From assembly GCA_017538795.1 (NCBI GenBank), contig JAFYIE010000047.1:1-64000 (forward strand): a stretch of DNA of 64,000 bases, in the 5' to 3' direction. The stretch is from Bacteroidales bacterium (GTDB lineage Bacteria; Bacteroidota; Bacteroidia; Bacteroidales; F082). Position numbers and translations under genes: made by a program. Below the pieces are notes generated by a model. That model was not told where the DNA came from. It worked only from the letters and a program-made list of their open reading frames with translations, and did not search any database. This document shows positions 1 through 64,000 of this stretch, piece by piece; the first letter of the stretch is position 1; each line of letters starts with the position of its first letter.

Positions 1-776
1 GTATTTCCTCTAAAACTAATTAATGCCAACAAAGCAGCAGAACATAATAATCCCAAAAGCGAGGATCTGGAACCTGATAAAAAAATAACAATCACACAAC
101 CCAACACTAAAACTAATGCGACCAACCGATGAATTAATTCTTTTTTTATAAACATAAAGGAGACCATGACGGTCCCAAGTTGAGCACACATCATTGCAAA
201 ATTATTCTCATTTGTTGACTCAACTGTATATCTCTCTGTTGTGTCCACTGCGATTCCCGAAAGACTAACCTCATATAAAATACCAAGTAAAACTATCACA
301 GAAGACCAAAACAACATTAAAGACAATCTCTCTATATCAACATTATTTTGTCTTTGTAGAAAATACAACACCAACAAATTTTGTAACATCACAAAAAATG
401 TGAAGAAACTACCCGAAATGGATATAAGAGAAGAAAAGGCGTTAAATACTATTAGCACTACACAAAGAATCCCGATATCCTTGTATCCATTTGTTTTTTT
501 AAAGGAATCCTTGCTGAACAACAACGAAACTATTAGCACCAAGGAAAAAATACGACTTGCGCCCAAACCTTCAACAGGCGAAAAGTATGTTGATGACAAT
601 GATGCCACAAAATATGCTGGAAAAATAACAAATGGATGCCTTAACGAAAGAATCGAAATCGCCAATGCAGCATAAAATGGACTAGGAGTTTGTAGTACCT
701 CTGATAAAATTAGCAAAAGTGGCATTATTAGTGTTACCACATCTGCTATTTTATTTTTTCTATTATTAAATTCCAT
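1..776 (-). CDS. O-antigen polymerase/ligase-like polytopic membrane protein (3' part missing)
   Basis: The reading frame opens with ATG at 774-776 and is still open at the window edge, so 258 codons are visible. The translation is a run of strongly hydrophobic stretches separated by short charged loops, roughly eight candidate membrane segments. Late in the visible part comes a loop with TVESTNENN followed by a segment ending GSRSSLLGLL; an SGSR-type loop is typical of Wzy polymerases and Wzy_C/O-antigen ligases. The start overlaps the end of the upstream glycosyltransferase by 11 nt, which implies co-translation in a polysaccharide operon. Wzy and WaaL-like ligase cannot be separated because the diagnostic periplasmic loop lies beyond the edge. 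Confidence 0.75.
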   Translation of the reverse strand, partial: MEFNNRKNKIADVVTLIMPLLLILSEVLQTPSPFYAALAISILSLRHPFVIFPAYFVASLSSTYFSPVEGLGASRIFSLVLIVSLLFSKDSFKKTNGYKDIGILCVVLIVFNAFSSLISISGSFFTFFVMLQNLLVLYFLQRQNNVDIERLSLMLFWSSVIVLLGILYEVSLSGIAVDTTERYTVESTNENNFAMMCAQLGTVMVSFMFIKKELIHRLVALVLVLGCVIVIFLSGSRSSLLGLLCSAALLALISFRGN

Positions 777-1962
777 TATTTAAATAATTATCACAATATT
801 GTTTACCTATATTATTCCAACTCAATCGGCTTACCGATTGTGATATCACAGCAGCACTACATAATTCGTATGTTCCGATAAGTAACAAGGTAGAAACAAT
901 ACTCTTCGACTTTTCATCCTCCAATAAAACCGAGTTTGTGTGGTCTAAAATGTGCTCATCTACAATAGGTAACGATTGCGGCAAAATAACGGGTATTCCA
1001 CAGGCTAAACTTTCAATAAAAACTTTTCCAAACCCTTCAGCCGCACTTGGCATAATAAAATACCTTGACTTAATTAAAAAATCCCTCAATTTTTCTTGAC
1101 TACAATGGGGAAGGAAAGTAACATCAAGATTATATTTATTTACTGATTCTTTAAGTTGCTCAACATATTCATCTCTACCTGTACCTATAATTAGATAAGA
1201 AAACTCCCTCCCCTGCTCTTTCAGTATTCTTAACGCTTCTATCACTCGTTCTTGTCCTTTATTTCTATCTATGGCAGCTATCGTTATCAAATCATATTTC
1301 TTTTGAATATTATTATCTTCTTCTTTATAGAAAAACAAAGAAGAGTTATATCCATTTAAAACGACCCTTGTAGGACAATTAAAACCGCCATAATATTTGC
1401 CCCAGTCACTTCTATTCTTTTCTGAAATAAAAGTAACCATTTTATAAGGGAGCGTTATCACATCTTTTTCTTTTTTCCTATAATTCAGATAACCAGGAAC
1501 CGTATCATTATAGCCATTCATGCCATGCAGTCTCAATATAGCCGGTAGCCTATTATTCCAAAGAAGTTCTACATAATACGCATTAGTTATTCCATGAAAG
1601 TGGATTGCATTAGGCATTTCCCTTTCTATTGCATAATCCAAAAAAAGTGCTTTGACAAAGGTTTTGGAGAAAGGATACTGATACTTATTTCTCAAATACA
1701 AAGACTTCCTAAAAAAACGAGGTAATCGGTAAAACTTTTTTAAACAATGTCTTAAAAGCAGTTTTGAATTCCATCCTATTACCTTTGTTGAATCGACCAT
1801 CTTCTCTTCTGTATTAACATCAGTACAAGCCAATACAACCTCATATTGGCCATGCAAACTATTCACGGCATCATGAAGGTCGAAAATACCCGTTGCCAAA
1901 CCAGATGTTTGCTTGCCTCCTTTCCAATAAGGAAGAAAAGCAAGTGCCAAAATCTTTTTCAT
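766..1962 (-). CDS. GT4-family glycosyltransferase
   Basis: This 398-residue protein has the GT-B layout of group 1 transferases. The N-terminal half has a glycine-rich loop (GGKQTSGLATG near residues 15-25). The C-terminal nucleotide-sugar half has an IAAIDRNKGQE stretch (about 228-238) and the EX7E motif E309...E317 (AAEGFGKVFIES), which binds the donor in this family. It probably adds one sugar to the lipid-linked repeat unit at the inner face of the membrane. It lies 204 nt downstream of the short dehydrogenase-like gene, and its end overlaps the Wzy-like gene. Donor and acceptor cannot be read from the sequence. Confidence 0.88.
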   Translation of the reverse strand: MKKILALAFLPYWKGGKQTSGLATGIFDLHDAVNSLHGQYEVVLACTDVNTEEKMVDSTKVIGWNSKLLLRHCLKKFYRLPRFFRKSLYLRNKYQYPFSKTFVKALFLDYAIEREMPNAIHFHGITNAYYVELLWNNRLPAILRLHGMNGYNDTVPGYLNYRKKEKDVITLPYKMVTFISEKNRSDWGKYYGGFNCPTRVVLNGYNSSLFFYKEEDNNIQKKYDLITIAAIDRNKGQERVIEALRILKEQGREFSYLIIGTGRDEYVEQLKESVNKYNLDVTFLPHCSQEKLRDFLIKSRYFIMPSAAEGFGKVFIESLACGIPVILPQSLPIVDEHILDHTNSVLLEDEKSKSIVSTLLLIGTYELCSAAVISQSVSRLSWNNIGKQYCDNYLNNGI

Positions 1963-2166
1963 TAATATATCTAAATTAATTACAATAATTCATGCTGAAT
2001 AATCCTAACTATACCACAATTCTCTTCACAAATCTAGCTCGTTTAAACACAACGGTAAATTTTAAACCCGTTACAGATAGACTTATCTATATACTTATTC
2101 TCTTATAGACATGTAAAAACAACTTGTTTATTTCTTACAGTTTTCATTATATGACTAATTGCCACT

Positions 2167-2922
2167 TTAAATATGCTCCTCCACCCCACGGAAATGCACG
2201 TTGAGCTCGTGGAGGTGCTCCAGCAATGTTCCAAGAGGTGTGCCCTCTGTCATCTTGGCGAAAGCATTGACATCCTTGGGGAAGCACTTGCCACCATATC
2301 CGTACTTACCATCTGGTCCTGGGACGTAGGTATGGGTGTCGTTGATATAACCAGAGAGCAACACGCCTGTATGAACCTTGCGCCAGTCGGCACCCATCTG
2401 CTCGCAATACTCACGACAGGCGTTGAAGTAGGTGACCTTGTAGGCGCCGAACACATTGTGCATGTACTTGGTAAGTTCAGCCTCGAGAGGAGTCATCACC
2501 GTGAACTTCTTGCCCACAAAAATCTTGGTCAGCAACTCATGGGCACCAGTGAAGACCATTGTCTGCTTCTTAAAGTCTTCAATATGAGTACGTTCCGTAA
2601 GAAATTCTGGCATGTAGCACACCTGATGTCCAGTTTCTTTTGAAAGTCTATCACTTGTTCCTGGAAGAATGGTCGTACGGACAAACACTGGTACATCAGG
2701 GAGCTTTTTAATCAACTCGGTCATCAAGCGCAGATCTTGTGTGCCATCGTCCTCAGTAGGAACATGTATCTGCAAGAAAGCAATATCAACTTTGCTCAAA
2801 TCATCATTATATCCCTTAGGAGGGTCGCTAATGAAAAGCTTGCACTCTGGGTTGTTATGTTCCAACCAATCTTTAAGGGCTCCACCCACGAAGCCACATC
2901 CGATAATTCCAACGTTAATCAT
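2167..2922 (-). CDS. Short UDP-glucose/GDP-mannose dehydrogenase-like protein, copy A
   Basis: The 251 residues begin with a Rossmann NAD loop ([10 protein letters not shown], 5-14) and end shortly after the nucleotide-sugar dehydrogenase active-site block [10 protein letters not shown], with the presumed nucleophile Cys213. The family normally exceeds 380 residues, so the C-terminal UDP-binding domain is absent. This is a stable short form rather than a broken gene, because a second intact copy of identical length lies at 13974-14729 with only about 21 amino-acid differences by my count. Its role is presumably sugar-nucleotide oxidation for the surface polysaccharide, but without the UDP-binding domain the substrate is uncertain. 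It is the downstream border of an 11-kb accessory insert. Confidence 0.82.
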   Translation of the reverse strand: MINVGIIGCGFVGGALKDWLEHNNPECKLFISDPPKGYNDDLSKVDIAFLQIHVPTEDDGTQDLRLMTELIKKLPDVPVFVRTTILPGTSDRLSKETGHQVCYMPEFLTERTHIEDFKKQTMVFTGAHELLTKIFVGKKFTVMTPLEAELTKYMHNVFGAYKVTYFNACREYCEQMGADWRKVHTGVLLSGYINDTHTYVPGPDGKYGYGGKCFPKDVNAFAKMTEGTPLGTLLEHLHELNVHFRGVEEHI

Positions 2923-3002
2923 TTTGTATATATTTTAAACTTTTAATTATTACTACACAAATTTATAAATTTCAAAAAAATCCAATTATAATTTTAATAC
3001 GT

Positions 3003-4580
3003 TTAATATTTGTATTGTTGCAGCAAACAATAAACAAGTTTCACATACTTGCGAAAGGTGTTCCGAAACATTAAACTCGACATATAGTTGTAATCATTTT
3101 CTATCTCTCCAGATAAGCAATCTATTTCTACAACCATGATCCCGTCATATGAAAAGCAATACATAGCCAAATTATCATCCGAAGCTCTTTTTGAGACCAT
3201 CCACCTAATGGTATCCTCGGACCAAACACCATTTTCATAAATACGGCCAGACCATTGTTTCTTCTCCATGTCCAATCTCCCATCCCTTATTTTATTGTCA
3301 TTGTTTTCATTATATAGCCAAGCCACCTTAGGATTGTCCAAAAATAAGGAATTGTTTTCGTTATTCACCCCAGGCCACAAAAAGAACAAACGATGTTTAG
3401 CTACATGGCCAACACAATATGTGCTAGGTATAACATCTGAAAAAACATAATCATCAATATTATAAAAAACTCTATACAAAGAATCATTTGAATTAGCACC
3501 TCTCAACCAAATTTTCACTCCTTTGTACGAATACAAATCACCAAAATAATAATCAGATATTTCGTCCAACAATTGATACAATTCAACATCTGTCCTTACA
3601 CTATCCAAATTTATATTATCCCATATGTAGTCGCCTCTTTCGTTTTCATATTTGTAAACATCATACTGCAACTCCTTCGTCCATTTATTATAGTCGTCTC
3701 CTCTTTGAGATGATAATAGAAATATACCTATTCCCACAAGTGCAGCCAACAATAATAATAACAAAACTCCACACGTTCTATGAAAAGCATTACCCAAGTC
3801 GAATTGCATCCTGCTTCTAGAATATCCACGAACAATCAGATGATGAGCACAATTACCAAGTTGATCTTGGCCAATCTCCTCAAAATGCAATTTGAATTGC
3901 AAGTTGTTTCCGGCCTTTACGTAACCTATGGGAACTTCTCGTTTAACATTGGAGAATTCATCAATAACCGTTCTCAACTCTTTTAATTGAGCATCATTGT
4001 CGGCTACGGTGCCTATAATAAAGATTACGCCACTCAATTCATGGATATTAAGCAGTTTTTTCAAATCAAACGAGAGTTTTCCGTCCTTCTTTCTTCTATA
4101 ACCCGAGACAACTTCAACAACAATTTTATTACTTCTAGAATAGCTTTCTCTAATAATTTCCGACGATTGCTTAACTTCATCACAATCATCCATTTCAACA
4201 ACCGCAAATCTTATTCTCTGACTATTAGCATTGAGGATGCGAGCTGGTATCTTATTGAAAAACACCTGCCAAAACATTGCTGGAGGAATAATGTTTTCAA
4301 TTGAATCATTATTAAGAGAATTGTATGCTTTAACCGCAAAAACCACAAAAGAAACGATGCTCAGTAGCAGCGCAAGCCACGTCCACAAATAATTGTTTTT
4401 TGCAATCAGAAATGCCACCGAACTCACAAACACAATAATTATTGAAAAGAAAAGGAAATAACCTGAGATTTTCTTTCTCATCTTATTTTTTAACCTCTTG
4501 TAATCAAGAGTTAAAACAGCAATGATGCATGCCAATATAGTACACACTTTAACAATAAAATCAAAATATTTCATTATCAT
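3003..4580 (-). CDS. Large membrane protein of unknown function (accessory cassette)
   Basis: I do not recognise this 525-residue protein. Hydrophobic segments lie near 7-25, 41-60, 65-84 and 270-289. The basic loop KRLKNKMRKK (28-37) suggests that the loop after segment 1 is cytoplasmic. That would put the alpha/beta-looking domain at about 120-265 (alternating strands such as RFAVVEM and GVIFIIGTVAD) in the cytosol, and the 235-residue Trp/Tyr/Asn-rich tail outside. A sensor or effector with two soluble halves is possible. It is the last gene of a same-strand set with DUF4062, TIR and small membrane proteins; the gap to the DUF4062 gene is 145 nt. A second in-frame ATG lies two codons downstream of the first. 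Confidence 0.6.
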   Translation of the reverse strand: MIMKYFDFIVKVCTILACIIAVLTLDYKRLKNKMRKKISGYFLFFSIIIVFVSSVAFLIAKNNYLWTWLALLLSIVSFVVFAVKAYNSLNNDSIENIIPPAMFWQVFFNKIPARILNANSQRIRFAVVEMDDCDEVKQSSEIIRESYSRSNKIVVEVVSGYRRKKDGKLSFDLKKLLNIHELSGVIFIIGTVADNDAQLKELRTVIDEFSNVKREVPIGYVKAGNNLQFKLHFEEIGQDQLGNCAHHLIVRGYSRSRMQFDLGNAFHRTCGVLLLLLLAALVGIGIFLLSSQRGDDYNKWTKELQYDVYKYENERGDYIWDNINLDSVRTDVELYQLLDEISDYYFGDLYSYKGVKIWLRGANSNDSLYRVFYNIDDYVFSDVIPSTYCVGHVAKHRLFFLWPGVNNENNSLFLDNPKVAWLYNENNDNKIRDGRLDMEKKQWSGRIYENGVWSEDTIRWMVSKRASDDNLAMYCFSYDGIMVVEIDCLSGEIENDYNYMSSLMFRNTFRKYVKLVYCLLQQYKY

Positions 4581-4725
4581 AAATCGATTGTTGTTTAAAA
4601 CACTTTACTCTAACAAATACTATTACTTTAAAGAGTTGTCTCCTTCTTAGTTCTTGAACTCTTTCATCAAAGAACACTTCTTAATATCCTTGGATCATGT
4701 GCCAAAGGCGAGCATGATTTTTTCA

Positions 4726-5700
4726 TCAACAATTATGTTTTAATTCATTAAATCTATTATCAAACCAATTAAACCAGACTTTAACAAAACTTTTATCCTT
4801 TATCAATATGGCTTCGTATAATTCTGGAGTAGGCAAGGCGATAATCAATTCTTTGTCACTAAGACCAAATACTCTAATTGTATTCAACTCAGAAGCATAC
4901 CATTCTACTCCTGGGATATTCCTTAGTATTGATACAAAATCTTCAAACTGAGGAGAATGTTTATTTGCAATAATACGGATACTAACGCCATTATTAAGAA
5001 GCATCTTGAATCTGTTTGAAAATGATTTCGGATATGCTGTATGTCCAACACCCTGAGCCCAAATTATGTCCCCTGATTTTGCCTCATCCATGATAATATT
5101 GAAATAATCCATCATCAGTTCTCGTTTACGAAAAATCGTAAACTTAGCCCCTTGATACAATGTGGTTCTCTTATTTGCTTCATTTAAGTACAACTTAAAC
5201 AATCCAGACAATTGTACTAATAATTGTTCTTTGATATCTTTGACCGTATTGAAACCACATATGAAATTATTAATTTCACGTGAGTACAAATAATCTAAAA
5301 AATAAAAAGTCTCAACACTATCAACCGTAATATACTTAATCCTTTTACTTTTTTTATTATTTTTATAAGTATTATATTCTGTTAATACGTCATGATGAGC
5401 AAACAGAAAGACTTTTTTCCCTTTCTCAATAGCAGTTCTAATCTCGTCTTGAGTTACGGAAGCGCCACCTTTTGTTGACCTACTCCCAAGTCTTTTTCCA
5501 ATTACACCAATTAAAATATCAATATTGTCCAATGATTCATAAATATATCTATCCAACGATTCCTTACTTCCATACGCAATGTCCCCTCTCTCATGAAGAT
5601 AAGCCTCATGACCCAAACTTTTCAAAAAGTCAGCGATATCTTCTCGTTCTTGTTTTAGATCAATATATGTTGAACTAATAAAAAAAACAATTTTGGCCAT
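4726..5700 (-). CDS. DUF4062-domain protein with PLD-like C-terminal half
   Basis: The first 110 residues match the DUF4062 pattern: FFISSTYIDLKQERED near the N-terminus, a central LDNIDILIGVIGKRLGS strand, and SVTQDEIRTAIEKGKKVFLF. DUF4062 is a TIR/SLOG-like alpha/beta fold that recurs in STAND-type and defence proteins. The last 130 residues (GDIIWAQGVGHT, LNNGVSIRIIANKHSP, WYASELNTIRVFGLSDKELIIAL) resemble the phospholipase-D-like fold found in TrmB-type sensors. No HxK motif is seen, so this half is probably a ligand-binding or assembly domain. It lies 67 nt downstream of the TIR gene on the same strand. A role as sensor in a small immune-like operon is inference. Confidence 0.7.
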   Translation of the reverse strand: MAKIVFFISSTYIDLKQEREDIADFLKSLGHEAYLHERGDIAYGSKESLDRYIYESLDNIDILIGVIGKRLGSRSTKGGASVTQDEIRTAIEKGKKVFLFAHHDVLTEYNTYKNNKKSKRIKYITVDSVETFYFLDYLYSREINNFICGFNTVKDIKEQLLVQLSGLFKLYLNEANKRTTLYQGAKFTIFRKRELMMDYFNIIMDEAKSGDIIWAQGVGHTAYPKSFSNRFKMLLNNGVSIRIIANKHSPQFEDFVSILRNIPGVEWYASELNTIRVFGLSDKELIIALPTPELYEAILIKDKSFVKVWFNWFDNRFNELKHNC

Positions 5701-5767
5701 ATTTTATTTTCTACTTTGATATTCAGGGCATCAAAAACCTCAACTATTGATTTGAACACCGTCATTA

Positions 5768-6568
5768 TTAGTATAAACCAGCGTATCGTCTGAGCAACAA
5801 CTTCCTTTTATACAGAACATCCAGCGAACCCAGACCAGAATGATTTCTCATGGTTGACAGATCTAAACTGTCAATTTGCTTAAATTTAGTCGTGTCAAGC
5901 GGATGCGTCATCTGCAAGGAATCCGTGACCGATTCATTTAAAACCATAGACTCCGTACCAACCGAGAAGTACCTAGTTTTGGGGAACCTTGAAGGTATTT
6001 TGTGTGGCAGTTTTCCCATATACCCCACCTCCTCATAAATCCATGGAGACAGGGAACTCTTTTCAATACCTTCTTTTAGTGTCACTGAATTGGCAGACTC
6101 AATCAATATCGGACATTCTATCTCATCAATCGCTTCGAAGAGTGCCATCGTCAACATGGCATAAACATGAGCGGTTGACTGGTTTCTTCTATCGTAATCG
6201 TATGATGTTGTTCCAACTGGAATAGAAAATTTCCTATCCAACTCCTTTAATAAAACAAAAGCGTTTGACCAAACATCCGCATCGATAAAACAATCAAGAT
6301 TGCAGTACACCTTGAACCACGCTTTAAGATAACGGGCTAATTCGATATCATTATGAGAATGCGACAGGAAAACCTGATACTTCCCCTGAGGAAACCACAA
6401 CTCCTTCAGCGTTTTGCCATTAATCAAGCCATCGGTGGATGAAAGATACGATCTCAACTGCGATTTCCTTAACAAATCGTCTTGATCCTCTTTAGTACTA
6501 ATACTAGTACCAGTTGTCCTTTGCAACTGTGTGATTACACTCGACTTTATAATAAACGGATAAAACAT
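5768..6568 (-). CDS. TIR-like domain protein
   Basis: The start is set at the ATG 6566-6568, two nucleotides after the stop of the upstream membrane gene; a longer frame would overlap that gene by 85 nt. In the resulting 266 residues a TIR core spans about 64-185. It begins KYQVFLSHSHNDIELARYL, continues CFIDADVW, then a CPILIE strand, then SPWIYEEVGY, where Glu180 (or 179) lines up with the catalytic Glu of NAD-cleaving TIR domains. Bacterial TIR effectors hydrolyse NAD or make signalling nucleotides. The tail (186-266) is Ser/Leu-rich and unassigned. Tight coupling to a three-segment membrane protein and a nearby DUF4062 gene suggests a multi-gene defence module. Confidence 0.68.
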   Translation of the reverse strand: MFYPFIIKSSVITQLQRTTGTSISTKEDQDDLLRKSQLRSYLSSTDGLINGKTLKELWFPQGKYQVFLSHSHNDIELARYLKAWFKVYCNLDCFIDADVWSNAFVLLKELDRKFSIPVGTTSYDYDRRNQSTAHVYAMLTMALFEAIDEIECPILIESANSVTLKEGIEKSSLSPWIYEEVGYMGKLPHKIPSRFPKTRYFSVGTESMVLNESVTDSLQMTHPLDTTKFKQIDSLDLSTMRNHSGLGSLDVLYKRKLLLRRYAGLY

Positions 6569-6570
6569 AT

Positions 6571-7062
6571 TTATGAAATATTTAACACCATAACAATAAT
6601 CAGCACCACAACCAACACAGTAATATAGAAAGGCCTTATAGATTTCGACTTCCAACAGCCACTGGTTGACACATAACCCAATTTGATTTCCTCTTGAGTG
6701 ACTTCCCTGTCAATCGTATATGGGCGAAAATTATACAATGCACATTTATAATGATGCGGTTTACAATCTGTGAAACAAGTATTGAGAAATTCACGTTGAC
6801 GATTCCTAAAACCTCTTTCCAACCTCAAATAAAAGGCATCCAAATACCAAAACAGGAATATCGGGAAGAGCGTTAGCAGAAGCCACCATTTAATGTCACC
6901 AAGGCTACAGCTTACGGCGAACAATGCCACAACAATCATCACCAACCAATTCTTACAATTAGCGCTGTTGGATGACATCCGCGCAATATTGTCCTGCATC
7001 ATCTGGAGGTACTGACGCTCATCATCGTTGAAAATATTGGACTTTTCAATATTTGTGCTCAT
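6571..7062 (-). CDS. Small three-segment membrane protein upstream of the TIR gene
   Basis: The protein has 163 residues. A soluble helix (about 10-38, DDERQYLQMMQDNIARMSSNS) precedes two adjacent membrane segments (40-58 and 62-79), then a basic amphipathic stretch (RLERGFRNRQREF), a Cys-rich middle and a C-terminal membrane segment (143-162). The build recalls SLATT-type effector or partner proteins that accompany TIR and other nucleotide-signal genes, though I cannot assign a family with certainty. It is the first gene of the cassette. The TIR gene starts 2 nt after its stop, so the two are very likely translated together and may interact at the membrane. Confidence 0.6.
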   Translation of the reverse strand: MSTNIEKSNIFNDDERQYLQMMQDNIARMSSNSANCKNWLVMIVVALFAVSCSLGDIKWWLLLTLFPIFLFWYLDAFYLRLERGFRNRQREFLNTCFTDCKPHHYKCALYNFRPYTIDREVTQEEIKLGYVSTSGCWKSKSIRPFYITVLVVVLIIVMVLNIS

Positions 7063-7070
7063 TTTTTCAT

Positions 7071-7108
7071 GACTTTAAAAATCCACCCACAAAGCCGCAT
7101 CCGATAAT
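7071..7108 (-). pseudogene. Remnant of the 5' end of a third short dehydrogenase-like gene
   Basis: Bases 7082-7108 match the coding start of copy A (2881-2907) at 25 of 27 positions. Read on the minus strand they encode IIGCGFVGG, the Rossmann loop of copies A and B. Both differences from copy A are synonymous third-codon changes (TGC/TGT and TTT/TTC), so the fragment derives from a once-functional allele. Similarity falls away just before the ATG side and soon after GG. It sits exactly between the TIR cassette (which starts at 7062) and the PD-(D/E)XK gene (which ends at 7184). Confidence 0.75.
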
Positions 7109-7183
7109 CTTCGCTCTCTCTTAGTTCCAACTCCTCCTCCATCCTTCGAACTTTATTCGAACTTGGTACGAATATGGCCATAA

Positions 7184-8737
7184 TCATCTCTCCACTAAAT
7201 ACTCTTCTATATTATTTGTTTCGGATGAAAAATTAACTCCTATCTTTATCAGAGTTTGGTCGTTTAAAGAAAACGGCAAAAGATATTCTTTCTCATTTAT
7301 CTGATTTAACGCCTCCTCTGCCGAACGGTCAAATTTAAACTCAAACAAATAAAGGTATTCTTTTGTTCGCACCATCATGTCAATTCTGCCATTCGAAGTC
7401 TTGTATTCGGCTTCAACAATATATCCCAACAATTTGCTGACAATGAAAACAACGTTCTGATAATGGTTTTCCAAATTCTTTATTAAATCGTAAGGCGTAC
7501 CGGCAAACATCACCTTCATACGTTCCATGAATGAATCAATCGCGCCGGTTCTCAAGTCATTTACAAAACGCTCAACAAAAAAAGCCGATTTGTTTTCATC
7601 AACCTTCATATACTGCGGCAGCAGATAGTTCATAAAACTTTTCTCAACCTCACGATTAGGAAAACCCAAACGATAGTTGCCAAACTCCTTATCGAAACCT
7701 TTAATCGTCAGATATCCTGTTTGATAAAACAAAGCCGTAGGCTCATTGGCAATATTTTCCTTGCCCGATAGGCTCTGTGCCACTATCTCCGCATCTGAGA
7801 AGTCCTGCAAATGATAGTTGTAATTTTGCAACATGGTCAACAGAAACGACGGCGTGCCCGATTCGAACCAATAATTGTCTAAGCTTTGCTTGTCCAACGC
7901 ATTCAGCAAACTGAACGGATTGTAAATATCAACCGACAACTCTTTTGAGAAATGATATCCGTCGTACATCTCTCTCAAACTGTCGAGCATTTTCTCCTTA
8001 CTCAAACCCTCCTTCTCCGCAAACGCCTCCACATAAGGCATCAGCACGCCCTTGATTTCCTGCGATGTGATACCACATATTGCTTCATATCGTTCGTCTA
8101 ACGAAATATCCTGCAGATTATTCAAATCGCTGAAAATACTTACTCTCGAAAACTTTGTCACACCCGTAAGAAATGCGAATTTGATATATTCGTCGCAAGT
8201 CTTCAGCACCGAATAAACAGCTTTCAACAGCTGGCGGAAACGTTCCTGAAGAGCGTCATCGTCCAACGCATAAAGCAGAGGCTTGTCGTATTCATCAACC
8301 AATATCACCACCCTCGAACCCGTTTTCCGGGAAACACTCGTTATCAGATTTCTGAAACGCAACGAAAGATCATCTGTAATGCGCTCCACGCCGTACTGGT
8401 GTTCCCATTCGGAAAAATGATAAGAAAGCACATCACACAAGCCTTCGTAACTGTCATAGAAACCGGTGTTCAAATCCAGATGGAAAATCGGATATTTATC
8501 CCATTTTTTCTCCACTGATGAGATATATAGCCCTTCAAACAATTCACGTTTTCCTTCAAAATAAGCCTTGAATGTGGATAATAAGAGGCTTTTCCCAAAG
8601 CGGCGCGGACGCGACAGGAAATAGTAATTGCCTGAAGATATCAATCTGTTGACAAACTCCGTCTTATCAACATAGACAAAGTCGCCCTCTCTTATCTTCT
8701 CAAAACTCTGAATTCCTATCGGTAGCTTCTGTAGCAT
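7184..8737 (-). CDS. AAA-ATPase-like protein with C-terminal PD-(D/E)XK nuclease-like domain
   Basis: The family is very common in Bacteroidota (PF09820 followed by PF08011). The visible hallmarks are LPIGIQSFEKIREGDFVYVD at the N-terminus, a P-loop variant SRPRRFGKSLL, a Walker-B-like VVILVDEYDKPLL, and a C-terminal PD-(D/E)XK-type core with GRIDMMV followed by LFEFKFD. I chose ATG 8735-8737 (517 residues) because relatives begin close to LPIGIQ and the frame extended upstream starts with TTG. Biological function is unknown; members are often lineage-expanded and mobile, and a role in DNA or conflict biology is inferred only from the nuclease fold. It ends 76 nt from the dehydrogenase-like remnant. 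Confidence 0.85.
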   Translation of the reverse strand: MLQKLPIGIQSFEKIREGDFVYVDKTEFVNRLISSGNYYFLSRPRRFGKSLLLSTFKAYFEGKRELFEGLYISSVEKKWDKYPIFHLDLNTGFYDSYEGLCDVLSYHFSEWEHQYGVERITDDLSLRFRNLITSVSRKTGSRVVILVDEYDKPLLYALDDDALQERFRQLLKAVYSVLKTCDEYIKFAFLTGVTKFSRVSIFSDLNNLQDISLDERYEAICGITSQEIKGVLMPYVEAFAEKEGLSKEKMLDSLREMYDGYHFSKELSVDIYNPFSLLNALDKQSLDNYWFESGTPSFLLTMLQNYNYHLQDFSDAEIVAQSLSGKENIANEPTALFYQTGYLTIKGFDKEFGNYRLGFPNREVEKSFMNYLLPQYMKVDENKSAFFVERFVNDLRTGAIDSFMERMKVMFAGTPYDLIKNLENHYQNVVFIVSKLLGYIVEAEYKTSNGRIDMMVRTKEYLYLFEFKFDRSAEEALNQINEKEYLLPFSLNDQTLIKIGVNFSSETNNIEEYLVER

Positions 8738-8787
8738 TGGAGTAATTATTAAATTGTTTTCCGCTATCAATCTCTCTTAAAAATATC

Positions 8788-9327
8788 TTATTCAATCATC
8801 TTCTTCAACACATCAATATCAACCTCATATTGTTTATCTGCAAGATATGCAAGCACTTCTTGAAGCTTAGCCACTTCGGGCGACTGACGCAGTGCTTTAC
8901 ATAATTTCAGTATTCTTGGATCTTTTTGTGTTGATACACTATCTTTTGTTAGTTCAATCAGTTCGGCAAGGTCTGAGGGCAAATCAAAATCCTCCATCTT
9001 CATACCAATAGCCTCAACATTTGCCTTAATGAAAGTCTCCATGGCTTTATGATCCTGCCCTATTTTTATTACATAATGATGCTTGCTTTTATGCTTCAAA
9101 AACGTCAGGTTATCCGTTTGGCCTATTACTTCAAACCCCTCTATATAAGAAAGCTTTCTTTTGTCATTATCTATTATTCCAACAGCAAATGCATCCTTGT
9201 ATTTTCCTCTCTCCATCTCCCTTGCCACCTCATTGCAGCTATGTTTATGATTTACATTGGCATCAAGCAATGAGCTAACAAATGTCGAGTCAATATAACA
9301 CTCCGGCATAATCTCATTATACTTCAT
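8788..9327 (-). CDS. Possible TOPRIM-like partner of the upstream ATPase
   Basis: I do not recognise the family by name. The 179 residues have PECYIDS (Glu9) near the start and GIIDNDKRK (Asp53, Asp55) after a strand. This is the E ... DxD spacing of TOPRIM metal sites, such as those of OLD-type nucleases and the AriB half of PARIS systems. The C-terminal 70 residues are helical. The start overlaps the end of the ATPase gene by 11 nt, so the two are translationally coupled. An HNH motif, expected for Septu PtuB, is absent. A two-gene ATPase/nuclease defence unit is a reasonable hypothesis, not a demonstrated one. Confidence 0.5.
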   Translation of the reverse strand: MKYNEIMPECYIDSTFVSSLLDANVNHKHSCNEVAREMERGKYKDAFAVGIIDNDKRKLSYIEGFEVIGQTDNLTFLKHKSKHHYVIKIGQDHKAMETFIKANVEAIGMKMEDFDLPSDLAELIELTKDSVSTQKDPRILKLCKALRQSPEVAKLQEVLAYLADKQYEVDIDVLKKMIE

Positions 9328-10489
9328 CGCCCAGCCTTTCTATATTAAAGAATGCGTCAACACCACCTTCAAACATATCCTGCACGTCGGCCTCTGTTGC
9401 AGTTTTAACCTCCGACCCATTCTCCGCAGAGCGAATATAGAACAAACCAAAATCATACTGTTCTCTTTCCAACAGGACATCCAGAATATATGGACTATGA
9501 GTAGATATAAAGAGTGTATTGCCGTTTTGTTGCTTAATCTGGTTCAGAAGCGTCTTCATCAATATCTGCTGTGTCGGAGGAAACAGATTCTCTTCCGGTT
9601 CTTCCAGGAAAACCTCACAATGATGTATTTTTGATATATTAAGGAAGTTTTTCACCAACCATTCTGTCATTTCCGGATTGGTTATAATTTTTTTCTCCAG
9701 ATTCGTATCTTGATTAATAGCTCCGTATTTAGGATTCTTTATAAATGCCTTTCCTATGTTATTCTCATAGTAATCTACGAGCAAGTCAGCAAGATTTTCC
9801 ATTTCCGACTTATGCTTCACCGAGTTGTCTTCTCGCTCGCGATACTTTTTGCTGTTGATATTTACTAAATGAATATATAAAGGAATAAGTGATTGCAAAC
9901 CGCTTGATACATTTGTAAATGGCAGAACCTGGCCATCTTTTGTCCTGACAAAGTCTGTATCATTGCTTTCATCATAATGATATACTACATCAAGGTTAAG
10001 AATGTCCTTATCAACAACTGTTTTCCTGGCATCCGCCCAGTCTGCCATAAAATCTTGGATATTTTCGGCAACCGACTTCACCTCAAACCAGTTGGGAATA
10101 ACGGCAACCAGATTTCTTTCAGCAGGTATATAACTTACCTTGGGGCGTTTATACTCCCATCTGTCATTTTTCCACTCATACGAGAAGCCGTGTTCATTGT
10201 CATAAGAGAATTTTATGAAATCCGACTCATATCCTATATATGTATTCTCGTGTATATATCCATTCAAGCGATGGAAGTTCACCAGTTCTTCCAAAAACAC
10301 ACCTTTCTTCTCAAAGCGCCGCGCATTCTGTTCGATAGCTATGCGTTTCTCAACCCACGTGCAAAAGCATGACACTTTCAGAACACAGCTCTTACCAATG
10401 CTTTGCTCACCAATAACAACGTTGATATCCTTAAGCAAGATATCAGCCTTAGTTATCGGCCCAAGGTCGCGTATTATTATTCTCTTCAT
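9317..10489 (-). CDS. ABC/AAA_15-type ATPase (OLD/RecF-like)
   Basis: The 390-residue protein keeps every ABC-ATPase element: Walker A GEQSIGKS (27-34), an ABC-signature-like SSGLQS (195-200), Walker B with catalytic acids VFLEEPEE (293-300), and the H-loop STHSPYI (His331). The region between Walker A and the signature is only about 160 residues, so there is no long SMC coiled coil. Such stand-alone ATPases (AAA_15/AAA_21, PF13175/PF13304) form the sensor half of OLD, Septu, PARIS and related systems. The small downstream gene overlaps its 3' end by 11 nt. The ATPase assignment is secure; the defence role rests on context. Confidence 0.85.
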   Translation of the reverse strand: MKRIIIRDLGPITKADILLKDINVVIGEQSIGKSCVLKVSCFCTWVEKRIAIEQNARRFEKKGVFLEELVNFHRLNGYIHENTYIGYESDFIKFSYDNEHGFSYEWKNDRWEYKRPKVSYIPAERNLVAVIPNWFEVKSVAENIQDFMADWADARKTVVDKDILNLDVVYHYDESNDTDFVRTKDGQVLPFTNVSSGLQSLIPLYIHLVNINSKKYREREDNSVKHKSEMENLADLLVDYYENNIGKAFIKNPKYGAINQDTNLEKKIITNPEMTEWLVKNFLNISKIHHCEVFLEEPEENLFPPTQQILMKTLLNQIKQQNGNTLFISTHSPYILDVLLEREQYDFGLFYIRSAENGSEVKTATEADVQDMFEGGVDAFFNIERLGDEV

Positions 10490-10528
10490 TTCACTTGAAT
10501 TTCAATTTTTAACATAAACTATGGCTCT

Positions 10529-10984
10529 TTATCCAACCGCCACCTTCACCACCACTTTCTTCACCACCTTCGGCTCATCGACACTCAACTGCGGCATGTG
10601 ACCGTCTTGAGGGAAGAAGATGGCGAAATATCCACCGCCAATCGTCATTGTTTGCGCCGCAACGCCCTCAGCAGCATAGAAAGCCGCATCCTTTTCTTCG
10701 CTATAAGGCTCCGTCTCAGTCAACTTTTCTATCGGCATACAAGCAATCCGCTCCTCACCCTTCAAAAGATACTGTATGTCGATATTCTTCCTATGCGCCT
10801 CGAAGCCAACCTCATTCTTCACCTTAGTTTCATATTCAGACACTATGGCTTTGACCCGAGGGGTGAGTTGGTAGGTGCCAGGGGCAATATCAGGAGATAG
10901 CTGGTGCAAGTAGGTCAAGCCGGCAGAGATATCAGGTGATAGATTTTTGTAAAGTGATATATTGGAGAGGTGGTCGAAGATCAT
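10529..10984 (-). CDS. YhcH/YjgK/YiaL family protein
   Basis: The 151-residue protein matches the DUF386 (YhcH/EbgC-like) cupin family. Markers are MIFDHLSNISLYKNLSP at the N-terminus, the FEAHRKNIDIQYLLKGEE block with the family His/Asp residues, and a C-terminal IFFPQDGHMPQLSV containing the second metal-ligand His. Relatives are linked to sialic acid or other sugar catabolism and to the beta chain of evolved beta-galactosidase; no substrate can be given here. The start codon abuts an AACGAAAAC-type repeat tract, and no catabolic partner gene is nearby. Confidence 0.88.
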   Translation of the reverse strand: MIFDHLSNISLYKNLSPDISAGLTYLHQLSPDIAPGTYQLTPRVKAIVSEYETKVKNEVGFEAHRKNIDIQYLLKGEERIACMPIEKLTETEPYSEEKDAAFYAAEGVAAQTMTIGGGYFAIFFPQDGHMPQLSVDEPKVVKKVVVKVAVG

Positions 10985-11064
10985 ATTATTAAACGAAAAC
11001 CATAACGAAAACGAAAACGATAACGAAAATTATTTAACATTAGCGATAACGATAACCAAAAACG
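10985..11064. repeat. AACGAAAAC/AACGATAAC repeat tract, 3' side of the four-helix-bundle gene
   Basis: About 80 nt built almost only of six-base units (AACGAA, AACGAT, AACCAT) between the YhcH start codon and the end of the four-helix-bundle gene. The same vocabulary recurs on the other side of that gene (11508-11640) and, in the opposite orientation, inside it (11161-11220). Confidence 0.85.
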
Positions 11065-11068
11065 AAAA

Positions 11069-11497
11069 CTATTTTTGTTCACGTCTTAGAGTACGGATCA
11101 GACCTGCGAGTTGTTTCTCAATTTCTTGTATTCCAACCAAAAGTTCTTCAAAACTAAAGCCGTTTTCGTTTTGGTTATTGTTTTGATTGTCGTTTTGGTT
11201 TTCGTTTTGGTTTTGGTTTTTTATATATCCTATTTTATTTGCTATCAGCAATTGAGTTTCTACTTCGTAGGCACTTCCCAATGCTGTGTCAAGAAATCGG
11301 GCGAAGTCGGCATTTGACGGCTTAGCAGAGCCTTCTGCTATGTTGCTGCTTATACTTACAACAGCTCTTTGCAATTGATCACATAGTCCCTTCTTTTCAA
11401 ACCAAGGCATCTTATCGGTCTGCTGATATATCTTGGTGCTATACTCAACTGCATCTTGCCACACTTTATAGTTCCTAAAATTTCGAGCTTTGTCCAT
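11069..11497 (-). CDS. Four-helix-bundle protein (S23 / 23S rRNA intervening-sequence type), repeat-expanded
   Basis: The 142-residue protein carries the family signature: NYKVWQDAVEYSTKIYQQTDKMPWFEKKGLCDQLQRA, then VSISSNIAEGSAKP, then FLDTALGSAYEVETQLLIA. Unusually, the last inter-helix loop holds an Asn/Gln/Glu-only run of about 20 residues (from about 95), encoded by the same six-base repeat that flanks the gene. Proteins of this family are encoded in spirochaete and other 23S rRNA intervening sequences, and a relative (Avd) serves diversity-generating retroelements. No reverse transcriptase is in the window. Repeats in inverted orientation on both sides could fold the transcript into a stem with this ORF in its loop. 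Confidence 0.85.
   Translation of the reverse strand: MDKARNFRNYKVWQDAVEYSTKIYQQTDKMPWFEKKGLCDQLQRAVVSISSNIAEGSAKPSNADFARFLDTALGSAYEVETQLLIANKIGYIKNQNQNENQNDNQNNNQNENGFSFEELLVGIQEIEKQLAGLIRTLRREQK
11161..11220 (-). repeat. In-frame hexamer repeat inside the four-helix-bundle gene
   Basis: The bases are TTTTGG/TTTTCG units on the plus strand. Translated on the minus strand they give alternating Asn-Gln and Asn-Glu/Asp pairs. The tract length is a multiple of three and lies in a loop before the last helix, so the frame is kept. Confidence 0.85.
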
Positions 11498-11507
11498 AAT
11501 GTTTTAA

Positions 11508-11640
11508 CGATAACGATAACGAAAACGAAAACTTTTTAACCATAACCATAACGATAACGAAAACTAAAAGCCAGGAGGGATTTGCAAGTCATCGTTTTGG
11601 TTTTCGTTTTGGTTTTCGTTTTGGTTTTCGTTTTGGTTTT
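11508..11640. repeat. Two hexamer-repeat tracts of opposite orientation, 5' side of the four-helix-bundle gene
   Basis: Bases 11508-11568 consist of AACGATAAC/AACGAAAAC/AACCATAAC units. After a 20-odd-nt unique spacer, 11592-11640 consists of the reverse-oriented TCGTTTTGGTTT units and runs straight into the lipocalin stop codon. The outer tract can base-pair with the tract on the far side of the gene (10985-11064). Confidence 0.8.
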
Positions 11641-12148
11641 ATTCCTGCTCTACCCAAATCAACTTTCCAACATCATATCCTCTTCTCGTGGCTTCAGTCA
11701 TAATCGTCTCCTTCACCTCATCTGAAATCTTCGGTGTTCTTGCCAAAATCCACAAATAACTATCATCACTGCCGCCAACCAAAACCCATTGATAATTTTC
11801 ATCTAAGAGCATGATTCTGTAGTCACCATAAAATGGACCAAAGAAAGAAACTCTTAATATTCTCGGATTATCCGTCAGCTTTGCCTTTCCTTTTGCTTCA
11901 CTCGGCTTGCCGTCTTTAATGCCAGTGTTCAGCACTGCAACCTTTCCATCTTCACGCAAAGAATAATTTGCCTTGCAATACTGAATTCCACGCTCGAATT
12001 TATGGTCAAAACGGGCTATTTCATACCAAGTTCCGAGATATTTATCAAGATTCAAATCGCCTGAAACCGAATTGTCAACCTTAGTCTGCGCCTTGCAGCC
12101 AGTGAAAAAGAAAAGACACATAATTAATAATGTTAGAAGTTTTTTCAT
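11639..12148 (-). CDS. Bacterial lipocalin (Blc-like lipoprotein)
   Basis: The 169-residue protein begins with a lipoprotein signal (MKKLLTLLIMCLFFFTGC, with Cys18 as the lipid-modified residue). It continues with the lipocalin first-strand motif YLGTWYEIARF (G39-T40-W41), a central FFGPFYGDYRIMLLD strand pair, and an ILARTP element close to the C-terminus. This matches Blc lipocalins, outer-membrane-anchored barrels that bind fatty acids or lysophospholipids and are often stress-induced. The stop codon is formed at the edge of a hexamer-repeat tract. The gene belongs to the accessory block inside the polysaccharide operon; no functional tie to its neighbours is visible. Confidence 0.9.
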   Translation of the reverse strand: MKKLLTLLIMCLFFFTGCKAQTKVDNSVSGDLNLDKYLGTWYEIARFDHKFERGIQYCKANYSLREDGKVAVLNTGIKDGKPSEAKGKAKLTDNPRILRVSFFGPFYGDYRIMLLDENYQWVLVGGSDDSYLWILARTPKISDEVKETIMTEATRRGYDVGKLIWVEQE

Positions 12149-12180
12149 AATCTTTTTATTTTTATTTGGATATTAATTAA

Positions 12181-12471
12181 CTACTCTTTTATGTTATATT
12201 TCTGCATATAGTCTCTGAGTCGCAGCGCTTGTTGTTTAGTAATCATTGTAAACACAAGGTTATTCTTCACTTTATCCATTCCCATCTCATCTATTATTCG
12301 ACCTATCGATACATTCAAAAAGATTGAAGGCATGGCTGTAACATCCGTCATGTCAATAACGACTTTTTCAGCCTTGTCAAATCCTTTTATAATCTGTGAA
12401 TAGAATAAATCGCCTGCATCCGGCAATAATGCCGTCGAGTTCATTATATCCTTTAATACTATTGTACACAT
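12181..12471 (-). CDS. STAS-like domain protein (DUF4325-like)
   Basis: The start is placed at ATG 12469-12471, four bases after the upstream stop; the longer frame begins with TTG and overlaps it. The 96 residues form a small alpha/beta unit: MCTIVLKDIM, then KVVIDMTDVTAMPSIFLNVSIG. The acidic strand followed by a Pro-Ser-Ile-Phe loop corresponds to the STAS-like DUF4325 pattern. Such proteins sit downstream of GHKL ATPases in many genomes and are thought to act like anti-sigma-antagonist pairs. The gene directly follows the HATPase gene here, so the two are a unit. The regulatory target is not evident. Confidence 0.72.
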   Translation of the reverse strand: MCTIVLKDIMNSTALLPDAGDLFYSQIIKGFDKAEKVVIDMTDVTAMPSIFLNVSIGRIIDEMGMDKVKNNLVFTMITKQQALRLRDYMQKYNIKE

Positions 12472-12475
12472 ATCC

Positions 12476-13372
12476 TTAATCAAAAAAGTCAAATTCAGTT
12501 ATTATTTCTTCATTTTCCATTTGAGATAAATCAATCTCATAGTAAATCAATGTGCCTGGATAAGACATGTCGCAATCAAACCCTTTAGTAACATTCTCGT
12601 GCTTATAAACCAATCCTGTGTGACTAAATATTCTCGCTTCTTTTGCCGGAGCAAGAATATTGCTTAATCCCATACCTTTATTTCTTGTTGTTGATTTTAT
12701 TGTAAAATTGTCTTCCAAGGCTTTAAGTATAGCATCTTTGTCTGTTGTTATACTTTTATCATAATCTCTAACCGATTTTGCAATCCCTATACCGAAATCG
12801 GAAATAGCTACATATAAAATGCTCGTTTCATCATCAAATTGTATCAAAGAAAACGCATTACCATCGGCATAAGCATGATCAAACACATTGTAATAAGCTT
12901 CAACAAGTCCGACACTAATTGCACTTAAATCTTTTTCTATAAAATAAGTTTGTTTTAGATATTTTTCAACCCTGGGAGCATATAAATCTTTACCTTCTTC
13001 TGTAATTCTCCATAAATTAAAGATACTGTCATACCCAGGAGCATCGACATGATCTTTTCCTCCTCGCCAATATTCAGAAAAGCCTAAATCATTATAGATA
13101 TAGCTAAACATTGCTTCATTTTGTTTTGACAGATGCACTTTTAGTCCAAGATTATTCAAGAAATGAATTAAACAAGCAAGTGTAACTAAATGAAAGGGCC
13201 TAATATCCTTAGGTATAATCGATGTGTCAAAATCAATCATTACATTTTGACCAGACAAATCGCCAATACTTTTTTGAAATTCATCATGAGTATCTGTGAT
13301 GATCTTTAGCCAATCGTTTCTATCTACATTTTGAAACATTATGGTCTTTTTATATCTTGTTAAGGAGCTCAT
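12476..13372 (-). CDS. HATPase_c (GHKL) ATP-binding protein
   Basis: The start is ATG 13370-13372 (298 residues); the preceding in-frame codon is GTG. The C-terminal half carries the GHKL nucleotide pocket: N box GLVEAYYNVFDHA, G1 box ISDFGIGIA and G2 box TRNKGMGLSNIL. There is no phospho-acceptor His domain, receiver or membrane segment, so this is not a classical histidine kinase. The N-terminal 130 residues are alpha/beta and may be a second STAS-like or PIN-like region. With the adjacent STAS-like gene, which starts 4 nt after its stop, it resembles kinase/antagonist switch pairs. What it controls is unknown. Confidence 0.78.
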   Translation of the reverse strand: MSSLTRYKKTIMFQNVDRNDWLKIITDTHDEFQKSIGDLSGQNVMIDFDTSIIPKDIRPFHLVTLACLIHFLNNLGLKVHLSKQNEAMFSYIYNDLGFSEYWRGGKDHVDAPGYDSIFNLWRITEEGKDLYAPRVEKYLKQTYFIEKDLSAISVGLVEAYYNVFDHAYADGNAFSLIQFDDETSILYVAISDFGIGIAKSVRDYDKSITTDKDAILKALEDNFTIKSTTRNKGMGLSNILAPAKEARIFSHTGLVYKHENVTKGFDCDMSYPGTLIYYEIDLSQMENEEIITEFDFFD

Positions 13373-13414
13373 CACAAATATCCTTTTAATTACCCTTCTT
13401 TATCTTCGACATTC

Positions 13415-13954
13415 TTAATAATTCTCCGCCTTTATCTCAAAAAACGACTGCGGATGGTCACACACTGGGCAAATCTGAGGGGCTTTCTTGCCGATGACGA
13501 TGTGACCGCAGTTGGAGCACTGCCACACTCTGTCGCCATCGCGAGAGAAAACGATGCCTTCCTTTATATTATTAAGAAGTTTGCGATAACGCTCTTCGTG
13601 CTCCTTCTCGATGGCAGCTACCATCTCAAACTTTCTGGCAATCTCGGTGAAACCTTCTTCGCGAGCCTCTTTCGCCATGCGGGCATACATATCAGTCCAC
13701 TCGAAGTTCTCGCCATCAGCGGCATCCTTCAGGTTGGTTTCTGTGTCAGGAACGGCGCCATCGTGCAAATACTTGAACCAAATCTTAGCATGCTCTTTTT
13801 CGTTGGCTGCAGTCTCCTCGAAAATCTTTGCAATCTGCTCATAGCCGTCCTTCTTAGCCTTCGAAGCAAAATAAGTGTATTTGTTGCGTGCCATGGATTC
13901 GCCAGCGAAGGCTTCCATGAGATTCTTTTCTGTTTTAGATCCTTTGAATTCCAT
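13415..13954 (-). CDS. rbr: Rubrerythrin
   Basis: The 179-residue protein has the two-domain rubrerythrin build. The erythrin-like four-helix domain carries diiron ligands Glu19 (FAGES), the EKEH pair (Glu52/His55), and Glu110 and Glu116 with His119 (second EKEH). The C-terminal rubredoxin-like domain has Cys146/Cys149 (CSNC) and Cys162/Cys165 (CPVC). It reduces hydrogen peroxide in the cytoplasm of anaerobes using electrons from rubredoxin or NADH donors, which fits an anaerobic Bacteroidales host. It lies between the HATPase pair and dehydrogenase-like copy B. Confidence 0.96.
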
Positions 13955-13973
13955 AGTTTATCGTTTTTAATGT

Positions 13974-14729
13974 TTATATATGTTCTTCTTCACCTCTGAA
14001 ATGTACATTCAGTTCATGCAGATGCTCCAAAAGTGTTCCAAGAGGCGTGCCTTCTGTCATCTTAGCGAAAGCATTCACATCCTTCGGGAAACACTTGCCA
14101 CCATAGCCGAACTTGCCATCCGGACCTGGCACATATGTATGAGTATCACTGATATAGCCTGAAAGAAGCACTCCCGTATGCACCTTGCGCCAGTCGGCAC
14201 CCATCTTCTCACAATACTCACGACAAGCGTTAAAATAGGTAACTTTGTAAGCGCCAAACACGTTGTGCATGTATTTTGTGAGCTCGGCCTCCAATGGCGA
14301 CATAATAGTGAACTTTTTACCAACAAAAATCTTGCCAAGAAGCTCGTGAGCACCAGTAAACACCATCGTCTGCTTTTTGAAATCCTCGATATATGTACGC
14401 TCGGTAAGGAATTCCGGCATGTAATACACCTTATGACCCGTCTCTTTTGTGAGCATTTCGCTAGATCCCGGGAGAATGGTAGTGCGGACAAACACCGGCA
14501 CATCAGGCAAGTTTTTAATCAGTTGCTTCATCAGCGTCAGATCCTGCGAACCGTCGTCCTCAGTAGGAACATGAATCTGCAAAAACGCAATGTCGATATT
14601 GCTCAAATCGTCATTATATCCCTTCGGCGGGTCGCTTATAAACAACTTGCACTCCGGATTGTTGTGCTCCAACCAATCTTTCAACGCTCCACCCACGAAG
14701 CCACAACCGATAATTCCAACATTAATCAT
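13974..14729 (-). CDS. Short UDP-glucose/GDP-mannose dehydrogenase-like protein, copy B
   Basis: This is a 251-residue twin of the gene at 2167-2922, with the same N-terminal loop, Cys213 in [10 protein letters not shown] and the same early end without a UDP-binding domain. By eye about 230 of 251 residues agree (21 substitutions), while DNA identity in a sampled stretch is nearer 80%. The duplication, or import of a second allele, is therefore not recent and both copies have been under protein-level selection. Its ATG overlaps the rfbA stop by 4 nt, which makes this copy the one still joined to the sugar-nucleotide operon. It forms the upstream border of the accessory insert. Confidence 0.85.
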
Positions 14730-15637
14730 TTTACAAACGTCTCCGAATTTATTTCGTTTTTCATTTCCTCAATCACCTTCAACAGATACTGCCCGTACTG
14801 ATTCTTCAGCATCGGCTGGGCAAGTTCGCGCATCTTTTCCTCGGTGATCCAGCCGTTGCGATAGGCGATGCCTTCCAAACAAGCTATCTTCAAACCTTGA
14901 CGTTTCTCGATAACCTCAACAAATGTTGATGCTTCAGATAATGAATCATGCGTACCTGTATCCAACCAAGCAAATCCGCGACCGAAAACTTGAACTTTCA
15001 ACTCGCCATCCTCCAAGAAACGCTGGTTTACAGTGGTGATTTCAAGTTCTCCTCGGGCCGATGGCTTAATACTCTTTGCAACTTCGACAACTTTATTCGG
15101 ATAGAAATACAAACCTACAACAGCGTAATTTGACTTCGGATTCTTAGGTTTCTCTTCAATACTCAAACAATTGCCTTGTTTATCAAACTCCGCTACGCCA
15201 TATCTTTCAGGATCTGACACCCAGTAGCCAAAAACTGTGGCTTTCTTATTATTTTCTGCCTCTTTCACTGCTTCTTTAAGCATCTTTGTCAAGCCGCTTC
15301 CGTGAAAGATATTATCGCCCAAAACCAAGCAGGCACTGTCGTTTCCAATGAATTTCTCACCGATGATGAATGCCTGCGCCAAACCATCAGGACTCGGCTG
15401 CTCGGCATACTCGAAATGCACTCCGTAATCGCTGCCATCTCCAAGAAGTCGCTTAAATCCTGGCAAATCAAACGGCGTCGAGATAATCAAAATATCTCTG
15501 ATTCCTGCCAGCATCAAAACCGAGATTGGATAATACACCATCGGCTTGTCGTAAATTGGCAAGAGCTGCTTGCTTACGCCCTTTGTTATCGGATATAAAC
15601 GAGTGCCGGAACCTCCAGCGAGAACTATACCTTTCAT
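14726..15637 (-). CDS. rfbA: Glucose-1-phosphate thymidylyltransferase (RmlA)
   Basis: The 303 residues match RmlA along their whole length: [20 protein letters not shown] at the N-terminus, [15 protein letters not shown] with the catalytic Lys region, [11 protein letters not shown] (metal-binding Asp), [19 protein letters not shown] and [12 protein letters not shown]. It joins dTTP and glucose-1-phosphate to make dTDP-glucose, the first step to dTDP-L-rhamnose. The other three enzymes (rfbC, rfbD, rfbB) lie about 27 kb away at 42.5-45.1 kb. It overlaps dehydrogenase-like copy B by 4 nt, and a repeat tract starts right at its ATG. Confidence 0.97.
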
Positions 15638-15674
15638 TGAATTGATAATTGATAATTGAAAATTGATAATTAAA
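15638..15674. repeat. TTGATAATTG repeat, 3' flank of the second four-helix-bundle gene
   Basis: Four tandem copies of a GAATTGATAATT-like unit fill the gap between the rfbA start and the four-helix-bundle stop. The sequence is the inverted counterpart of the tract at 16062-16113, so the two can pair in the transcript. Confidence 0.8.
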
Positions 15675-15683
15675 CCTATTAAA

Positions 15684-16043
15684 TTATTTCTGGTTTTCTT
15701 TTATTGTTTTTATGATTGCTGTGAGCAACCTTATTAGTTCTGCACAATCTGAATCTAACGATTTATATATTTTATCATCTAAATATTCTGATGCATGTAA
15801 AAGATCAAGCCAATATGCAGTTTCGTCAGCTTCTTTAAGAGCTATGTTAAGCTTATTCAAGAAATCCATTCTTGACTGTGCATTTTTACTCTCTCTCGTA
15901 TTTGCTCCAATACTTGTTCCACATCTAAGCAACTGTTTAGACATTACATATTCCTTCTTATCATCATAAAGACCCTTGTAACATCTAATGATCTTAACAG
16001 CAAAATTTCTACTTTTCTCCTGTACTGTATTTCCCATAATCAT
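15684..16043 (-). CDS. Four-helix-bundle protein (S23 / 23S rRNA intervening-sequence type)
   Basis: The 119-residue protein has the family markers [36 protein letters not shown] and [22 protein letters not shown]. It belongs to the same family as the gene at 11069-11497 but to a different subfamily; there is no Asn/Gln run. It sits inside the ugd-rfbA operon, where it has no obvious biochemical role, and is enclosed by AT-rich tracts in inverted orientation. A second ATG two codons downstream is an equally possible start. The protein's fold is established for the family; its cellular task is not. Confidence 0.85.
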
Positions 16044-16061
16044 CCATTATTATTAGGAAAA

Positions 16062-16113
16062 TTGTCAACTATCAATTGTCAATTATCAACTATCAATTGT
16101 CAATTATCAACTA
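16062..16113. repeat. TCAACTATCAATTGTCAATTA repeat, 5' flank of the second four-helix-bundle gene
   Basis: About two and a half tandem copies of a 20-nt phrase lie between the ugd stop and the four-helix-bundle ATG. Its reverse complement contains GATAATTGACAATTGATA, matching the tract at 15638-15674. Confidence 0.8.
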
Positions 16114-16116
16114 AAT

Positions 16117-17394
16117 TTAATCTCTCTTAAAAATATCTCTCGTATAAACTTTTTCTTTCACATCATCCAAGCACGAATCATAACGATTTGCTATGATAGC
16201 CTGACTCTGCTCTTTGAAATTCTTCAAATCGTTCACCACCAGACTTCCGAAGAATGTTGTGCCGTCTTCGAGGGTCGGTTCGTAGATGATAACCTTTGCG
16301 CCTTTGGCTTTCACACGCTTCATCACGCCCTGAATTGACGACTGACGGAAGTTATCTGAATTTGACTTCATCGTCAAACGATACACACCAATCACGCATT
16401 CCTTCTCTTCCTTGGCGTTATAGCTGCCATTATCGAAATAATCGTAGTAGCCAGCTTTCTTCAACACTTGGTCGGCAATGAAATCCTTGCGAGTTCTGTT
16501 GCTTTCGACGATAGCGCTCATCATATTCTGAGGCACATTGGCATAGTTGGCGAGAAGCTGCTTAGTATCCTTCGGCAAGCAATAGCCTCCATAACCAAAC
16601 GAAGGATTATTATAGTGCGAACCAATTCTTGGGTCTAAACAAATTCCATCGATAATTGCTTGAGTGTCAAGACCTTTAACCTCAGCATATGTATCAAGCT
16701 CGTTAAAGAAGCTTACTCTTAATGCCAAATAAGTGTTGGCGAAGAGTTTCACCGCCTCAGCCTCCTTCAAGCCCATAAGTAAGACCTGCACATCTGGCTT
16801 TAATGCGCTTTCTTTGAGGAGGTTGGCGAAGGTTTCTGCAGCTTGGAGGAGATTTCTCCGCTCCGCCTTCGGCTCCGGTCGAAATGACGGTTTGGTTGCT
16901 TCGGTCGGGTAGCCTACGATTATTCTCGAAGGATAAAGATTATCGTATAAAGCCTTGCTTTCTCTCAGAAACTCTGGCGAAAACAGCAGATTTATATTGC
17001 CATATTTCGCATAAAGACTTTCGGTGTAACCAACTGGTACAGTACTCTTGATAACCATCACCGCCTTCGGATTAACCGTCAACACTTCGTCAATGACTTC
17101 CTCAACATGCGATGTGTCGAAGAAATTTGTATGCGGGTCATAGTTGGTCGGTACAGCAATTACAATGAAATCGGCTGATTTATAAGCTTTTTCGGCATCA
17201 AGAGTCGCGGTAAGATTCAGCTCCTTCTCAGCAAAATATTTCTCAATATACTCATCCTGAATTGGAGACTGTTTCTTGTTTATTTTCTCCACTTTTTCAG
17301 GAATGACATCAACAGCAGTAACCTGATGGTGCTGCGCCAAAAGCGTGGCGATGCTCAATCCCACATATCCTGTTCCTGCTACTGAAATATTCAT
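16117..17394 (-). CDS. ugd: UDP-glucose 6-dehydrogenase family protein
   Basis: From ATG 17392-17394 the protein has 425 residues; the frame extended three codons upstream would start with TTG inside the upxY stop. It has the Rossmann loop [10 protein letters not shown], the KSTVPVG hinge, FSPEFLRE, the active-site block [10 protein letters not shown] with its nucleophilic Cys, and a C-terminal UDP-binding half, so it is a full-length NDP-sugar dehydrogenase making a uronate (UDP-glucuronate or a close analogue). Between the NAD half and the central helix lies an extra stretch of about 18 residues ([16 protein letters not shown]) encoded by a palindromic repeat (16848-16890). It is second in the operon, 5 nt after upxY. 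Confidence 0.93.
16848..16890 (-). repeat. Palindromic repeat unit translated in frame inside ugd
   Basis: Forty-three bases, beginning GGAGATTTCTCCG and ending TCGAAATGACGG on the plus strand, closely match arm 1 of the element inside the sulfatase gene (19422-19464). It adds about 14-18 residues to ugd without changing the frame. Confidence 0.8.
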
Positions 17395-17399
17395 GATTT

Positions 17400-17948
17400 T
17401 CAAATTTTTTCTATATCACTTGCATTCAATGCCATTGTTGCAACGGCTGCGATTCCTTCTATCTTAACAACTACTCGTTTTTCGTGGCGATTTGGCATTC
17501 TCACGTAAATGCCTTCAACTCCTTCGAATGGGCCGGTTAAGATTCTGACGCGGTCACCTTTGCGCAAATCGATGTTCGGGTCAACCGGCTTGTAGCCCAT
17601 AGTGCGAACCACCTTCATGAAATCGGCCATCTGCTTGTCAGGCACATACTGCGGCTCGCTCAACAAGCCGTCTTTACCTTTCCCCATTACGAAACGAAGA
17701 TAGTCGAGCTTGCCCTGCTTGATTCTCAAAATGTTTTCGTACGTGTCGTGAACAAAGATATAATTATGCACCAACGGTTCGGTCTTCCATCCTATCGAAA
17801 CCCCTTTCTCATTGCGAATTCTAGTCCTTACTGTAGGCACATAATGCTCAATCTGCAACTCCTCCAACGCCTTCGATGCCGTTATTTCACGCTGATAAGT
17901 CACACGCAACACATACCAAGCTACCTCTTTTTTTCTAAATTCTTCCAT
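17400..17948 (-). CDS. UpxY-type NusG paralogue, polysaccharide-operon antiterminator
   Basis: The 182 residues carry the NusG N-terminal fold ([22 protein letters not shown] at the start, [16 protein letters not shown] in the middle) and a C-terminal KOW motif ([22 protein letters not shown]). In Bacteroides each capsule operon begins with such an UpxY protein, which acts in cis on RNA polymerase in the leader to prevent premature termination. Here it is also first on the minus strand, followed 5 nt later by ugd and preceded by a leader of about 150 nt with a good promoter. This marks the start of the 17.9 to 1 kb polysaccharide operon. Confidence 0.92.
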
Positions 17949-18098
17949 AAATAATAAAGGGCACAGCTACAGAACCGAGCATATCTCGGGGACATCGAAA
18001 TCGGCTAAGTTATTGGATTTCAATTATTTACAAAAACAATCTGGAATTTTCCGCCAACACCAACCCATCTTCAGAAGCCGATATTGAACGGAAAATAG
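17949..18098 (-). promoter_or_regulatory. Long 5' leader of the upxY polysaccharide operon
   Basis: About 150 nt separate the predicted transcription start from the upxY ATG. The leader contains a perfect 5-bp hairpin CCGAG-CATAT-CTCGG (17975-17989) and a longer-range pairing of ATTTTCCG with CGGAAAAT. UpxY-type factors are known to act on such leaders; these hairpins are candidate pause or termination sites. Confidence 0.5.
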
Positions 18099-18105
18099 TC
18101 AAATG

Positions 18106-18139
18106 CAAAGTTAAATAAAAATTAAATAGGTCTGACAAA
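18106..18139 (-). promoter_or_regulatory. Promoter of the upxY operon (-33/-7 type)
   Basis: On the minus strand TTTG (18136-18139) is followed after 22 nt by TAACTTTG (18106-18113). This fits the Bacteroides sigma-ABfr pattern TTTG ... TAnnTTTG. Confidence 0.65.
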
Positions 18140-18163
18140 TTTTTAAAAAATTTTAAAACAAAA

Positions 18164-18193
18164 AAAAGAGACGCCTCATTTGACATCTCTTTT
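18164..18193 (-). terminator. Rho-independent terminator after tRNA-Gln
   Basis: On the minus strand AAAAGAGA pairs with TCTCTTTT across a 14-nt loop and is followed by further T residues, 8 nt beyond the tRNA 3' end. Confidence 0.7.
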
Positions 18194-18200
18194 CACTTTG

Positions 18201-18273
18201 TTGCCCAACCAGGGTTCGAACCTAGACTTTACTGATCCAGAGTCAGTCGTGTTGCCAATTACACCATTGGGCA
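18201..18273 (-). tRNA. tRNA-Gln (anticodon CTG)
   Basis: The minus strand folds as a cloverleaf. The acceptor stem pairs TGCCCAA with TTGGGCA, the anticodon stem pairs ACTGA with TCAGT around the loop CTCTGGA (anticodon CTG), and the T arm pairs CTAGG with CCTGG around TTCGAAC. CCA is not encoded. Confidence 0.95.
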
Positions 18274-18283
18274 TTTCCGACCG

Positions 18284-18317
18284 CAAAATTACACATATTT
18301 TTTATTCGTGCGACAAA
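18284..18317 (-). promoter_or_regulatory. Promoter of tRNA-Gln
   Basis: On the minus strand TTTG (18314-18317) and TAATTTTG (18284-18291) are separated by 22 nt, and the -7 box ends 10 nt before the tRNA. The upstream box lies inside the 3' end of the sulfatase gene. Confidence 0.6.
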
Positions 18318-20335
18318 AATTTCGTTTTTTTCTTATCTAACTGATACTCACTGACTTGCCAAGCCGATTCGCCATATTTTCGCATCTCATCAGCCAACTC
18401 GGGATAGTCAAAAATGTAGTTTTCTATGTCTTTTTCGACGTATTTATACAAACCTATCTGCTCGTTGGCAGGCTGATTTATCAACAGCCACTCGTGGTCA
18501 ATGACACCATATTTGTCGTCGGCCATGAAATATGCATAACGCCTCTTTTCTCTTTGCAAATCGATGCCGAAAGTATTGTTAACATACGATTTTCCTAAAA
18601 TTCCCATCACCGTAGGGAAAATATCTATCTGACTTGCAATGCATTCATTTTCAATAGATTGCAGACACTTTGGCATGTAAAACACCAAAGGCGTGTGGAA
18701 ATAGCTCAGCGGTATGGAATAGTCGGTGTCGAAAGCGGCGCCATGGTCGGCGACAAAAACGAACAAAGTGTTGTCGAACCAAGGCTTTTCTGACGCCAAC
18801 TCAATAAATTTCCGCAACGAATAATCGGCATATTCCACTATCTGCCACCTTATATCGGCACTGTGAGGCTCGAAATACTCCGGAACATAATACGGACCAT
18901 GGTCTGAAGCGGTCATCATCTCCGCAAAGAAAGGCCTGCCATTAGCCGCCATCTCGTCGAAAACATCCATCGAAAAATGGAACATATAATCGTCGGGAAC
19001 ACCAAGCGTAGTCTTGACTTCCGAAGCTGGATAGTCGGCCTGCGAAACGATACGCTCAACGCCATTCTGACTCATAAAACCGGCCACATTGTCAAACTCC
19101 TTGTCGTGAGTGGTGAAATAAGCTGTCTGATAACCGAATTTCTGCAAAGTGGCAGCCAATCCGTCATATTGCAACACCGGAATGCGCTTCAAAGCATGGT
19201 TACGGAACACCACTGGATACGACACCGAGGTGCTGTAAATTCCACAGTAGGTATGGGTACCCGTCGTGTAACAATTATTGAAACTCAATGAGTTATCCAT
19301 CAATGAATCCAAAAATGGAGTGAGATTGTGTGTGTTGCCGCCATGAGCGGTTTTGTTGTAGCTCATGCCTTCCATTATCACCACGATAACGTTGTAATTA
19401 TTTGATACTGTATCAGTTGCAGGAGATTTCTCCGCTACGCCTAACGGCTCCTGTCGAAATGACGAAAAGGACTCCCCGTCATTTCGACTGAAGCGAAGCG
19501 GAATGGAGAAATCTTCTATTCTGGCTATAGGAAACTCTGGATCTGGATTCTCAATTCCAAAATTCTTTTGCACCAAAGCGATAGCCTGTTCATCCGACAT
19601 GAATCTAACTTTCTGATTGTCAGGGTCTTTGCTATCGAGCCAGCTTCTCGCCAACGTGAAATTCGGGTTCAGTCCGAGCTGGTTCAACATAGCGTTGTTG
19701 CTGAAATATGCCGTTCCAACCATGATAGGCGATTTCTCATTCAAACGACCTCTCATGCCGATGAAAACGAGTCCCCAAAGCAACACAGTCGCAATTCCAT
19801 AATATCCATAATTCACTGATTCCCAACCTGTTGAGCGTTTCAAAATTCTATTTGCAAAGAACCAGAAAATGAAGCCGCAAACGAGCACGGGCAGCATCAT
19901 CAAAATGTACGTTGGTTCCTCCCAAATCATCTTGAAAACGAAAGCACTGTCGCCTGTCGCCATCCACTCGAAAGCAGTTATGTTAAACCTGTCGAAAAAC
20001 TGGTCGAAGTATGGAATGTCGGCAGCACAAATACCAAAAGTTATTGTAAAACAAATAGTTAGAACCCAAGTGTAGATTAGTTCAAAGAGCCTGCTTTTCT
20101 TGCCGAAAAATGAAAAAATCGTCAGAATTATCGTCGGAATCGAGATGACAAAACCGATAGTAACGATGTCGAAGCGGACGCCCATCACAAAGGCCTGAAA
20201 AACCTCACCAAACGTGGTCTCTCCCACCCTGTCCAGATTCAGCAAAAGCAGTGCCACCCTGAAAGCGGTATATATTGCTATCAGAAGCAGATATAGTTTG
20301 AATGTTATCTTTGCAAAAACGGGTATTTTTTTCAT
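18302..20335 (-). CDS. LtaS/EptA-like membrane sulfatase-family phosphotransferase
   Basis: I start the protein at ATG 20333-20335 (677 residues). The frame extends 23 codons upstream, but those codons are repeat sequence. Five N-terminal membrane segments are followed by an alkaline-phosphatase-fold domain with VIMEGMSYNKT (metal Glu), GTHTYCGIYS (candidate nucleophile Thr), ASDHGPYY and FVADHGAAF (metal Asp/His). Relatives transfer phosphoglycerol or phosphoethanolamine from lipids to envelope polymers in the periplasm. Between the membrane part and the catalytic part lies a Ser/Arg-rich insertion of about 30 residues (LRFSRNDGESFSSFRQEP), encoded by a paired palindromic element. It follows trkA and the nitrilase on the same strand. 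Confidence 0.85.
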   Translation of the reverse strand: MKKIPVFAKITFKLYLLLIAIYTAFRVALLLLNLDRVGETTFGEVFQAFVMGVRFDIVTIGFVISIPTIILTIFSFFGKKSRLFELIYTWVLTICFTITFGICAADIPYFDQFFDRFNITAFEWMATGDSAFVFKMIWEEPTYILMMLPVLVCGFIFWFFANRILKRSTGWESVNYGYYGIATVLLWGLVFIGMRGRLNEKSPIMVGTAYFSNNAMLNQLGLNPNFTLARSWLDSKDPDNQKVRFMSDEQAIALVQKNFGIENPDPEFPIARIEDFSIPLRFSRNDGESFSSFRQEPLGVAEKSPATDTVSNNYNVIVVIMEGMSYNKTAHGGNTHNLTPFLDSLMDNSLSFNNCYTTGTHTYCGIYSTSVSYPVVFRNHALKRIPVLQYDGLAATLQKFGYQTAYFTTHDKEFDNVAGFMSQNGVERIVSQADYPASEVKTTLGVPDDYMFHFSMDVFDEMAANGRPFFAEMMTASDHGPYYVPEYFEPHSADIRWQIVEYADYSLRKFIELASEKPWFDNTLFVFVADHGAAFDTDYSIPLSYFHTPLVFYMPKCLQSIENECIASQIDIFPTVMGILGKSYVNNTFGIDLQREKRRYAYFMADDKYGVIDHEWLLINQPANEQIGLYKYVEKDIENYIFDYPELADEMRKYGESAWQVSEYQLDKKKTKFLSHE
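19422..19515 (-). repeat. Paired palindromic element translated inside the sulfatase gene
   Basis: Arm 1 (19422-19464) and arm 2 (19477-19513) are imperfect inverted copies; both have GATTTCTCC at the outer end and GTCGAAATGACG at the inner end, and 12 nt separate them. The whole unit is read through in frame by the sulfatase gene. Arm 1 is a close relative of the unit inside ugd. Confidence 0.85.
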
Positions 20336-20352
20336 GTCTCTTCTAACATTAT

Positions 20353-20441
20353 GAGTTTCCTCACCCCTTCTGGGTTCGGAATGACAAGGGTGTTTGGTTG
20401 ACAAAAGCTGTTGTCATTCCGAGCGAAGCGAGGAATCTCAT
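20353..20441. repeat. Paired CATTCCGA-type palindromic element between sulfatase and trkA
   Basis: Arm 1 is 20353-20387 (GAGTTTCCTC ... CGGAATGACAA) and arm 2 is 20411-20441 (TTGTCATTCCGAGCG ... GGAATCTCA); they are inverted relative to each other. Arm 2 contains the trkA stop codon (20438-20440). Confidence 0.85.
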
Positions 20442-21778
20442 CGAAATAGTTTTTCAACCTCTTTAATTGCATTCGGCAACGCCAGCACCACCACTCTATC
20501 TTCTGCTTCGATTTGGAAGTCGCCGCTCGCAATGAAGCTCACTTCACCTCGGATGATACCGCCGATGATGGCTCCTTCGGGGACGTGTAACCTGTTGATT
20601 GGTCGCATGGTAGCCAAACAACCGTCGGGAACCATGAATTCCATGATGTCGGCGTCGATGCCGCTCAGGCACTTCAAAGTCGAGACGTTGTCGCCCAAAG
20701 TGTAGCGCACAATGTAGCTCGCCGCAATCAACTTTTTATTGATAATCGTATCAATACCAATGTTTTGCGAGATGTCAATATAGTCGATATTCTCCACCAA
20801 GGCGATGGTTTTCTTCACACCGTAGGCCTTGGCCTGCAAGCAAGTCAGAATGTTTGTCTCGGTGTTATCCGTCACCGCGATGAAAGCGTCAACACTCTTG
20901 ATGCCTTCATCCTCAAGCATATCCACGTCACGGGCATCAGCATTGACTACCAATGTGTTAGACAGCGAAGTGGAAAGTTCCTGGCAACGCGTTTTATCCA
21001 TCTCGATGATCTTCATATCCATGTCGTCTTCGAGACGTTTGGCCGTGATACGTCCCACGCGACCGCCACCGATGATCATCACATTATGGATATTGTATTT
21101 CTGCTTGCCGCTCATCTGCATGAGTTCTCTCACAGCGCTCGGCTTGGTGATGACATAAACCATGTCGCCAGCCTTGAGCGTGTCGTCGTCGTGCGGAATG
21201 AACGTGTTCTGCCTTCTATGTATCGCAACTAGCTTAAAATCAAGGTGTTTGAAGCGTTCAGCAATCTCTCCGAGGGTCTTGTCAAGCACCGTAGCGTTAT
21301 CTTCGAGCTTCATCATATACATCTCGAGTTTGCCGCCCGCGAAGTCGTAAGCCTCTGTCGCCGCCGACTGCTTCAGCAAGGTGATAATCTCTTGAGCAGC
21401 AATGTCTTCCGGCGAGATGATGCCGTCGATTCCGAGGTCCTGATATATTCGCCACGACTCCGCGCTAAGGTTTTCCATGGTGTTGACGCGCACGATCACA
21501 CGCTTGGCGCCGAGTTTCTTGGCCAAGATACCCGTCAACAGGTTGATATGCTCGTCGTGAAGCACCGCAATGACCATGTCGGCCTTCTTCACGTTGGCTT
21601 TCTGCAAAACCTTAATCGACGTGGAGTCTCCCGCTATCGTCATCAAGTCGGAATGCGACTCCATCATCTTCAAAAGCTCCTCGTGCGGATCCACAATGGT
21701 GATGTTATGGTCGCTGCGCTCCAAGGCTTCCGCCAAGTGCATTCCGACTTCACCGTCACCTGCAATGATTATATCCAT
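20438..21778 (-). CDS. trkA: Trk system potassium uptake protein TrkA
   Basis: The 446 residues contain two tandem RCK units. Each has an N-terminal Rossmann NAD site (IAGDGEVGMHLAEAL at residue 3 and IIGGGRVGRITAKRL near 233) and a C-terminal RCK_C lobe (LVAIHRRQNTFIPHDDDTL and the final HVPEGAIIGGI region). This is the cytoplasmic gating subunit of Trk potassium transporters. The channel subunit trkH/ktrB is not in the window. The last codons and the stop lie at the edge of a palindromic repeat. It is transcribed with the upstream nitrilase gene and downstream sulfatase gene. Confidence 0.96.
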   Translation of the reverse strand: MDIIIAGDGEVGMHLAEALERSDHNITIVDPHEELLKMMESHSDLMTIAGDSTSIKVLQKANVKKADMVIAVLHDEHINLLTGILAKKLGAKRVIVRVNTMENLSAESWRIYQDLGIDGIISPEDIAAQEIITLLKQSAATEAYDFAGGKLEMYMMKLEDNATVLDKTLGEIAERFKHLDFKLVAIHRRQNTFIPHDDDTLKAGDMVYVITKPSAVRELMQMSGKQKYNIHNVMIIGGGRVGRITAKRLEDDMDMKIIEMDKTRCQELSTSLSNTLVVNADARDVDMLEDEGIKSVDAFIAVTDNTETNILTCLQAKAYGVKKTIALVENIDYIDISQNIGIDTIINKKLIAASYIVRYTLGDNVSTLKCLSGIDADIMEFMVPDGCLATMRPINRLHVPEGAIIGGIIRGEVSFIASGDFQIEAEDRVVVLALPNAIKEVEKLFR

Positions 21779-21793
21779 ATATCTTTTTATGTT

Positions 21794-21890
21794 ACGTTTC
21801 TATTAATGAGTTTCCTCACTTCGTTCGGAATGACAACGTTTCTATTAATAAAACCATTGTCATTCCGAGCCGTTAGGCGAGGAACCTCAA
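21794..21890. repeat. Paired CATTCCGA-type palindromic element between trkA and the nitrilase gene
   Basis: Arm 1 (21807-21836) and arm 2 (21857-21890) are inverted copies of the same family as 20353-20441. Arm 1 is flanked by a 14-nt direct repeat ACGTTTCTATTAAT (21794-21807 and 21836-21849), like an insertion footprint. Arm 2 supplies the stop codon of the nitrilase gene. Confidence 0.85.
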
Positions 21891-22681
21891 TCCCAGTCAG
21901 CAGATACTCTAAAGTATTCGCGGAACGCTTCAAGTTCGAACTCACTCAGTTCCGCTGTAAAAACACTTTCACCCGGTTGTGCCTGCTCCACCACACGGCC
22001 TTTCACGTTCAAAACCATACTCTCGCCCTTGTATTCGATGTTGCTGTCGTCGATGCCGACACGGTTTACTCCCACCACAAACGATTGATTTTCAATGGCT
22101 CGCGCTCTCAACAACGTGTTCCATACCTCCGATTTCTTCTTAGGCCATTCGGCTGTGAAAATAGCGATATCGTACTCAAACTTACCATCTTTGAAGCTGT
22201 TTCTGTCCCACACCGGAAAACGCATGTCGTAGCACACAAACGGCCTGATTCTCCAACCTTTATATTCGATGGTGATGCGCTCTTCGCCGTTGTTCAGCCC
22301 TATCTCGCCGCCCATCGTAAAGAGATGCCGCTTGTTGTAAACGTAAAAATTCCAGTTCGGCTCCATCCAGATAAAACTATTGTAAAAGCCTTCTTTGGGC
22401 GTATTTTGACAGCATTTATGACTACCAGCTTTTGTCAAGATAGTTCCGCAGACAGCGCAATTTTTCTCCCGAGCCACCTTCTCCATCCACTCCATCGTCA
22501 CGCCGCCGAGCTCCTCAGCAAACTCATTCGGGTCGGCAGGAAAGCCAGTTGTAAACGTCTCAGGCAACACTATAACATCAGTGTTTTCAACGTTTTTCAG
22601 CATTTCGTCGAGATGGCGACGGTTGGTTTCCGGCTGCCGCGCCACGACATCGAACTGAACACAAGTGACTTTCAAATTCAT
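21887..22681 (-). CDS. Carbon-nitrogen hydrolase, omega-amidase (YafV/Nit2) type
   Basis: The chosen start, ATG 22679-22681, gives 264 residues; a longer GTG start would lie on top of the -7 promoter box. The nitrilase triad is Glu41 (VLPETFTTGF), Lys116 (YNKRHLF) and Cys149 (PFVCYDMRFP). MGGE after the Lys and the overall length match the YafV/omega-amidase branch, which removes ammonia from alpha-ketoglutaramate in the methionine-salvage repair route. It heads the minus-strand unit nitrilase-trkA-sulfatase. Its stop codon lies within a palindromic repeat. Confidence 0.9.
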   Translation of the reverse strand: MNLKVTCVQFDVVARQPETNRRHLDEMLKNVENTDVIVLPETFTTGFPADPNEFAEELGGVTMEWMEKVAREKNCAVCGTILTKAGSHKCCQNTPKEGFYNSFIWMEPNWNFYVYNKRHLFTMGGEIGLNNGEERITIEYKGWRIRPFVCYDMRFPVWDRNSFKDGKFEYDIAIFTAEWPKKKSEVWNTLLRARAIENQSFVVGVNRVGIDDSNIEYKGESMVLNVKGRVVEQAQPGESVFTAELSEFELEAFREYFRVSADWD

Positions 22682-22704
22682 AAAAATTTCATTAAAAAAC
22701 ATCA

Positions 22705-22712
22705 CAAAGATA
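22705..22712 (-). promoter_or_regulatory. -7 box of the nitrilase-trkA-sulfatase unit
   Basis: TATCTTTG on the minus strand, 24 nt upstream of the chosen nitrilase ATG. It lies back to back with the promoter of the divergent outer-membrane gene. Confidence 0.55.
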
Positions 22713-22732
22713 CTACTTTTTATTTTTTTTCT

Positions 22733-22740
22733 TACTTTTG
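22733..22740 (+). promoter_or_regulatory. -7 box of the outer-membrane barrel/exosortase unit
   Basis: TACTTTTG, 19 nt upstream of the ATG at 22760, in an AT-rich divergent intergenic region. Confidence 0.55.
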
Positions 22741-22759
22741 TAAAAAATTTTTTTGGAAA

Positions 22760-23530
22760 ATGAATAAGAAACTAACGTTATTAGTCTGCCTTCTGGCTAT
22801 TTTCGGACTTAAAATATCGGCTCAGGAGAACATCAGTTATGGTATTTTTCTTGGCGGAAGCATCAACACGATGAACCTCGACAAATCGTTCTATTACGAC
22901 GACAGCGAGCCTTTTCAGACTCCTTTACCAAACAACATATATAAGCCATATTATTTAACTGTCAACAACGCGTCGGTGAAACCTATCGGAGGATTCATCA
23001 TCGGCGGTTTTTTTGAATATAAACTAACAGACCGTGTCGGACTTCAGCTCGAAATTTTTTACAACCAATATGGTTATAAACTTAAAGGAAACGTCAGGGT
23101 AAAAAACATGGGCGACAACGACACCATAACATACGGCTACAGCGGCAAGATGAAAATGAGCAACTTCAGTGCGGCCTTGCTGATGAAGTATTACGTGTTA
23201 CCAGACAAAATGTCAATCGACCTCGGAATTCAGCCGAGCTATTGCATTAGAGCCATAAAGGAAAACGAGCGAGGCATTGTTCATAAAGACAATGTTTACG
23301 ACAGCGACAAAGAGTATAATCCTTTGAATTTATGTGCCACAGGCGGCATAACGGGTTATTTCTTCGACAACATCACGGTTTCGGCGCGCTACACCATAGG
23401 TTTTACCGATGTTTTGAAGGTAAAAGAGCCTTATAATGTCGAAAATACAGGCAACAACGTAAGATTCAGATATTCAAACGCTAAATCAACTGTAAGTTCA
23501 ATACAATTGACGGTCGGATATCGTTGGTAG
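22760..23530 (+). CDS. Outer-membrane beta-barrel protein (PF13568-like)
   Basis: The 256-residue protein starts at ATG 22760 with a clear signal peptide (MNKKLTLLVCLLAIFGLKISAQ, cleavage after SAQ). The mature part consists of alternating amphipathic strands (IGGFFEYKLTDRVGLQLEIFY, MSIDLGIQPSY) and ends with an aromatic residue (VGYRW), as outer-membrane barrels do. It resembles PorT-like small barrels of Bacteroidota. The exosortase-like gene follows 7 nt later, so they share a transcript. I see no PEP-CTERM-like tail on this protein, so it is unlikely to be the exosortase substrate. Function unknown. Confidence 0.8.
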   Translation: MNKKLTLLVCLLAIFGLKISAQENISYGIFLGGSINTMNLDKSFYYDDSEPFQTPLPNNIYKPYYLTVNNASVKPIGGFIIGGFFEYKLTDRVGLQLEIFYNQYGYKLKGNVRVKNMGDNDTITYGYSGKMKMSNFSAALLMKYYVLPDKMSIDLGIQPSYCIRAIKENERGIVHKDNVYDSDKEYNPLNLCATGGITGYFFDNITVSARYTIGFTDVLKVKEPYNVENTGNNVRFRYSNAKSTVSSIQLTVGYRW

Positions 23531-23537
23531 GGTTAAG

Positions 23538-24134
23538 ATGCAAATCACGAGAGAGAAAATAAAGGAACTTTACGCCGACAAGAGATACCAGTCGCTTTTC
23601 GACGTGGGGCTGTTTTTCGTGTTGATTTTCAGCTTTCACATCTTTTATGTGATATGGGAAGGCCCGATGGATTTCTGGCCCATCAAAGGCACTGTCGACA
23701 AGCTCTTCGTGTGGGCGTCGGCGCTGCTTTTCGACCAGAGCACCTGGACGTTGGAGCATATCTTCCGCATGGATTTCGTGACGAAAGACCAGACCATCTT
23801 TTTTCTGAACAACGAAGACTACTATTCCGCTGTCACCGTGGCGCCTGAATGCACCAGCCTCAAACAATGGATGCACTGGCTCTTCCTCATGCTCATCTTC
23901 CCCGGACCGTGGAAACACAAAGCATGGTACATACCGCTTGGCCTGGTCATAGTGGAGTTCACCAATGTGGTGCGAATCGTCGGAATCTGCCTGTTTTTAA
24001 GACCATTCCCGAACTCATTCGCCTTAGCTCACGACGTTATCTTCAAGATAATGTTCTACGTGGTAATCTTCCTGATGTGGGCGAGCTGGAATGATTATTT
24101 TCACCATAAAAAGATTAAACGTCAAACGACATAA
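23538..24134 (+). CDS. Small exosortase/archaeosortase-family protein (XrtF-like)
   Basis: The 198-residue membrane protein has about five hydrophobic segments. It keeps the exosortase triad in the expected order: Cys105 (VAPECTSLKQW), Arg146 (FTNVVRIVGIC) and His165 (ALAHDVIFKIM), each at a membrane-segment boundary. Exosortases cleave C-terminal sorting tags and pass the protein to an envelope acceptor. The short Bacteroidota forms (XrtF/XrtN type) occur singly with few known substrates. It lies 7 nt downstream of a barrel-protein gene. Its last codons overlap the left arm of a terminator hairpin. Confidence 0.8.
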   Translation: MQITREKIKELYADKRYQSLFDVGLFFVLIFSFHIFYVIWEGPMDFWPIKGTVDKLFVWASALLFDQSTWTLEHIFRMDFVTKDQTIFFLNNEDYYSAVTVAPECTSLKQWMHWLFLMLIFPGPWKHKAWYIPLGLVIVEFTNVVRIVGICLFLRPFPNSFALAHDVIFKIMFYVVIFLMWASWNDYFHHKKIKRQTT

Positions 24135-24194
24135 ATCAGTCTGGAAGAAAGCTTCGCATTAATCCAAGGCCTGATTTATTGTCGTTTGACGTTT
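24117..24194. terminator. Bidirectional terminator between exosortase and ClC genes
   Basis: AAACGTCAAACGACATAAAT (24117-24136) pairs, with one bulge, with its reverse complement in 24171-24194, leaving a loop of about 30 nt. It lies between convergent genes. Confidence 0.75.
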
Positions 24195-24197
24195 TCG

Positions 24198-25991
24198 TTA
24201 TTCCGCGGAAATCTCTTTCAGCATCGCCTGATAAGTAGTAAAGACATTGGCGCGCGAGATGTAGCCGAGATATTTACCGTCGTCGATAATCGGGATGTTG
24301 TATTTGCGCGATTCCTCGAATTTCTTCACCACGCTCTCCATCGACTCTTCCGGATTTATAATGTAATCGGGATACACCATGATTTTCTCGATAGAAGTGT
24401 CGTAGATGCTTGTGTCGAACATATATTTTCGCACGTCGTCGAAGAGGATATGGCCTTTGAAATCGCCGTTTTCAGCCACCACCGGGAAGATGTTTCTCGA
24501 CGATGACGCTATGATTGGAATCAGATCGCCCAAGGTTTGATCAGGACGTATGCTGATGAAGTTAGTCTCGATTAAGTGATTGGTAGTCATCATACTAAGG
24601 ATGGTTTCGTCCTTGTTGAACGACACCTTCACGCCTTTTTCAGCTATGCTGCGAGTGTAAATCGACTCCTTGAAGAAGATTCTGTTGATGGCAAGCGAGA
24701 GTGCCGCAACAATCATCAGCGGAACCATCAAAGAGTAGCCGTTGGTTATTTCCGCGATGAGGAAGATGCCCGTCAGTGGGGCATGCAACATGGCTGCCAC
24801 CAAACCACTCATGCCTACGAGAGCGAACTTCGAGACATCGAGGTTGCCCATCCCCAAATTATTGATAATCAACGCGTAAACCATCCCAGTCATGGCACCG
24901 AGGAACAGAGCGGGTGCAAAGGTGCCTCCCACACCGCCTGCAGCAAATGTGAAAGAGGTGGCGAACGCCTTGCATAATATTATCACCACGAAAATCAAGA
25001 TCATCAACCAGATGTTGTCGGTGAACGGCTCGAAAACCGTGTTTAACAGAATCAGATCCGACTTGCCATTCAGCGCCGCGTTGATGGTCTCGTAACCTTC
25101 GCCATACAACGACGGGAACACAAAGATGAGCGCACCCAGTCCCAACGACGCGAAGACAAAGCGTTTCCAAGGGTTTTCAATCTTTCGAAACTTCTTGTCG
25201 ACATCGAAATAAACCTTCATAAAATAAGCTGAAACAAGTCCGACCACAACGCCTAAACCCACGTAATACAATGAGTTGGATGGGATGAACGACTCAGCGA
25301 TAGTTATTTCATATTCGAGGGCTCTTCCAAGAAGATAATATGAGGTGAGGATGGCCACAAAAGCCGAAATGATAATCGGGACGAGAGCCGTCATGGAGAT
25401 GTCGATCATGAAGACCTCCATGGCGAAGACCACGCCGGTAATAGGAGCCTGGAAGATGGCAGCGAGTGCCGAGGCGCCGCCCATACCTATCAACACATTG
25501 ATTTGCTTCTGGTTAAGCTTCAAAAGTTGCCCTATGTTTGAACCAATAGAGCCGCCTGTCGACACCGACGGACCTTCCAATCCGACAGAACCGCCGAAGC
25601 CGACCGTCAACGCACTGGTGATGATCGACGAGAAGGTGGTGTAAGGCCGCACTATGCCTTTGTTGCGCGACAGAGCATATAAAAGTCCTGGTATTCCATG
25701 CCCCACCTCGCGCTTGATAATAAATCGTATTACTATGATTGTCAATAAGATACCTATTGCAGGCAAGACAAAAAACATCAGGTCTAAATTGCTGTCGAGC
25801 GTCCTGATGTAAAAAAACAGGTCGCGAATCGAATGTGTGAAGAATTTGATCAAAACAGCGGCGAGACCGGCTAAAAATCCTGTGGGGATAGCCAAAATCA
25901 TCATGAACTGTCGGTCGGACAAATGCGCTAACCGCCACTTGTTCAATGACTTAAAAAATAATTTCGCTCGTGTCTTCAATCTAAAACTCAT
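24198..25991 (-). CDS. ClC-family chloride channel/transporter with CBS domains
   Basis: The 597-residue protein has the three ClC filter motifs: GHGIPG (97-102, usual GSGIP), GLEGP (137-141, with gating Glu139 kept) and GGVGGTFAPALFLG. It then has the last helices and a C-terminal CBS pair (about 465-590, ending GKYLGYISRANVF). The Glu in GLEGP and the prokaryotic build suggest proton-coupled or gated chloride (or other anion) transport at the inner membrane. The His in GHGIP replaces the Ser of CLC-ec1, so anion preference may differ. A -7 box lies only 5 nt upstream of the ATG. Confidence 0.93.
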   Translation of the reverse strand: MSFRLKTRAKLFFKSLNKWRLAHLSDRQFMMILAIPTGFLAGLAAVLIKFFTHSIRDLFFYIRTLDSNLDLMFFVLPAIGILLTIIVIRFIIKREVGHGIPGLLYALSRNKGIVRPYTTFSSIITSALTVGFGGSVGLEGPSVSTGGSIGSNIGQLLKLNQKQINVLIGMGGASALAAIFQAPITGVVFAMEVFMIDISMTALVPIIISAFVAILTSYYLLGRALEYEITIAESFIPSNSLYYVGLGVVVGLVSAYFMKVYFDVDKKFRKIENPWKRFVFASLGLGALIFVFPSLYGEGYETINAALNGKSDLILLNTVFEPFTDNIWLMILIFVVIILCKAFATSFTFAAGGVGGTFAPALFLGAMTGMVYALIINNLGMGNLDVSKFALVGMSGLVAAMLHAPLTGIFLIAEITNGYSLMVPLMIVAALSLAINRIFFKESIYTRSIAEKGVKVSFNKDETILSMMTTNHLIETNFISIRPDQTLGDLIPIIASSSRNIFPVVAENGDFKGHILFDDVRKYMFDTSIYDTSIEKIMVYPDYIINPEESMESVVKKFEESRKYNIPIIDDGKYLGYISRANVFTTYQAMLKEISAE

Positions 25992-25995
25992 ACCG

Positions 25996-26003
25996 CAAAA
26001 ATA
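25996..26003 (-). promoter_or_regulatory. -7 box upstream of the ClC gene
   Basis: TATTTTTG on the minus strand, with its 3' end 5 nt before the ATG, which would leave almost no leader. Confidence 0.45.
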
Positions 26004-26048
26004 AAAAATGAATTTTTATATTGAATGTTTTTTTTCAAAAATTTTGAT

Positions 26049-26056
26049 TATTTTTG
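26049..26056 (+). promoter_or_regulatory. -7 box of the exonuclease III gene
   Basis: TATTTTTG, 18 nt before the ATG at 26074. Confidence 0.5.
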
Positions 26057-26073
26057 CATTGTGAATTAATGGC

Positions 26074-26835
26074 ATGCGAATAATCAGCTATAACGTGAAC
26101 GGAATCAGGGCGGCAATCGCAAAAGGATTGCTCGAGTGGCTTGACACTGTCTCGCCGGATGTCGTTTGTTTTCAAGAACTTAAAGCAACACCCGATCAGA
26201 TTCCGGTGATGGAGATTGAGGCGATGGGATATCACTGCTATTGGTTCTCGGCTCAGAAAAAAGGCTACAGCGGAGTTGGTATTCTCACAAAAAAAGAGCC
26301 CGACAGCGTAGTTTTTGGCATGAACAACAAGAAATATGACGACGAAGGGCGTTTTTTGAGAGCTGATTTCGGCGATCTGTCGGTGGTGAGCGTGTATCAT
26401 CCTTCGGGCACTACAGGTGAAGAACGTCAGGATTTCAAGATGGAATGGCTCGATTTCTTCAGAAAATACGTCAACGAGCTGAGGAAAACGCGTCCAAACC
26501 TTGTGCTTTCGGGCGATTACAACATCTGCCACGAGGCTATCGACATCCACGACCCGATTCGTAACGCCACAAGCTCAGGCTTCTTGCCGGAGGAACGCCA
26601 ATGGTTCACCGACTTCCTCAGCGACGGCTACATCGACAGTTTCCGTCATCTCTGTAAAGAGCCAAACCACTATTCCTGGTGGAGCTATAGAGCCAACGCA
26701 AGAGCCAACAACAAAGGCTGGCGCATTGATTATCATATAGTTACCGATTCGTTAAAAGAAAAATTAGTTAATGCGGCGATAATGCCGGAGGCACAACATT
26801 CCGACCATTGCCCTATTTTGGTTGAAATAAAATAA
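26074..26835 (+). CDS. xth: Exodeoxyribonuclease III (AP endonuclease)
   Basis: The 253-residue protein matches the ExoIII/APE1 family: SYNVNGIRAA (metal Asn), CFQELKATPDQ (metal Glu), GVGILTKKEP, YHPSG, LSGDYNICHEAIDIHDP (catalytic Asp/Asn), GWRIDYHIV and the final HSDHCPI (catalytic Asp-His). It cuts abasic sites and resects 3' ends in base-excision repair. It is the first of a plus-strand trio with the VanX-like and mnmA genes, 9 nt before the next start. Confidence 0.97.
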   Translation: MRIISYNVNGIRAAIAKGLLEWLDTVSPDVVCFQELKATPDQIPVMEIEAMGYHCYWFSAQKKGYSGVGILTKKEPDSVVFGMNNKKYDDEGRFLRADFGDLSVVSVYHPSGTTGEERQDFKMEWLDFFRKYVNELRKTRPNLVLSGDYNICHEAIDIHDPIRNATSSGFLPEERQWFTDFLSDGYIDSFRHLCKEPNHYSWWSYRANARANNKGWRIDYHIVTDSLKEKLVNAAIMPEAQHSDHCPILVEIK

Positions 26836-26844
26836 AATTAAGAT

Positions 26845-27723
26845 ATGTTAGATCAAATAATCACTTGGATTGAAAAACACAAGCAGTTCTTCATCGACAA
26901 CATCCCGAACTTCATCATCGGTGGTATTGTTTTAATATTCCTGATTTGGATAATTTGGTATTTCAAATCGAAGAGAAGAAGAAGACATTTCAGATTCCAT
27001 TGGCATCATATGACATATGCCCTTGGCTTGAGAAAGATCATGTCGAGACGCTATGTAGGCAAGGTTCACGTGCACGAATGCTTCGACCCGCTCGTCGACT
27101 TCCTGCCGCACAAGCATATCATTTTCAATAAAGAAACACTCGAAGAGCCTATTCTCGTCAGAAAAGAGGTGCTTTTCAAACTTTATAGAATCGCCGACAA
27201 GCTTCCAGAGGGCGTAAACCTCAAGATTTACAAGGTTTTCCTTTCAAGAATCAAGATGAACGAGGCTTTTGAGGCTGCCATCGCAGAGGTGTCGAAAGAC
27301 AAGCCAGGCATCGGTCGTCACGAGGCCATCGTGCTCGCGAAATACATCAGCGACGACCCGAAAGGCAGTCTGGGCGGACATGAGACAGGCGGTGCCGTCG
27401 ACGTGGCGTTGTGCGACGACAATGGCGTTGACTTCAACTACGGCACCAAGTTCCACGAATACAACGACTCCACATTCACCTACAGCAGCCATATCACCAA
27501 GGAACAGAGGAAAAACCGTAAGAATCTTGTCAAACTCATGAAGAAACAAGACTTCGTCAACTTCCCTGGTGAATGGTGGCATTTCTCATACGGCGACCGC
27601 ATGTGGGCAGCCTACAAAGGCAAGCGCGACGGTGGTATCTACGGCTCGGCAGAGACCGAGATGGGCGGCAAATACGGCTTCACCATCCCTGTCAACAGAA
27701 CCATCTACGAGAGACGTAAATAA
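26845..27723 (+). CDS. Membrane-anchored D-Ala-D-Ala dipeptidase-like (M15D/VanX) peptidase
   Basis: The 292-residue protein has one N-terminal membrane segment (about 22-40, followed by KSKRRRR). Its soluble domain contains GGHETGGAVDVAL (zinc ligands His179 and Asp186) and EWWHFSYGDR (catalytic Glu243, ligand His246), the SxHxxGxAxD and ExxH signature of M15 peptidases. Family members trim D-Ala-D-Ala or peptidoglycan peptides. The RRRR stop-transfer at the C-terminal side of the membrane segment suggests the domain may face the cytoplasm, where VanX acts; this is inference. It overlaps mnmA by one base (TAATG). Confidence 0.85.
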   Translation: MLDQIITWIEKHKQFFIDNIPNFIIGGIVLIFLIWIIWYFKSKRRRRHFRFHWHHMTYALGLRKIMSRRYVGKVHVHECFDPLVDFLPHKHIIFNKETLEEPILVRKEVLFKLYRIADKLPEGVNLKIYKVFLSRIKMNEAFEAAIAEVSKDKPGIGRHEAIVLAKYISDDPKGSLGGHETGGAVDVALCDDNGVDFNYGTKFHEYNDSTFTYSSHITKEQRKNRKNLVKLMKKQDFVNFPGEWWHFSYGDRMWAAYKGKRDGGIYGSAETEMGGKYGFTIPVNRTIYERRK

Positions 27724-28784
27724 TGGAGATAGCAGCGTTAGTCTCAGGCGGCGTCGACAGCTCCGTGATAGTGCCTCTCCTCAAGGAGCAAGGCTTTGAT
27801 CCTCATATCTTTTACATCAAGATAGGCCTCGAAGGCAAGGAAGACCTCATGGACTGTCCTGCCGAGGAAGATATTGAGATAACGACGTTCATCGCCCGAA
27901 AATACGGCTGCAAGTTCGACATCATCGATCTTCAGAAGGAATACTACGACCGTGTGGCGCGCTACACCATGGAGTCGGTACGCAAAGGCTTGACGCCCAA
28001 CCCCGACGTGATGTGTAACCGTTTCATCAAATTCGGCGCCTTCGAAGAAAAGGCAGGCTATCAGTTTGACCGCATTGCCACGGGACATTACGCCCAGCAA
28101 TGGGTTGACGCTGAAGGAGTTGCATGGCTTGGAACGGCTGTTGACACGTTTAAAGACCAGACAGATTTCTTGGCGAGAATCACATATCAGCAGCTAAAAA
28201 AGGCGATGTTTCCAGTCGGAGGTATACCCAAGAGTGAGGTACGCGAGCTTGCGGAGAAGTACAAACTCCCGAGTGCGCAACGTCATGATTCTCAAGGCAT
28301 TTGCTTCCTTGGAAAAATCAACTACAACGACTATATCCGCGAATACGTAGGCGAGAAAGAAGGCGACATTATAGAACTCGAGACCGGCAAGAAGCTTGGC
28401 AAGCACAAAGGATTTTGGTTCCACACCATCGGTCAAAGAAAAGGCCTCAGCTTAGGCGGCGGCCCTTGGTTTGTGGTGAAAAAAGACACCGGGCAGAACA
28501 TCGTTTATGTGTCGCAAGGCTACGATCCTGAAGCGCAATACACCAATATCATTGAGCTTGTCGACGTGCAGGCGATGAATCCTGTCATTAAGTTTAATGA
28601 AGGCCAAAAAATCAGATATAAAATCCGTCATCAGCCTGAGTTCAGGACTGGTACGCTCAGCGTCACCGAAAGAGGTCTGAAAATCAACTCCGACGTGATG
28701 ATTTCAGGCGTCGCCAGCGGGCAGTTCGGAACTATTTATCATGAGTGTGAGCCGGTGGTTTTAGGCAGCGGCGTTATAGAATAA
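27723..28784 (+). CDS. mnmA: tRNA-specific 2-thiouridylase MnmA
   Basis: The 353-residue protein begins with the PP-loop LVSGGVDSS (residues 7-14) and has NPDVMCNRFIKFG with Cys98, ATGHYAQ, and RHDSQGICFLGKI with Cys194. The two cysteines are the catalytic pair that moves sulfur to U34 of Lys, Glu and Gln tRNAs. The C-terminal part (HTIGQRKGLSLGGGPWFVV) is the tRNA-binding barrel. Translation is coupled to the VanX-like gene (TAATG), and a terminator follows directly. Confidence 0.97.
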   Translation: MEIAALVSGGVDSSVIVPLLKEQGFDPHIFYIKIGLEGKEDLMDCPAEEDIEITTFIARKYGCKFDIIDLQKEYYDRVARYTMESVRKGLTPNPDVMCNRFIKFGAFEEKAGYQFDRIATGHYAQQWVDAEGVAWLGTAVDTFKDQTDFLARITYQQLKKAMFPVGGIPKSEVRELAEKYKLPSAQRHDSQGICFLGKINYNDYIREYVGEKEGDIIELETGKKLGKHKGFWFHTIGQRKGLSLGGGPWFVVKKDTGQNIVYVSQGYDPEAQYTNIIELVDVQAMNPVIKFNEGQKIRYKIRHQPEFRTGTLSVTERGLKINSDVMISGVASGQFGTIYHECEPVVLGSGVIE

Positions 28785-28815
28785 AAAAATGGGAACGAAA
28801 TCGCTCCCATTTTTC
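28785..28815 (+). terminator. Rho-independent terminator after mnmA
   Basis: AAAAATGGGAACG pairs with CGCTCCCATTTTT (one mismatch) and ends in a T run. The A/T symmetry lets it serve the convergent EF-G-like gene as well. Confidence 0.85.
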
Positions 28816-28837
28816 ATTTTCAATTCCAGATTCAGAA

Positions 28838-30973
28838 TTAATCCTCGTCTTTCTTCGATTCCTCGTAAGCCTTCAACAGCTTGGTCTGGACATCGGCTGG
28901 AACCTGTGCATATTCTGCATATTCCATTGTGAATGAACCACGACCTGAGGTGAGTGAGCTGAGCGATGTTGAATATTTATCCATCTCTGCGAGCGGCACT
29001 CTTGCGCGAATGATCTGGTAATTTCTGTCTGAATCCATTCCCATGATGATGGCGCGACGACCCTGGAGGTCAGTGTTGACAGCACCCATCATATCTTCTG
29101 GCATGCGGACTGTGAGATCGTAGATAGGTTCCATGATCTTAGGACCTGCTGCCTTGAATGCGATTGAGAATGCCATACGACCAGCGATCTTGAATGCCAT
29201 TTCGTTTGAATCGACCGGGTGCATCTTACCATCGTAAACGTAGACGATGATATCACGTGCGTATGAACCTGTAAGAGGACCTTCTTCGAGGCGTTCATTG
29301 ATACCTTTCAAGATAGCCGGCATGAAACGTGCGTCGATAGCACCACCGACGATGCAGTTCTTGAAGATGAGCTTACCGCCCCATGGGAGGTCGTACTCCT
29401 GAGTATCACGAACCTGGAGGTCTGTAGGATCGGTGTAGCCTTCGTAGTAAGGAGCCAAGCGCATGTGAACCTCACCGAACTGACCTGAACCACCTGACTG
29501 TTTCTTGTGGCGGTAGTCGCCATTAGCAGCCTTTGTAATGGTCTCTCTGTAAGGAATCTTAGGTGATGCGAACTCAACAGCGATCTTGTGGACGTTGTCA
29601 AGGTACCATTTGATTGTGTTGAGGTGATATTCACCCTGGCACTGGAGGATATTTTGTTTCAACTCGCGTGACATACCTGTGATGATTGTCGGGTCTGTCT
29701 TGTGCATATCGTTGAGGATACCGCCGAGTTTCTCATCTTCCTGTGAGTTGACAGCCTTGATGGCGATTGAGAAGATAGGTGTCGGGAACTTGATTGCCGG
29801 GAATGCAGCCTCAGCAGCTTTTGCGTCGACGAGTGTATCGCAAACGCGGACATCTTTCAACTTGATTGTCGAGATGATATCGCCAGCGCATGCTTTCTCG
29901 ACTCTCTCACGGTTCTTACCGTTTGAAACGAGGATCTGTGAGATACGCTCTTTATTGCCTGTACGTGGATTGACGAGGTCCTGAGCCTCTGTCACTGTAC
30001 CGCCGTAGATACGTGCCATAGCGACATCACCAACGTTCTGCTCGTTAGAAATCTTGAAGAAGAACATTGCTGTAGGCTCGCTCACGCTGTTGTGGAACTC
30101 TGTGCCGTTTTCAGCTTTGATAGGAGCAACGTGTGCCGGTGATGGGCAAGCGTTGACGATGAACTCGAGAAGACGTGTCACACCTGCACCGCTCTTTGCT
30201 GCACCGCAGATGACAGGGAACATCTCGCGTTTTGCGATACCCATGCGGATACCTTTTTCCATATCTTCCTCTGAAAGTGTACCTTCGTCGAAGAATTTCT
30301 CCATCAATGCGTCGTCACCTTCTGCTGCGTGCTCGATGAGTTCGTTGTGAAGCTCTTCAGCTTTGTCGGCCAAGTTAGCAGGGATGTCCTGAACCTCAGG
30401 AGCACCGTTGCCGTTCTTGAAAACGAGCATCTTCTTCATGATAAGGTCGATGACAGCGTTGAAGCCTTCGCCAGCGTTCACTGGGAACTGGATTGGAGTG
30501 ACCTTATCGCCGAAGTATTCTTTCAACTGATGAATTGTGTCGTCGAAGTTAGCGTTGTTGTGGTCGAGCTGGTTCATAAAGAACACGACTGGCTTGTTGG
30601 TGTTAGCAGCGTGTTTCCATGCGTTTTCTGTTGTGGCCTCAACACCTGACTGTGAGTTGACTGTGAACACAGCTGTGTCGGCAGCGGTCAGACAAGCGAC
30701 GATATCGCCAGAGAAATCGCTAAAGCCAGGAGTATCCAAGATATTGATTTTCTTGTCGTTAAAGATTGTGTAGCACAAGCTAGCGTTAACAGAGATACCG
30801 CGCTCCATTTCGATCGGGCGGTAGTCTGACACTGTGTTTTTACTGGTAGTGTCACCTTTTCTGTTGATGAGCTTGCCTTCGAAAATCATGTTTTCGGCAA
30901 GCGTGGTCTTTCCGGATTTAGCAGCTCCAATGAGAGCTATGTTACGGATGTCGTCTGTCTGAAATACCTTCAT
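28838..30973 (-). CDS. Elongation factor G-like protein (EF-G2) lacking the catalytic His
   Basis: The 711-residue protein has all EF-G domains but a variant GTPase site. G1 is GAAKSGKTT (16-24), switch I reads ERGIS instead of RGIT, G3 is DTPGFSDF (80-87) where EF-G has DTPGHVDF, so the catalytic His is Phe84, and G4 is NQLD (134-137) instead of NKxD. EF-G paralogues of this kind in Bacteroides (EF-G2) are reported to support translation in starvation without GTP hydrolysis; the substitutions here are consistent with that. It is a single-gene unit with its own promoter, about 47 nt upstream. Confidence 0.92.
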   Translation of the reverse strand: MKVFQTDDIRNIALIGAAKSGKTTLAENMIFEGKLINRKGDTTSKNTVSDYRPIEMERGISVNASLCYTIFNDKKINILDTPGFSDFSGDIVACLTAADTAVFTVNSQSGVEATTENAWKHAANTNKPVVFFMNQLDHNNANFDDTIHQLKEYFGDKVTPIQFPVNAGEGFNAVIDLIMKKMLVFKNGNGAPEVQDIPANLADKAEELHNELIEHAAEGDDALMEKFFDEGTLSEEDMEKGIRMGIAKREMFPVICGAAKSGAGVTRLLEFIVNACPSPAHVAPIKAENGTEFHNSVSEPTAMFFFKISNEQNVGDVAMARIYGGTVTEAQDLVNPRTGNKERISQILVSNGKNRERVEKACAGDIISTIKLKDVRVCDTLVDAKAAEAAFPAIKFPTPIFSIAIKAVNSQEDEKLGGILNDMHKTDPTIITGMSRELKQNILQCQGEYHLNTIKWYLDNVHKIAVEFASPKIPYRETITKAANGDYRHKKQSGGSGQFGEVHMRLAPYYEGYTDPTDLQVRDTQEYDLPWGGKLIFKNCIVGGAIDARFMPAILKGINERLEEGPLTGSYARDIIVYVYDGKMHPVDSNEMAFKIAGRMAFSIAFKAAGPKIMEPIYDLTVRMPEDMMGAVNTDLQGRRAIIMGMDSDRNYQIIRARVPLAEMDKYSTSLSSLTSGRGSFTMEYAEYAQVPADVQTKLLKAYEESKKDED

Positions 30974-31019
30974 TTTATCTAAATTCTATATTTATTAATA
31001 CTTTTTTTCAATGTGGCTG

Positions 31020-31027
31020 CAAAAGTA
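31020..31027 (-). promoter_or_regulatory. -7 box of the EF-G-like gene
   Basis: TACTTTTG on the minus strand, 47 nt upstream of the ATG and just past the adenosine kinase stop. Confidence 0.5.
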
Positions 31028-31037
31028 CAAAAAAAAT

Positions 31038-32012
31038 CTATACCAATTTAAAATAATCAAGAATTATTTTTTCCCATTGATTATCATTCAGTTTAGCGCC
31101 CATCACTTGGATGACATTTCCAGCGAGGCAAGTGCCTAATTCGCCACTCTTTTTGAGGTCGTAGCCTTTGATAAGTCCTGCCATAAATCCGGCGGCGTAC
31201 ATGTCTCCCGCTCCTGTAGTATCAATGACATTAACTTTGTTACATCCTACAGTCACTTTTTCGTTGCCGCGCTTGATCATAGAGCCTTTGCTTCCGACTT
31301 TAACAACAGCAATTTCGCAATGTTTTCCGATGAATTCGAGAGCTTCTTCTGGGGTGCTCTGTGTCAATGCCTTAGCCTCTTCCTCGTTGGCAAAAACGAT
31401 GTCGATTTGAGGCAAAAGTTCAACCAAAAACTCGCGGTTTTCCTCAACGACATTGTATGAAGCGAGGTCCAAAACCACCTTGCAGCCAGCTTGTTTTGCA
31501 AGCTCAATTGCCTTCTTGAAAAGTGGACGGTTTGCGATTAGATAACCCTCAACGTAGCAATAATCCCAGCCTTTGAAAATGTCCAAGGTGAGATGGCTGT
31601 CGCTCAGCAAAACCGCTGCTCCGAGGTGAGTCGCAAACGTTCTTTCACCATCTGGAGAGATGATTGCCTGTGCTATGCCTGAAGGCACATCGCCGTGGAA
31701 CATTATCGGCTTCACACCAACAGATTTCATGGCATCGTCGAAGAACTTTCCGACCTTGTCGTTGCCGGTAAAGCCTATAAATCCGGCCTCTACACCGCAC
31801 TTTGCCAATCCGTGAATTGTATTTGCTGCCGAGCCGCCTGGAGCCATCGAGTTTTCGAACTTTTCGAGTGACTTTGCAACCTTGGCTGATGTTTTTTCAT
31901 CAACAAGCTGCATGGAGCCCTTCGGCAGTCCCAACTCATTGAGAATGTTGTCGTTATCAATTCTCGTCAAGATATCAACGAGAGCGTTTCCAATACCTAA
32001 TACTGTTTTCAT
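31038..32012 (-). CDS. PfkB-family adenosine kinase-like protein
   Basis: The 324-residue protein has the ribokinase fold landmarks: GIGNALVDILTRID at the start, GGSAANTIHGLAKCG (substrate-binding Gly-Gly motif), a central NEEEAKALT, and the C-terminal anion-hole/catalytic motif DTTGAGDMYAAGF. The GSMQLVD and GGSAANT segments are those of adenosine kinases rather than ribokinase or fructokinase, so phosphorylation of adenosine to AMP is the best guess. It sits between tRNA-Asn and the EF-G-like gene on the same strand. Confidence 0.88.
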   Translation of the reverse strand: MKTVLGIGNALVDILTRIDNDNILNELGLPKGSMQLVDEKTSAKVAKSLEKFENSMAPGGSAANTIHGLAKCGVEAGFIGFTGNDKVGKFFDDAMKSVGVKPIMFHGDVPSGIAQAIISPDGERTFATHLGAAVLLSDSHLTLDIFKGWDYCYVEGYLIANRPLFKKAIELAKQAGCKVVLDLASYNVVEENREFLVELLPQIDIVFANEEEAKALTQSTPEEALEFIGKHCEIAVVKVGSKGSMIKRGNEKVTVGCNKVNVIDTTGAGDMYAAGFMAGLIKGYDLKKSGELGTCLAGNVIQVMGAKLNDNQWEKIILDYFKLV

Positions 32013-32109
32013 ACTGATAGAGTTAAAAAAAAGAATGAACGCCTGTTGGTATCCATTCTCTCAATTAATAACATGAAACATAAAAAATTACACTTTGTAA
32101 TCTCTCTTG

Positions 32110-32183
32110 CGCCCCCTTCAGGACTTGAACCTGAGACCCCCTGATTAACAGTCAGATGCTCTAACCAACTGAGCTAAGGAGGC
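32110..32183 (-). tRNA. tRNA-Asn (anticodon GTT)
   Basis: The minus strand folds as a cloverleaf. The acceptor pairs GCCTCCT with AGGGGGC (one G-T pair), the anticodon stem CTGA/TCAG encloses the loop with GTT, and the T arm pairs CTCAGG with CCTGAA around TTCAAGT. CCA is not encoded. Confidence 0.95.
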
Positions 32184-32211
32184 TAACAACGGTTTTCTCC
32201 GTTTGCGAGTG

Positions 32212-32245
32212 CAAAAGTACGACGTTTTTCAATACGAGCGACAAA
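32212..32245 (-). promoter_or_regulatory. Promoter of tRNA-Asn
   Basis: TTTG (32242-32245) and TACTTTTG (32212-32219) on the minus strand, 22 nt apart, 28 nt before the tRNA 5' end. The same spacing is seen at tRNA-Gln. Confidence 0.65.
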
Positions 32246-32298
32246 AATTTGAAGATATTTTTGAAAAAATTTTTATATTGTTGAAAATCAATATATTA

Positions 32299-32889
32299 TC
32301 ATTCAAAAACAGTGTGCCAAAGTATGGAAATATCGCGCCAGACAGACCAATTTTCACAATATTCTTTATTGATTTTCACTTTGTCGGGCCAAATCACTTC
32401 GTCGTTATACTTTTTCGGATCGTCTTGTTGCGCCAAAATCTTCTCTTCATGACGGTATTTTATCGAGGCTGGACCCGTCAAACCGGGACGCATTTTCAAA
32501 ATGATTCTGTCGTCACCTTCAAGCTTGTCGGCGTAACCAGGCACATCAGGGCGAGGGCCAACAAAACTCATGTCACCTATTAATATATTAATCAGCTCCA
32601 AAAACGTATCCACCTTACTTTCGCGTAGCCATCGGCCAAATGGCAAAATCCTTTCATCATCGGCAACGGTCACCGAGCCGCCAATCTCAGAATTATCAGC
32701 CAGCGTCCTGATTTTGAAGATTCTGAACAGCTTTCCGCCTTTGCCAACCCTCACCTGCCGATACAAAAAATCACCTTTGGGCATTCTGATTTTATGGATA
32801 ATATAAATCACCAAAATAAACGGCGACAACACCACCAACCCGATTAAGGAAAAAATTCGATCAAAAATATATTTTATTATCATATTCAT
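32299..32889 (-). CDS. Initiating sugar-phosphate (undecaprenyl-phosphate) transferase
   Basis: From ATG 32887-32889 the protein has 196 residues (the preceding TTG is unlikely). One hydrophobic helix (IFSLIGLVVLSPFILVIYII) is followed by the polyprenyl-phosphate hexose-1-phosphate transferase domain: YRQVRVGKGGKLFRIFKIRT, LPFGRWLRESKVDTFLELINI, MSFVGPRPDVPGY and MRPGLTGPASI. It is the short monotopic (PglC-like) form that loads the first sugar phosphate onto the lipid carrier at the inner membrane. It is last in the minus-strand operon of glycan assembly genes starting at 38.9 kb. Confidence 0.92.
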   Translation of the reverse strand: MNMIIKYIFDRIFSLIGLVVLSPFILVIYIIHKIRMPKGDFLYRQVRVGKGGKLFRIFKIRTLADNSEIGGSVTVADDERILPFGRWLRESKVDTFLELINILIGDMSFVGPRPDVPGYADKLEGDDRIILKMRPGLTGPASIKYRHEEKILAQQDDPKKYNDEVIWPDKVKINKEYCENWSVWRDISILWHTVFE

Positions 32890-32895
32890 CAATTT

Positions 32896-32965
32896 TAGCC
32901 ATTAGGTTTTAGCCATTAGCCATTAGAATCTAGCCCGCTAATGGCTAGTAGCTAATGGCTTTGAT
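32896..32965. repeat. GCCATTAG/CTAATGGC inverted-repeat cluster
   Basis: Three TAGCCATTAG-type copies (32897-32928) face two CTAATGGCT copies (32937-32960), forming an imperfect hairpin. The stop codon of the upstream gene (32952-32954) lies inside it. Confidence 0.8.
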
Positions 32966-33758
32966 ATTCATGCATATTTAAAACCGCCCTAACGTTTCTA
33001 TTCCATATCAATTTCCTAAACGGCAACAACACTCTAACCGCAATTCCAAACCACCATTTATATTTGATTTTCAGCTTGCAATACGCCTTCCTGAACTTGA
33101 AATTTTGTTCCAGAAACGGCTGGATATTCGAGTGTTCGGTAATGCTTCGAGCCGAATCCGTCACGTATTTAAACTTCTGATTATCAAGATAATACTCGTT
33201 CATCTTGTAATATAATCCATAATATGGATACGTGGCATTATGCAAATATTTAGGCCATATTGCCGTTATTCCATATTCACAGGATTTATCCCACACATGA
33301 ACCGTACAAAATCCCACTAATTCTTGATTGTCAATATTATAGATACCCCAAAAATCAAATCTATTATCATCACAATAATTAAGGTAATCGTTGAAAATCT
33401 TTTCCGACATTGGCCTGTCTTTCACCTCATAATCCTTAAATGTGGCCTTTATAATGGGATATCCTTTTTCTCTAACTATTTGCTTATCAATGATTTTATA
33501 TTCAAATGCACTTTCAGACTTGTGAATTTTTCTCCGCTCGTTTGAAGATAATTCCTCCATCCCGCCAAATGAATCCTTGATTATATACCAGAAATTCGTC
33601 TCCTCTTTGCAATCAAAATCAAACGTGTTTCTAACCATCCAACCGCCTTTCTTCAACAATGCTTTGCATTGAGAATCATTAAGTTGCGGTTCACAATGCG
33701 GAGCCAAAGCATATCTCCAGGCATGACGGTATATCTCGAAATCTGACTCAGAAAACAT
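32952..33758 (-). CDS. GNAT-like acyltransferase of unknown substrate
   Basis: I assign this 268-residue protein only loosely. The middle (FDFWGIYNIDNQELVGFCTVHVWDKS, then a KYVTDSARSI segment and an FLEQNFKFRKAY element) has the strand-turn-strand order of the GNAT/FemAB acyltransferase fold, and the Trp/Tyr content is high. Its start overlaps the GT2 gene by 11 nt, so it belongs to the glycan operon and may acylate a sugar. The last residues (YQSH) and stop come from a GCCATTAG repeat cluster. Confidence 0.55.
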   Translation of the reverse strand: MFSESDFEIYRHAWRYALAPHCEPQLNDSQCKALLKKGGWMVRNTFDFDCKEETNFWYIIKDSFGGMEELSSNERRKIHKSESAFEYKIIDKQIVREKGYPIIKATFKDYEVKDRPMSEKIFNDYLNYCDDNRFDFWGIYNIDNQELVGFCTVHVWDKSCEYGITAIWPKYLHNATYPYYGLYYKMNEYYLDNQKFKYVTDSARSITEHSNIQPFLEQNFKFRKAYCKLKIKYKWWFGIAVRVLLPFRKLIWNRNVRAVLNMHEYQSH

Positions 33759-34500
33759 GTTTTTTTATTGCATTAAAGATATAACAAACAAAATTCAGCA
33801 CTGATTTTGGCAACGAAATCTTTTCTATCTTTCTGTAAACGCGCCAAACATCACAAGCCGCTTTGATTTTATTGCTCGATGCTGAACCTGGAGTGATTCT
33901 GTATTTGTGCAGCGGTCCCGGCACAGGATAAGCGTCGAAACCTCTACGCATGATACTGAGCCACAACGACATATCCTCGCTAGTCTTGATAATCGGAGTA
34001 GCAAAATGGCCAGTTTTTTCTCTGTCAACTACAACTGTTCCGCAACAGATTATAGTGTTTCTGAGATATTTTTTATAACTCATCACTCCAGCGTCTTTGA
34101 CTATCCTGTTCTTTGGATTACCTTGACAATCAATAACTTCATAACTCGAATAGGTGAAAGCCAAGTTATTTTCAAGCATAAAACCGATTTGTTTCTCGAG
34201 CTTTTCAGGATACCACACGTCATCGCTATCCAAAAACGCCACAAAACGGCCTCGCGCACGAGAAATCGACATGTTTCTGGTTCGCGCAATACCTTGATGC
34301 TCATCGGGAACCAACAAATTGATCCTGTCGTCCTGCAAACTGTATTTAGTCGCAACTTTCACGCTGTTGTCCGTTGAGCCATCATCGGTAATGAGCAGTT
34401 CCCAGTTTTGGTAAGTCTGCGCCAACACCGACTCTATGCTTTGCGCTATGTAACGCTCAGCATTGTAACAAGGCATTATTATGGAAACTAGCGGTGTCAT
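33748..34500 (-). CDS. GT2-family glycosyltransferase
   Basis: The 250-residue protein is a typical GT-A transferase: LVSIIMPCYNAERYIAQSIE at the N-terminus, LLITDDGSTDNS (nucleotide-binding Asp), GRFVAFLDSDDVWYPEKLEKQI (DxD-type metal motif at LDSDD), and a helical C-terminus (TSEDMSLWLSIMRRG, with ED as the putative catalytic base). It adds one sugar to the growing lipid-linked glycan. The Wzi-like gene ends 3 nt before its start, and the next gene overlaps its end by 11 nt, so the operon is tightly packed. Confidence 0.94.
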   Translation of the reverse strand: MTPLVSIIMPCYNAERYIAQSIESVLAQTYQNWELLITDDGSTDNSVKVATKYSLQDDRINLLVPDEHQGIARTRNMSISRARGRFVAFLDSDDVWYPEKLEKQIGFMLENNLAFTYSSYEVIDCQGNPKNRIVKDAGVMSYKKYLRNTIICCGTVVVDREKTGHFATPIIKTSEDMSLWLSIMRRGFDAYPVPGPLHKYRITPGSASSNKIKAACDVWRVYRKIEKISLPKSVLNFVCYIFNAIKKHVF

Positions 34501-34503
34501 TTA

Positions 34504-36159
34504 TCAAAAATCGTAATATTTCCTATCCAAACTCGTCCTGATTCCGAAACTGAATATGAAATTGTTCTTGGAATCAGCGTTTTCCACCTCAAAATGACGC
34601 TGTGTCAGCCCGGCAAAAACGTTCAAGTTATACGACGGATTGACCAAATACGAAACAACAAAATCGTTCATCATCACCGTCGTCTTAACTCCTGTCAACA
34701 GATAATGGCCTTCCTGATCTGGCCCCAAATCGACAGCTGTGTTATAGTCATTGTAAACGTTATGACCATAGTTTTCAATGACATTGCCATTAGCATCTCT
34801 CACATCGTCGCCATACTGCCCGAAGTTAAGCTTATATTGGAAATACATACGTTTCCAGTTATACTGGCCGCGGAACACCATCTCCCAAAGATTTGCTCCC
34901 CATGGATGCGCCAACGGCTCGTTGTAATGTGCCCAATTGTCCTCTCCAACACCACATCCCGTGCCTTGCGGCGTATGCGAATACATATAAGGTCTCACGA
35001 TATTACCTTCCAACTGCAAAAACAGACCTTCAACACCGAAACAGTCGTAGCTCTTCACACCAAGCTGATATGCCTGTTTATTTCCAGCATATCCGTTGAA
35101 CGCAAAGAATTTCTTGAATGTCATCTCATCAAGTACAAACTGTCCGTAAATGGTAGTGTGCTTGCCAACGATAAAACTCGCGTTCAAACCCAAAACGGCG
35201 TTGTCGGGCGAACTTCCCGAATAATATTCAGCCGAGCGAAGGAAAATAAGCGGATTAACATATTGAAAATCAAGACCTCTTCCATTACCCATAGAATCTT
35301 GCGCCTTAGCCATTACAGCATCGAAGAATCCTATATTGAAACGCTTTGAGACGGCGATATCGAAATAATGAATGACGGCCCATTTGCGAGGATACGTTCT
35401 ATCAAGCAAAGTCTTATGCCTGTCGGTCATCTGAGCATATATGCACGTGTACTGGATACGCCAGAATTCCGCTGTAGCCTTGATATAAGGATAGTTCGAC
35501 GCGTTATCCGACAAAAGCAACGAACGATAACCGTCGCCGACAAAATTCTTGCCATAGCCTAAAGTAGCGTTAAGCCATTTTGCCGGACGATAGGTAATAT
35601 ATGCCGCCGCATTGGTGAAGTCTCTTCCGTTTGTCCTGAAACGATTCGCCAATCCTTGACCTGGAACAACATTGTTTTGAGCGCAATACTCTTCAACATG
35701 CTCCGGGAAAACCGCCTGATTTTCACGAATATTAGAATAAAAAGCGAAATTTTTTCCGATAGTACCCTTTATTTCAACACCTCGCGTGTTAACCCAAATG
35801 CTTCTGCTTCCGTCCTTGCCAACTTCAAAATCGATGAAAGGATTGACAGCAACATAATATTCATCGCCTTTAACTCTTACAAAATCGTCGTTTAATATCG
35901 AATTGAGGATGTAATTCGAAAACTTGCCTTCACGATTAATCTTTATGCGATATAAATTGTTGAGACTGTCAAGATTGGTGACATCTTTAAACTGAAACTC
36001 CGACCATGCTCGCATTGAGGTATGGAAAATATAATCGGAACTGTAAGCCGCCCTCGAAACGCCCAGGTCATAATCGTCGTTAAGCGGAATCTGCAGCTCC
36101 TGCGCTTTGGCAAATACAAATGTTCCAAATAATAATGCGAGTACTAATAATTTTTTCAT
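34504..36159 (-). CDS. Wzi-like outer-membrane capsule-assembly barrel
   Basis: The 551-residue protein has a signal peptide (MKKLLVLALLFGTFVFAKAQ, cleaved after KAQ). Many amphipathic strands follow, with family-typical blocks: FYSNIRENQAVFPEHVEEY, LGYGKNFVGDGYRSLLLSD and NPLIFLRSAEYYSGSSPDNA. It ends in aromatic DRKYYDF. This matches the Wzi-type capsule-assembly family of Bacteroidota (PF14052), which helps attach or export surface polysaccharide. It overlaps the O-antigen ligase stop by one base (TAATG) and precedes the GT2 gene. Confidence 0.86.
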   Translation of the reverse strand: MKKLLVLALLFGTFVFAKAQELQIPLNDDYDLGVSRAAYSSDYIFHTSMRAWSEFQFKDVTNLDSLNNLYRIKINREGKFSNYILNSILNDDFVRVKGDEYYVAVNPFIDFEVGKDGSRSIWVNTRGVEIKGTIGKNFAFYSNIRENQAVFPEHVEEYCAQNNVVPGQGLANRFRTNGRDFTNAAAYITYRPAKWLNATLGYGKNFVGDGYRSLLLSDNASNYPYIKATAEFWRIQYTCIYAQMTDRHKTLLDRTYPRKWAVIHYFDIAVSKRFNIGFFDAVMAKAQDSMGNGRGLDFQYVNPLIFLRSAEYYSGSSPDNAVLGLNASFIVGKHTTIYGQFVLDEMTFKKFFAFNGYAGNKQAYQLGVKSYDCFGVEGLFLQLEGNIVRPYMYSHTPQGTGCGVGEDNWAHYNEPLAHPWGANLWEMVFRGQYNWKRMYFQYKLNFGQYGDDVRDANGNVIENYGHNVYNDYNTAVDLGPDQEGHYLLTGVKTTVMMNDFVVSYLVNPSYNLNVFAGLTQRHFEVENADSKNNFIFSFGIRTSLDRKYYDF

Positions 36160-37583
36160 TATTGAATATTTTTTTCGGTTTTGCTTATAAAAGACATATA
36201 AAACATCAATGAATTGAAGAAACAGAAGAAAATGATACCCAACTGCCGCTCAAAAATTGACTCAAACATGGCGTTGAAAAACACCATCATTAAAAACGTG
36301 AAAAACAATATATCGAACCGCCTCTGGCGTATCCACAGCACTATCGGTATCACGAAATAAGCCAACAACAGCAGTACTCCAACCACTCCCACGCTGATAA
36401 GCGTCTCTATAAACATGTTATGCGCGTTAGTCTCCATGTCGATGGCGTAGCAAATATACATATAATCGATTATGTAGCTGTTTACCATCTCAGGATCGCG
36501 GCCATATTTTTCGGCTTTCTTCATTATGCTTTCGCGCATGGTCTCCCATGGTTCATACCAATCTTTTTCGATGTATTTGTCGATTTCGCCAGCCACTTCC
36601 GGACCTATTTTCTCGATAATATCTTCTTTATACCTCGAATACGATGCTGTCATCTCATCAAATCTGTCGCCGGTACCCACACCCAAAAGCCAGTTTTCTT
36701 CAATCACCTGCTTATAGCCCTTAAACTGAATCAGCCTGTGATCGGATTGGTTTTTAGTTGTCAACTTCATGATAGTCAGCGTGAAACGTTCCGCACTTTG
36801 AGGAAACGCCTTCCAAGACACCAACACCGTGACTATGAATATACACCCCACAACAATTCCAATGGTCTTCTTTTTCATGACGAAAGTCAGCCACACCCAC
36901 TGTATGATGAATGTTATCACCATCCAAATCAAGCCGGCGCGCGAACTCAGCAAAATTATCATCACAACAAGTGTGATATATGCCAACACATTGATTATCT
37001 TCGCTTTACGACTTTTATTCTTAAAAATCTCGATAAAACAAAACATCAGGCAAAAACCCGCATACATCGACATGTAGCTGTGTTGCACAGGGAGAATCTT
37101 CATCAGCTCTTCGTCGAAAAACCTTGCGCTTGAGGCGTTGTTGAAAATCACGTCGTAAAAGGCGTAACAAAGATTCATCAAGAAAAACAGTATACAACCA
37201 ACGACAAACGAATAACATATCACCCTAAACCTGTCTTTGGTCATATACGACATGTCGGAAAAAACAAAAATCACAGGAAAGATGAGAAATCCAAGCTTTT
37301 TCGTGACCTGCACCCAACCTTCAGACTGATTGTCGGTATATATCATCCCGACAAAATACACGAGCCATGTCATCGCGAAAACGATATAAGCCCACTTGAA
37401 TTTTAACTGTTCTTTGTTGAGATGAAATTTCTGGTCAAAAACAAGTTTCAAAACCGCACAAAGAAGCAAGCCTGCCTCGCCGCACTGCGCCGCGAACCAA
37501 TGAAGAGGTATAGCGGCGGCAAGAAGCACCATCATCAAGAATTCAGCCGTTTGCAGCGGTCTTAAACCATCAAATATCTTCAC
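36159..37583 (-). CDS. O-antigen ligase family protein
   Basis: The 474-residue polytopic membrane protein starts with GTG (37581-37583). About ten hydrophobic segments are interrupted by a long periplasmic loop containing RLIQFKGYKQVIEENWLLGVGTGD and a later HNMFIETLISVGVVG segment; this loop plus HN pair is the Wzy_C/WaaL signature. It joins completed glycans to a lipid acceptor or polymerises repeat units at the outer face of the inner membrane. It is coupled by TAATG to the Wzi-like gene. A possible -7 box (TATTTTTG, 37606-37613) lies 23 nt upstream. Confidence 0.9.
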   Translation of the reverse strand: MKIFDGLRPLQTAEFLMMVLLAAAIPLHWFAAQCGEAGLLLCAVLKLVFDQKFHLNKEQLKFKWAYIVFAMTWLVYFVGMIYTDNQSEGWVQVTKKLGFLIFPVIFVFSDMSYMTKDRFRVICYSFVVGCILFFLMNLCYAFYDVIFNNASSARFFDEELMKILPVQHSYMSMYAGFCLMFCFIEIFKNKSRKAKIINVLAYITLVVMIILLSSRAGLIWMVITFIIQWVWLTFVMKKKTIGIVVGCIFIVTVLVSWKAFPQSAERFTLTIMKLTTKNQSDHRLIQFKGYKQVIEENWLLGVGTGDRFDEMTASYSRYKEDIIEKIGPEVAGEIDKYIEKDWYEPWETMRESIMKKAEKYGRDPEMVNSYIIDYMYICYAIDMETNAHNMFIETLISVGVVGVLLLLAYFVIPIVLWIRQRRFDILFFTFLMMVFFNAMFESIFERQLGIIFFCFFNSLMFYMSFISKTEKNIQ

Positions 37584-37605
37584 AAAATCCTATTTTTTCA
37601 AACTA

Positions 37606-37613
37606 CAAAAATA
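37606..37613 (-). promoter_or_regulatory. -7 box of the glycan assembly operon
   Basis: TATTTTTG on the minus strand in the 41-nt gap between the acyltransferase stop and the O-antigen ligase start. Confidence 0.45.
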
Positions 37614-37624
37614 AGACTTTTTTC

Positions 37625-38908
37625 TTAAATAAAACTAAATATGTTGATTTTATTGAATTCTTTTCTCAGTTTTCTGTTGAAAATCCAGCGCAAATCAGAG
37701 ACCCATCTCCTCAAATACTGGCTGTAATCCAAAAAGAAAACATAGCTGTAATACAGGAAAATCGAACCTAACACGGCAAACTCCCATGGCACAAGACAGA
37801 ATAAAAGTGAGACTCCCGTAGCCATGATAATCGGATGCAACGCTATCTCAACGCCGAAGTTGACTGTGTTTTTGAAAGCCGTGTCTTCCAGATTTCTAAG
37901 AATAAAAGACGAGATAAGCCATATCGGACTCGACACCGCGGCGGCTGCAATGAAAAACGGGAATCCTAAAATCACCATCAAAGTCTTCCACAACGTGCGC
38001 CAAAACGGGGTTTTCTTCGCCACTGAAGTCACCGAAATCAATTTTTCGTTTCTGTGCTTGGTGAACTCCACAACTTTTTGAAACACCTCCTTCGCCTTTT
38101 CCGGTTCTTTCTCCCTGAATTCCAAAGTTTTAGCAATAAAACGTTTGTTCCTTTTAAGTTGCATGTTCAAAGGCAACCGACCGGCTCTTATCTTCGTAAT
38201 CTCCCAAATAGCTTCATAGTCCTCATCATCAGGCACATACGAGATGAGCTCAGCCATCCTTTCTGTCAAAACAGCCTTCAAACCATTGAGAATCATTATT
38301 TCGGTTTCGCCTTCGTGTTCTTTGACGTATTCCGTCACGTTGATAGGCTTGCCGTAGCTCACAATAATGGTGGAACGCAGACGGAAATAATCGCCGTATT
38401 CCAAGCCTGTCGGGATGATGTAAACAGGTTTCTCGTGCCCGAACTTCTGATTCGCCTCCAGTGCTATGTGAAAAATTCCCTTGCTGAGCTGACGAAGCGA
38501 GTGCTTGGTGCGGTGTGTCGCCTCAGGAAACAAAAACAGCGGCACCTCGTCGTGAATAACGTCAACAGCCTGGTCGATAATGTATCCGTTCTTGTCGCGA
38601 ACCGAGCTTATGCCGTCTCTCATCCTGAAAATCGGCAAAATCTTCATCCATTTCAAAAGCTTTGCCGTGCCCGGATTCTTGAAGATATCAGCTCTCGCGA
38701 TGAAAACCTTTCTGCCTTTCAACGACATGATAAGCACCAACGCGTCCATCAAGGCGTTGCAGTGATTCGAACCAAAAATGCAAGCCCCGTCGCTCGGAAT
38801 ATTCTCTCTCCCGTTGATTTTAAACCTTTTGAAACAACGACGCGTGTGATAATCAACGAATACCTTCGCTAAATTGTATAATTTGTCGTTATCCTGAATC
38901 TTGCTCAT
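37625..38908 (-). CDS. PlsC-like acyltransferase with C-terminal membrane segments
   Basis: The 427-residue protein has the glycerolipid acyltransferase motifs NHCNALMD (NHx4D, motif I), GISSVRDK region (motif II) and LFLFPEATHRTKHSL (FPEG-like motif III). Two or three hydrophobic segments follow near 310-400. Relatives transfer acyl chains to lysophosphatidate or other glycerophosphates at the inner membrane; the large C-terminal extension is typical of a Bacteroidota subgroup of unsettled substrate. It is the first gene of the minus-strand run to 32.3 kb and has its own promoter. Confidence 0.88.
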   Translation of the reverse strand: MSKIQDNDKLYNLAKVFVDYHTRRCFKRFKINGRENIPSDGACIFGSNHCNALMDALVLIMSLKGRKVFIARADIFKNPGTAKLLKWMKILPIFRMRDGISSVRDKNGYIIDQAVDVIHDEVPLFLFPEATHRTKHSLRQLSKGIFHIALEANQKFGHEKPVYIIPTGLEYGDYFRLRSTIIVSYGKPINVTEYVKEHEGETEIMILNGLKAVLTERMAELISYVPDDEDYEAIWEITKIRAGRLPLNMQLKRNKRFIAKTLEFREKEPEKAKEVFQKVVEFTKHRNEKLISVTSVAKKTPFWRTLWKTLMVILGFPFFIAAAAVSSPIWLISSFILRNLEDTAFKNTVNFGVEIALHPIIMATGVSLLFCLVPWEFAVLGSIFLYYSYVFFLDYSQYLRRWVSDLRWIFNRKLRKEFNKINIFSFI

Positions 38909-38927
38909 TTTTCAATTTTTTAAACTA

Positions 38928-38935
38928 CAAAATTA
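38928..38935 (-). promoter_or_regulatory. -7 box of the acyltransferase gene
   Basis: TAATTTTG on the minus strand, 20 nt upstream of the ATG. Confidence 0.5.
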
Positions 38936-38966
38936 CAACTATTTTTTAAATTGACTTATTTTTTTG

Positions 38967-38974
38967 TAATTTTG
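38967..38974 (+). promoter_or_regulatory. -7 box of the FMN-binding protein gene
   Basis: TAATTTTG, 34 nt before the ATG at 39009, in the divergent gap with the acyltransferase gene. Confidence 0.5.
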
Positions 38975-39008
38975 CAGGCAAGTTAAATGTAACAAGTCAT
39001 TTATTAAT

Positions 39009-39497
39009 ATGAGAATTTTAAACTACATCTTCGTCATCGCACTCGGATTTTTCGCGGTGATGTTCGGCATCGACCGTTTCGGAAACAACAACGCTCAGCA
39101 GGTTGGCGACACCACACTTTACACAGAGGAATTTTGTAAGGATATAATTGGCTTCAACGATTATATTCCGTTGGAAATCAACATGAAAGACGGCAAAATA
39201 GCAAATATCGTCATCCTCGACAACCAGGAAACGCCTCGTTTTCTGCAAAAGGTGACAGACGCTGGTTTGGTTGAGAAATTCTATGGTCTCACACCAGACG
39301 AAGCCATCAATTTGGACATCGACGCTGTGAGTGGAGCCACCTACAGCTCAAACGCCATCATAAAATCGGTGAAGACTCGCATGGCTATTTACGAAAAAGA
39401 AATGAATCCAAATCCGTGGACATGGCAACTCATCGGCATCATCTGCTGCGCCGTAATTCTTTGTTTATTAAGCCTTTGCAAAAAGAAAGCCAACTAA
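39009..39497 (+). CDS. Membrane-anchored FMN-binding domain protein
   Basis: The 162-residue protein has an N-terminal membrane helix (about 4-20), a periplasmic FMN_bind domain and a second membrane helix (about 136-158). The domain carries DAVSGATYSS, where Thr111 of the SGAT element is the residue to which ApbE-type transferases attach FMN covalently. This resembles RnfG/NqrC-like redox modules, but the protein is small and not in an rnf or nqr operon. It is transcribed divergently from the acyltransferase and converges on rsmI with a 4-nt overlap. The electron partners are unknown. Confidence 0.85.
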   Translation: MRILNYIFVIALGFFAVMFGIDRFGNNNAQQVGDTTLYTEEFCKDIIGFNDYIPLEINMKDGKIANIVILDNQETPRFLQKVTDAGLVEKFYGLTPDEAINLDIDAVSGATYSSNAIIKSVKTRMAIYEKEMNPNPWTWQLIGIICCAVILCLLSLCKKKAN

Positions 39498-40168
39498 ATT
39501 GAGGTGCCTTCGAGCACTATCACAATCTCGCCTTTCACTTCTTTATTTGAGAAGTACTCTATGACTTCCGCCAGGGTGCCTCTCACGTTCTCTTCGTGTA
39601 TTTTAGTGAGCTCGCGCGCCACCGACACCTTGCGGTCGGGACCTGCTGCTTCGGCAAGCTGTTCCAAGGTCTTTACAAGTCTGAACGGCGACTCATAAAG
39701 TATCGTAGTGTATTCATTTTCAACGACTTGCTTTATCTTGGTCTGACGACCTTTTTTATGCGGAAGGAAGCCTTCGAAAATAAAATGATCTGCCGCCAAA
39801 CCTGAATTTACGAGAGCCGGCACGAAGGCGGTGGCACCTGGGAGACACTCTACCTCCACTCCGCGACGGATGCATTCGCGCACCAGCATGAAGCCAGGGT
39901 CGGAGATAGCCGGAGTGCCGGCGTCGGTAACCAAAGCCATGCGTTCGCCGTTAGCGATACGTTCGGCGATGCGCTCCACAACGACGTGCTCATTGTTCAA
40001 ATGAAACGCCTGCATCGGCTTGCTTATATCGTAGTGTTTCAACAAGTTACCGCTTGTACGCGTGTCTTCCGCAAGAATCACGTCGACCTCCTCGCGCAGC
40101 ACACGCAAAGCCCTCAAAGTGATGTCCTCAAGGTTGCCGATAGGAGTAGGAACTAAATATAATTTCAT
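39494..40168 (-). CDS. rsmI: 16S rRNA (cytidine-1402-2'-O)-methyltransferase RsmI
   Basis: The 224-residue protein starts with YLVPTPIGNLEDITLRALRV and continues with AEDTRTSGNLLKHYD, LVTDAGTPAISDPGFMLVREC and the ARELTKIHEE block, all diagnostic of the RsmI/YraL tetrapyrrole-methylase-fold family. It methylates the ribose of C1402 in 16S rRNA. The C-terminal KOW-like extension of longer homologues is missing, as is common in this phylum. Its ATG overlaps the stop of the upstream acidic-protein gene by 4 nt. Confidence 0.96.
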   Translation of the reverse strand: MKLYLVPTPIGNLEDITLRALRVLREEVDVILAEDTRTSGNLLKHYDISKPMQAFHLNNEHVVVERIAERIANGERMALVTDAGTPAISDPGFMLVRECIRRGVEVECLPGATAFVPALVNSGLAADHFIFEGFLPHKKGRQTKIKQVVENEYTTILYESPFRLVKTLEQLAEAAGPDRKVSVARELTKIHEENVRGTLAEVIEYFSNKEVKGEIVIVLEGTSI

Positions 40169-40875
40169 AAAAATCTTCTTTCAACAAGGTCATTCAGCAT
40201 TTTGTAGGCCTGCGACTCGGTGTCCCACTGAAGCTCGATCTGAAGCTCGCTCATATAAACCTTAGCTCCCGAAAGCGTAGGAAACTCGTTCAACGCATTG
40301 ATAGATTTGCTGTATCGATCAAAAGAACCGCCAAACAAGTCGTTGATAATCATCATCTTATCGTTTATACCCAATGCTGTGCGAATATCTGTCACAGGTG
40401 TGCGCTGCAAACGCGCCGCAAGGCTGTTGTCAACAGGTTCCTCTACATGGAAAGAAACATCCTCCTCATCTTCCCAATCCTCCTCATCCACATCCTCTTC
40501 ATCACTTTCTTCTCCTTCCTTATCCTCACTATCCATCTTCTCTTCATACTCCTCCTTATCCTCTTCTTCCATATTCAAATTATCACCATTCGGTGTCTCG
40601 ATTTCCAATTCGACGTCACGGTTTATCAACTCCCCTCCCTCGTTGATTTCGGTGTTTTCATTTTTTCTTTCGAAATCGTCCAATTCCTGCTTATCTAACT
40701 GACAATCACACAATATGCCATAAAAATCTCGTGTATATTCCATCATGACATCAAAGTCGAGACGACTCATTTCACGGTCGTTGCGCAACATATAGTCAAC
40801 CTGCACCATCATACGGCTGAGAAGGCGCTTCATTTCGAGCATGATATTATTTTCTGAATTTTTTTGTGTTTCCAT
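40165..40875 (-). CDS. Acidic protein of unknown function
   Basis: I do not recognise this 236-residue protein. The N-terminal 65 residues are helical (MKRLLSRMMVQVDYMLRNDRE), the middle (about 95-145) is almost only Glu/Asp with a few Lys and Ser, and the last 85 residues are mixed (IRTALGINDKMMIINDLFGGS). The FGGS...YSKSINALNEFPTLSGAKVYM tail looks conserved-type rather than random. It is coupled to rsmI. The acidic stretch is encoded by GAA/GAG/GAT-rich DNA and may vary in length between strains. Confidence 0.65.
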   Translation of the reverse strand: METQKNSENNIMLEMKRLLSRMMVQVDYMLRNDREMSRLDFDVMMEYTRDFYGILCDCQLDKQELDDFERKNENTEINEGGELINRDVELEIETPNGDNLNMEEEDKEEYEEKMDSEDKEGEESDEEDVDEEDWEDEEDVSFHVEEPVDNSLAARLQRTPVTDIRTALGINDKMMIINDLFGGSFDRYSKSINALNEFPTLSGAKVYMSELQIELQWDTESQAYKMLNDLVERRFL

Positions 40876-40888
40876 ATCAAATATTCCT

Positions 40889-40911
40889 TAATTTTGTGCT
40901 CAACAAAAATA
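40889..40911. promoter_or_regulatory. Overlapping divergent -7 boxes (tdk and acidic-protein gene)
   Basis: TAATTTTG on the plus strand (40889-40896) faces tdk. TATTTTTG on the minus strand (40904-40911) faces the acidic-protein/rsmI pair. Confidence 0.45.
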
Positions 40912-40933
40912 TAAAAAATTTAAATACGTAGAT

Positions 40934-41545
40934 ATGTTTCTCGAAAAAGATTCTCATAATAAATCTCAGGGTTGGATTGAGGTTGTCTGTGGTTCAATGT
41001 TTTCAGGCAAAACAGAAGAATTGATTCGCCGTCTGAATCGTGCCAGAATCGCAAAACTTAGGGTGGAGATTTTCAAGCCGGGAATCGATACGAGATACTC
41101 AGAGGAAGACGTGGTTTCGCATAACGCCAATGCCTTGCACTCAATTCCGGTGGAAAACGCGCAGCAAATTCTGTTTTATTCCAACGAGTGCGACGTCATC
41201 GGCATCGACGAGGCGCAATTTTTCGGAAACGAACTTATAGATGTCTGCCAACAACTTGCCAATCAAGGAATTAGAGTTATCATTGCAGGCCTCGACATGG
41301 ACTTCATGGGCAAGCCGTTCGGTCCTATGCCACAACTCATGGCGATAGCCGAAGACGTGACAAAAGTACACGCGATATGCATGCGTTGCGGTAGTCTGGC
41401 ACAATATTCGCACCGCACCATCGCCGGCGACAAACTCGTTGTTTTAGGTGAGACAGAGAGCTACGAGCCACTTTGCCGCGAATGCTATAATAAAGCTATG
41501 GCTGAAAAAGCTCAGAAAGAAGCTAATGCAGACCCTTCACTGTAG
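40934..41545 (+). CDS. tdk: Thymidine kinase
   Basis: The 203-residue protein is a type II thymidine kinase: P-loop [15 protein letters not shown] (from residue 19), DEAQFF (catalytic Glu), [15 protein letters not shown] lasso region, and zinc-binding CMRCG and CRECYNK pairs. It phosphorylates thymidine in salvage. It is convergent with tsaB, and the two 3' ends overlap by 23 nt. Confidence 0.97.
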
Positions 41546-42212
41546 GGGTTCCCGGAACGAAATCTTTAAGGTAGAACGGCTCAAAATAAGCCACATCAAC
41601 AAAATCTTTATTATTTAATTTTTGTTGAGCTATAATATTCATATACTTAGCCGAACAATAAAAATCTTTTATCACTGTGATTTTATCGTCGTTTGCAAAG
41701 AGTTCAGCGCATTTGTCTGCACCGTCGCCAAAAAGATACAGATGATGGTCTTTTTTTAGGTCAGCGAATGAATTCTCATCGATGATGACAGCCTCGGTAT
41801 CTCTTATTTTGTTGACATTTTCGTCAAATATGGCGGCGTAGACCTCCATGCGGCGGGCGTCGATCATCGGAATACGTAAAGACGTGCCATGGCGCGTCTC
41901 TACAGTGACACCATAGGCCATTGCGTGAAGGGTTTCGACAGCGATTAATGGTTTGGAAACAGCGTAGCAGATGCCTTTGGCGGTGCTCACACCTATGCGG
42001 AGGCCAGTGTAGGAACCAGGTCCCATGCTGACAGCCACGGCATCAAGTTGTGAGTATGAAATTCCCGCTTTTTTCATCACAGAATCGATGAAAAGAGTGA
42101 TTTTTTCAGAGTGATTCTGGCCTTTCGGGTCTTCCTCGCAAGCCAAAACCTCGCCGTTATGCACCAGAGCCACCGAACACGATGGCGTAGCAGTTTCCAA
42201 ACAAAGAATCAT
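41523..42212 (-). CDS. tsaB: tRNA threonylcarbamoyladenosine biosynthesis protein TsaB
   Basis: The ATG at 42210-42212 gives 229 residues starting [17 protein letters not shown], the family start; a longer frame runs back through repeat DNA and over the promoter. Other markers are [22 protein letters not shown] and VETLHAMA. TsaB pairs with TsaD/TsaE to make t6A37 in ANN-decoding tRNAs. The -7 box TATTTTTG (42229-42236) is 17 nt upstream. Its 3' end overlaps tdk by 23 nt. Confidence 0.95.
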
Positions 42213-42228
42213 TTCTTTAAAATTTTTG

Positions 42229-42236
42229 CAAAAATA
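42229..42236 (-). promoter_or_regulatory. -7 box of tsaB
   Basis: TATTTTTG on the minus strand, 17 nt before the chosen ATG. Its position argues against the longer tsaB frame. Confidence 0.55.
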
Positions 42237-42241
42237 CGAAA

Positions 42242-42277
42242 AAGTTTGAAGTTTGAAATTTGAAGTTTGAAGTTTTT
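42242..42277. repeat. AAGTTTGAAGTTTGAA phrase repeat upstream of tsaB
   Basis: Four copies of a (A/G)AAGTTTGA unit. The reverse complement of the same phrase is translated inside rfbD (43727-43761), 1.5 kb away. Confidence 0.8.
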
Positions 42278-42321
42278 CTACATAAGCGTTATTCAGAGCG
42301 AAATGCAGAAATATTCTTTCA

Positions 42322-42395
42322 TAGTCTTTAGTCATCAATTAGAGAGCCTCAGCTCGCGCAGCGAGATGCCAGCTCGATAATGATGACTAAAGACG
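42322..42395. repeat. Twin hairpin element, unit 1
   Basis: TAGTCTTTAGTCATCA at the left pairs with TGATGACTAAAGAC at the right; inside is a GCCTCAGCTCGCGCAGCGAG core. A second unit follows at 42412-42485. The 345-nt gap between tsaB and rfbC holds these units and promoters, and no gene. Confidence 0.85.
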
Positions 42396-42411
42396 AGACA
42401 TAAAAACAATT

Positions 42412-42485
42412 TAGTCTTTAGTCGTCAATTAGAGAGCCTCAGCGAGCACAGCGAGATGCCAGCTCGATAATGACGACTAAAGACG
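42412..42485. repeat. Twin hairpin element, unit 2
   Basis: Same design as unit 1, but the stem reads GTCGTCA ... TGACGAC. The A-T pair of unit 1 (GTCATCA ... TGATGAC) has become a G-C pair by changes on both sides. Confidence 0.85.
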
Positions 42486-42502
42486 AAAATTTCACTTTTT
42501 TC

Positions 42503-42533
42503 TTTGATATTAAAATTTAAATATGTATTTTTG
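42503..42533 (+). promoter_or_regulatory. Promoter of the rfbC-led cluster
   Basis: TTTG (42503-42506), a 19-nt spacer, then TATTTTTG (42526-42533), 24 nt before the rfbC ATG. This is the clearest full promoter of the plus-strand nucleotide-sugar cluster. Confidence 0.65.
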
Positions 42534-42557
42534 CAGGTTAATTGTACATTTTTTAGA

Positions 42558-43118
42558 ATGGAAGTCATAAAAACTGATATTGAAGGAGTTGTGATAATTG
42601 AGCCGAAAATATTCGGTGATGCCAGAGGATATTTTTTCGAATCTTTTTCGCAGAGAGAGTTTGATGAAAAGGTTTGCAAGACGGTTTTTGTGCAGGACAA
42701 CGAGTCGAAATCATGCTACGGAGTGTTGAGAGGACTGCATTTCCAAAAGCCGCCGTTTGCTCAGTCGAAATTGGTTCGCTGCGTGAAAGGTAAGGTTTTG
42801 GACGTAGCTGTCGATATCAGAAAAGGCTCGCCGACATACGGAAAATACATCGCTATAGAGCTTTCTGAGGAAAACCATAGGATGTTTTTCATTCCACAAG
42901 GATTTGCGCATGGTTTCTCTGTCTTGAGCGAAACGGCAGTGTTTCAGTACAAATGCGACAACTACTACGCTCCGCAAAGCGAAGGAGCACTCCTCTGGAA
43001 CGATAAAGACTTGAATATCAACTGGATGATACCAGAAAAAGACGTCATTTTATCAGAAAAAGACAAACATCATCCACTTTTTAAAGATTTTGAATCGCCG
43101 TTTGTTTACAAAAAATAA
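42558..43118 (+). CDS. rfbC: dTDP-4-dehydrorhamnose 3,5-epimerase (RmlC)
   Basis: The ATG at 42558 gives 186 residues; 18 upstream codons of open frame lie over the promoter and are not counted. The protein has the RmlC cupin core IFGDARGYFFESF, VLRGLHFQKPPFAQSKLVRC (catalytic His), FIPQGFAHGFSVLSE, and YYAPQSEGALLWND. It epimerises dTDP-4-keto-6-deoxyglucose at C3 and C5. It is the first gene of the rfbC-rfbD-rfbB trio, 4 nt before rfbD. Confidence 0.96.
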   Translation: MEVIKTDIEGVVIIEPKIFGDARGYFFESFSQREFDEKVCKTVFVQDNESKSCYGVLRGLHFQKPPFAQSKLVRCVKGKVLDVAVDIRKGSPTYGKYIAIELSEENHRMFFIPQGFAHGFSVLSETAVFQYKCDNYYAPQSEGALLWNDKDLNINWMIPEKDVILSEKDKHHPLFKDFESPFVYKK

Positions 43119-43122
43119 AGAA

Positions 43123-43992
43123 ATGAATATTTTAGTCACAGGCGCCAACGGTCAGCTCGGCAACGAGATGCGGATAGTTTCGAAAGGAAGCTCCGACAAC
43201 TACATCTTCACAGATGTGGCCGAACTCGACATTACCAATTCCAACGCCGTGATGGATTTCATCAAAGATAACGAGGTAAAAGTGGTTGTCAACTGCGCCG
43301 CTTACACCAACGTTGACAAGGCTGAAGACGATGAGACAACAGCAGAACTGCTTAACGCTCAAGCGGTTGAATATCTGGCAAAAGCATGCAAAGAAAACGA
43401 CGCAACGCTCATCCACATCTCTACTGACTATGTTTTCGGTGGTAACGAAGGAAATACCCCACGAAAGGAAGATGAGCCTGTGAACCCAACGGGAGCTTAC
43501 GGAAGAACCAAACTTCACGGCGAGCAAGCCATCGAGAAAGTAGGATGCAAACACATCATTATCCGCACAGCCTGGCTTTACAGCGAGTTTGGCAACAATT
43601 TTGTAAAAACCATGCGCAAACTGACAGCCGAAAGAGACTCGTTGAAAGTCGTTTTCGACCAAGTCGGTACCCCGACATACGCCTTGGATCTCGCAAAAGT
43701 CATAATATTGTTTGTTGATGAATTAAAAACTTCAAACTCCAAACTTCAAACTCCAAACTCGATTTACAACTATAGTAATGAAGGAGTTATCAGTTGGTAC
43801 GACTTCGCCAAAGAGATTTGCGAGCTGAGCGGCAACGTGTGCGACATACAGCCATGCCACAGCGACGAGTTCCCGAGCAAGGTGAAACGCCCGAGTTACT
43901 CCGTTTTAGACAAGACAAAAATTAAAAATAAATTAAATATCACGATTCCTCATTGGAAGGAGTCATTAAAAAAATGCATTAACAACCTATGA
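43123..43992 (+). CDS. rfbD: dTDP-4-dehydrorhamnose reductase (RmlD) with repeat-derived insertion
   Basis: From ATG 43123 the protein has 289 residues: ILVTGANGQLGNEMR (NADPH loop), HISTDYVFGG, AYGRTKLHGEQA (Tyr-x3-Lys) and FNFVKTM-like segment. It reduces dTDP-4-keto-L-rhamnose to dTDP-L-rhamnose. Near residue 202-215 an insertion (LKTSNSKLQTPNSI) is encoded by a CTTCAAACTC phrase repeat. The usual family text at this point is short, so the insert probably extends a surface loop. The end overlaps rfbB by 4 nt (ATGA). Confidence 0.94.
   Translation: MNILVTGANGQLGNEMRIVSKGSSDNYIFTDVAELDITNSNAVMDFIKDNEVKVVVNCAAYTNVDKAEDDETTAELLNAQAVEYLAKACKENDATLIHISTDYVFGGNEGNTPRKEDEPVNPTGAYGRTKLHGEQAIEKVGCKHIIIRTAWLYSEFGNNFVKTMRKLTAERDSLKVVFDQVGTPTYALDLAKVIILFVDELKTSNSKLQTPNSIYNYSNEGVISWYDFAKEICELSGNVCDIQPCHSDEFPSKVKRPSYSVLDKTKIKNKLNITIPHWKESLKKCINNL
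43727..43761 (+). repeat. ACTTCAAACTCCAA phrase repeat translated inside rfbD
   Basis: About three units in frame within rfbD. Its reverse complement is the phrase upstream of tsaB (42242-42277). It encodes a Ser/Lys/Leu/Gln/Thr/Pro loop. Confidence 0.8.
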
Positions 43993-45122
43993 AGAACATC
44001 ATCATCACCGGCGGCGCAGGATTCATCGGAAGCCATGTTGTAAGACTTTTTGTGAACAAATATCCTGATTATCATATCATTAACGTTGACAAACTGACAT
44101 ATGCAGGCAATTTGGCAAACCTGAAAGACATCGAAAACAAGCCAAACTACACATTTGTCAAAGCCGACATCTGCGATTTTGAGACAATAATGGGAATTTT
44201 CAAGAAATACAACGTCGACGGTGTGATTCATCTCGCGGCGGAGAGCCACGTGGATCGTTCAATAAAAGATCCGTTCACCTTCGCTCAAACCAACGTGATG
44301 GGAACATTGAGCATGCTTCAGGCCGCTAAACTGACATGGGAGCAGCTTTCAGAAAAATGGGAAGGCAAACGCTTCTATCACATCTCTACAGACGAGGTTT
44401 ACGGCGCATTGGAGATGACAAATCCAGAAGGAATCAAGCCTCCGTTCACAACAAAGGCATCGTCAGGAAAGCATCATCTTGCCTACGGAAGCAAGTTCTT
44501 CACCGAGGATTTGAAATATATGCCGCATTCACCATATTCGGCATCAAAGGCAAGCTCCGACCACTTTGTGAGAGCATTCCACGACACTTACGGCATGCCT
44601 ACAATCGTGACAAACTGCTCGAACAACTATGGCCCATACCAGTTCCCAGAGAAGCTTATTCCATTGTTTATCAACAATATCCGTCATCGCAAGCCATTAC
44701 CAGTTTATGGCAAAGGCGAGAATGTCCGCGACTGGTTATATGTTGAAGACCACGCAAGAGCGATTGATTTGATTTTCCATAAAGGAACGATTGCCGAAAC
44801 TTACAACATCGGTGGCTTCAACGAGTGGAAAAACATTGATATCATTAAGGTCGTGATTAACACTGTCGATAGACTTCTTGGCAGAAAAGAAGGCGAGGAC
44901 ATGAACCTTATCACCTACGTAACCGATCGTGCCGGACACGATATGAGATATGCTATTGACTCATCGAAATTGCAGCGTGAACTTGGTTGGGAGCCAAGTC
45001 TGCAGTTTGAGGAAGGCATTGAAAAGACTGTAAAATGGTATTTAGAAAACCAGGCTTGGATGGATAACATCACAAGCGGCGAATACGAAAAATACTACGA
45101 ATCAATGTATGCGAACAGATAA
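43989..45122 (+). CDS. rfbB: dTDP-glucose 4,6-dehydratase (RmlB)
   Basis: The 377-residue protein is an extended SDR enzyme: IIITGGAGFIGSHVV (NAD loop), VDKLTYAGNLANL, HLAAESHVDRSI, HISTDEVYG (Thr-Asp-Glu catalytic trio), SPYSASKASSDHFV (Tyr-x3-Lys) and TNCSNNYGPYQFPEKLIP. It oxidises C4 and removes the C6 hydroxyl of dTDP-glucose. With rfbA, rfbC and rfbD it completes dTDP-L-rhamnose synthesis. It is 50-60 residues longer than shorter homologues in the middle and C-terminus, as usual for Bacteroidota forms. Confidence 0.97.
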   Translation: MKNIIITGGAGFIGSHVVRLFVNKYPDYHIINVDKLTYAGNLANLKDIENKPNYTFVKADICDFETIMGIFKKYNVDGVIHLAAESHVDRSIKDPFTFAQTNVMGTLSMLQAAKLTWEQLSEKWEGKRFYHISTDEVYGALEMTNPEGIKPPFTTKASSGKHHLAYGSKFFTEDLKYMPHSPYSASKASSDHFVRAFHDTYGMPTIVTNCSNNYGPYQFPEKLIPLFINNIRHRKPLPVYGKGENVRDWLYVEDHARAIDLIFHKGTIAETYNIGGFNEWKNIDIIKVVINTVDRLLGRKEGEDMNLITYVTDRAGHDMRYAIDSSKLQRELGWEPSLQFEEGIEKTVKWYLENQAWMDNITSGEYEKYYESMYANR

Positions 45123-45185
45123 ACTTTCACATATTATCCGTTCTAAGTGTAGGTATGCGCGTGTAGTAACCCCATGGCCGTGAAT

Positions 45186-45195
45186 GGGGGGGGGG
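45186..45195 (+). repeat. Poly-G tract (10 G)
   Basis: Ten consecutive G in an AT-rich 120-nt gap, 47 nt upstream of the DUF4954 start, beside TAACCCCATGG on the other side. Such tracts are prone to slipped-strand length change. Confidence 0.85.
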
Positions 45196-45242
45196 TAATT
45201 ATATGTCTGTAAATCAATGAATTAACCCTTAAATTTAAAAAA

Positions 45243-47450
45243 ATGGAAAAAGTAACATTATTAAAATATGAAAGTATTTACGAAAACTTCATAGATAAAA
45301 AATATCTCAAGGAAGATTTCGACGAATACCATTTTAGAAATATTCAAACAAAAAAACCAGCTGACGGTTGGCGCAACCTGCGTTCAGACGAGATTGAACG
45401 TTTGGTGAAAAACAGCAACACGGCCACTAGTTGGGACGACGTTTTGGTTACCGACACGTTTGACACAAATCTCGTGAAAAACAACCATTTTTATGGAATG
45501 GTGCGCATCGGAGCCATCAAAAACGCAGTGCTGCAATACCATGATTTGAAAATGGCGTGCGGAATAACAGACAGCACCATCATCTCTTGCGACATAGGCA
45601 ACAATGTAGCTATTCACAACGTGCATTACATTGCCAACTACATAATCGGCGACAAATGTATTCTCTTTAACGTCCACGAGGTTTCGTGCACCGACCACTC
45701 AAAATTCGGTAACGGTATCTTGAAAGAAGGCGAGCCTGAAGATGTGCGTGTTTGGCTCGAAGTGATGAACGAAGGCGGCGGACGTAAGATTCTGCCTTTC
45801 GACGGCATGATTACAGCCGATGCTTATCTCTGGGCAAAATACACTGATATTCAAAAACTTCAGGACAGACTGTTGGAGATAACACAAAAATCATTCGACA
45901 GCAGCAGAGGTTACTACGGCACAATCGGAGAAGGTTGCGTAATTAAGAACTCTTGGATTATCAAAGACGCAAAAATCGGTCCGAACTGCTATATCAAAGG
46001 CGCTAACAAGCTGAAAAACATCACCATCAACTCATCGAACGACGAGCCTACACAGATTGGCGAAGGTGTGATTTTGGTAAACGGTATTGTTGGCTACGGC
46101 TGCCACATCTTTTATTCAGTGGTGGCGACACGTTTTGTCATCGGTGACAACTGCAATTTGAAATACGGAGCGCGTGTCATCTACTCAGTTTTAGGCGACA
46201 ACTCGACGATTTCTTGCTGCGAGGTGTTGAACAACCTTATTTTCCCGGCACACGAACAGCACCACAACAACTCATTCCTCATCGCCGCCTGCGTGATGGG
46301 ACAGAGCAACATGGCCGCCGGTGCTACACTGGGTTCGAACCACAACAGCCGCGCCACCGACGGCGAGATAGTGGCAAAACGCGGTTTTTGGCCAGGTCTC
46401 TGCACAAGCGTTAAGCACTCGTCGAAGTTCGCGTCGTTTTCGCTTCTTTCGAAAGCGGATTATCCGAACGAGATGAACATAAAACTTCCTTTCGCGTTGG
46501 TGAACAACAACATTACGAAGGATCAACTCGAAGTGATGCCTGCTTATTGGTGGATGTACAACATGTACGCCATCGCCCGTAACACCTCGAAATACCAGAA
46601 ACGTGACAAACGTAAACGTCGCATTCAAAATATCGAGTTTGAGACATTTGCGCCAGACACCATGGAAGAAGTCATCGCCGGACGCAAGTTCCTCGAGGTG
46701 TGGACAGCCAAGGCTTATCTTCGCTCGAAAGGTGAAAATCCTGAACAGGAATACTACACCTTGCGTGACCTCGGTCACAAGCTTTTGAACGGCGACAAGT
46801 CTGTTGTGAAAGGCCTTGAAGTCTTGGGCGAAGAGATGGAAAAATCGCATCGTAAAGTGGTGATTCTCAAGCCTTACGAGGCATATCACGCCTACGAAGA
46901 CATGATTATCTACTATGCAGTAAAAAACATCATCGCCTATCTCGAAAACAATCCTGATGAGACATTTGAAAGCATGTGCAAGCATCTCACCAATGTGCGT
47001 CAACGTGAATGGATCAACATGGGCGGTCAGCTCGTGACCGAAGACGATTTGGAAAAACTCATCGACGACATCTGCAACGGCACTCTCGACAGTTGGGACG
47101 ACATCCACAGCCGCTACAACAAATTGTGGAAGAAATATCCGAAAGACAAGCTGTTACACTGCTATCAGGCTTTGAGATTCATCTACGACAAATGTCCTTC
47201 TTTGACAAAAGAAATATTCATCGACGCATTGAACAAAGGTGAAAAAATCATACAATACGTCTGCGACCAGGTCTATGAGTCAAGGAAGAAAGACTACGAA
47301 AACGTTATCCGCAACTCGACGTTCCGCAATTTGGCTGAGCGCGACGCGGTGAACGGTAAACTCGACGACAACAGCTTCGTCAAACAAATCAGAAAAGAAA
47401 CAGAAGTCGGGCTGAAATATATCGCCGACGCAAGAGAATTAGTTAAATGA
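45243..47450 (+). CDS. DUF4954-family left-handed beta-helix protein
   Basis: The 735-residue protein carries long hexapeptide-type coils in its first half (for example IISCDIGNNVAIHNVHYIAN, CVIKNSWIIKDAKIGPNC, ARVIYSVLGDNSTISCCEV), typical of nucleotidyl- or acyltransferase beta-helices. GSNHNSRATDGEI and a helical C-terminal half (from about 440) follow. This matches DUF4954, a Bacteroidota-specific family next to sugar-nucleotide genes. A sugar-phosphate nucleotidyl- or acyltransferase-like role is likely, but the reaction is unknown. It lies between rfbB and nagB on the same strand, with its own 120-nt leader gap. Confidence 0.85.
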   Translation: MEKVTLLKYESIYENFIDKKYLKEDFDEYHFRNIQTKKPADGWRNLRSDEIERLVKNSNTATSWDDVLVTDTFDTNLVKNNHFYGMVRIGAIKNAVLQYHDLKMACGITDSTIISCDIGNNVAIHNVHYIANYIIGDKCILFNVHEVSCTDHSKFGNGILKEGEPEDVRVWLEVMNEGGGRKILPFDGMITADAYLWAKYTDIQKLQDRLLEITQKSFDSSRGYYGTIGEGCVIKNSWIIKDAKIGPNCYIKGANKLKNITINSSNDEPTQIGEGVILVNGIVGYGCHIFYSVVATRFVIGDNCNLKYGARVIYSVLGDNSTISCCEVLNNLIFPAHEQHHNNSFLIAACVMGQSNMAAGATLGSNHNSRATDGEIVAKRGFWPGLCTSVKHSSKFASFSLLSKADYPNEMNIKLPFALVNNNITKDQLEVMPAYWWMYNMYAIARNTSKYQKRDKRKRRIQNIEFETFAPDTMEEVIAGRKFLEVWTAKAYLRSKGENPEQEYYTLRDLGHKLLNGDKSVVKGLEVLGEEMEKSHRKVVILKPYEAYHAYEDMIIYYAVKNIIAYLENNPDETFESMCKHLTNVRQREWINMGGQLVTEDDLEKLIDDICNGTLDSWDDIHSRYNKLWKKYPKDKLLHCYQALRFIYDKCPSLTKEIFIDALNKGEKIIQYVCDQVYESRKKDYENVIRNSTFRNLAERDAVNGKLDDNSFVKQIRKETEVGLKYIADARELVK

Positions 47451-47472
47451 AATCCCACAAAAAACATAAAAA

Positions 47473-48264
47473 ATGAGAGTAATTATTGAACCAACTTACG
47501 AAAAGATGTCACAGTGGGCGGCAAACCATATCGTCCGCAGAATCAACGAATTCAAGCCAACGGCAGAGAAGCCTTTCATTCTCGGACTGCCAACGGGCTC
47601 AACACCAATCGGGACATATAAATGCCTCATCAAGGCCTACGAAGAAGGCAAAGTGTCGTTTAAAAACGTGGTGACATTCAACATGGACGAATACGTGAAG
47701 ATTCCGGAGAACCATTCGGAGAGCTACCATTCATTCATGTGGAACAACTTCTTCAGCCATGTCGATATCAAGAAGGAAAATGTGAACATCCTCAATGGCA
47801 ACGCCGACGATCTCGAGGCTGAATGCGCACGTTATGAAGCCAAGATCAAGAGCTACGGCGGCATCCACTTGTTCATGGGCGGCATCGGTCCTGACGGCCA
47901 TATCGCGTTCAACGAGCCAGGTTCATCACTGACATCACGCACAAGAGTGAAATCATTGACAACCGACACTATCATCGCCAACTCACGTTTCTTCGACAAC
48001 GATATTAATAAGGTGCCGAAGACAGCTTTGACAGTCGGCGTGGGCACAGTGATGGATTCACAGGAGGTGATGATTCTCGCAAACGGTCACAACAAGGCAC
48101 GCGCTTTGGCAGCGGCCATCGAAGGCAGTGTTTGCCATCTCTGCACCGTGAGCGCATTGCAGATGCATCCGAAAGGCATCATCGTGTGCGACGATGCGGC
48201 GACAGACGAGATGAAAGTCGGAACAGTAAACTATTTCAAAGACATTGAAAAAGATAATCTTTAA
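47473..48264 (+). CDS. nagB: Glucosamine-6-phosphate deaminase
   Basis: The 263-residue protein has [18 protein letters not shown] (phosphate loop), [10 protein letters not shown] (Asp of the active site) and [19 protein letters not shown] (catalytic Asp-His-Glu). It converts glucosamine-6-phosphate to fructose-6-phosphate and ammonia, connecting amino-sugar pools to glycolysis and UDP-GlcNAc supply. It overlaps wlbB by one base (TAATG). Confidence 0.97.
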
Positions 48265-48836
48265 TGTTTTTTAAACACGAATCGAGTTATATAGATGAAG
48301 GTGCCGTCGTGGGCGACGGCACCAAAATCTGGCATTTCTGTCATATCCAGAAAGGTGCTGTGATAGGAGAAAACTGCTCCTTAGGGCAGAATGTCAATAT
48401 TGGAAACAATGTAAAGATTGGAAACGGCGTCAGGATTCAGAACAACGTGTCGGTGTACGAGGGCGTGGAGATTGAAGACAACGTGTTTTGCGGTCCGAGC
48501 TGCGTATTTACTAACGTCGTGACACCACGGGCGCACTTTCCGGTGCACGGCGTTTATGCGAAGACATTAATAAAAGAAGGTGCGTCGCTGGGTGCCAACT
48601 GCACTGTGGTTTGCGGTCACACCGTTGGAAAGAGCGCGTTGATAGCGGCAGGAGCTGTCGTCACAAAAGACGTGAAAGACTACGCCTTGATGGCAGGAGT
48701 GCCAGCGAGACAGATTGGTTGGGTTTGTGAGTGCGGAAAGAAATTGGGATCAGATTTGAAATGTAGTTGTGGAAAAGAATATAAACTTAATAATGATACA
48801 TTAGTTAGAAGTTATTCATTAACTACTAACTGCTAA
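48264..48836 (+). CDS. wlbB: UDP-2-acetamido-3-amino-2,3-dideoxyglucuronate N-acetyltransferase-like (WlbB/WbpD)
   Basis: The 190-residue protein is a left-handed beta-helix acetyltransferase: KIWHFCHIQKGAVIGENCSL, then hexapeptide coils, VFTNVVTPRAHFP and the coil end LMAGVPARQIGWVC. It ends with a zinc-ribbon-like CECG ... CSCG pair, as WlbB/WbpD proteins do. It would acetylate the 3-amino group on the way to UDP-ManNAc(3NAc)A-type sugars. The matching aminotransferase (WlbC/WbpE) is not in the window. The last residues and stop come from a CTAACTACT repeat phrase. Confidence 0.82.
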   Translation: MFFKHESSYIDEGAVVGDGTKIWHFCHIQKGAVIGENCSLGQNVNIGNNVKIGNGVRIQNNVSVYEGVEIEDNVFCGPSCVFTNVVTPRAHFPVHGVYAKTLIKEGASLGANCTVVCGHTVGKSALIAAGAVVTKDVKDYALMAGVPARQIGWVCECGKKLGSDLKCSCGKEYKLNNDTLVRSYSLTTNC

Positions 48837-48847
48837 CTACTAACTAA
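48801..48847 (+). repeat. TTAGTTAGAAG ... CTAACTACTAACT phrase repeat at the wlbB/wlbA junction
   Basis: Tandem and inverted TAACTA/TTAGTTA units cover the last 12 codons of wlbB and the leader of wlbA. They can form a short hairpin around ATTCATTAACT. Confidence 0.75.
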
Positions 48848-49816
48848 ATGAAGAATTTTGCGATTATTGGAGTTGGAGGTTATATCGCGCCAAGACATTT
48901 GAAGGCGATAAAAGACACGGGAAACAACATGGTTTCGGCCTACGACAAAAGCGATTCCGTAGGCATCATGGACAGCTATTTCCCGAATGCGGCGTTTTTT
49001 ACAGAACAGGAACTTTTTGACAGACATAACACACGTTTGATTGAACGCGGCACAAATATAGATTTCGTAACTGTTTGCACGCCAAATTATTTGCACGACG
49101 CGCACACCAGATACGGCTTACGTCTCGGTGCCGACGTCATCTGCGAGAAGCCCGTGGTTCTGAATCCTTGGAACATCGACGCTCTTGAGAAAGTGGAACA
49201 GACAACAGGACACAAGGCTTACACCATTCTTCAGCTTCGTCTTCACGACTCTATCGTCGCCTTGAAAAAGAAAATCGACGAAGGTCCGAAAGACAAGATT
49301 TATGATGTCGATTTGACATATATCACCGCGAGAGGCAACTGGTACTACACCTCTTGGAAAGGCAACGAAAACAAGAGCGGCGGCATCGCCACCAACATCG
49401 GAATACATTTCTACGATATGCTTTCGTGGATTTTCGGTCCGGTGACAAAAAATGTGGTGCATGTTTCGACCCACGACCGCGTTGCAGGTTATCTGGAGAT
49501 GCCAAAAGCACGTGTACGTTACTTCTTGAGTATCAATGCTGACACCCTTCCGGAGAATGCCGTTCAAGGTGAGAAAAAGACATACCGCACCATCATGATC
49601 GACGGTTCGGAATTTGAGTTCAGCGCAGGATTTACAGAGCTGCACACCAAGAGTTACGAAAATATTTTGGCAGGCAAAGGTTTCAGGATTTCTGAAGCCA
49701 GAAACTGCATCAATATAGTTTACGAGATTAGAAACGCAAAGCCAATAGGATTGGTGGGAGATTACCATCCGTTGGCGAAATTAGCATTAAGTGAGCATCC
49801 TTTTGGATGGAGATAA
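48848..49816 (+). CDS. wlbA: Gfo/Idh/MocA oxidoreductase, UDP-GlcNAcA 3-dehydrogenase-like (WlbA/WbpB)
   Basis: The 322-residue protein has the NAD loop FAIIGVGGYIAPRHLKAIKDT (read up to GVGGYIA), TVCTPNYLHDAH, VICEKPVVLNPW (Lys of the EKP motif) and GGIATNIGIHFYDMLSWIFG (catalytic His). Length and the NYLHDAH/YFLSINADTLP blocks match WlbA/WbpB, which oxidises C3 of UDP-N-acetylglucosaminuronate. It pairs naturally with wlbB just upstream, although the transaminase between them is missing here. Confidence 0.84.
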   Translation: MKNFAIIGVGGYIAPRHLKAIKDTGNNMVSAYDKSDSVGIMDSYFPNAAFFTEQELFDRHNTRLIERGTNIDFVTVCTPNYLHDAHTRYGLRLGADVICEKPVVLNPWNIDALEKVEQTTGHKAYTILQLRLHDSIVALKKKIDEGPKDKIYDVDLTYITARGNWYYTSWKGNENKSGGIATNIGIHFYDMLSWIFGPVTKNVVHVSTHDRVAGYLEMPKARVRYFLSINADTLPENAVQGEKKTYRTIMIDGSEFEFSAGFTELHTKSYENILAGKGFRISEARNCINIVYEIRNAKPIGLVGDYHPLAKLALSEHPFGWR

Positions 49817-49817
49817 T

Positions 49818-50867
49818 ATGAAAATATTAGTTACAGGCGGCACAGGATTTATCGGTTCCCACACCACGGTGGAACTGCAGCAGCAGGGCTACGACGTAAT
49901 CATTGTTGATGCTTTGTTTAACTCAAGAATCGAGGCTTTGGATGCGATTGCTTCAATAACGGGCAAAAAACCTGAGTTTGAGCAGTTCGACCTCGCCGAC
50001 AGAGAGAAAGTCGACGACTTCTTCCATCGTCATAGCGACATCAAGGGTGTGATACATTTCGCGGCCCATAAAGCTGTCGGCGAGTCGGTGGAACAACCGC
50101 TGAAATACTACCGCAACAACCTCGATTCGTTGATGAACATCCTTGAATCGATGAACAAATACGGCGTGCATAACCTCGTTTTCTCGTCGTCGTGCACAGT
50201 TTACGGCGAACCCGACCCTGAAAACCTGCCGATTTCGGAGAAAGCGCCTATCAAAAAGGCGGAATGCCCTTACGGAAACACCAAACAGATAGCCGAAGAG
50301 ATAATGCAGGACTGCATCACAGCATATAAAGGATTGAACGCCATAGCGTTACGTTATTTTAACCCTGTCGGGGCACACGAGAGCGCGAAACTCGGCGAGT
50401 TGCCGTTCGGAGTACCTGCCAACCTCATGCCTTACGTCACGCAGACGGCTTACGGCATTCGTCCTTTCCTGAGAGTGTTCGGCAACGACTACGACACGCC
50501 TGACGGAACGCCAATCCGCGACTACATCCACATCATGGATTTGGCGAAAGCCCATGTCAAAGCCGTGGCAAGAATGATTGAAGGTAAGATGAAGGCTTCG
50601 TTTGAGGTGTTCAACGTGGGAACAGGCACAGGCTATTCGGTTTTGGACATCATCAAATCGTTTGAGAGAAGCAACAATATCAAGCTGAAATACGAAATCG
50701 TGGGCAGAAGAGCAGGCGACATAGTGAAAATCTGGGCTGACCCTACATATACTAATAAGGAGTTGGGCTGGAAAGCCGAGCGCACACTCGACGATATGAC
50801 ACGCAGCGCCTGGGAATGGGAAAAAGCTTATCGTGAAGGAAAAACTTGTTTTAAAATTGACAAATAA
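49818..50867 (+). CDS. galE: UDP-glucose 4-epimerase
   Basis: The ATG at 49818 follows the wlbA stop by one base and gives 349 residues. Features are ILVTGGTGFIGSHTTVEL (NAD loop), FAAHKAVGESVEQPLKYY, FSSSCTVYG (Ser), YGNTKQIAEEI (Tyr-x3-Lys) and RYFNPVGAHES. It interconverts UDP-glucose and UDP-galactose (or GlcNAc forms) for glycan synthesis. Position between wlbA and manC suggests it feeds the same surface polysaccharide. Confidence 0.96.
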   Translation: MKILVTGGTGFIGSHTTVELQQQGYDVIIVDALFNSRIEALDAIASITGKKPEFEQFDLADREKVDDFFHRHSDIKGVIHFAAHKAVGESVEQPLKYYRNNLDSLMNILESMNKYGVHNLVFSSSCTVYGEPDPENLPISEKAPIKKAECPYGNTKQIAEEIMQDCITAYKGLNAIALRYFNPVGAHESAKLGELPFGVPANLMPYVTQTAYGIRPFLRVFGNDYDTPDGTPIRDYIHIMDLAKAHVKAVARMIEGKMKASFEVFNVGTGTGYSVLDIIKSFERSNNIKLKYEIVGRRAGDIVKIWADPTYTNKELGWKAERTLDDMTRSAWEWEKAYREGKTCFKIDK

Positions 50868-50873
50868 AAATAT

Positions 50874-51920
50874 ATGAACAACAATCACCTTATTATAATG
50901 GCAGGCGGCGTCGGCTCACGTTTCTGGCCGATGTCTATTCCTGAGAAACCAAAACAGTTCATCGACGTGATGGGCATTGGCAAGACCATGATTCAACTCA
51001 CCGTTGAGCGTTTTGCAGGCATCATAGCCCCCGACCATGTGTGGATTGTAACTTCAAAAAAATACAAAGACATAGTAAAGGAACAGCTGCCAGAAGTTCC
51101 TGAGACTCAGATTCTTATGGAACCTTGCATGCGCAACACAGCACCTTGCATCGAGTATGTGAGCCGCAAGATTTACGCCAAATATCCCGATGCGAATCTC
51201 GTGTTCTCACCTGCCGACCATCTCGTGCTCGACGTGCCGCATTTCCAAGAGGTGATTAAAGAATCGCTCGAATATACCAAGAATAACGACGTCATCGTGA
51301 CCCTCGGAATGATGCCGACACGTCCTGAGACAGGCTACGGATACATCAAATCTGTCGATGCCAACTCTAAGGAGAAAATCCAGAAAGTGGAGGCTTTCAA
51401 AGAGAAACCAAACCTCGAAACAGCCAAGAAATACTTAGCAGAAGGCGGTTATTACTGGAACGCGGGCATCTTCATCTGGAACGTGAAGATGGTGGTTAAC
51501 ACTATCAAAAAACTCGTGCCGGATTTGGCGGAAGTGTTCGACAAAATCGAGCCGCATTTCTATAAAAACGACGAGCAAAACGTCATCGACGAGCTCTTCC
51601 CGACATGTCCGAACATCAGCATCGATTACGCTGTTATGGAAAAATCTAAAGATGTCTTCGTGTATCCGGCAAGCTTCGGATGGAGCGACATCGGCACATG
51701 GGGCAGTCTTTACACCCACATCCCTTACGATGACAACAAAAACGCCATCATCGGCGAAAACATCCAGATGGTCGACAGCAAAAACAGCGTCGTGCGTTCC
51801 TACGGAAGAAAGAAAGTGATAGTACAAGGCCTTGATAATTATATAGTTGTGGACGACAACAACTGTCTCCTCATCTGCAAGATGCAAGACGAACAACTCA
51901 TAAAAGAATGGCAAAAATAG
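50874..51920 (+). CDS. manC: Mannose-1-phosphate guanylyltransferase
   Basis: The 348-residue protein has IIMAGGVGSRFWPMS at the start, PEKPKQFIDVMGIGKTMIQ, then MEPCMRNTAPCI, FSPADHLVLD, MPTRPETGYGYI (FVEKP-like region next) and YYWNAGIFIWN. This is the short GDP-mannose pyrophosphorylase without a fused phosphomannose isomerase half. It makes GDP-mannose, precursor of mannose and fucose units. It starts 6 nt after galE. Confidence 0.95.
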   Translation: MNNNHLIIMAGGVGSRFWPMSIPEKPKQFIDVMGIGKTMIQLTVERFAGIIAPDHVWIVTSKKYKDIVKEQLPEVPETQILMEPCMRNTAPCIEYVSRKIYAKYPDANLVFSPADHLVLDVPHFQEVIKESLEYTKNNDVIVTLGMMPTRPETGYGYIKSVDANSKEKIQKVEAFKEKPNLETAKKYLAEGGYYWNAGIFIWNVKMVVNTIKKLVPDLAEVFDKIEPHFYKNDEQNVIDELFPTCPNISIDYAVMEKSKDVFVYPASFGWSDIGTWGSLYTHIPYDDNKNAIIGENIQMVDSKNSVVRSYGRKKVIVQGLDNYIVVDDNNCLLICKMQDEQLIKEWQK

Positions 51921-51942
51921 GTTTTATTAAAAAATTCTTATC

Positions 51943-53867
51943 ATGAAAAATATTCTGACAAATATTGCGAGATTGTTTTTCGGAAAACGAAACTCCGGCT
52001 CATTATCAAGAATTTATGTCTTGGCTTTTGATATTTTAATTATCATATTCACCCTATTTATAATGCCTTTGCTGAGATATTATCCTGATTTTCAGAAAAT
52101 TACGCTTATAAATTTCTTAAACAGGTCAATCCCTGTATTGGTATTGTTCATAATAGGCTTTGTCGCAACCGGTTCTTATAAAGGACTTATCAGATACACA
52201 GGTTTTAGAGACATCGAACAAATCTTGAAAACGACGTCTTGGGTGTTTATTACTATATGTTTATGTAAAGTCTTGATAAACAATATTCCAAGTTTGAGAC
52301 ATTTTGACAATTATTTCCCGAAATATATAACAGTGATAATGATTTGCATTATCGCATTGGTTTTAATGGTCGTGGCACGTCTCGTGATACGTCGTATCTA
52401 CAATGAATATCTTCGCCCTCAGCCTCATAAAATCAATGTGGTCATTTACGGTGCCGGTGATGCCGGTCCTATCACGTTATCCGCTCTGTATCAGGATACT
52501 TCGACTCAATACAACGTTATTTCTTTTGTCGATGACTCTTCTTCAAAAATCGGAAAATCGATTAACGGTATTTTGATTCGCAAACCTGAAGTTGTTCTCA
52601 ACAAAGATTTTGTCAAAAAGCATCTGATTCATCTGGTTATTTTGGCAATGCCAAGCTTGAATATCGATAAACGTAACGACATTGTCAATAAAATCATCGA
52701 CCTCGGCGTGACAGTGAAGTCGGTGCCACACGTCGACTCATGGATAAACGGTACTCAATTGAATTTCAATCAGATTCAAGATATCAAGATTGAAGATTTG
52801 CTTGAAAGAGAGCCTATTGTTTTGGGCAAGGAAAATGTGAAACACGAGCTCGAAGGCAAGGTCGTGATGGTGACTGGTGCCGCGGGTTCTATCGGTAGCG
52901 AGATTTGCCGCCAGGTGTTGCAGCACAACCCGAAATGCCTTGTGATGTTCGACCAGGCTGAGTCGCCGATGTACGATTTGCAGTTCGAGCTGAACAACGA
53001 AGATCCTTACAGACATATCGCAGTGCCGAAAGAGTTCGTTGTCGGCAACGTGAAGGATATCAACAAAATGACGGAGGTGTTTGAGAAATACCAGCCTCAG
53101 ATTATCTATCACGCAGCCGCTTACAAACATGTGCCGTTGATGGAGAGTTTCCCGTACGAAGCGGTGTTTGTCAACGTATTCGGAACCAAGCTTGTCGCTG
53201 ACCTCGCAATAAAGTACGGCGTTGAGAAATTTGTGATGATCTCGACCGACAAGGCCGTGAACCCGACCAACGTGATGGGTGCCACGAAGCGTATCGCCGA
53301 GATTTACACTCAAAGCCGCAAAAGCAATACCAAGTTTGTGACAACACGATTCGGCAACGTTTTGGGATCAAACGGCTCTGTTATCCCGTTGTTTAAGAAG
53401 CAGTTGGCACACGGCGGACCATTGACTGTCACCGACCGCAATATCATCCGGTTCTTCATGACAATTCCTGAAGCCTGTAGCTTGGTTTTGGAGGCAGGCG
53501 CCATTGGCGATGACGACGACATCTTCGTGTTCGACATGGGCAAACCTGTCAAGATTTACGACTTGGCAAGCAAGATGATCAAGCTCTCGCACATGCCTGA
53601 CGTTCAGATAGAAATCACAGGATTGCGCCCGGGTGAAAAGCTTTATGAGGAGCTGTTGGCGACCAAGGAAAACACCATTCCGACAGAGCATCCGAAGATT
53701 ATGCGCGCTAAAGTTCGTGAATACACCGAAGAAGAAGTGAACCAGGAAATTGCGAAACTTCTTGAGATTTTGCCGACGTGCAAAGACTTCGACATAGTGA
53801 AACAGATGAAAGTCATAGTGCCTGAGTTCAAGTCGAACAACTCTGTGTATCAGATACTTGACAATTG

Positions 53868-53868
<1 letters not shown>
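51943..53868 (+). CDS. CapD/FlaA1/WbpM-type UDP-GlcNAc 4,6-dehydratase-like membrane protein
   Basis: The 641-residue protein starts with four membrane segments (about 23-42, 62-81, 90-110, 128-148). A Rossmann module follows (INVVIYGAGDAGPIT near residue 165), then the SDR catalytic domain with VTGAAGSIGSEI and MISTDKAVNPTNVMGATKR, where Met-x3-Lys replaces the usual Tyr-x3-Lys as in WbpM/PglF. It removes water from UDP-GlcNAc at the inner membrane to start UDP-QuiNAc, FucNAc or bacillosamine-type sugars. It ends the plus-strand cluster; its stop TGA overlaps the last base of tRNA-Thr. Confidence 0.93.
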
Positions 53869-53940
<72 letters not shown>

Positions 53941-53952
53941 GTTTTGAGACGG

Positions 53953-53960
53953 CAAAAGTA
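53953..53960 (-). promoter_or_regulatory. -7 box of tRNA-Thr
   Basis: TACTTTTG on the minus strand, 12 nt upstream of the tRNA 5' end; a TTG lies 19-22 nt farther upstream (53980-53982). Confidence 0.5.
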
Positions 53961-53999
53961 CAAAATTTTTGTATTAGTGCAACAGAATTTAAAAAATAT

Positions 54000-54040
54000 A
54001 GTTAATCAGTTATTCAGATCTGATTAACTGAATAACTTAG
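54000..54040. repeat. AGTTAATC/AGTTATTC phrase with inverted mates
   Basis: AGTTAATCAGTTATTCAG is followed within 2 nt by CTGATTAACTGAATAACT, the two halves being unit-by-unit inverted. It sits just upstream of the small membrane protein gene and resembles the phrase repeat at 48801. Confidence 0.65.
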
Positions 54041-54045
54041 AAAAT

Positions 54046-54465
54046 ATGTTTTGGAAGATTTTTTCTGTGATTCTGGCCGCGACGGTGAAGACGCTTTTCG
54101 CTCCGGCGATGGGCTTCGCTGTCAATCTTTCGTTTGGCACTACTTTCGCTGCCACCACGATAGGCGGAATCATAGGATTTGTATTCTTTTACTTCAGCTT
54201 CGGGTTTGGACTTAACATTTTCAACAAGAAGAAAAAATCGCATCCTACACAGAAACAGATAAAAAGAGCACGGAATATCATCAACTTCAAGAAGAGATAT
54301 CCCGTGTGGCTTTTTGTGTTAATTTCACCTATTATGTCGATTCCGATAATGGCAATCGTCATCCGCAGGTTTTTTCATAACAACAAAGGAATCTTCGTGC
54401 TATCGCTGTTTGCCGTTGCACTGTTTTCCCTCGTTGGATGTCTGATTTTCTCGCCAATATTATAA
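54046..54465 (+). CDS. Small membrane protein of unknown function
   Basis: The 139-residue protein has four hydrophobic segments (about 3-20, 32-52, 87-104, 115-137) with a central basic loop KKKKSHPTQKQIKRARN, so most likely N and C termini on the same side. No family is recognised. The last two codons overlap the end of the convergent ROK gene by 6 nt. There is no sign of an operon partner. A function should not be assigned from this sequence. Confidence 0.7.
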   Translation: MFWKIFSVILAATVKTLFAPAMGFAVNLSFGTTFAATTIGGIIGFVFFYFSFGFGLNIFNKKKKSHPTQKQIKRARNIINFKKRYPVWLFVLISPIMSIPIMAIVIRRFFHNNKGIFVLSLFAVALFSLVGCLIFSPIL

Positions 54466-55410
54466 TTGGCATAACGCCGCTGCGCCAAGGATTGCAACTT
54501 CGTTGTCGGCAAGCGACGAAACGCGGATTTCCACCGTTCCCTGATAAATATTCAGCAGATGCTCGTCGAACGACTTGCGCAGAGGCTTCATCAGCACTTC
54601 GCCGGCGTGGACAGGACCACCCATGAGGAAGATAGCCTGTGGCGCTGAGAATGTCACTGCATTTGCCATTGCAATTCCTAACAAATAGCCGACATTTTCG
54701 AAAGTCTGAAGACCTATCGGGTCGCCTGCGTTTGCAGCATCGCCGACCATTTTTGAGGTCAGGTTTTCAGGCGCAACCTGTTTCAAAACGCCGTTGTACA
54801 GAGGATTCTGCTCCATCAGCTCGAGAGCGGTGCGACGGATGCCACCAGCCGAGGTGTAAGTCTCCAAGCAGCCTTTGCGTCCGCAACCGCATTGACGACC
54901 ATTGATGATGATAATCGAGTGACCGAGTTCACCAGCTGTACTTGTCGAACCCAAAATAAGCTTCCTGTCGATGATGATGCCGCTTCCGACACCAGTTCCA
55001 AGGGTAAAAGTGATGAAATGGTCGAGGTCTTTGGCACCGCCATAGATCATCTCGCCATAAGCCGCGGCGTTGGCGTCGTTAGAGACCACAACCTTAGTGT
55101 TTATGTGCTTTTTCATCATCTCGGCGAGCTTCACCTGACCTTTGAAGTTCAAGTTCGGTGCCTTGTCGATGCTGCCGGTATAAGTGTTACCATTCGGCGC
55201 ACCGATGCCTATGCCGTCGATGTCTGAAACATGGTTGCGCTCAAGCAGTTCCTTGATTTTCGCAGCCATATCGCTAACATACAATTCGGCATCGTAATAT
55301 TCATTTGTATGAAGATTTACCTTGTCGATGATTTTGCCGTCTTCGCGGACGAGTCCGATATCGGTATTTGTGCCGCCGACATCGATTCCGATGGAGTGTC
55401 TTGTTTTCAT
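54460..55410 (-). CDS. ROK-family sugar kinase (glucokinase-like)
   Basis: The 316-residue protein has the ROK features IGIDVGGTNTDIGLV (phosphate 1 loop), VVSNDANAAAYGEM (catalytic Asp), TLGTGVGSGII, AGELGHSIIIINGRQCGCG with RKGCLE (zinc-binding Cys set, Glu/His sugar contact) and a closing ILGAAALCQL. It phosphorylates glucose or a related hexose (N-acetyl-hexosamines are possible). It is a single gene divergent from ileS and convergent with the small membrane protein. Confidence 0.93.
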   Translation of the reverse strand: MKTRHSIGIDVGGTNTDIGLVREDGKIIDKVNLHTNEYYDAELYVSDMAAKIKELLERNHVSDIDGIGIGAPNGNTYTGSIDKAPNLNFKGQVKLAEMMKKHINTKVVVSNDANAAAYGEMIYGGAKDLDHFITFTLGTGVGSGIIIDRKLILGSTSTAGELGHSIIIINGRQCGCGRKGCLETYTSAGGIRRTALELMEQNPLYNGVLKQVAPENLTSKMVGDAANAGDPIGLQTFENVGYLLGIAMANAVTFSAPQAIFLMGGPVHAGEVLMKPLRKSFDEHLLNIYQGTVEIRVSSLADNEVAILGAAALCQL

Positions 55411-55499
55411 ATTTGGATGATTTTTATTTCAAATTGAAAAATTTCTTCGCAAAATTAAAAAAACTTTAAATAATATCAATGAAAATCAATTCTTTTTTT

Positions 55500-55507
55500 T
55501 ATCTTTG
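55500..55507 (+). promoter_or_regulatory. -7 box of the ileS-dksA-lspA unit
   Basis: TATCTTTG, 30 nt before the ileS ATG. Confidence 0.5.
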
Positions 55508-55536
55508 CAGATTATTTAGAAAAATTTTAACGTTTT

Positions 55537-58500
55537 ATGAAAAACGCTTATCGCGAATATAAGTTTTTGAATCTCACTAACATAGCAGATGAGATTCGTA
55601 AGTATTGGGAAGATAACGACATCTTCAACAAGAGTTTGGAAAACACAAAAAACGGCACAGCGTATGTTTTTTACGAGGGTCCACCGTCGGCAAACGGCAT
55701 GCCAGGCATCCATCACGTGATGGCGCGTACCATTAAGGACACCTTCTGCCGTTTTCAGACTTTGAAAGGAAAATATGTAAGCCGCAAGGCAGGATGGGAC
55801 ACCCACGGACTGCCAGTGGAGCTTGGCGTTGAGAAGAAACTCGGCATCACTAAGGAAGATATCGGCAAGAAGATTAGCGTGGATGAATACAACAAGGCTT
55901 GCCGCGAGGAAGTGATGAAATACAAGGACCGCTGGGACGACCTCACCCGTCAGATGGGCTACTGGGTTGACCTCAACAATCCTTATATCACCTTCACAAA
56001 CGAGTATATCGAGACTTTGTGGTTCTTGCTTAAAGACTTGTATAACAAAGGCTTACTTTATAAAGGATATACCATTCAGCCATATTCACCGGCTGCAGGA
56101 ACAGGCTTGAGCTCACACGAGTTGAACATGCCAGGTTGCTACCGCGACGTGAAAGACCTCACATGCGTGGCGATGTTCAGACTGAAAGCTGAGCAGCGTA
56201 AGTTCCAGAAGTTGCCGTTTGGCGTCGACGTGAACTTCCACGATGTGCAGATTGTGGCTTGGACCACAACACCTTGGACTTTGCCGTCGAATACAGCATT
56301 AGCGGTTGGTCCTGGCATCGAGTACAACCTCGTGAAAACAGTGAACCCGAACAGCGGCGAGCAGATTTACATCATCATCGGAAAACCGTTGATGGCATCG
56401 TTCTTCCCAGCTGAGGCTGAAAAACCGAAGTTCGAAGACTGGAAAGTCGGCGACAAGAAGCTTCCTTACGAAGTTCTTGGTACCTGCAAAGGTAAGGAAC
56501 TCGCTGGCCTCGACTATGAGCCGCTCATCCCATGGGTGAAACCTGACGGCGACGGATTCCGCGTGATTCCAGGTGATTATGTCACAACAGAAGACGGTAC
56601 AGGTATCGTCCACATCGCCCCAACTTTCGGTGCCGACGATAACAGAGTGGCAAAACAGACCAACATCCCGCCACTGCATCTCATCGATAAAGATGGCAAA
56701 GCACAGCCGATGGTTGACAAGACAGGTAAGTTCTTCCTCCTTGAAGAACTTGATCCTGAGTGGGTTAAGACACATGTCGATGCTGAAGAATATGCAAAAT
56801 ACGCAGGCAAGTTCGTGAAAAACGCCTACGACCCGACAAAGACCGACAAAGACATCTCGTTGGATGTCGAAATCGTCATCATGCTGAAGGAACAGGGCAA
56901 GCTCTTCAAGAGTGAGAAACATACCCACAACTATCCGCACTGCTGGCGTACCGACAAACCTGTGCTCTACTACCCTCTCGACAGCTGGTTCATCAAGACC
57001 ACAGCGTTGAAAGACAGGATGATTGAGCTCAATAAGACCATCAACTGGAAGCCTGAGGCAACAGGTTCAGGACGTTTCGGCAACTGGCTCGAGAATCTCG
57101 TCGACTGGAACCTCTCACGTTCACGTTACTGGGGAACACCACTTCCAATCTGGAGAACCGAAGACGGCAACGAAGAGGTATGCATCGGCAGCGTGGCTGA
57201 ACTCAGAGAAGAAATAGAGAAATCTGTCAAGGCAGGATTCATGAAAGAAAATCCTTATAAATCAGAGGATTACACCAAGTTCGACCTGCACAGACCATAT
57301 ATCGACGGCGTGGTTTTGGTTTCAAAATCAGGCAAGAAGATGTTCCGTGAGCCAGACCTCATCGACGTGTGGTTCGACTCAGGCGCTATGCCTTACGCAC
57401 AGATTCATTACATGGGCAAGCCAGGCCAGCTCAACGACAAGACTTTCCCGGCTGACTTCATCGCAGAAGGTGTTGACCAGACACGTGGTTGGTTCTTCAC
57501 CTTGCATGCAATAGCGACAATGTGTTTCGATTCTGTGGCATATAAGAACGTGATTTCCAACGGTTTGGTGCTCGACAAAAACGGAAACAAGATGTCGAAA
57601 CGTCTTGGCAACGCCGTCGACCCGTTCGGAGCTATCACCAAATACGGAGCCGACGCAGTGAGATGGTACATGATGACCAACTCGCAGCCTTGGGATAACC
57701 TTAAGTTTGACGAAGACGGTGTCGATGACGTGCGCCGCAAGTTCTTCGGAACATTATACAACACCTACGCATTCTTCGCGCTCTACGCCAACATCGACGG
57801 ATTCGAGTACAAAGAAGCCGACATCCCGTTTGAGAAACGTCCTGAAATCGACAGATGGATACTTTCGGAACTCAACTCGCTCATCATCGAAGTCGAGAAA
57901 GACTACGAAAGCTATGAGCCGACAAAGGCCAGCCGTGCCATCGGTAACTTCGTCGACGCTCACCTCAGCAACTGGTACGTGCGCTTGTCACGCCGCCGTT
58001 TCTGGAAGAGCAACGGCTCTGACGACAAGACCTCGGCATATCAGACATTGTACACCTGCCTCGACACCTTGGCACGCTTGATTTCGCCTATCGCACCGTT
58101 CTTCAGCGAGCAGCTCTACCGCGACCTCAACGCCGTGACACATCGCGACAGCGCAGAATCAGTGCATCTGACAAGATTCCCGAAGGCAAACGAGAAGTTC
58201 ATCGACAAGAAACTCGAGGAGCGCATGGAGATGGCACAGCTCGTTGCATCAATGGTGCTTTCACTCCGTAAGAAAGCCAACATCCGCGTGCGTCAGCCAT
58301 TGTCAAGAATCATGATTCCGGTGCTTTCAGAAGAAATGAAGCAGCAGCTTGAAAAGGTTGAAGGCCTCATCCTCTCGGAAGTCAACGTGAAAAAAGTGGA
58401 ATATCTGACAGGCGAGCTCAACATCTTGGTGAAGAAAGTAAGACCAAACTTCGCTTCGTTGAAGACACGTTACGCCAAGCTGATGGGTCAGCTCACGAAG

Positions 58501-58950
58501 TATTTCAACACCATGAGCCAGGAAGACATCCGCAATTTCGAAAAGAACGGCGGAGCTAATATCACTGTTGAAGGTCAGGAAGTGAACCTGATACTTGAAG
58601 ACGCTCTCATCACCACGGAAGATATCCCAGGTTGGACAGTGACAACACAGGACAACATGACAGTCGCGCTCGACATCACCATCTCGCAAGAGTTGTTTGA
58701 AGAAGGTCTCGCAAGAGAAATCATCAACCGTGTGCAAAATATGAGAAAGGACAGCGGCTTGGAGGTCACCGACAAGATTGTTTTGACGATTGAAAAGAAT
58801 GCCGATATCATCAAGCCAGTGGAACGCTTCGGGGAATACATCTGCTCCGAAACCCTCGCCACACTTGAAGTTGTCGACAAACTCGATAACGTTGAGGCTC
58901 AAGAGCTTGTGGAGAAAGTCACGGCTAAATTAACGATTAAAAAAGCATAA
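55537..58950 (+). CDS. ileS: Isoleucyl-tRNA synthetase
   Basis: The 1137-residue protein has the class Ia HIGH-type site GIHH (57-60, PPSANGMPGIHHVMART), the editing domain (HIAPTFGADD), HNYPHCWRTDKPVLYYPLDSW (read HCWR and after), DVWFDSGAMPY and KMSKR (685-689, GNKMSKRLGN). The length and GMPGIHH text put it in the large, eukaryote-like IleS group (mupirocin-insensitive type in general) found in Bacteroidota. It charges tRNA-Ile. A DksA-like gene and lspA follow closely downstream. Confidence 0.97.
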   Translation: MKNAYREYKFLNLTNIADEIRKYWEDNDIFNKSLENTKNGTAYVFYEGPPSANGMPGIHHVMARTIKDTFCRFQTLKGKYVSRKAGWDTHGLPVELGVEKKLGITKEDIGKKISVDEYNKACREEVMKYKDRWDDLTRQMGYWVDLNNPYITFTNEYIETLWFLLKDLYNKGLLYKGYTIQPYSPAAGTGLSSHELNMPGCYRDVKDLTCVAMFRLKAEQRKFQKLPFGVDVNFHDVQIVAWTTTPWTLPSNTALAVGPGIEYNLVKTVNPNSGEQIYIIIGKPLMASFFPAEAEKPKFEDWKVGDKKLPYEVLGTCKGKELAGLDYEPLIPWVKPDGDGFRVIPGDYVTTEDGTGIVHIAPTFGADDNRVAKQTNIPPLHLIDKDGKAQPMVDKTGKFFLLEELDPEWVKTHVDAEEYAKYAGKFVKNAYDPTKTDKDISLDVEIVIMLKEQGKLFKSEKHTHNYPHCWRTDKPVLYYPLDSWFIKTTALKDRMIELNKTINWKPEATGSGRFGNWLENLVDWNLSRSRYWGTPLPIWRTEDGNEEVCIGSVAELREEIEKSVKAGFMKENPYKSEDYTKFDLHRPYIDGVVLVSKSGKKMFREPDLIDVWFDSGAMPYAQIHYMGKPGQLNDKTFPADFIAEGVDQTRGWFFTLHAIATMCFDSVAYKNVISNGLVLDKNGNKMSKRLGNAVDPFGAITKYGADAVRWYMMTNSQPWDNLKFDEDGVDDVRRKFFGTLYNTYAFFALYANIDGFEYKEADIPFEKRPEIDRWILSELNSLIIEVEKDYESYEPTKASRAIGNFVDAHLSNWYVRLSRRRFWKSNGSDDKTSAYQTLYTCLDTLARLISPIAPFFSEQLYRDLNAVTHRDSAESVHLTRFPKANEKFIDKKLEERMEMAQLVASMVLSLRKKANIRVRQPLSRIMIPVLSEEMKQQLEKVEGLILSEVNVKKVEYLTGELNILVKKVRPNFASLKTRYAKLMGQLTKYFNTMSQEDIRNFEKNGGANITVEGQEVNLILEDALITTEDIPGWTVTTQDNMTVALDITISQELFEEGLAREIINRVQNMRKDSGLEVTDKIVLTIEKNADIIKPVERFGEYICSETLATLEVVDKLDNVEAQELVEKVTAKLTIKKA

Positions 58951-58965
58951 CAAAATATTATCATC

Positions 58966-59360
58966 ATGGAAGAAACAGTCAACACATCAGAAAAAACCAG
59001 ATATTCTGACGAAGAACTGGCTGAATTCAAGGCTCTGATTTTGGAGAGATTGGAACAGGCTCGCAAAGACCTCGCTCTTTTGCAGGAAAACGTAGCCAGT
59101 GGCAACGATTCCGACGACACAGCTCCAACTTTCAAGATTTTGGAAGAAGGCGCGGCAGTGCTGTCAAAAGAGGAAAACAGCGCTCTCGCAGTGCGTCAGA
59201 TCAAGTACATCAAGAACCTTGAGAACGCTTTGATTCGCATTGAGAACAAGACATACGGCATCTGCCGCGTGACCGGCAAGCTCATCCCGAATGAACGTCT
59301 GCGCGCCGTGCCACACGCAACACTCAGCGTCGAAGCTAAAATGAATCAGAACAAGAGAAA

Positions 59361-59364
<4 letters not shown>
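58966..59364 (+). CDS. DksA/TraR-like protein lacking the zinc-finger cysteines
   Basis: The 132-residue protein has the DksA-like coiled-coil first half (EELAEFKALILERLEQARKD, then NDSDDTAPT near the tip) and the C-terminal finger text TYGICRVTGKLIPNERLRAVPHATLSVE. Only Cys100 remains of the usual four cysteines, a state common to Bacteroidota relatives. DksA-type proteins bind RNA polymerase and mediate the stringent response, but family identity does not prove that here. It follows ileS by 15 nt and overlaps lspA by 4 nt. Confidence 0.85.
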
Positions 59365-61443
<2,079 letters not shown>

Positions 61444-61446
61444 GCC

Positions 61447-61683
61447 ATGAAACTTGAGATAACATCACCCGACAAGCAGATTTTCAGCGGCGACGTTGAC
61501 TTGGTGCAGCTACCAGGCAGCGACGGCCTCTTTGAGATTCTGCACAACCACGCCCCGATGATTGCCGCCTTGGGAAAAGGTAAAATCAAGGTGCAGGACG
61601 AAGCCGGTAAACTGCAATTTTTCGAAATCAGAGGCGGTGTTTGCGAAGTACTTGAAAACAAAATCACAGTATTAGCGGAATAA
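61447..61683 (+). CDS. atpC: F1F0 ATP synthase epsilon subunit (N-terminal domain only)
   Basis: The 78-residue protein has the epsilon beta-sandwich: LEITSPDKQIFSGDVDLVQLPGSDG, FEILHNHAPMIAALGKGKIKV and IRGGVCEVLENKITVL. The usual C-terminal helical hairpin (about 45-50 residues), which inhibits ATP hydrolysis, is absent; short forms are common in this phylum. It is the last gene of the atpDC pair, and a porin with its own promoter follows. Confidence 0.95.
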   Translation: MKLEITSPDKQIFSGDVDLVQLPGSDGLFEILHNHAPMIAALGKGKIKVQDEAGKLQFFEIRGGVCEVLENKITVLAE

Positions 61684-61767
61684 TTTTTTTAGCTTAACGC
61701 AAGGCATAATCTCCAAATGGTCTTTAAAATTTTTTTCAGAAAATAGTAAATGCTTTTACTTTTTTTG

Positions 61768-61775
61768 TATTTTTG
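61768..61775 (+). promoter_or_regulatory. -7 box of the porin gene
   Basis: TATTTTTG, 42 nt before the ATG. Confidence 0.5.
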
Positions 61776-61817
61776 CACCCGTAAATAAACATTATTATTA
61801 ATTAAATTCATAAAACT

Positions 61818-62951
61818 ATGAAGAGATTTAAACTCTTTTTGTTAGCTATCCTGATGATTATCAGCAGCTTAACATTTGCACAAAACAACGACAAAGTTAA
61901 GGTCAGCGGATTCGTCCAAGGACTGTATCAAGTTAACGCACAAGACGAAGACAACGTCGACAATTCATTCCGCATGCGCCGTGTACGTTTGTCAGTCAGC
62001 GGAAACCTCAACGAGATTATCTCCTATAAGATTCAAGGCGATTTCGGAAGCTCACCGATGCTTGTCGACGCTTTCGTGAAGGCCAAATTCTGCGACGCTT
62101 TTGCTGTGCAGTTCGGTCAGTTCAAGCTCCCATTCTCGATCGAGAGCCCTATCAATCCTGTCGACCTCGAAGCTATCGACTATGGTGATGTCATCTCAAA
62201 ACTCGTCGGATATAGTGATGTTTGCGGCCAAGGCAGTCTCGGTCGTGACCTCGGCATCATGTTCACCGGAAAATTCATCCCTATGGGAACCGATGACAAC
62301 AAATACCATCTTTTGGACTACAGCGTAGGTATCTTCAACGGCACAGGTCCTTACAAACTTTATAATGATGACAACAATAAAGTCAAAACAGAAGACAAAG
62401 ATAACAATAAAGAGAAAGAGTTTGTCGGACGTTTGAACATCCATCCTATCAAGACTGTTACCGCATCAGCTTCATATTACACAGGACATTACGGAGCCGA
62501 CGCTTTGAAGAGAGAGCGTATGGGTTTCGGAGCTGAATACAACGACAACAAAATCGTGGCCCGTACAGAATATATCATGGGAAGAACAGGTAAAATGAAA
62601 AATGTTTATGACCCGACAGTTACCGATTCTATAATTGGTACAGAAGTCACTTCATACAACAGTTTCGGTATGTACGCGGTTGCAGGTTATTGGTTCGATT
62701 TCGAATGCTGCAAGACAGCGATGAGACTGCTTCCTTTCGTACGTTACGACTTCTTTGCAAAGGATATAGATGCTAAAACAGGCGACTATGGTCTTTACAC
62801 TTTAGGTTTCGACTTCCGTCCTTACAAATTCTTAAGCCTGAAGATGAACTATCAGTTCAAACAAGAAACTATTTATAAAGAAGGTTCGACAACAGAAACT
62901 GAATATGATGACACCCATATCTTCAAATGTATGGTAAGCTTCAAATTCTAA
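61818..62951 (+). CDS. OprO/OprP-type (phosphate-selective porin family) outer-membrane protein
   Basis: The 377-residue protein has a signal peptide (MKRFKLFLLAILMIISSLTF, cut after AQ) and the porin text VSGFVQGLYQV, NSFRMRRVRLSVSGNLNEI, QFGQFKLPFSIESPINP and LGRDLGIMFTGKF, ending in MVSFKF with a terminal Phe. This is PF07396. A trimeric 16-strand porin is expected. Phosphate selectivity cannot be deduced, as many Bacteroidota members are general anion or pyrophosphate porins. A YeiH-type transporter gene follows 26 nt later. Confidence 0.9.
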   Translation: MKRFKLFLLAILMIISSLTFAQNNDKVKVSGFVQGLYQVNAQDEDNVDNSFRMRRVRLSVSGNLNEIISYKIQGDFGSSPMLVDAFVKAKFCDAFAVQFGQFKLPFSIESPINPVDLEAIDYGDVISKLVGYSDVCGQGSLGRDLGIMFTGKFIPMGTDDNKYHLLDYSVGIFNGTGPYKLYNDDNNKVKTEDKDNNKEKEFVGRLNIHPIKTVTASASYYTGHYGADALKRERMGFGAEYNDNKIVARTEYIMGRTGKMKNVYDPTVTDSIIGTEVTSYNSFGMYAVAGYWFDFECCKTAMRLLPFVRYDFFAKDIDAKTGDYGLYTLGFDFRPYKFLSLKMNYQFKQETIYKEGSTTETEYDDTHIFKCMVSFKF

Positions 62952-62977
62952 TGTAAATCATTAAAATTCAGATAATT

Positions 62978-64000
62978 ATGTCAAAAGATTTATTGAAAAA
63001 AGAAGATTGGTTGGCGGTGTGGATCGGATTCATCGTCATCGCAATAGGCGCAGTGGCAGTGTTGACAGGCTGGTTCGACTTCTCGGCCTTAAAATTCGGC
63101 ACATGGCACTGGTGGGAAAATGTCGAGGAGAAGAAATCGCTTGCCTCACAGTTCGGCAAAGGCGCTTTCTGGATTAACTTGCTACGCACGTTCTTGGTGA
63201 CAGGAGTTTTGTTCGGCATCGGCATCAAGCTTCAGGGCGAGAAACTCAGCAAGTTCATCCCTGCCTACCTTGTATTATTCGTCATCTGCATCCTTGTCAG
63301 GATGATAAGCGCTGAATTTACACTTAAGATGTACCTCGAGTGGGCATTCTGGGCATTGCTCATCGGATTGTTGATTTCCAACACCGTTGGCACTCCTGAA
63401 TGGCTGAAACCTGCAATACGCACTGAGTTTTACATCAAGACCGGTTTGGTCATCATGGGATTCTCGGTGTTGTTCAGCAACATCTATAAATTTGCCGGCT
63501 ACGGACTCGGCATCGCTTGGATTGTGACACCTATCGTCATCATCTTCATGTGGTGGTTTGGCACCAAAGTGTTGAAAATCGGCAACAAGCCGTTGGTAAT
63601 CACTTTAGCTTCAGCCACTTCGGTGTGCGGAACGTCGGCCGCCATCGCAACAGGAGCAGCAGCTAAGGCAAAGAAAGAAGACCTCTCGTTGGCAATCTCC
63701 ATTTCTATCATCTTCACTATTTTGATGATGGTGTTTGAGCCTATGATCATCCGTTGGGCAGGCATGAACCAGATGATGGGCGGTGCGCTCATCGGTGGTA
63801 CTGTCGACTCGACTGGTGCTGTGGTTTTGGCAGGTAATGCCCTCGGACCTGAGGCTGAGCAGGTGGCATCGATGGTCAAGATGATCCAGAACATCCTCAT
63901 CGGATTCATCGCGTTCTTCGTGGCGGTATTCTTCGCTTTGAAGGTCGATAAGACTGGCGACAGCAAAGTCGGCGCAGGCGAGATCTGGAACCGTTTCCCG
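62978..64000 (+). CDS. YeiH/PSE-family putative sulfate exporter (3' end beyond window)
   Basis: The frame opens at ATG 62978 and is open to the last base (341 codons). The protein has about nine to ten membrane segments, and the conserved TSVCGTSAAIATGAAAKAKKED block, read as SVCGTSAAIA, is the YeiH signature (Cons_hypoth698, PF03601). GALIGGTVDSTGAVVLAGNAL later in the chain fits as well. Family members are thought to export sulfate or sulfonates, though direct evidence is thin. It follows the porin by 26 nt, which may couple the two in anion handling. Confidence 0.88.
   Translation, partial: MSKDLLKKEDWLAVWIGFIVIAIGAVAVLTGWFDFSALKFGTWHWWENVEEKKSLASQFGKGAFWINLLRTFLVTGVLFGIGIKLQGEKLSKFIPAYLVLFVICILVRMISAEFTLKMYLEWAFWALLIGLLISNTVGTPEWLKPAIRTEFYIKTGLVIMGFSVLFSNIYKFAGYGLGIAWIVTPIVIIFMWWFGTKVLKIGNKPLVITLASATSVCGTSAAIATGAAAKAKKEDLSLAISISIIFTILMMVFEPMIIRWAGMNQMMGGALIGGTVDSTGAVVLAGNALGPEAEQVASMVKMIQNILIGFIAFFVAVFFALKVDKTGDSKVGAGEIWNRFP

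What the first reader, a model, noticed from the sequence alone, without database searches (positions are those of the whole stretch)
3003..7062. Candidate new immune-like cassette: small membrane protein, TIR protein, DUF4062/PLD-like protein, large membrane protein
Four same-strand genes occupy one compartment of the island. The first two are coupled (2-nt gap). The second has a TIR core with SHSHND and WIYEEVGY (candidate catalytic Glu180), the third a DUF4062 domain plus a PLD-like half without HxK, the fourth two soluble halves around membrane helices. TIR with membrane partners recalls NAD-depleting abortive-infection systems, but this gene combination matches no named system I know (not Thoeris, CBASS or Pycsar).
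Basis: inference. Interest (0 to 1): 0.75.

Follow-up and report, generated by a model that had tools for sequence, protein, structure and literature searches.

The report
TIR plus tiny membrane effector pair
Two of the four genes form a widespread but barely described bacterial pair that looks antiphage, a TIR signalling enzyme with a tiny membrane protein, and the other two look like separate neighbours, so the candidate is a variant of the Thoeris family of defence systems rather than a new four-gene system.

Summary
The four minus-strand genes are real, but they do not look like one four-gene system. Genes 1 and 2 are a recurrent pair. Gene 2 is a ThsB-type TIR (PADLOC E 7.8e-49; Glu180 fixed in 36 aligned rows). 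Gene 1 is a three-helix membrane protein of PADLOC's candidate family PDC-M50A. Of the 80 best-scoring TIR relatives in species genomes, 54 have the small protein within 1 kb (a biased sample; median gap 7 bp); 11 have the TM-macro and 4 the SIR2 Thoeris effector. Trees put the window TIR with Bacteroidales TIRs that mostly neighbour TM-macro effectors (100/99 in a chosen 41-row set) and its small partner elsewhere (99/87): it looks like an effector swap. Gene 3 is a DUF4062 TIR-like protein that keeps the Glu aligned with Swarozyc's catalytic residue; gene 4 has no relatives found. In 98 relatives' loci DUF4062 was seen once, beside a TIR without the small protein, and gene 4 never. Best reading: a Thoeris-like second-messenger module with a minimal membrane effector. 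A December 2025 preprint on TIR signalling systems, not readable here, may already name it.

The parts
6571..7062 (-). Gene 1: small membrane protein (163 aa), candidate effector; PADLOC PDC-M50A family
   Evidence: PDC-M50A E 1.1e-23; model pLDDT 83.3, pTM 0.74, helices 13-54, 57-98, 143-162; adjacent to TIRs in 54 of 80 genome loci
5768..6568 (-). Gene 2: ThsB-type TIR protein (266 aa), candidate signal-making NAD enzyme; conserved Glu180
   Evidence: PADLOC ThsB PDLC00430 E 7.8e-49; E180 in 35 of 35 aligned relatives; 21 of 36 aligned members match Pfam TIR_2 at E<=0.01, the window member itself does not
4726..5700 (-). Gene 3: DUF4062 TIR-like protein with an unassigned C-terminal half; a neighbour, probably a separate Swarozyc-like defence gene
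   Evidence: PF13271 E 2.5e-14; aligns to KpSwz (PDB 10wc) over residues 6-104, E 0.0058, with Glu86 at the column taken for KpSwz E97
3003..4580 (-). Gene 4: membrane protein of unknown family, no relatives found
   Evidence: own genome only in 173 family genomes; none in plasmids or viral contigs
7082..7108 (-). 27-bp remnant of the start of the neighbouring sugar-nucleotide dehydrogenase gene, just upstream of gene 1
   Evidence: 93% identical to 2881-2907, E 1e-6 in a search of the first 20 kb
2881..2907 (-). Matching 27 bp in the intact copy of that gene; the two places bracket the four genes

Best explanation
Genes 1 and 2 are a two-gene, Thoeris-like abortive-infection module. The TIR (a ThsB) is switched on by a phage feature, converts NAD+ at Glu180 into an ADP-ribose-type signal, and the three-helix membrane protein acts as the effector: on receiving the signal it assembles in the inner membrane and breaks the membrane barrier, stopping the infected cell. 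The pair here is mosaic: a TIR from a clade whose Bacteroidales members mostly neighbour TM-macro (type II Thoeris) effectors, coupled to the small effector. Genes 3 and 4 are separate cargo in the same cassette; gene 3 is probably a stand-alone Swarozyc-like NADase. Shown here: the pairing, its spread, the family assignments, the conserved Glu, the discordant trees. Inferred: phage trigger, signal, membrane damage, defence.
For: ThsB and PDC-M50A profile matches. 54 of 80 species-genome relatives and 14 of 18 viral-contig relatives have the small protein within 1 kb; in the genome set the median gap is 7 bp and 52 of those 54 are on the same strand. All 7 other phylum genomes with a strong PDLC00430 match have it in the roughly 1.5-kb flanks held. 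Conversely, of 19 phylum loci found by the small protein, 8 (one the window's own) have this TIR family and 7 more have another TIR beside it; four of those seven match PADLOC ThsB models. The small protein thus takes the place that ThsA takes in Thoeris: one effector, varied TIRs. TIRs of the same family sit beside TM-macro (11 of 80), SIR2 (4 of 80) and, read by eye, caspase-like proteins (2 of 80), and beside a protein annotated as a CBASS phospholipase in two plasmids. Mosaic origin: (AU p about 1e-5 against grouping the window TIR with the TIRs of its small protein's kin).
Against: No known nucleotide-binding domain is recognisable in the small protein, so how it would read a signal is unknown. 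All 16 rows of the alignment used to rank the 80 loci came from loci with the small protein, so 54 of 80 is biased upward; the 19-locus search drew on the same genomes as and its profile on some of the same loci, so the two directions are not independent. Partner labels are clustered on the TIR tree (25 changes against 34.3 shuffled), so swaps are the exception. In the full 122-row quick tree the window TIR lies in no starred set. It is on a long branch and differs from the family at 10 of 48 near-fixed positions, so its activity might be altered. Only the window's genome of 173 in its family carries this TIR. No structure of the TIR was obtained. Nothing was tested in cells.
Confidence: 0.68

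Rival explanations
1. The TIR itself kills by draining NAD+, and the small membrane protein is its anchor, sensor or brake, not an effector that reads a signal.
For: No ligand-binding domain is recognised in the small protein. Its conserved charged residues R28, K37 and E82 lie in the two long helices at or near the ends of the hydrophobic stretches, which would also suit a protein-protein contact.
Against: The same small family pairs with several TIR families, and the same TIR family pairs with several unrelated proteins; such exchange is easier to explain by a diffusible signal than by a dedicated contact.
Confidence: 0.2
2. All four genes are one system.
For: They lie in one block bracketed by a 27-bp repeat of the dehydrogenase gene start, on one strand, with no terminator-like site found in 2900-7300.
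Against: A DUF4062 profile found a match in 1 of 98 relatives' loci, a viral contig whose TIR has no small partner; gene 4 relatives were not found in any search made. Pairs without genes 3 and 4 are common. Gaps of 67 and 145 nt separate genes 2/3 and 3/4. Limits: the DUF4062 profile had 7 rows, and many loci were cut by contig ends.
Confidence: 0.08
3. The window pair is a degenerate or recently mis-joined remnant without activity.
For: Long branches for both proteins; 10 of 48 near-fixed TIR positions changed.
Against: Both frames are intact; 38 of 48 near-fixed TIR positions, E180 among them, and 15 of 18 in the small protein are kept.
Confidence: 0.1

Closest known systems
Thoeris type II (ThsB TIR + TM-macro ThsA)
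   Same: Same TIR (ThsB) family; four of the five TIRs grouped with the window's carry a TM-macro label, and the L027 protein matches PADLOC ThsA; a membrane effector with the TIR gene next to it
   Different: No macro domain found; the effector is 163 aa, three helices, no recognisable sensor domain
PADLOC candidate PDC-M50 (PDC-M50A + PDC-M50B)
   Same: Gene 1 is PDC-M50A; the B model matches ThsB-like TIRs beside the small protein in related loci ('DUF1863-type' is my recalled label)
   Different: The window TIR is another ThsB family (PDLC00430) and does not match PDC-M50B at E<=1
TIR with transmembrane proteins of P2-like phage AC1 (PMC9122126, passages read; the name 2TM-1TM-TIR is recalled)
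   Same: A TIR that the authors think activates membrane proteins; protects E. coli C
   Different: Three genes. I could not fetch its sequence; no PADLOC model of such a system was listed for genes 1-4, and whether the library holds one was not checked
Swarozyc (DUF4062; PMC13174449, abstract, first part of the text and passages read) for gene 3 only
   Same: DUF4062 with the aligned Glu
   Different: Only residues 6-104 align to KpSwz; the C-terminal half is different or too far away to align

Membership tests
Thoeris | ThsB: a TIR protein of the ThsB families | tested here: met
   PDLC00430 E 7.8e-49
Thoeris | ThsA effector (SIR2-SLOG or TM-macro) beside it | tested here: not met
   no ThsA, SIR2 or macro match among the 10 proteins in each scan (for the gene at 9317-10489 only the best 25 of 77 PADLOC matches were shown); the rest of the genome was not searched for ThsA
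Thoeris | NAD+-derived signal joins TIR and effector | not testable with these tools
   needs biochemistry
Thoeris | Protection against phage | not testable with these tools
   needs plating
PDC-M50 (PADLOC candidate) | PDC-M50A protein | tested here: met
   E 1.1e-23; 35 of 35 aligned small proteins match
PDC-M50 (PADLOC candidate) | PDC-M50B protein | tested here: not met
   not among matches of genes 1-4 at E<=1; matched by TIRs of related loci. PADLOC's own system rule was not seen
2TM-1TM-TIR | A TIR with two separate membrane proteins in one operon | tested here: inconclusive
   one small membrane protein beside the TIR plus a larger one two genes away; AC1 sequence not obtained (one search gives only a sample number)
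CBASS / Pycsar | A nucleotide cyclase gene | tested here: not met
   no cyclase among the matches listed for the 10 proteins in each scan; for the gene at 9317-10489 only the best 25 of 77 PADLOC matches were shown
Swarozyc (gene 3) | DUF4062 with catalytic Glu | tested here: met
   (Glu86); that the aligned Ala is the mutated E97 is inferred from the preprint's construct name
Swarozyc (gene 3) | C-terminal auxiliary domain that binds the phage portal | tested here: inconclusive
   no alignment beyond residue 104

The most novel reading that the evidence does not exclude
The small three-helix protein is a stand-alone membrane receptor-effector for an ADP-ribose-type signal: it reads, with no macro or SLOG domain, the signal of ThsB enzymes that elsewhere serve macro-domain effectors, and TIR families and effectors are exchanged around it. 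The window would be a natural swap that joins a ThsB of a macro-associated clade to this effector.
Probability: 0.3. Interest if true: 0.75.

Novelty: new variant of a known kind. Interest (0 to 1): 0.55.

Why it matters
In the (biased) sample searched, the commonest partner of this ThsB family is not one of the studied Thoeris effectors but a protein of about 140 residues for which I found no Pfam or NCBIfam family. If it is the effector, it would be among the smallest signal-gated membrane effectors in bacterial immunity, and natural swaps such as this one make a direct test possible: does one TIR product open both a macro-domain effector and this one?

Tried and rejected
Single-sequence scans with the window TIR found no relative by tblastn in genome contigs or viral contigs; the 16-row alignment A1 did. 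The four-gene idea was tested by looking for DUF4062 and gene 4 in the TIR loci and dropped. The PLD-like reading of the C-terminal half of gene 3 could not be confirmed: Pfam gave nothing; the one other hit among 149 genomes is a chance match to a protein that by eye looks DUF262-like. A sequence comparison of the TIR alignment with solved structures gave only weak matches: best E 0.045 to a 'putative uncharacterized protein' (4lzp), TIR entries at 0.19, 0.27 and 0.97, and unrelated proteins (Vav, a TENA/THI-4 protein) at 0.18-0.34 among them. Structure prediction of the TIR was never accepted, nor was a fold search with the small-protein model. Pfam matches of the small proteins are weak and scattered (DUF3278 in 9 of 35, best E 5e-4). 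Literature: 0 papers hold 'PDC-M50'; two searches for Thoeris types III and V to VIII found one passing mention of type III and one preprint naming type VI. The preprint most likely to describe this pair (Yirmiya et al., doi 10.64898/2025.12.03.692087) is not held; I saw only its title in reference lists. The paper on 12 E. coli TIR systems (PMC11350192) is not held either.

Full report
Observation. The window is a contig stretch of a 2.48-Mb draft genome; an elongation factor G2 model named for Bacteroidota passes its cut-off, so I take the host as Bacteroidota. The four minus-strand genes are present as described. Scans gave: gene 1, PADLOC PDC-M50A; gene 2, PADLOC ThsB and no Pfam match; gene 3, Pfam DUF4062; gene 4, nothing above a cut-off (best: Tetraspanin, E 8.2e-5, 22.8 bits against a cut-off of 32.1). 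NCBIfam names none of the four.

The pair. The TIR is rare in its own taxonomic family (1 of 173 genomes at E<=1e-10). With PADLOC's ThsB model PDLC00430, 11 of 395 genomes drawn from the phylum match at E<=1e-5; three of these are weak and partial, one is the window's own, and the other seven all have the small protein within the roughly 1.5-kb flanks held. In plasmids 119 records and in phages 3 records have a TIR relative. I opened 14 of these regions, chosen from the listings and so not a random draw; by profile 9 of 14 hold the small protein, among them a 5.2-kb Psychrobacter plasmid, a Vibrio phage where the depositors noted 'ThsB' for the TIR, and E. coli plasmid pECO-816c. In the Klebsiella copy the small gene runs into an IS3 element; in the Erwinia copy an IS91 transposase lies between the two. 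The five without: Moraxella (SIR2 protein), one Priestia (macro protein), one Levilactobacillus (cut at the record start), Cupriavidus and an E. coli IncHI plasmid (both beside a protein annotated as a CBASS phospholipase; in the last only five proteins were compared with the small-protein profile).

Larger sample. A scan of species genomes with alignment A1 found 184 relatives and kept the best 80. The small protein lies within 1 kb in 54 of 80 (52 on the same strand, 15 overlapping, median gap 7 bp); 11 have a TM-macro protein, 4 a SIR2 protein (one of them with the small protein at 1-3 kb), and 11 have none of these, 4 of them cut by a contig end. In 18 viral contigs the numbers are 14 small, 1 macro and 3 none, some of the small matches weak. 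Bias: all 16 rows of A1 came from loci that hold the small protein. In the other direction, the small-protein profile A2 matched 19 of 395 genomes; 8 of the 19 loci, the window's own among them, have this TIR family, 7 more have a TIR of another kind (three of these, L135, L137 and L138, read by eye only, and L135 had no PADLOC match), and in 4 I saw no such TIR. The other seven of the 8 are the same genomes as, and A2 was built partly from them, so this is not an independent count; the 7 with other TIRs are new. Where titles name the organism, pairs occur in Bacteroidota, Bacillota, Pseudomonadota, Planctomycetota, Cyanobacteriota and Mycoplasmatota, some of them in metagenome bins.

Effector exchange. 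On a tree of 122 TIRs the partner labels small, macro, SIR2 and caspase-like need 13 changes. The five labels with 'other' need 25 against a shuffled mean of 34.3, as low in 0 of 200 shuffles, so partners are mostly inherited and swapped at times. One starred pair of close TIRs has SIR2 in one and the small protein in the other (L071, L077). The window TIR falls with five Bacteroidales TIRs (L027, L028, L032, L034, L048): in the 122-row quick tree without a starred branch (94, and 83 with one viral row added), and at 100/99 in a careful tree of 41 rows that I picked. Four of the five carry the macro label; L048 shows neither effector in the stretch held, which ends about 0.45 kb past the TIR. 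The window small protein is sister to ten small proteins that include those of Prevotella histicola, Prevotella sp. HJM029 and Porphyromonas somerae (99/87, 95-row tree). Holding the window TIR together with the TIRs of those three is rejected (AU p 1.05e-5), and with a wider set too (1.26e-5). Cautions: the groups were named after the trees were seen, the window's branches are long, the small-protein tree has few columns, and the bootstraps had not settled.

Anatomy. The small-protein model is good over its helices (pLDDT 83.3, pTM 0.74): two 42-residue helices, 13-54 and 57-98, joined by a short turn, and a last helix 143-162; the stretch between is uncertain. Columns fixed in all 35 rows are I26, R28, K37, E82 and Y146, R-M-x-x-N-S-x-x-x-K being the clearest motif. 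In the TIR the motifs FxSHSHxD, FxD, YxY..RN, SPW and E180 stand out; of 48 positions shared by at least 32 of 35 relatives the window keeps 38 and differs at 10. Of the 36 aligned TIRs, 21 match Pfam TIR_2 at E<=0.01, the window one not. TIR identity therefore rests on sequence profiles, not on a model.

Genes 3 and 4. A 2026 preprint (PMC13174449; abstract and first part of the text read; passages) shows that DUF4062 is a TIR-like NADase in a portal-triggered defence called Swarozyc. Gene 3 aligns with its solved protein over residues 6-104 (E 0.0058); Glu86 of gene 3 falls on an Ala of that chain, which I take to be the mutated catalytic E97 from the preprint's construct name. A DUF4062 profile of 7 rows matched in 1 of 98 relatives' loci. 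Relatives of gene 3 were found in 4 of 173 and 9 of 385 genomes at E<=1e-6, own included. Gene 4 has no relative in 173 genomes, in plasmids or in viral contigs.

How the block came in. The four genes lie between an intact 251-aa dehydrogenase-like gene (2167-2922) and a 27-bp remnant of that gene's start (7082-7108); a second intact copy lies at 13974-14729, next to rmlA. Insertion or exchange of a cassette at this gene is the simple reading; it says the four genes may have travelled together, not that they work together.

What is known. Type I and II Thoeris use SIR2-SLOG and TM-macro effectors; type IV uses a caspase-like protease (PMC11204291, PMC12847820, PMC12948488, passages read). Type VI is named in PMC13232231 (passages). 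PADLOC's model names imply that its makers already saw PDC-M50A with a ThsB-like TIR as a candidate; its system rule was not seen. I therefore call this a new variant of a known kind, with the open chance that the unread preprint has already described it.

Noticed in passing
window 2167-2922, 7082-7108, 13974-14729; L191-L205: A 251-aa sugar-nucleotide-dehydrogenase-like gene is duplicated and flanks cargo; 29 of 99 genomes of the genus, own included, have a match at E<=1e-60. Of 15 regions from 14 genomes that I opened, several have genes just upstream that look defence-like by eye (SEFIR/TIR-like in L191, ATPases in L193, zeta-toxin-like with an ATPase in L203, a metallophosphatase fusion in L205), others have only polysaccharide genes. 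It may be a cargo hotspot in a polysaccharide locus.
   Followed up: partly
window 9317-10489 with 8788-9327: An AAA_15 ATPase with a strong match to PADLOC candidate PDC-M29A (E 6.5e-56), next to a small gene of unknown family: perhaps a second defence pair in the island.
   Followed up: no
L207 (E. coli plasmid, 2929-3756) and L025 (Cupriavidus plasmid): The same TIR family sits beside a protein annotated as a CBASS phospholipase, with other TIR genes close by (four more in L207, one in L025) and no cyclase annotated in the stretch: a possible further effector type for these TIRs.
   Followed up: no
L042, L076: The same TIR family beside caspase-like proteins, as in type IV Thoeris (read by eye).
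   Followed up: no
L135, L137, L138: The small protein beside a FISHST-type protein of over 440 aa; the one scanned (L135) has no PADLOC match.
   Followed up: no
window 7184-8770: AAA-ATPase_like/PDDEXK_9 gene directly upstream of the cassette.
   Followed up: no
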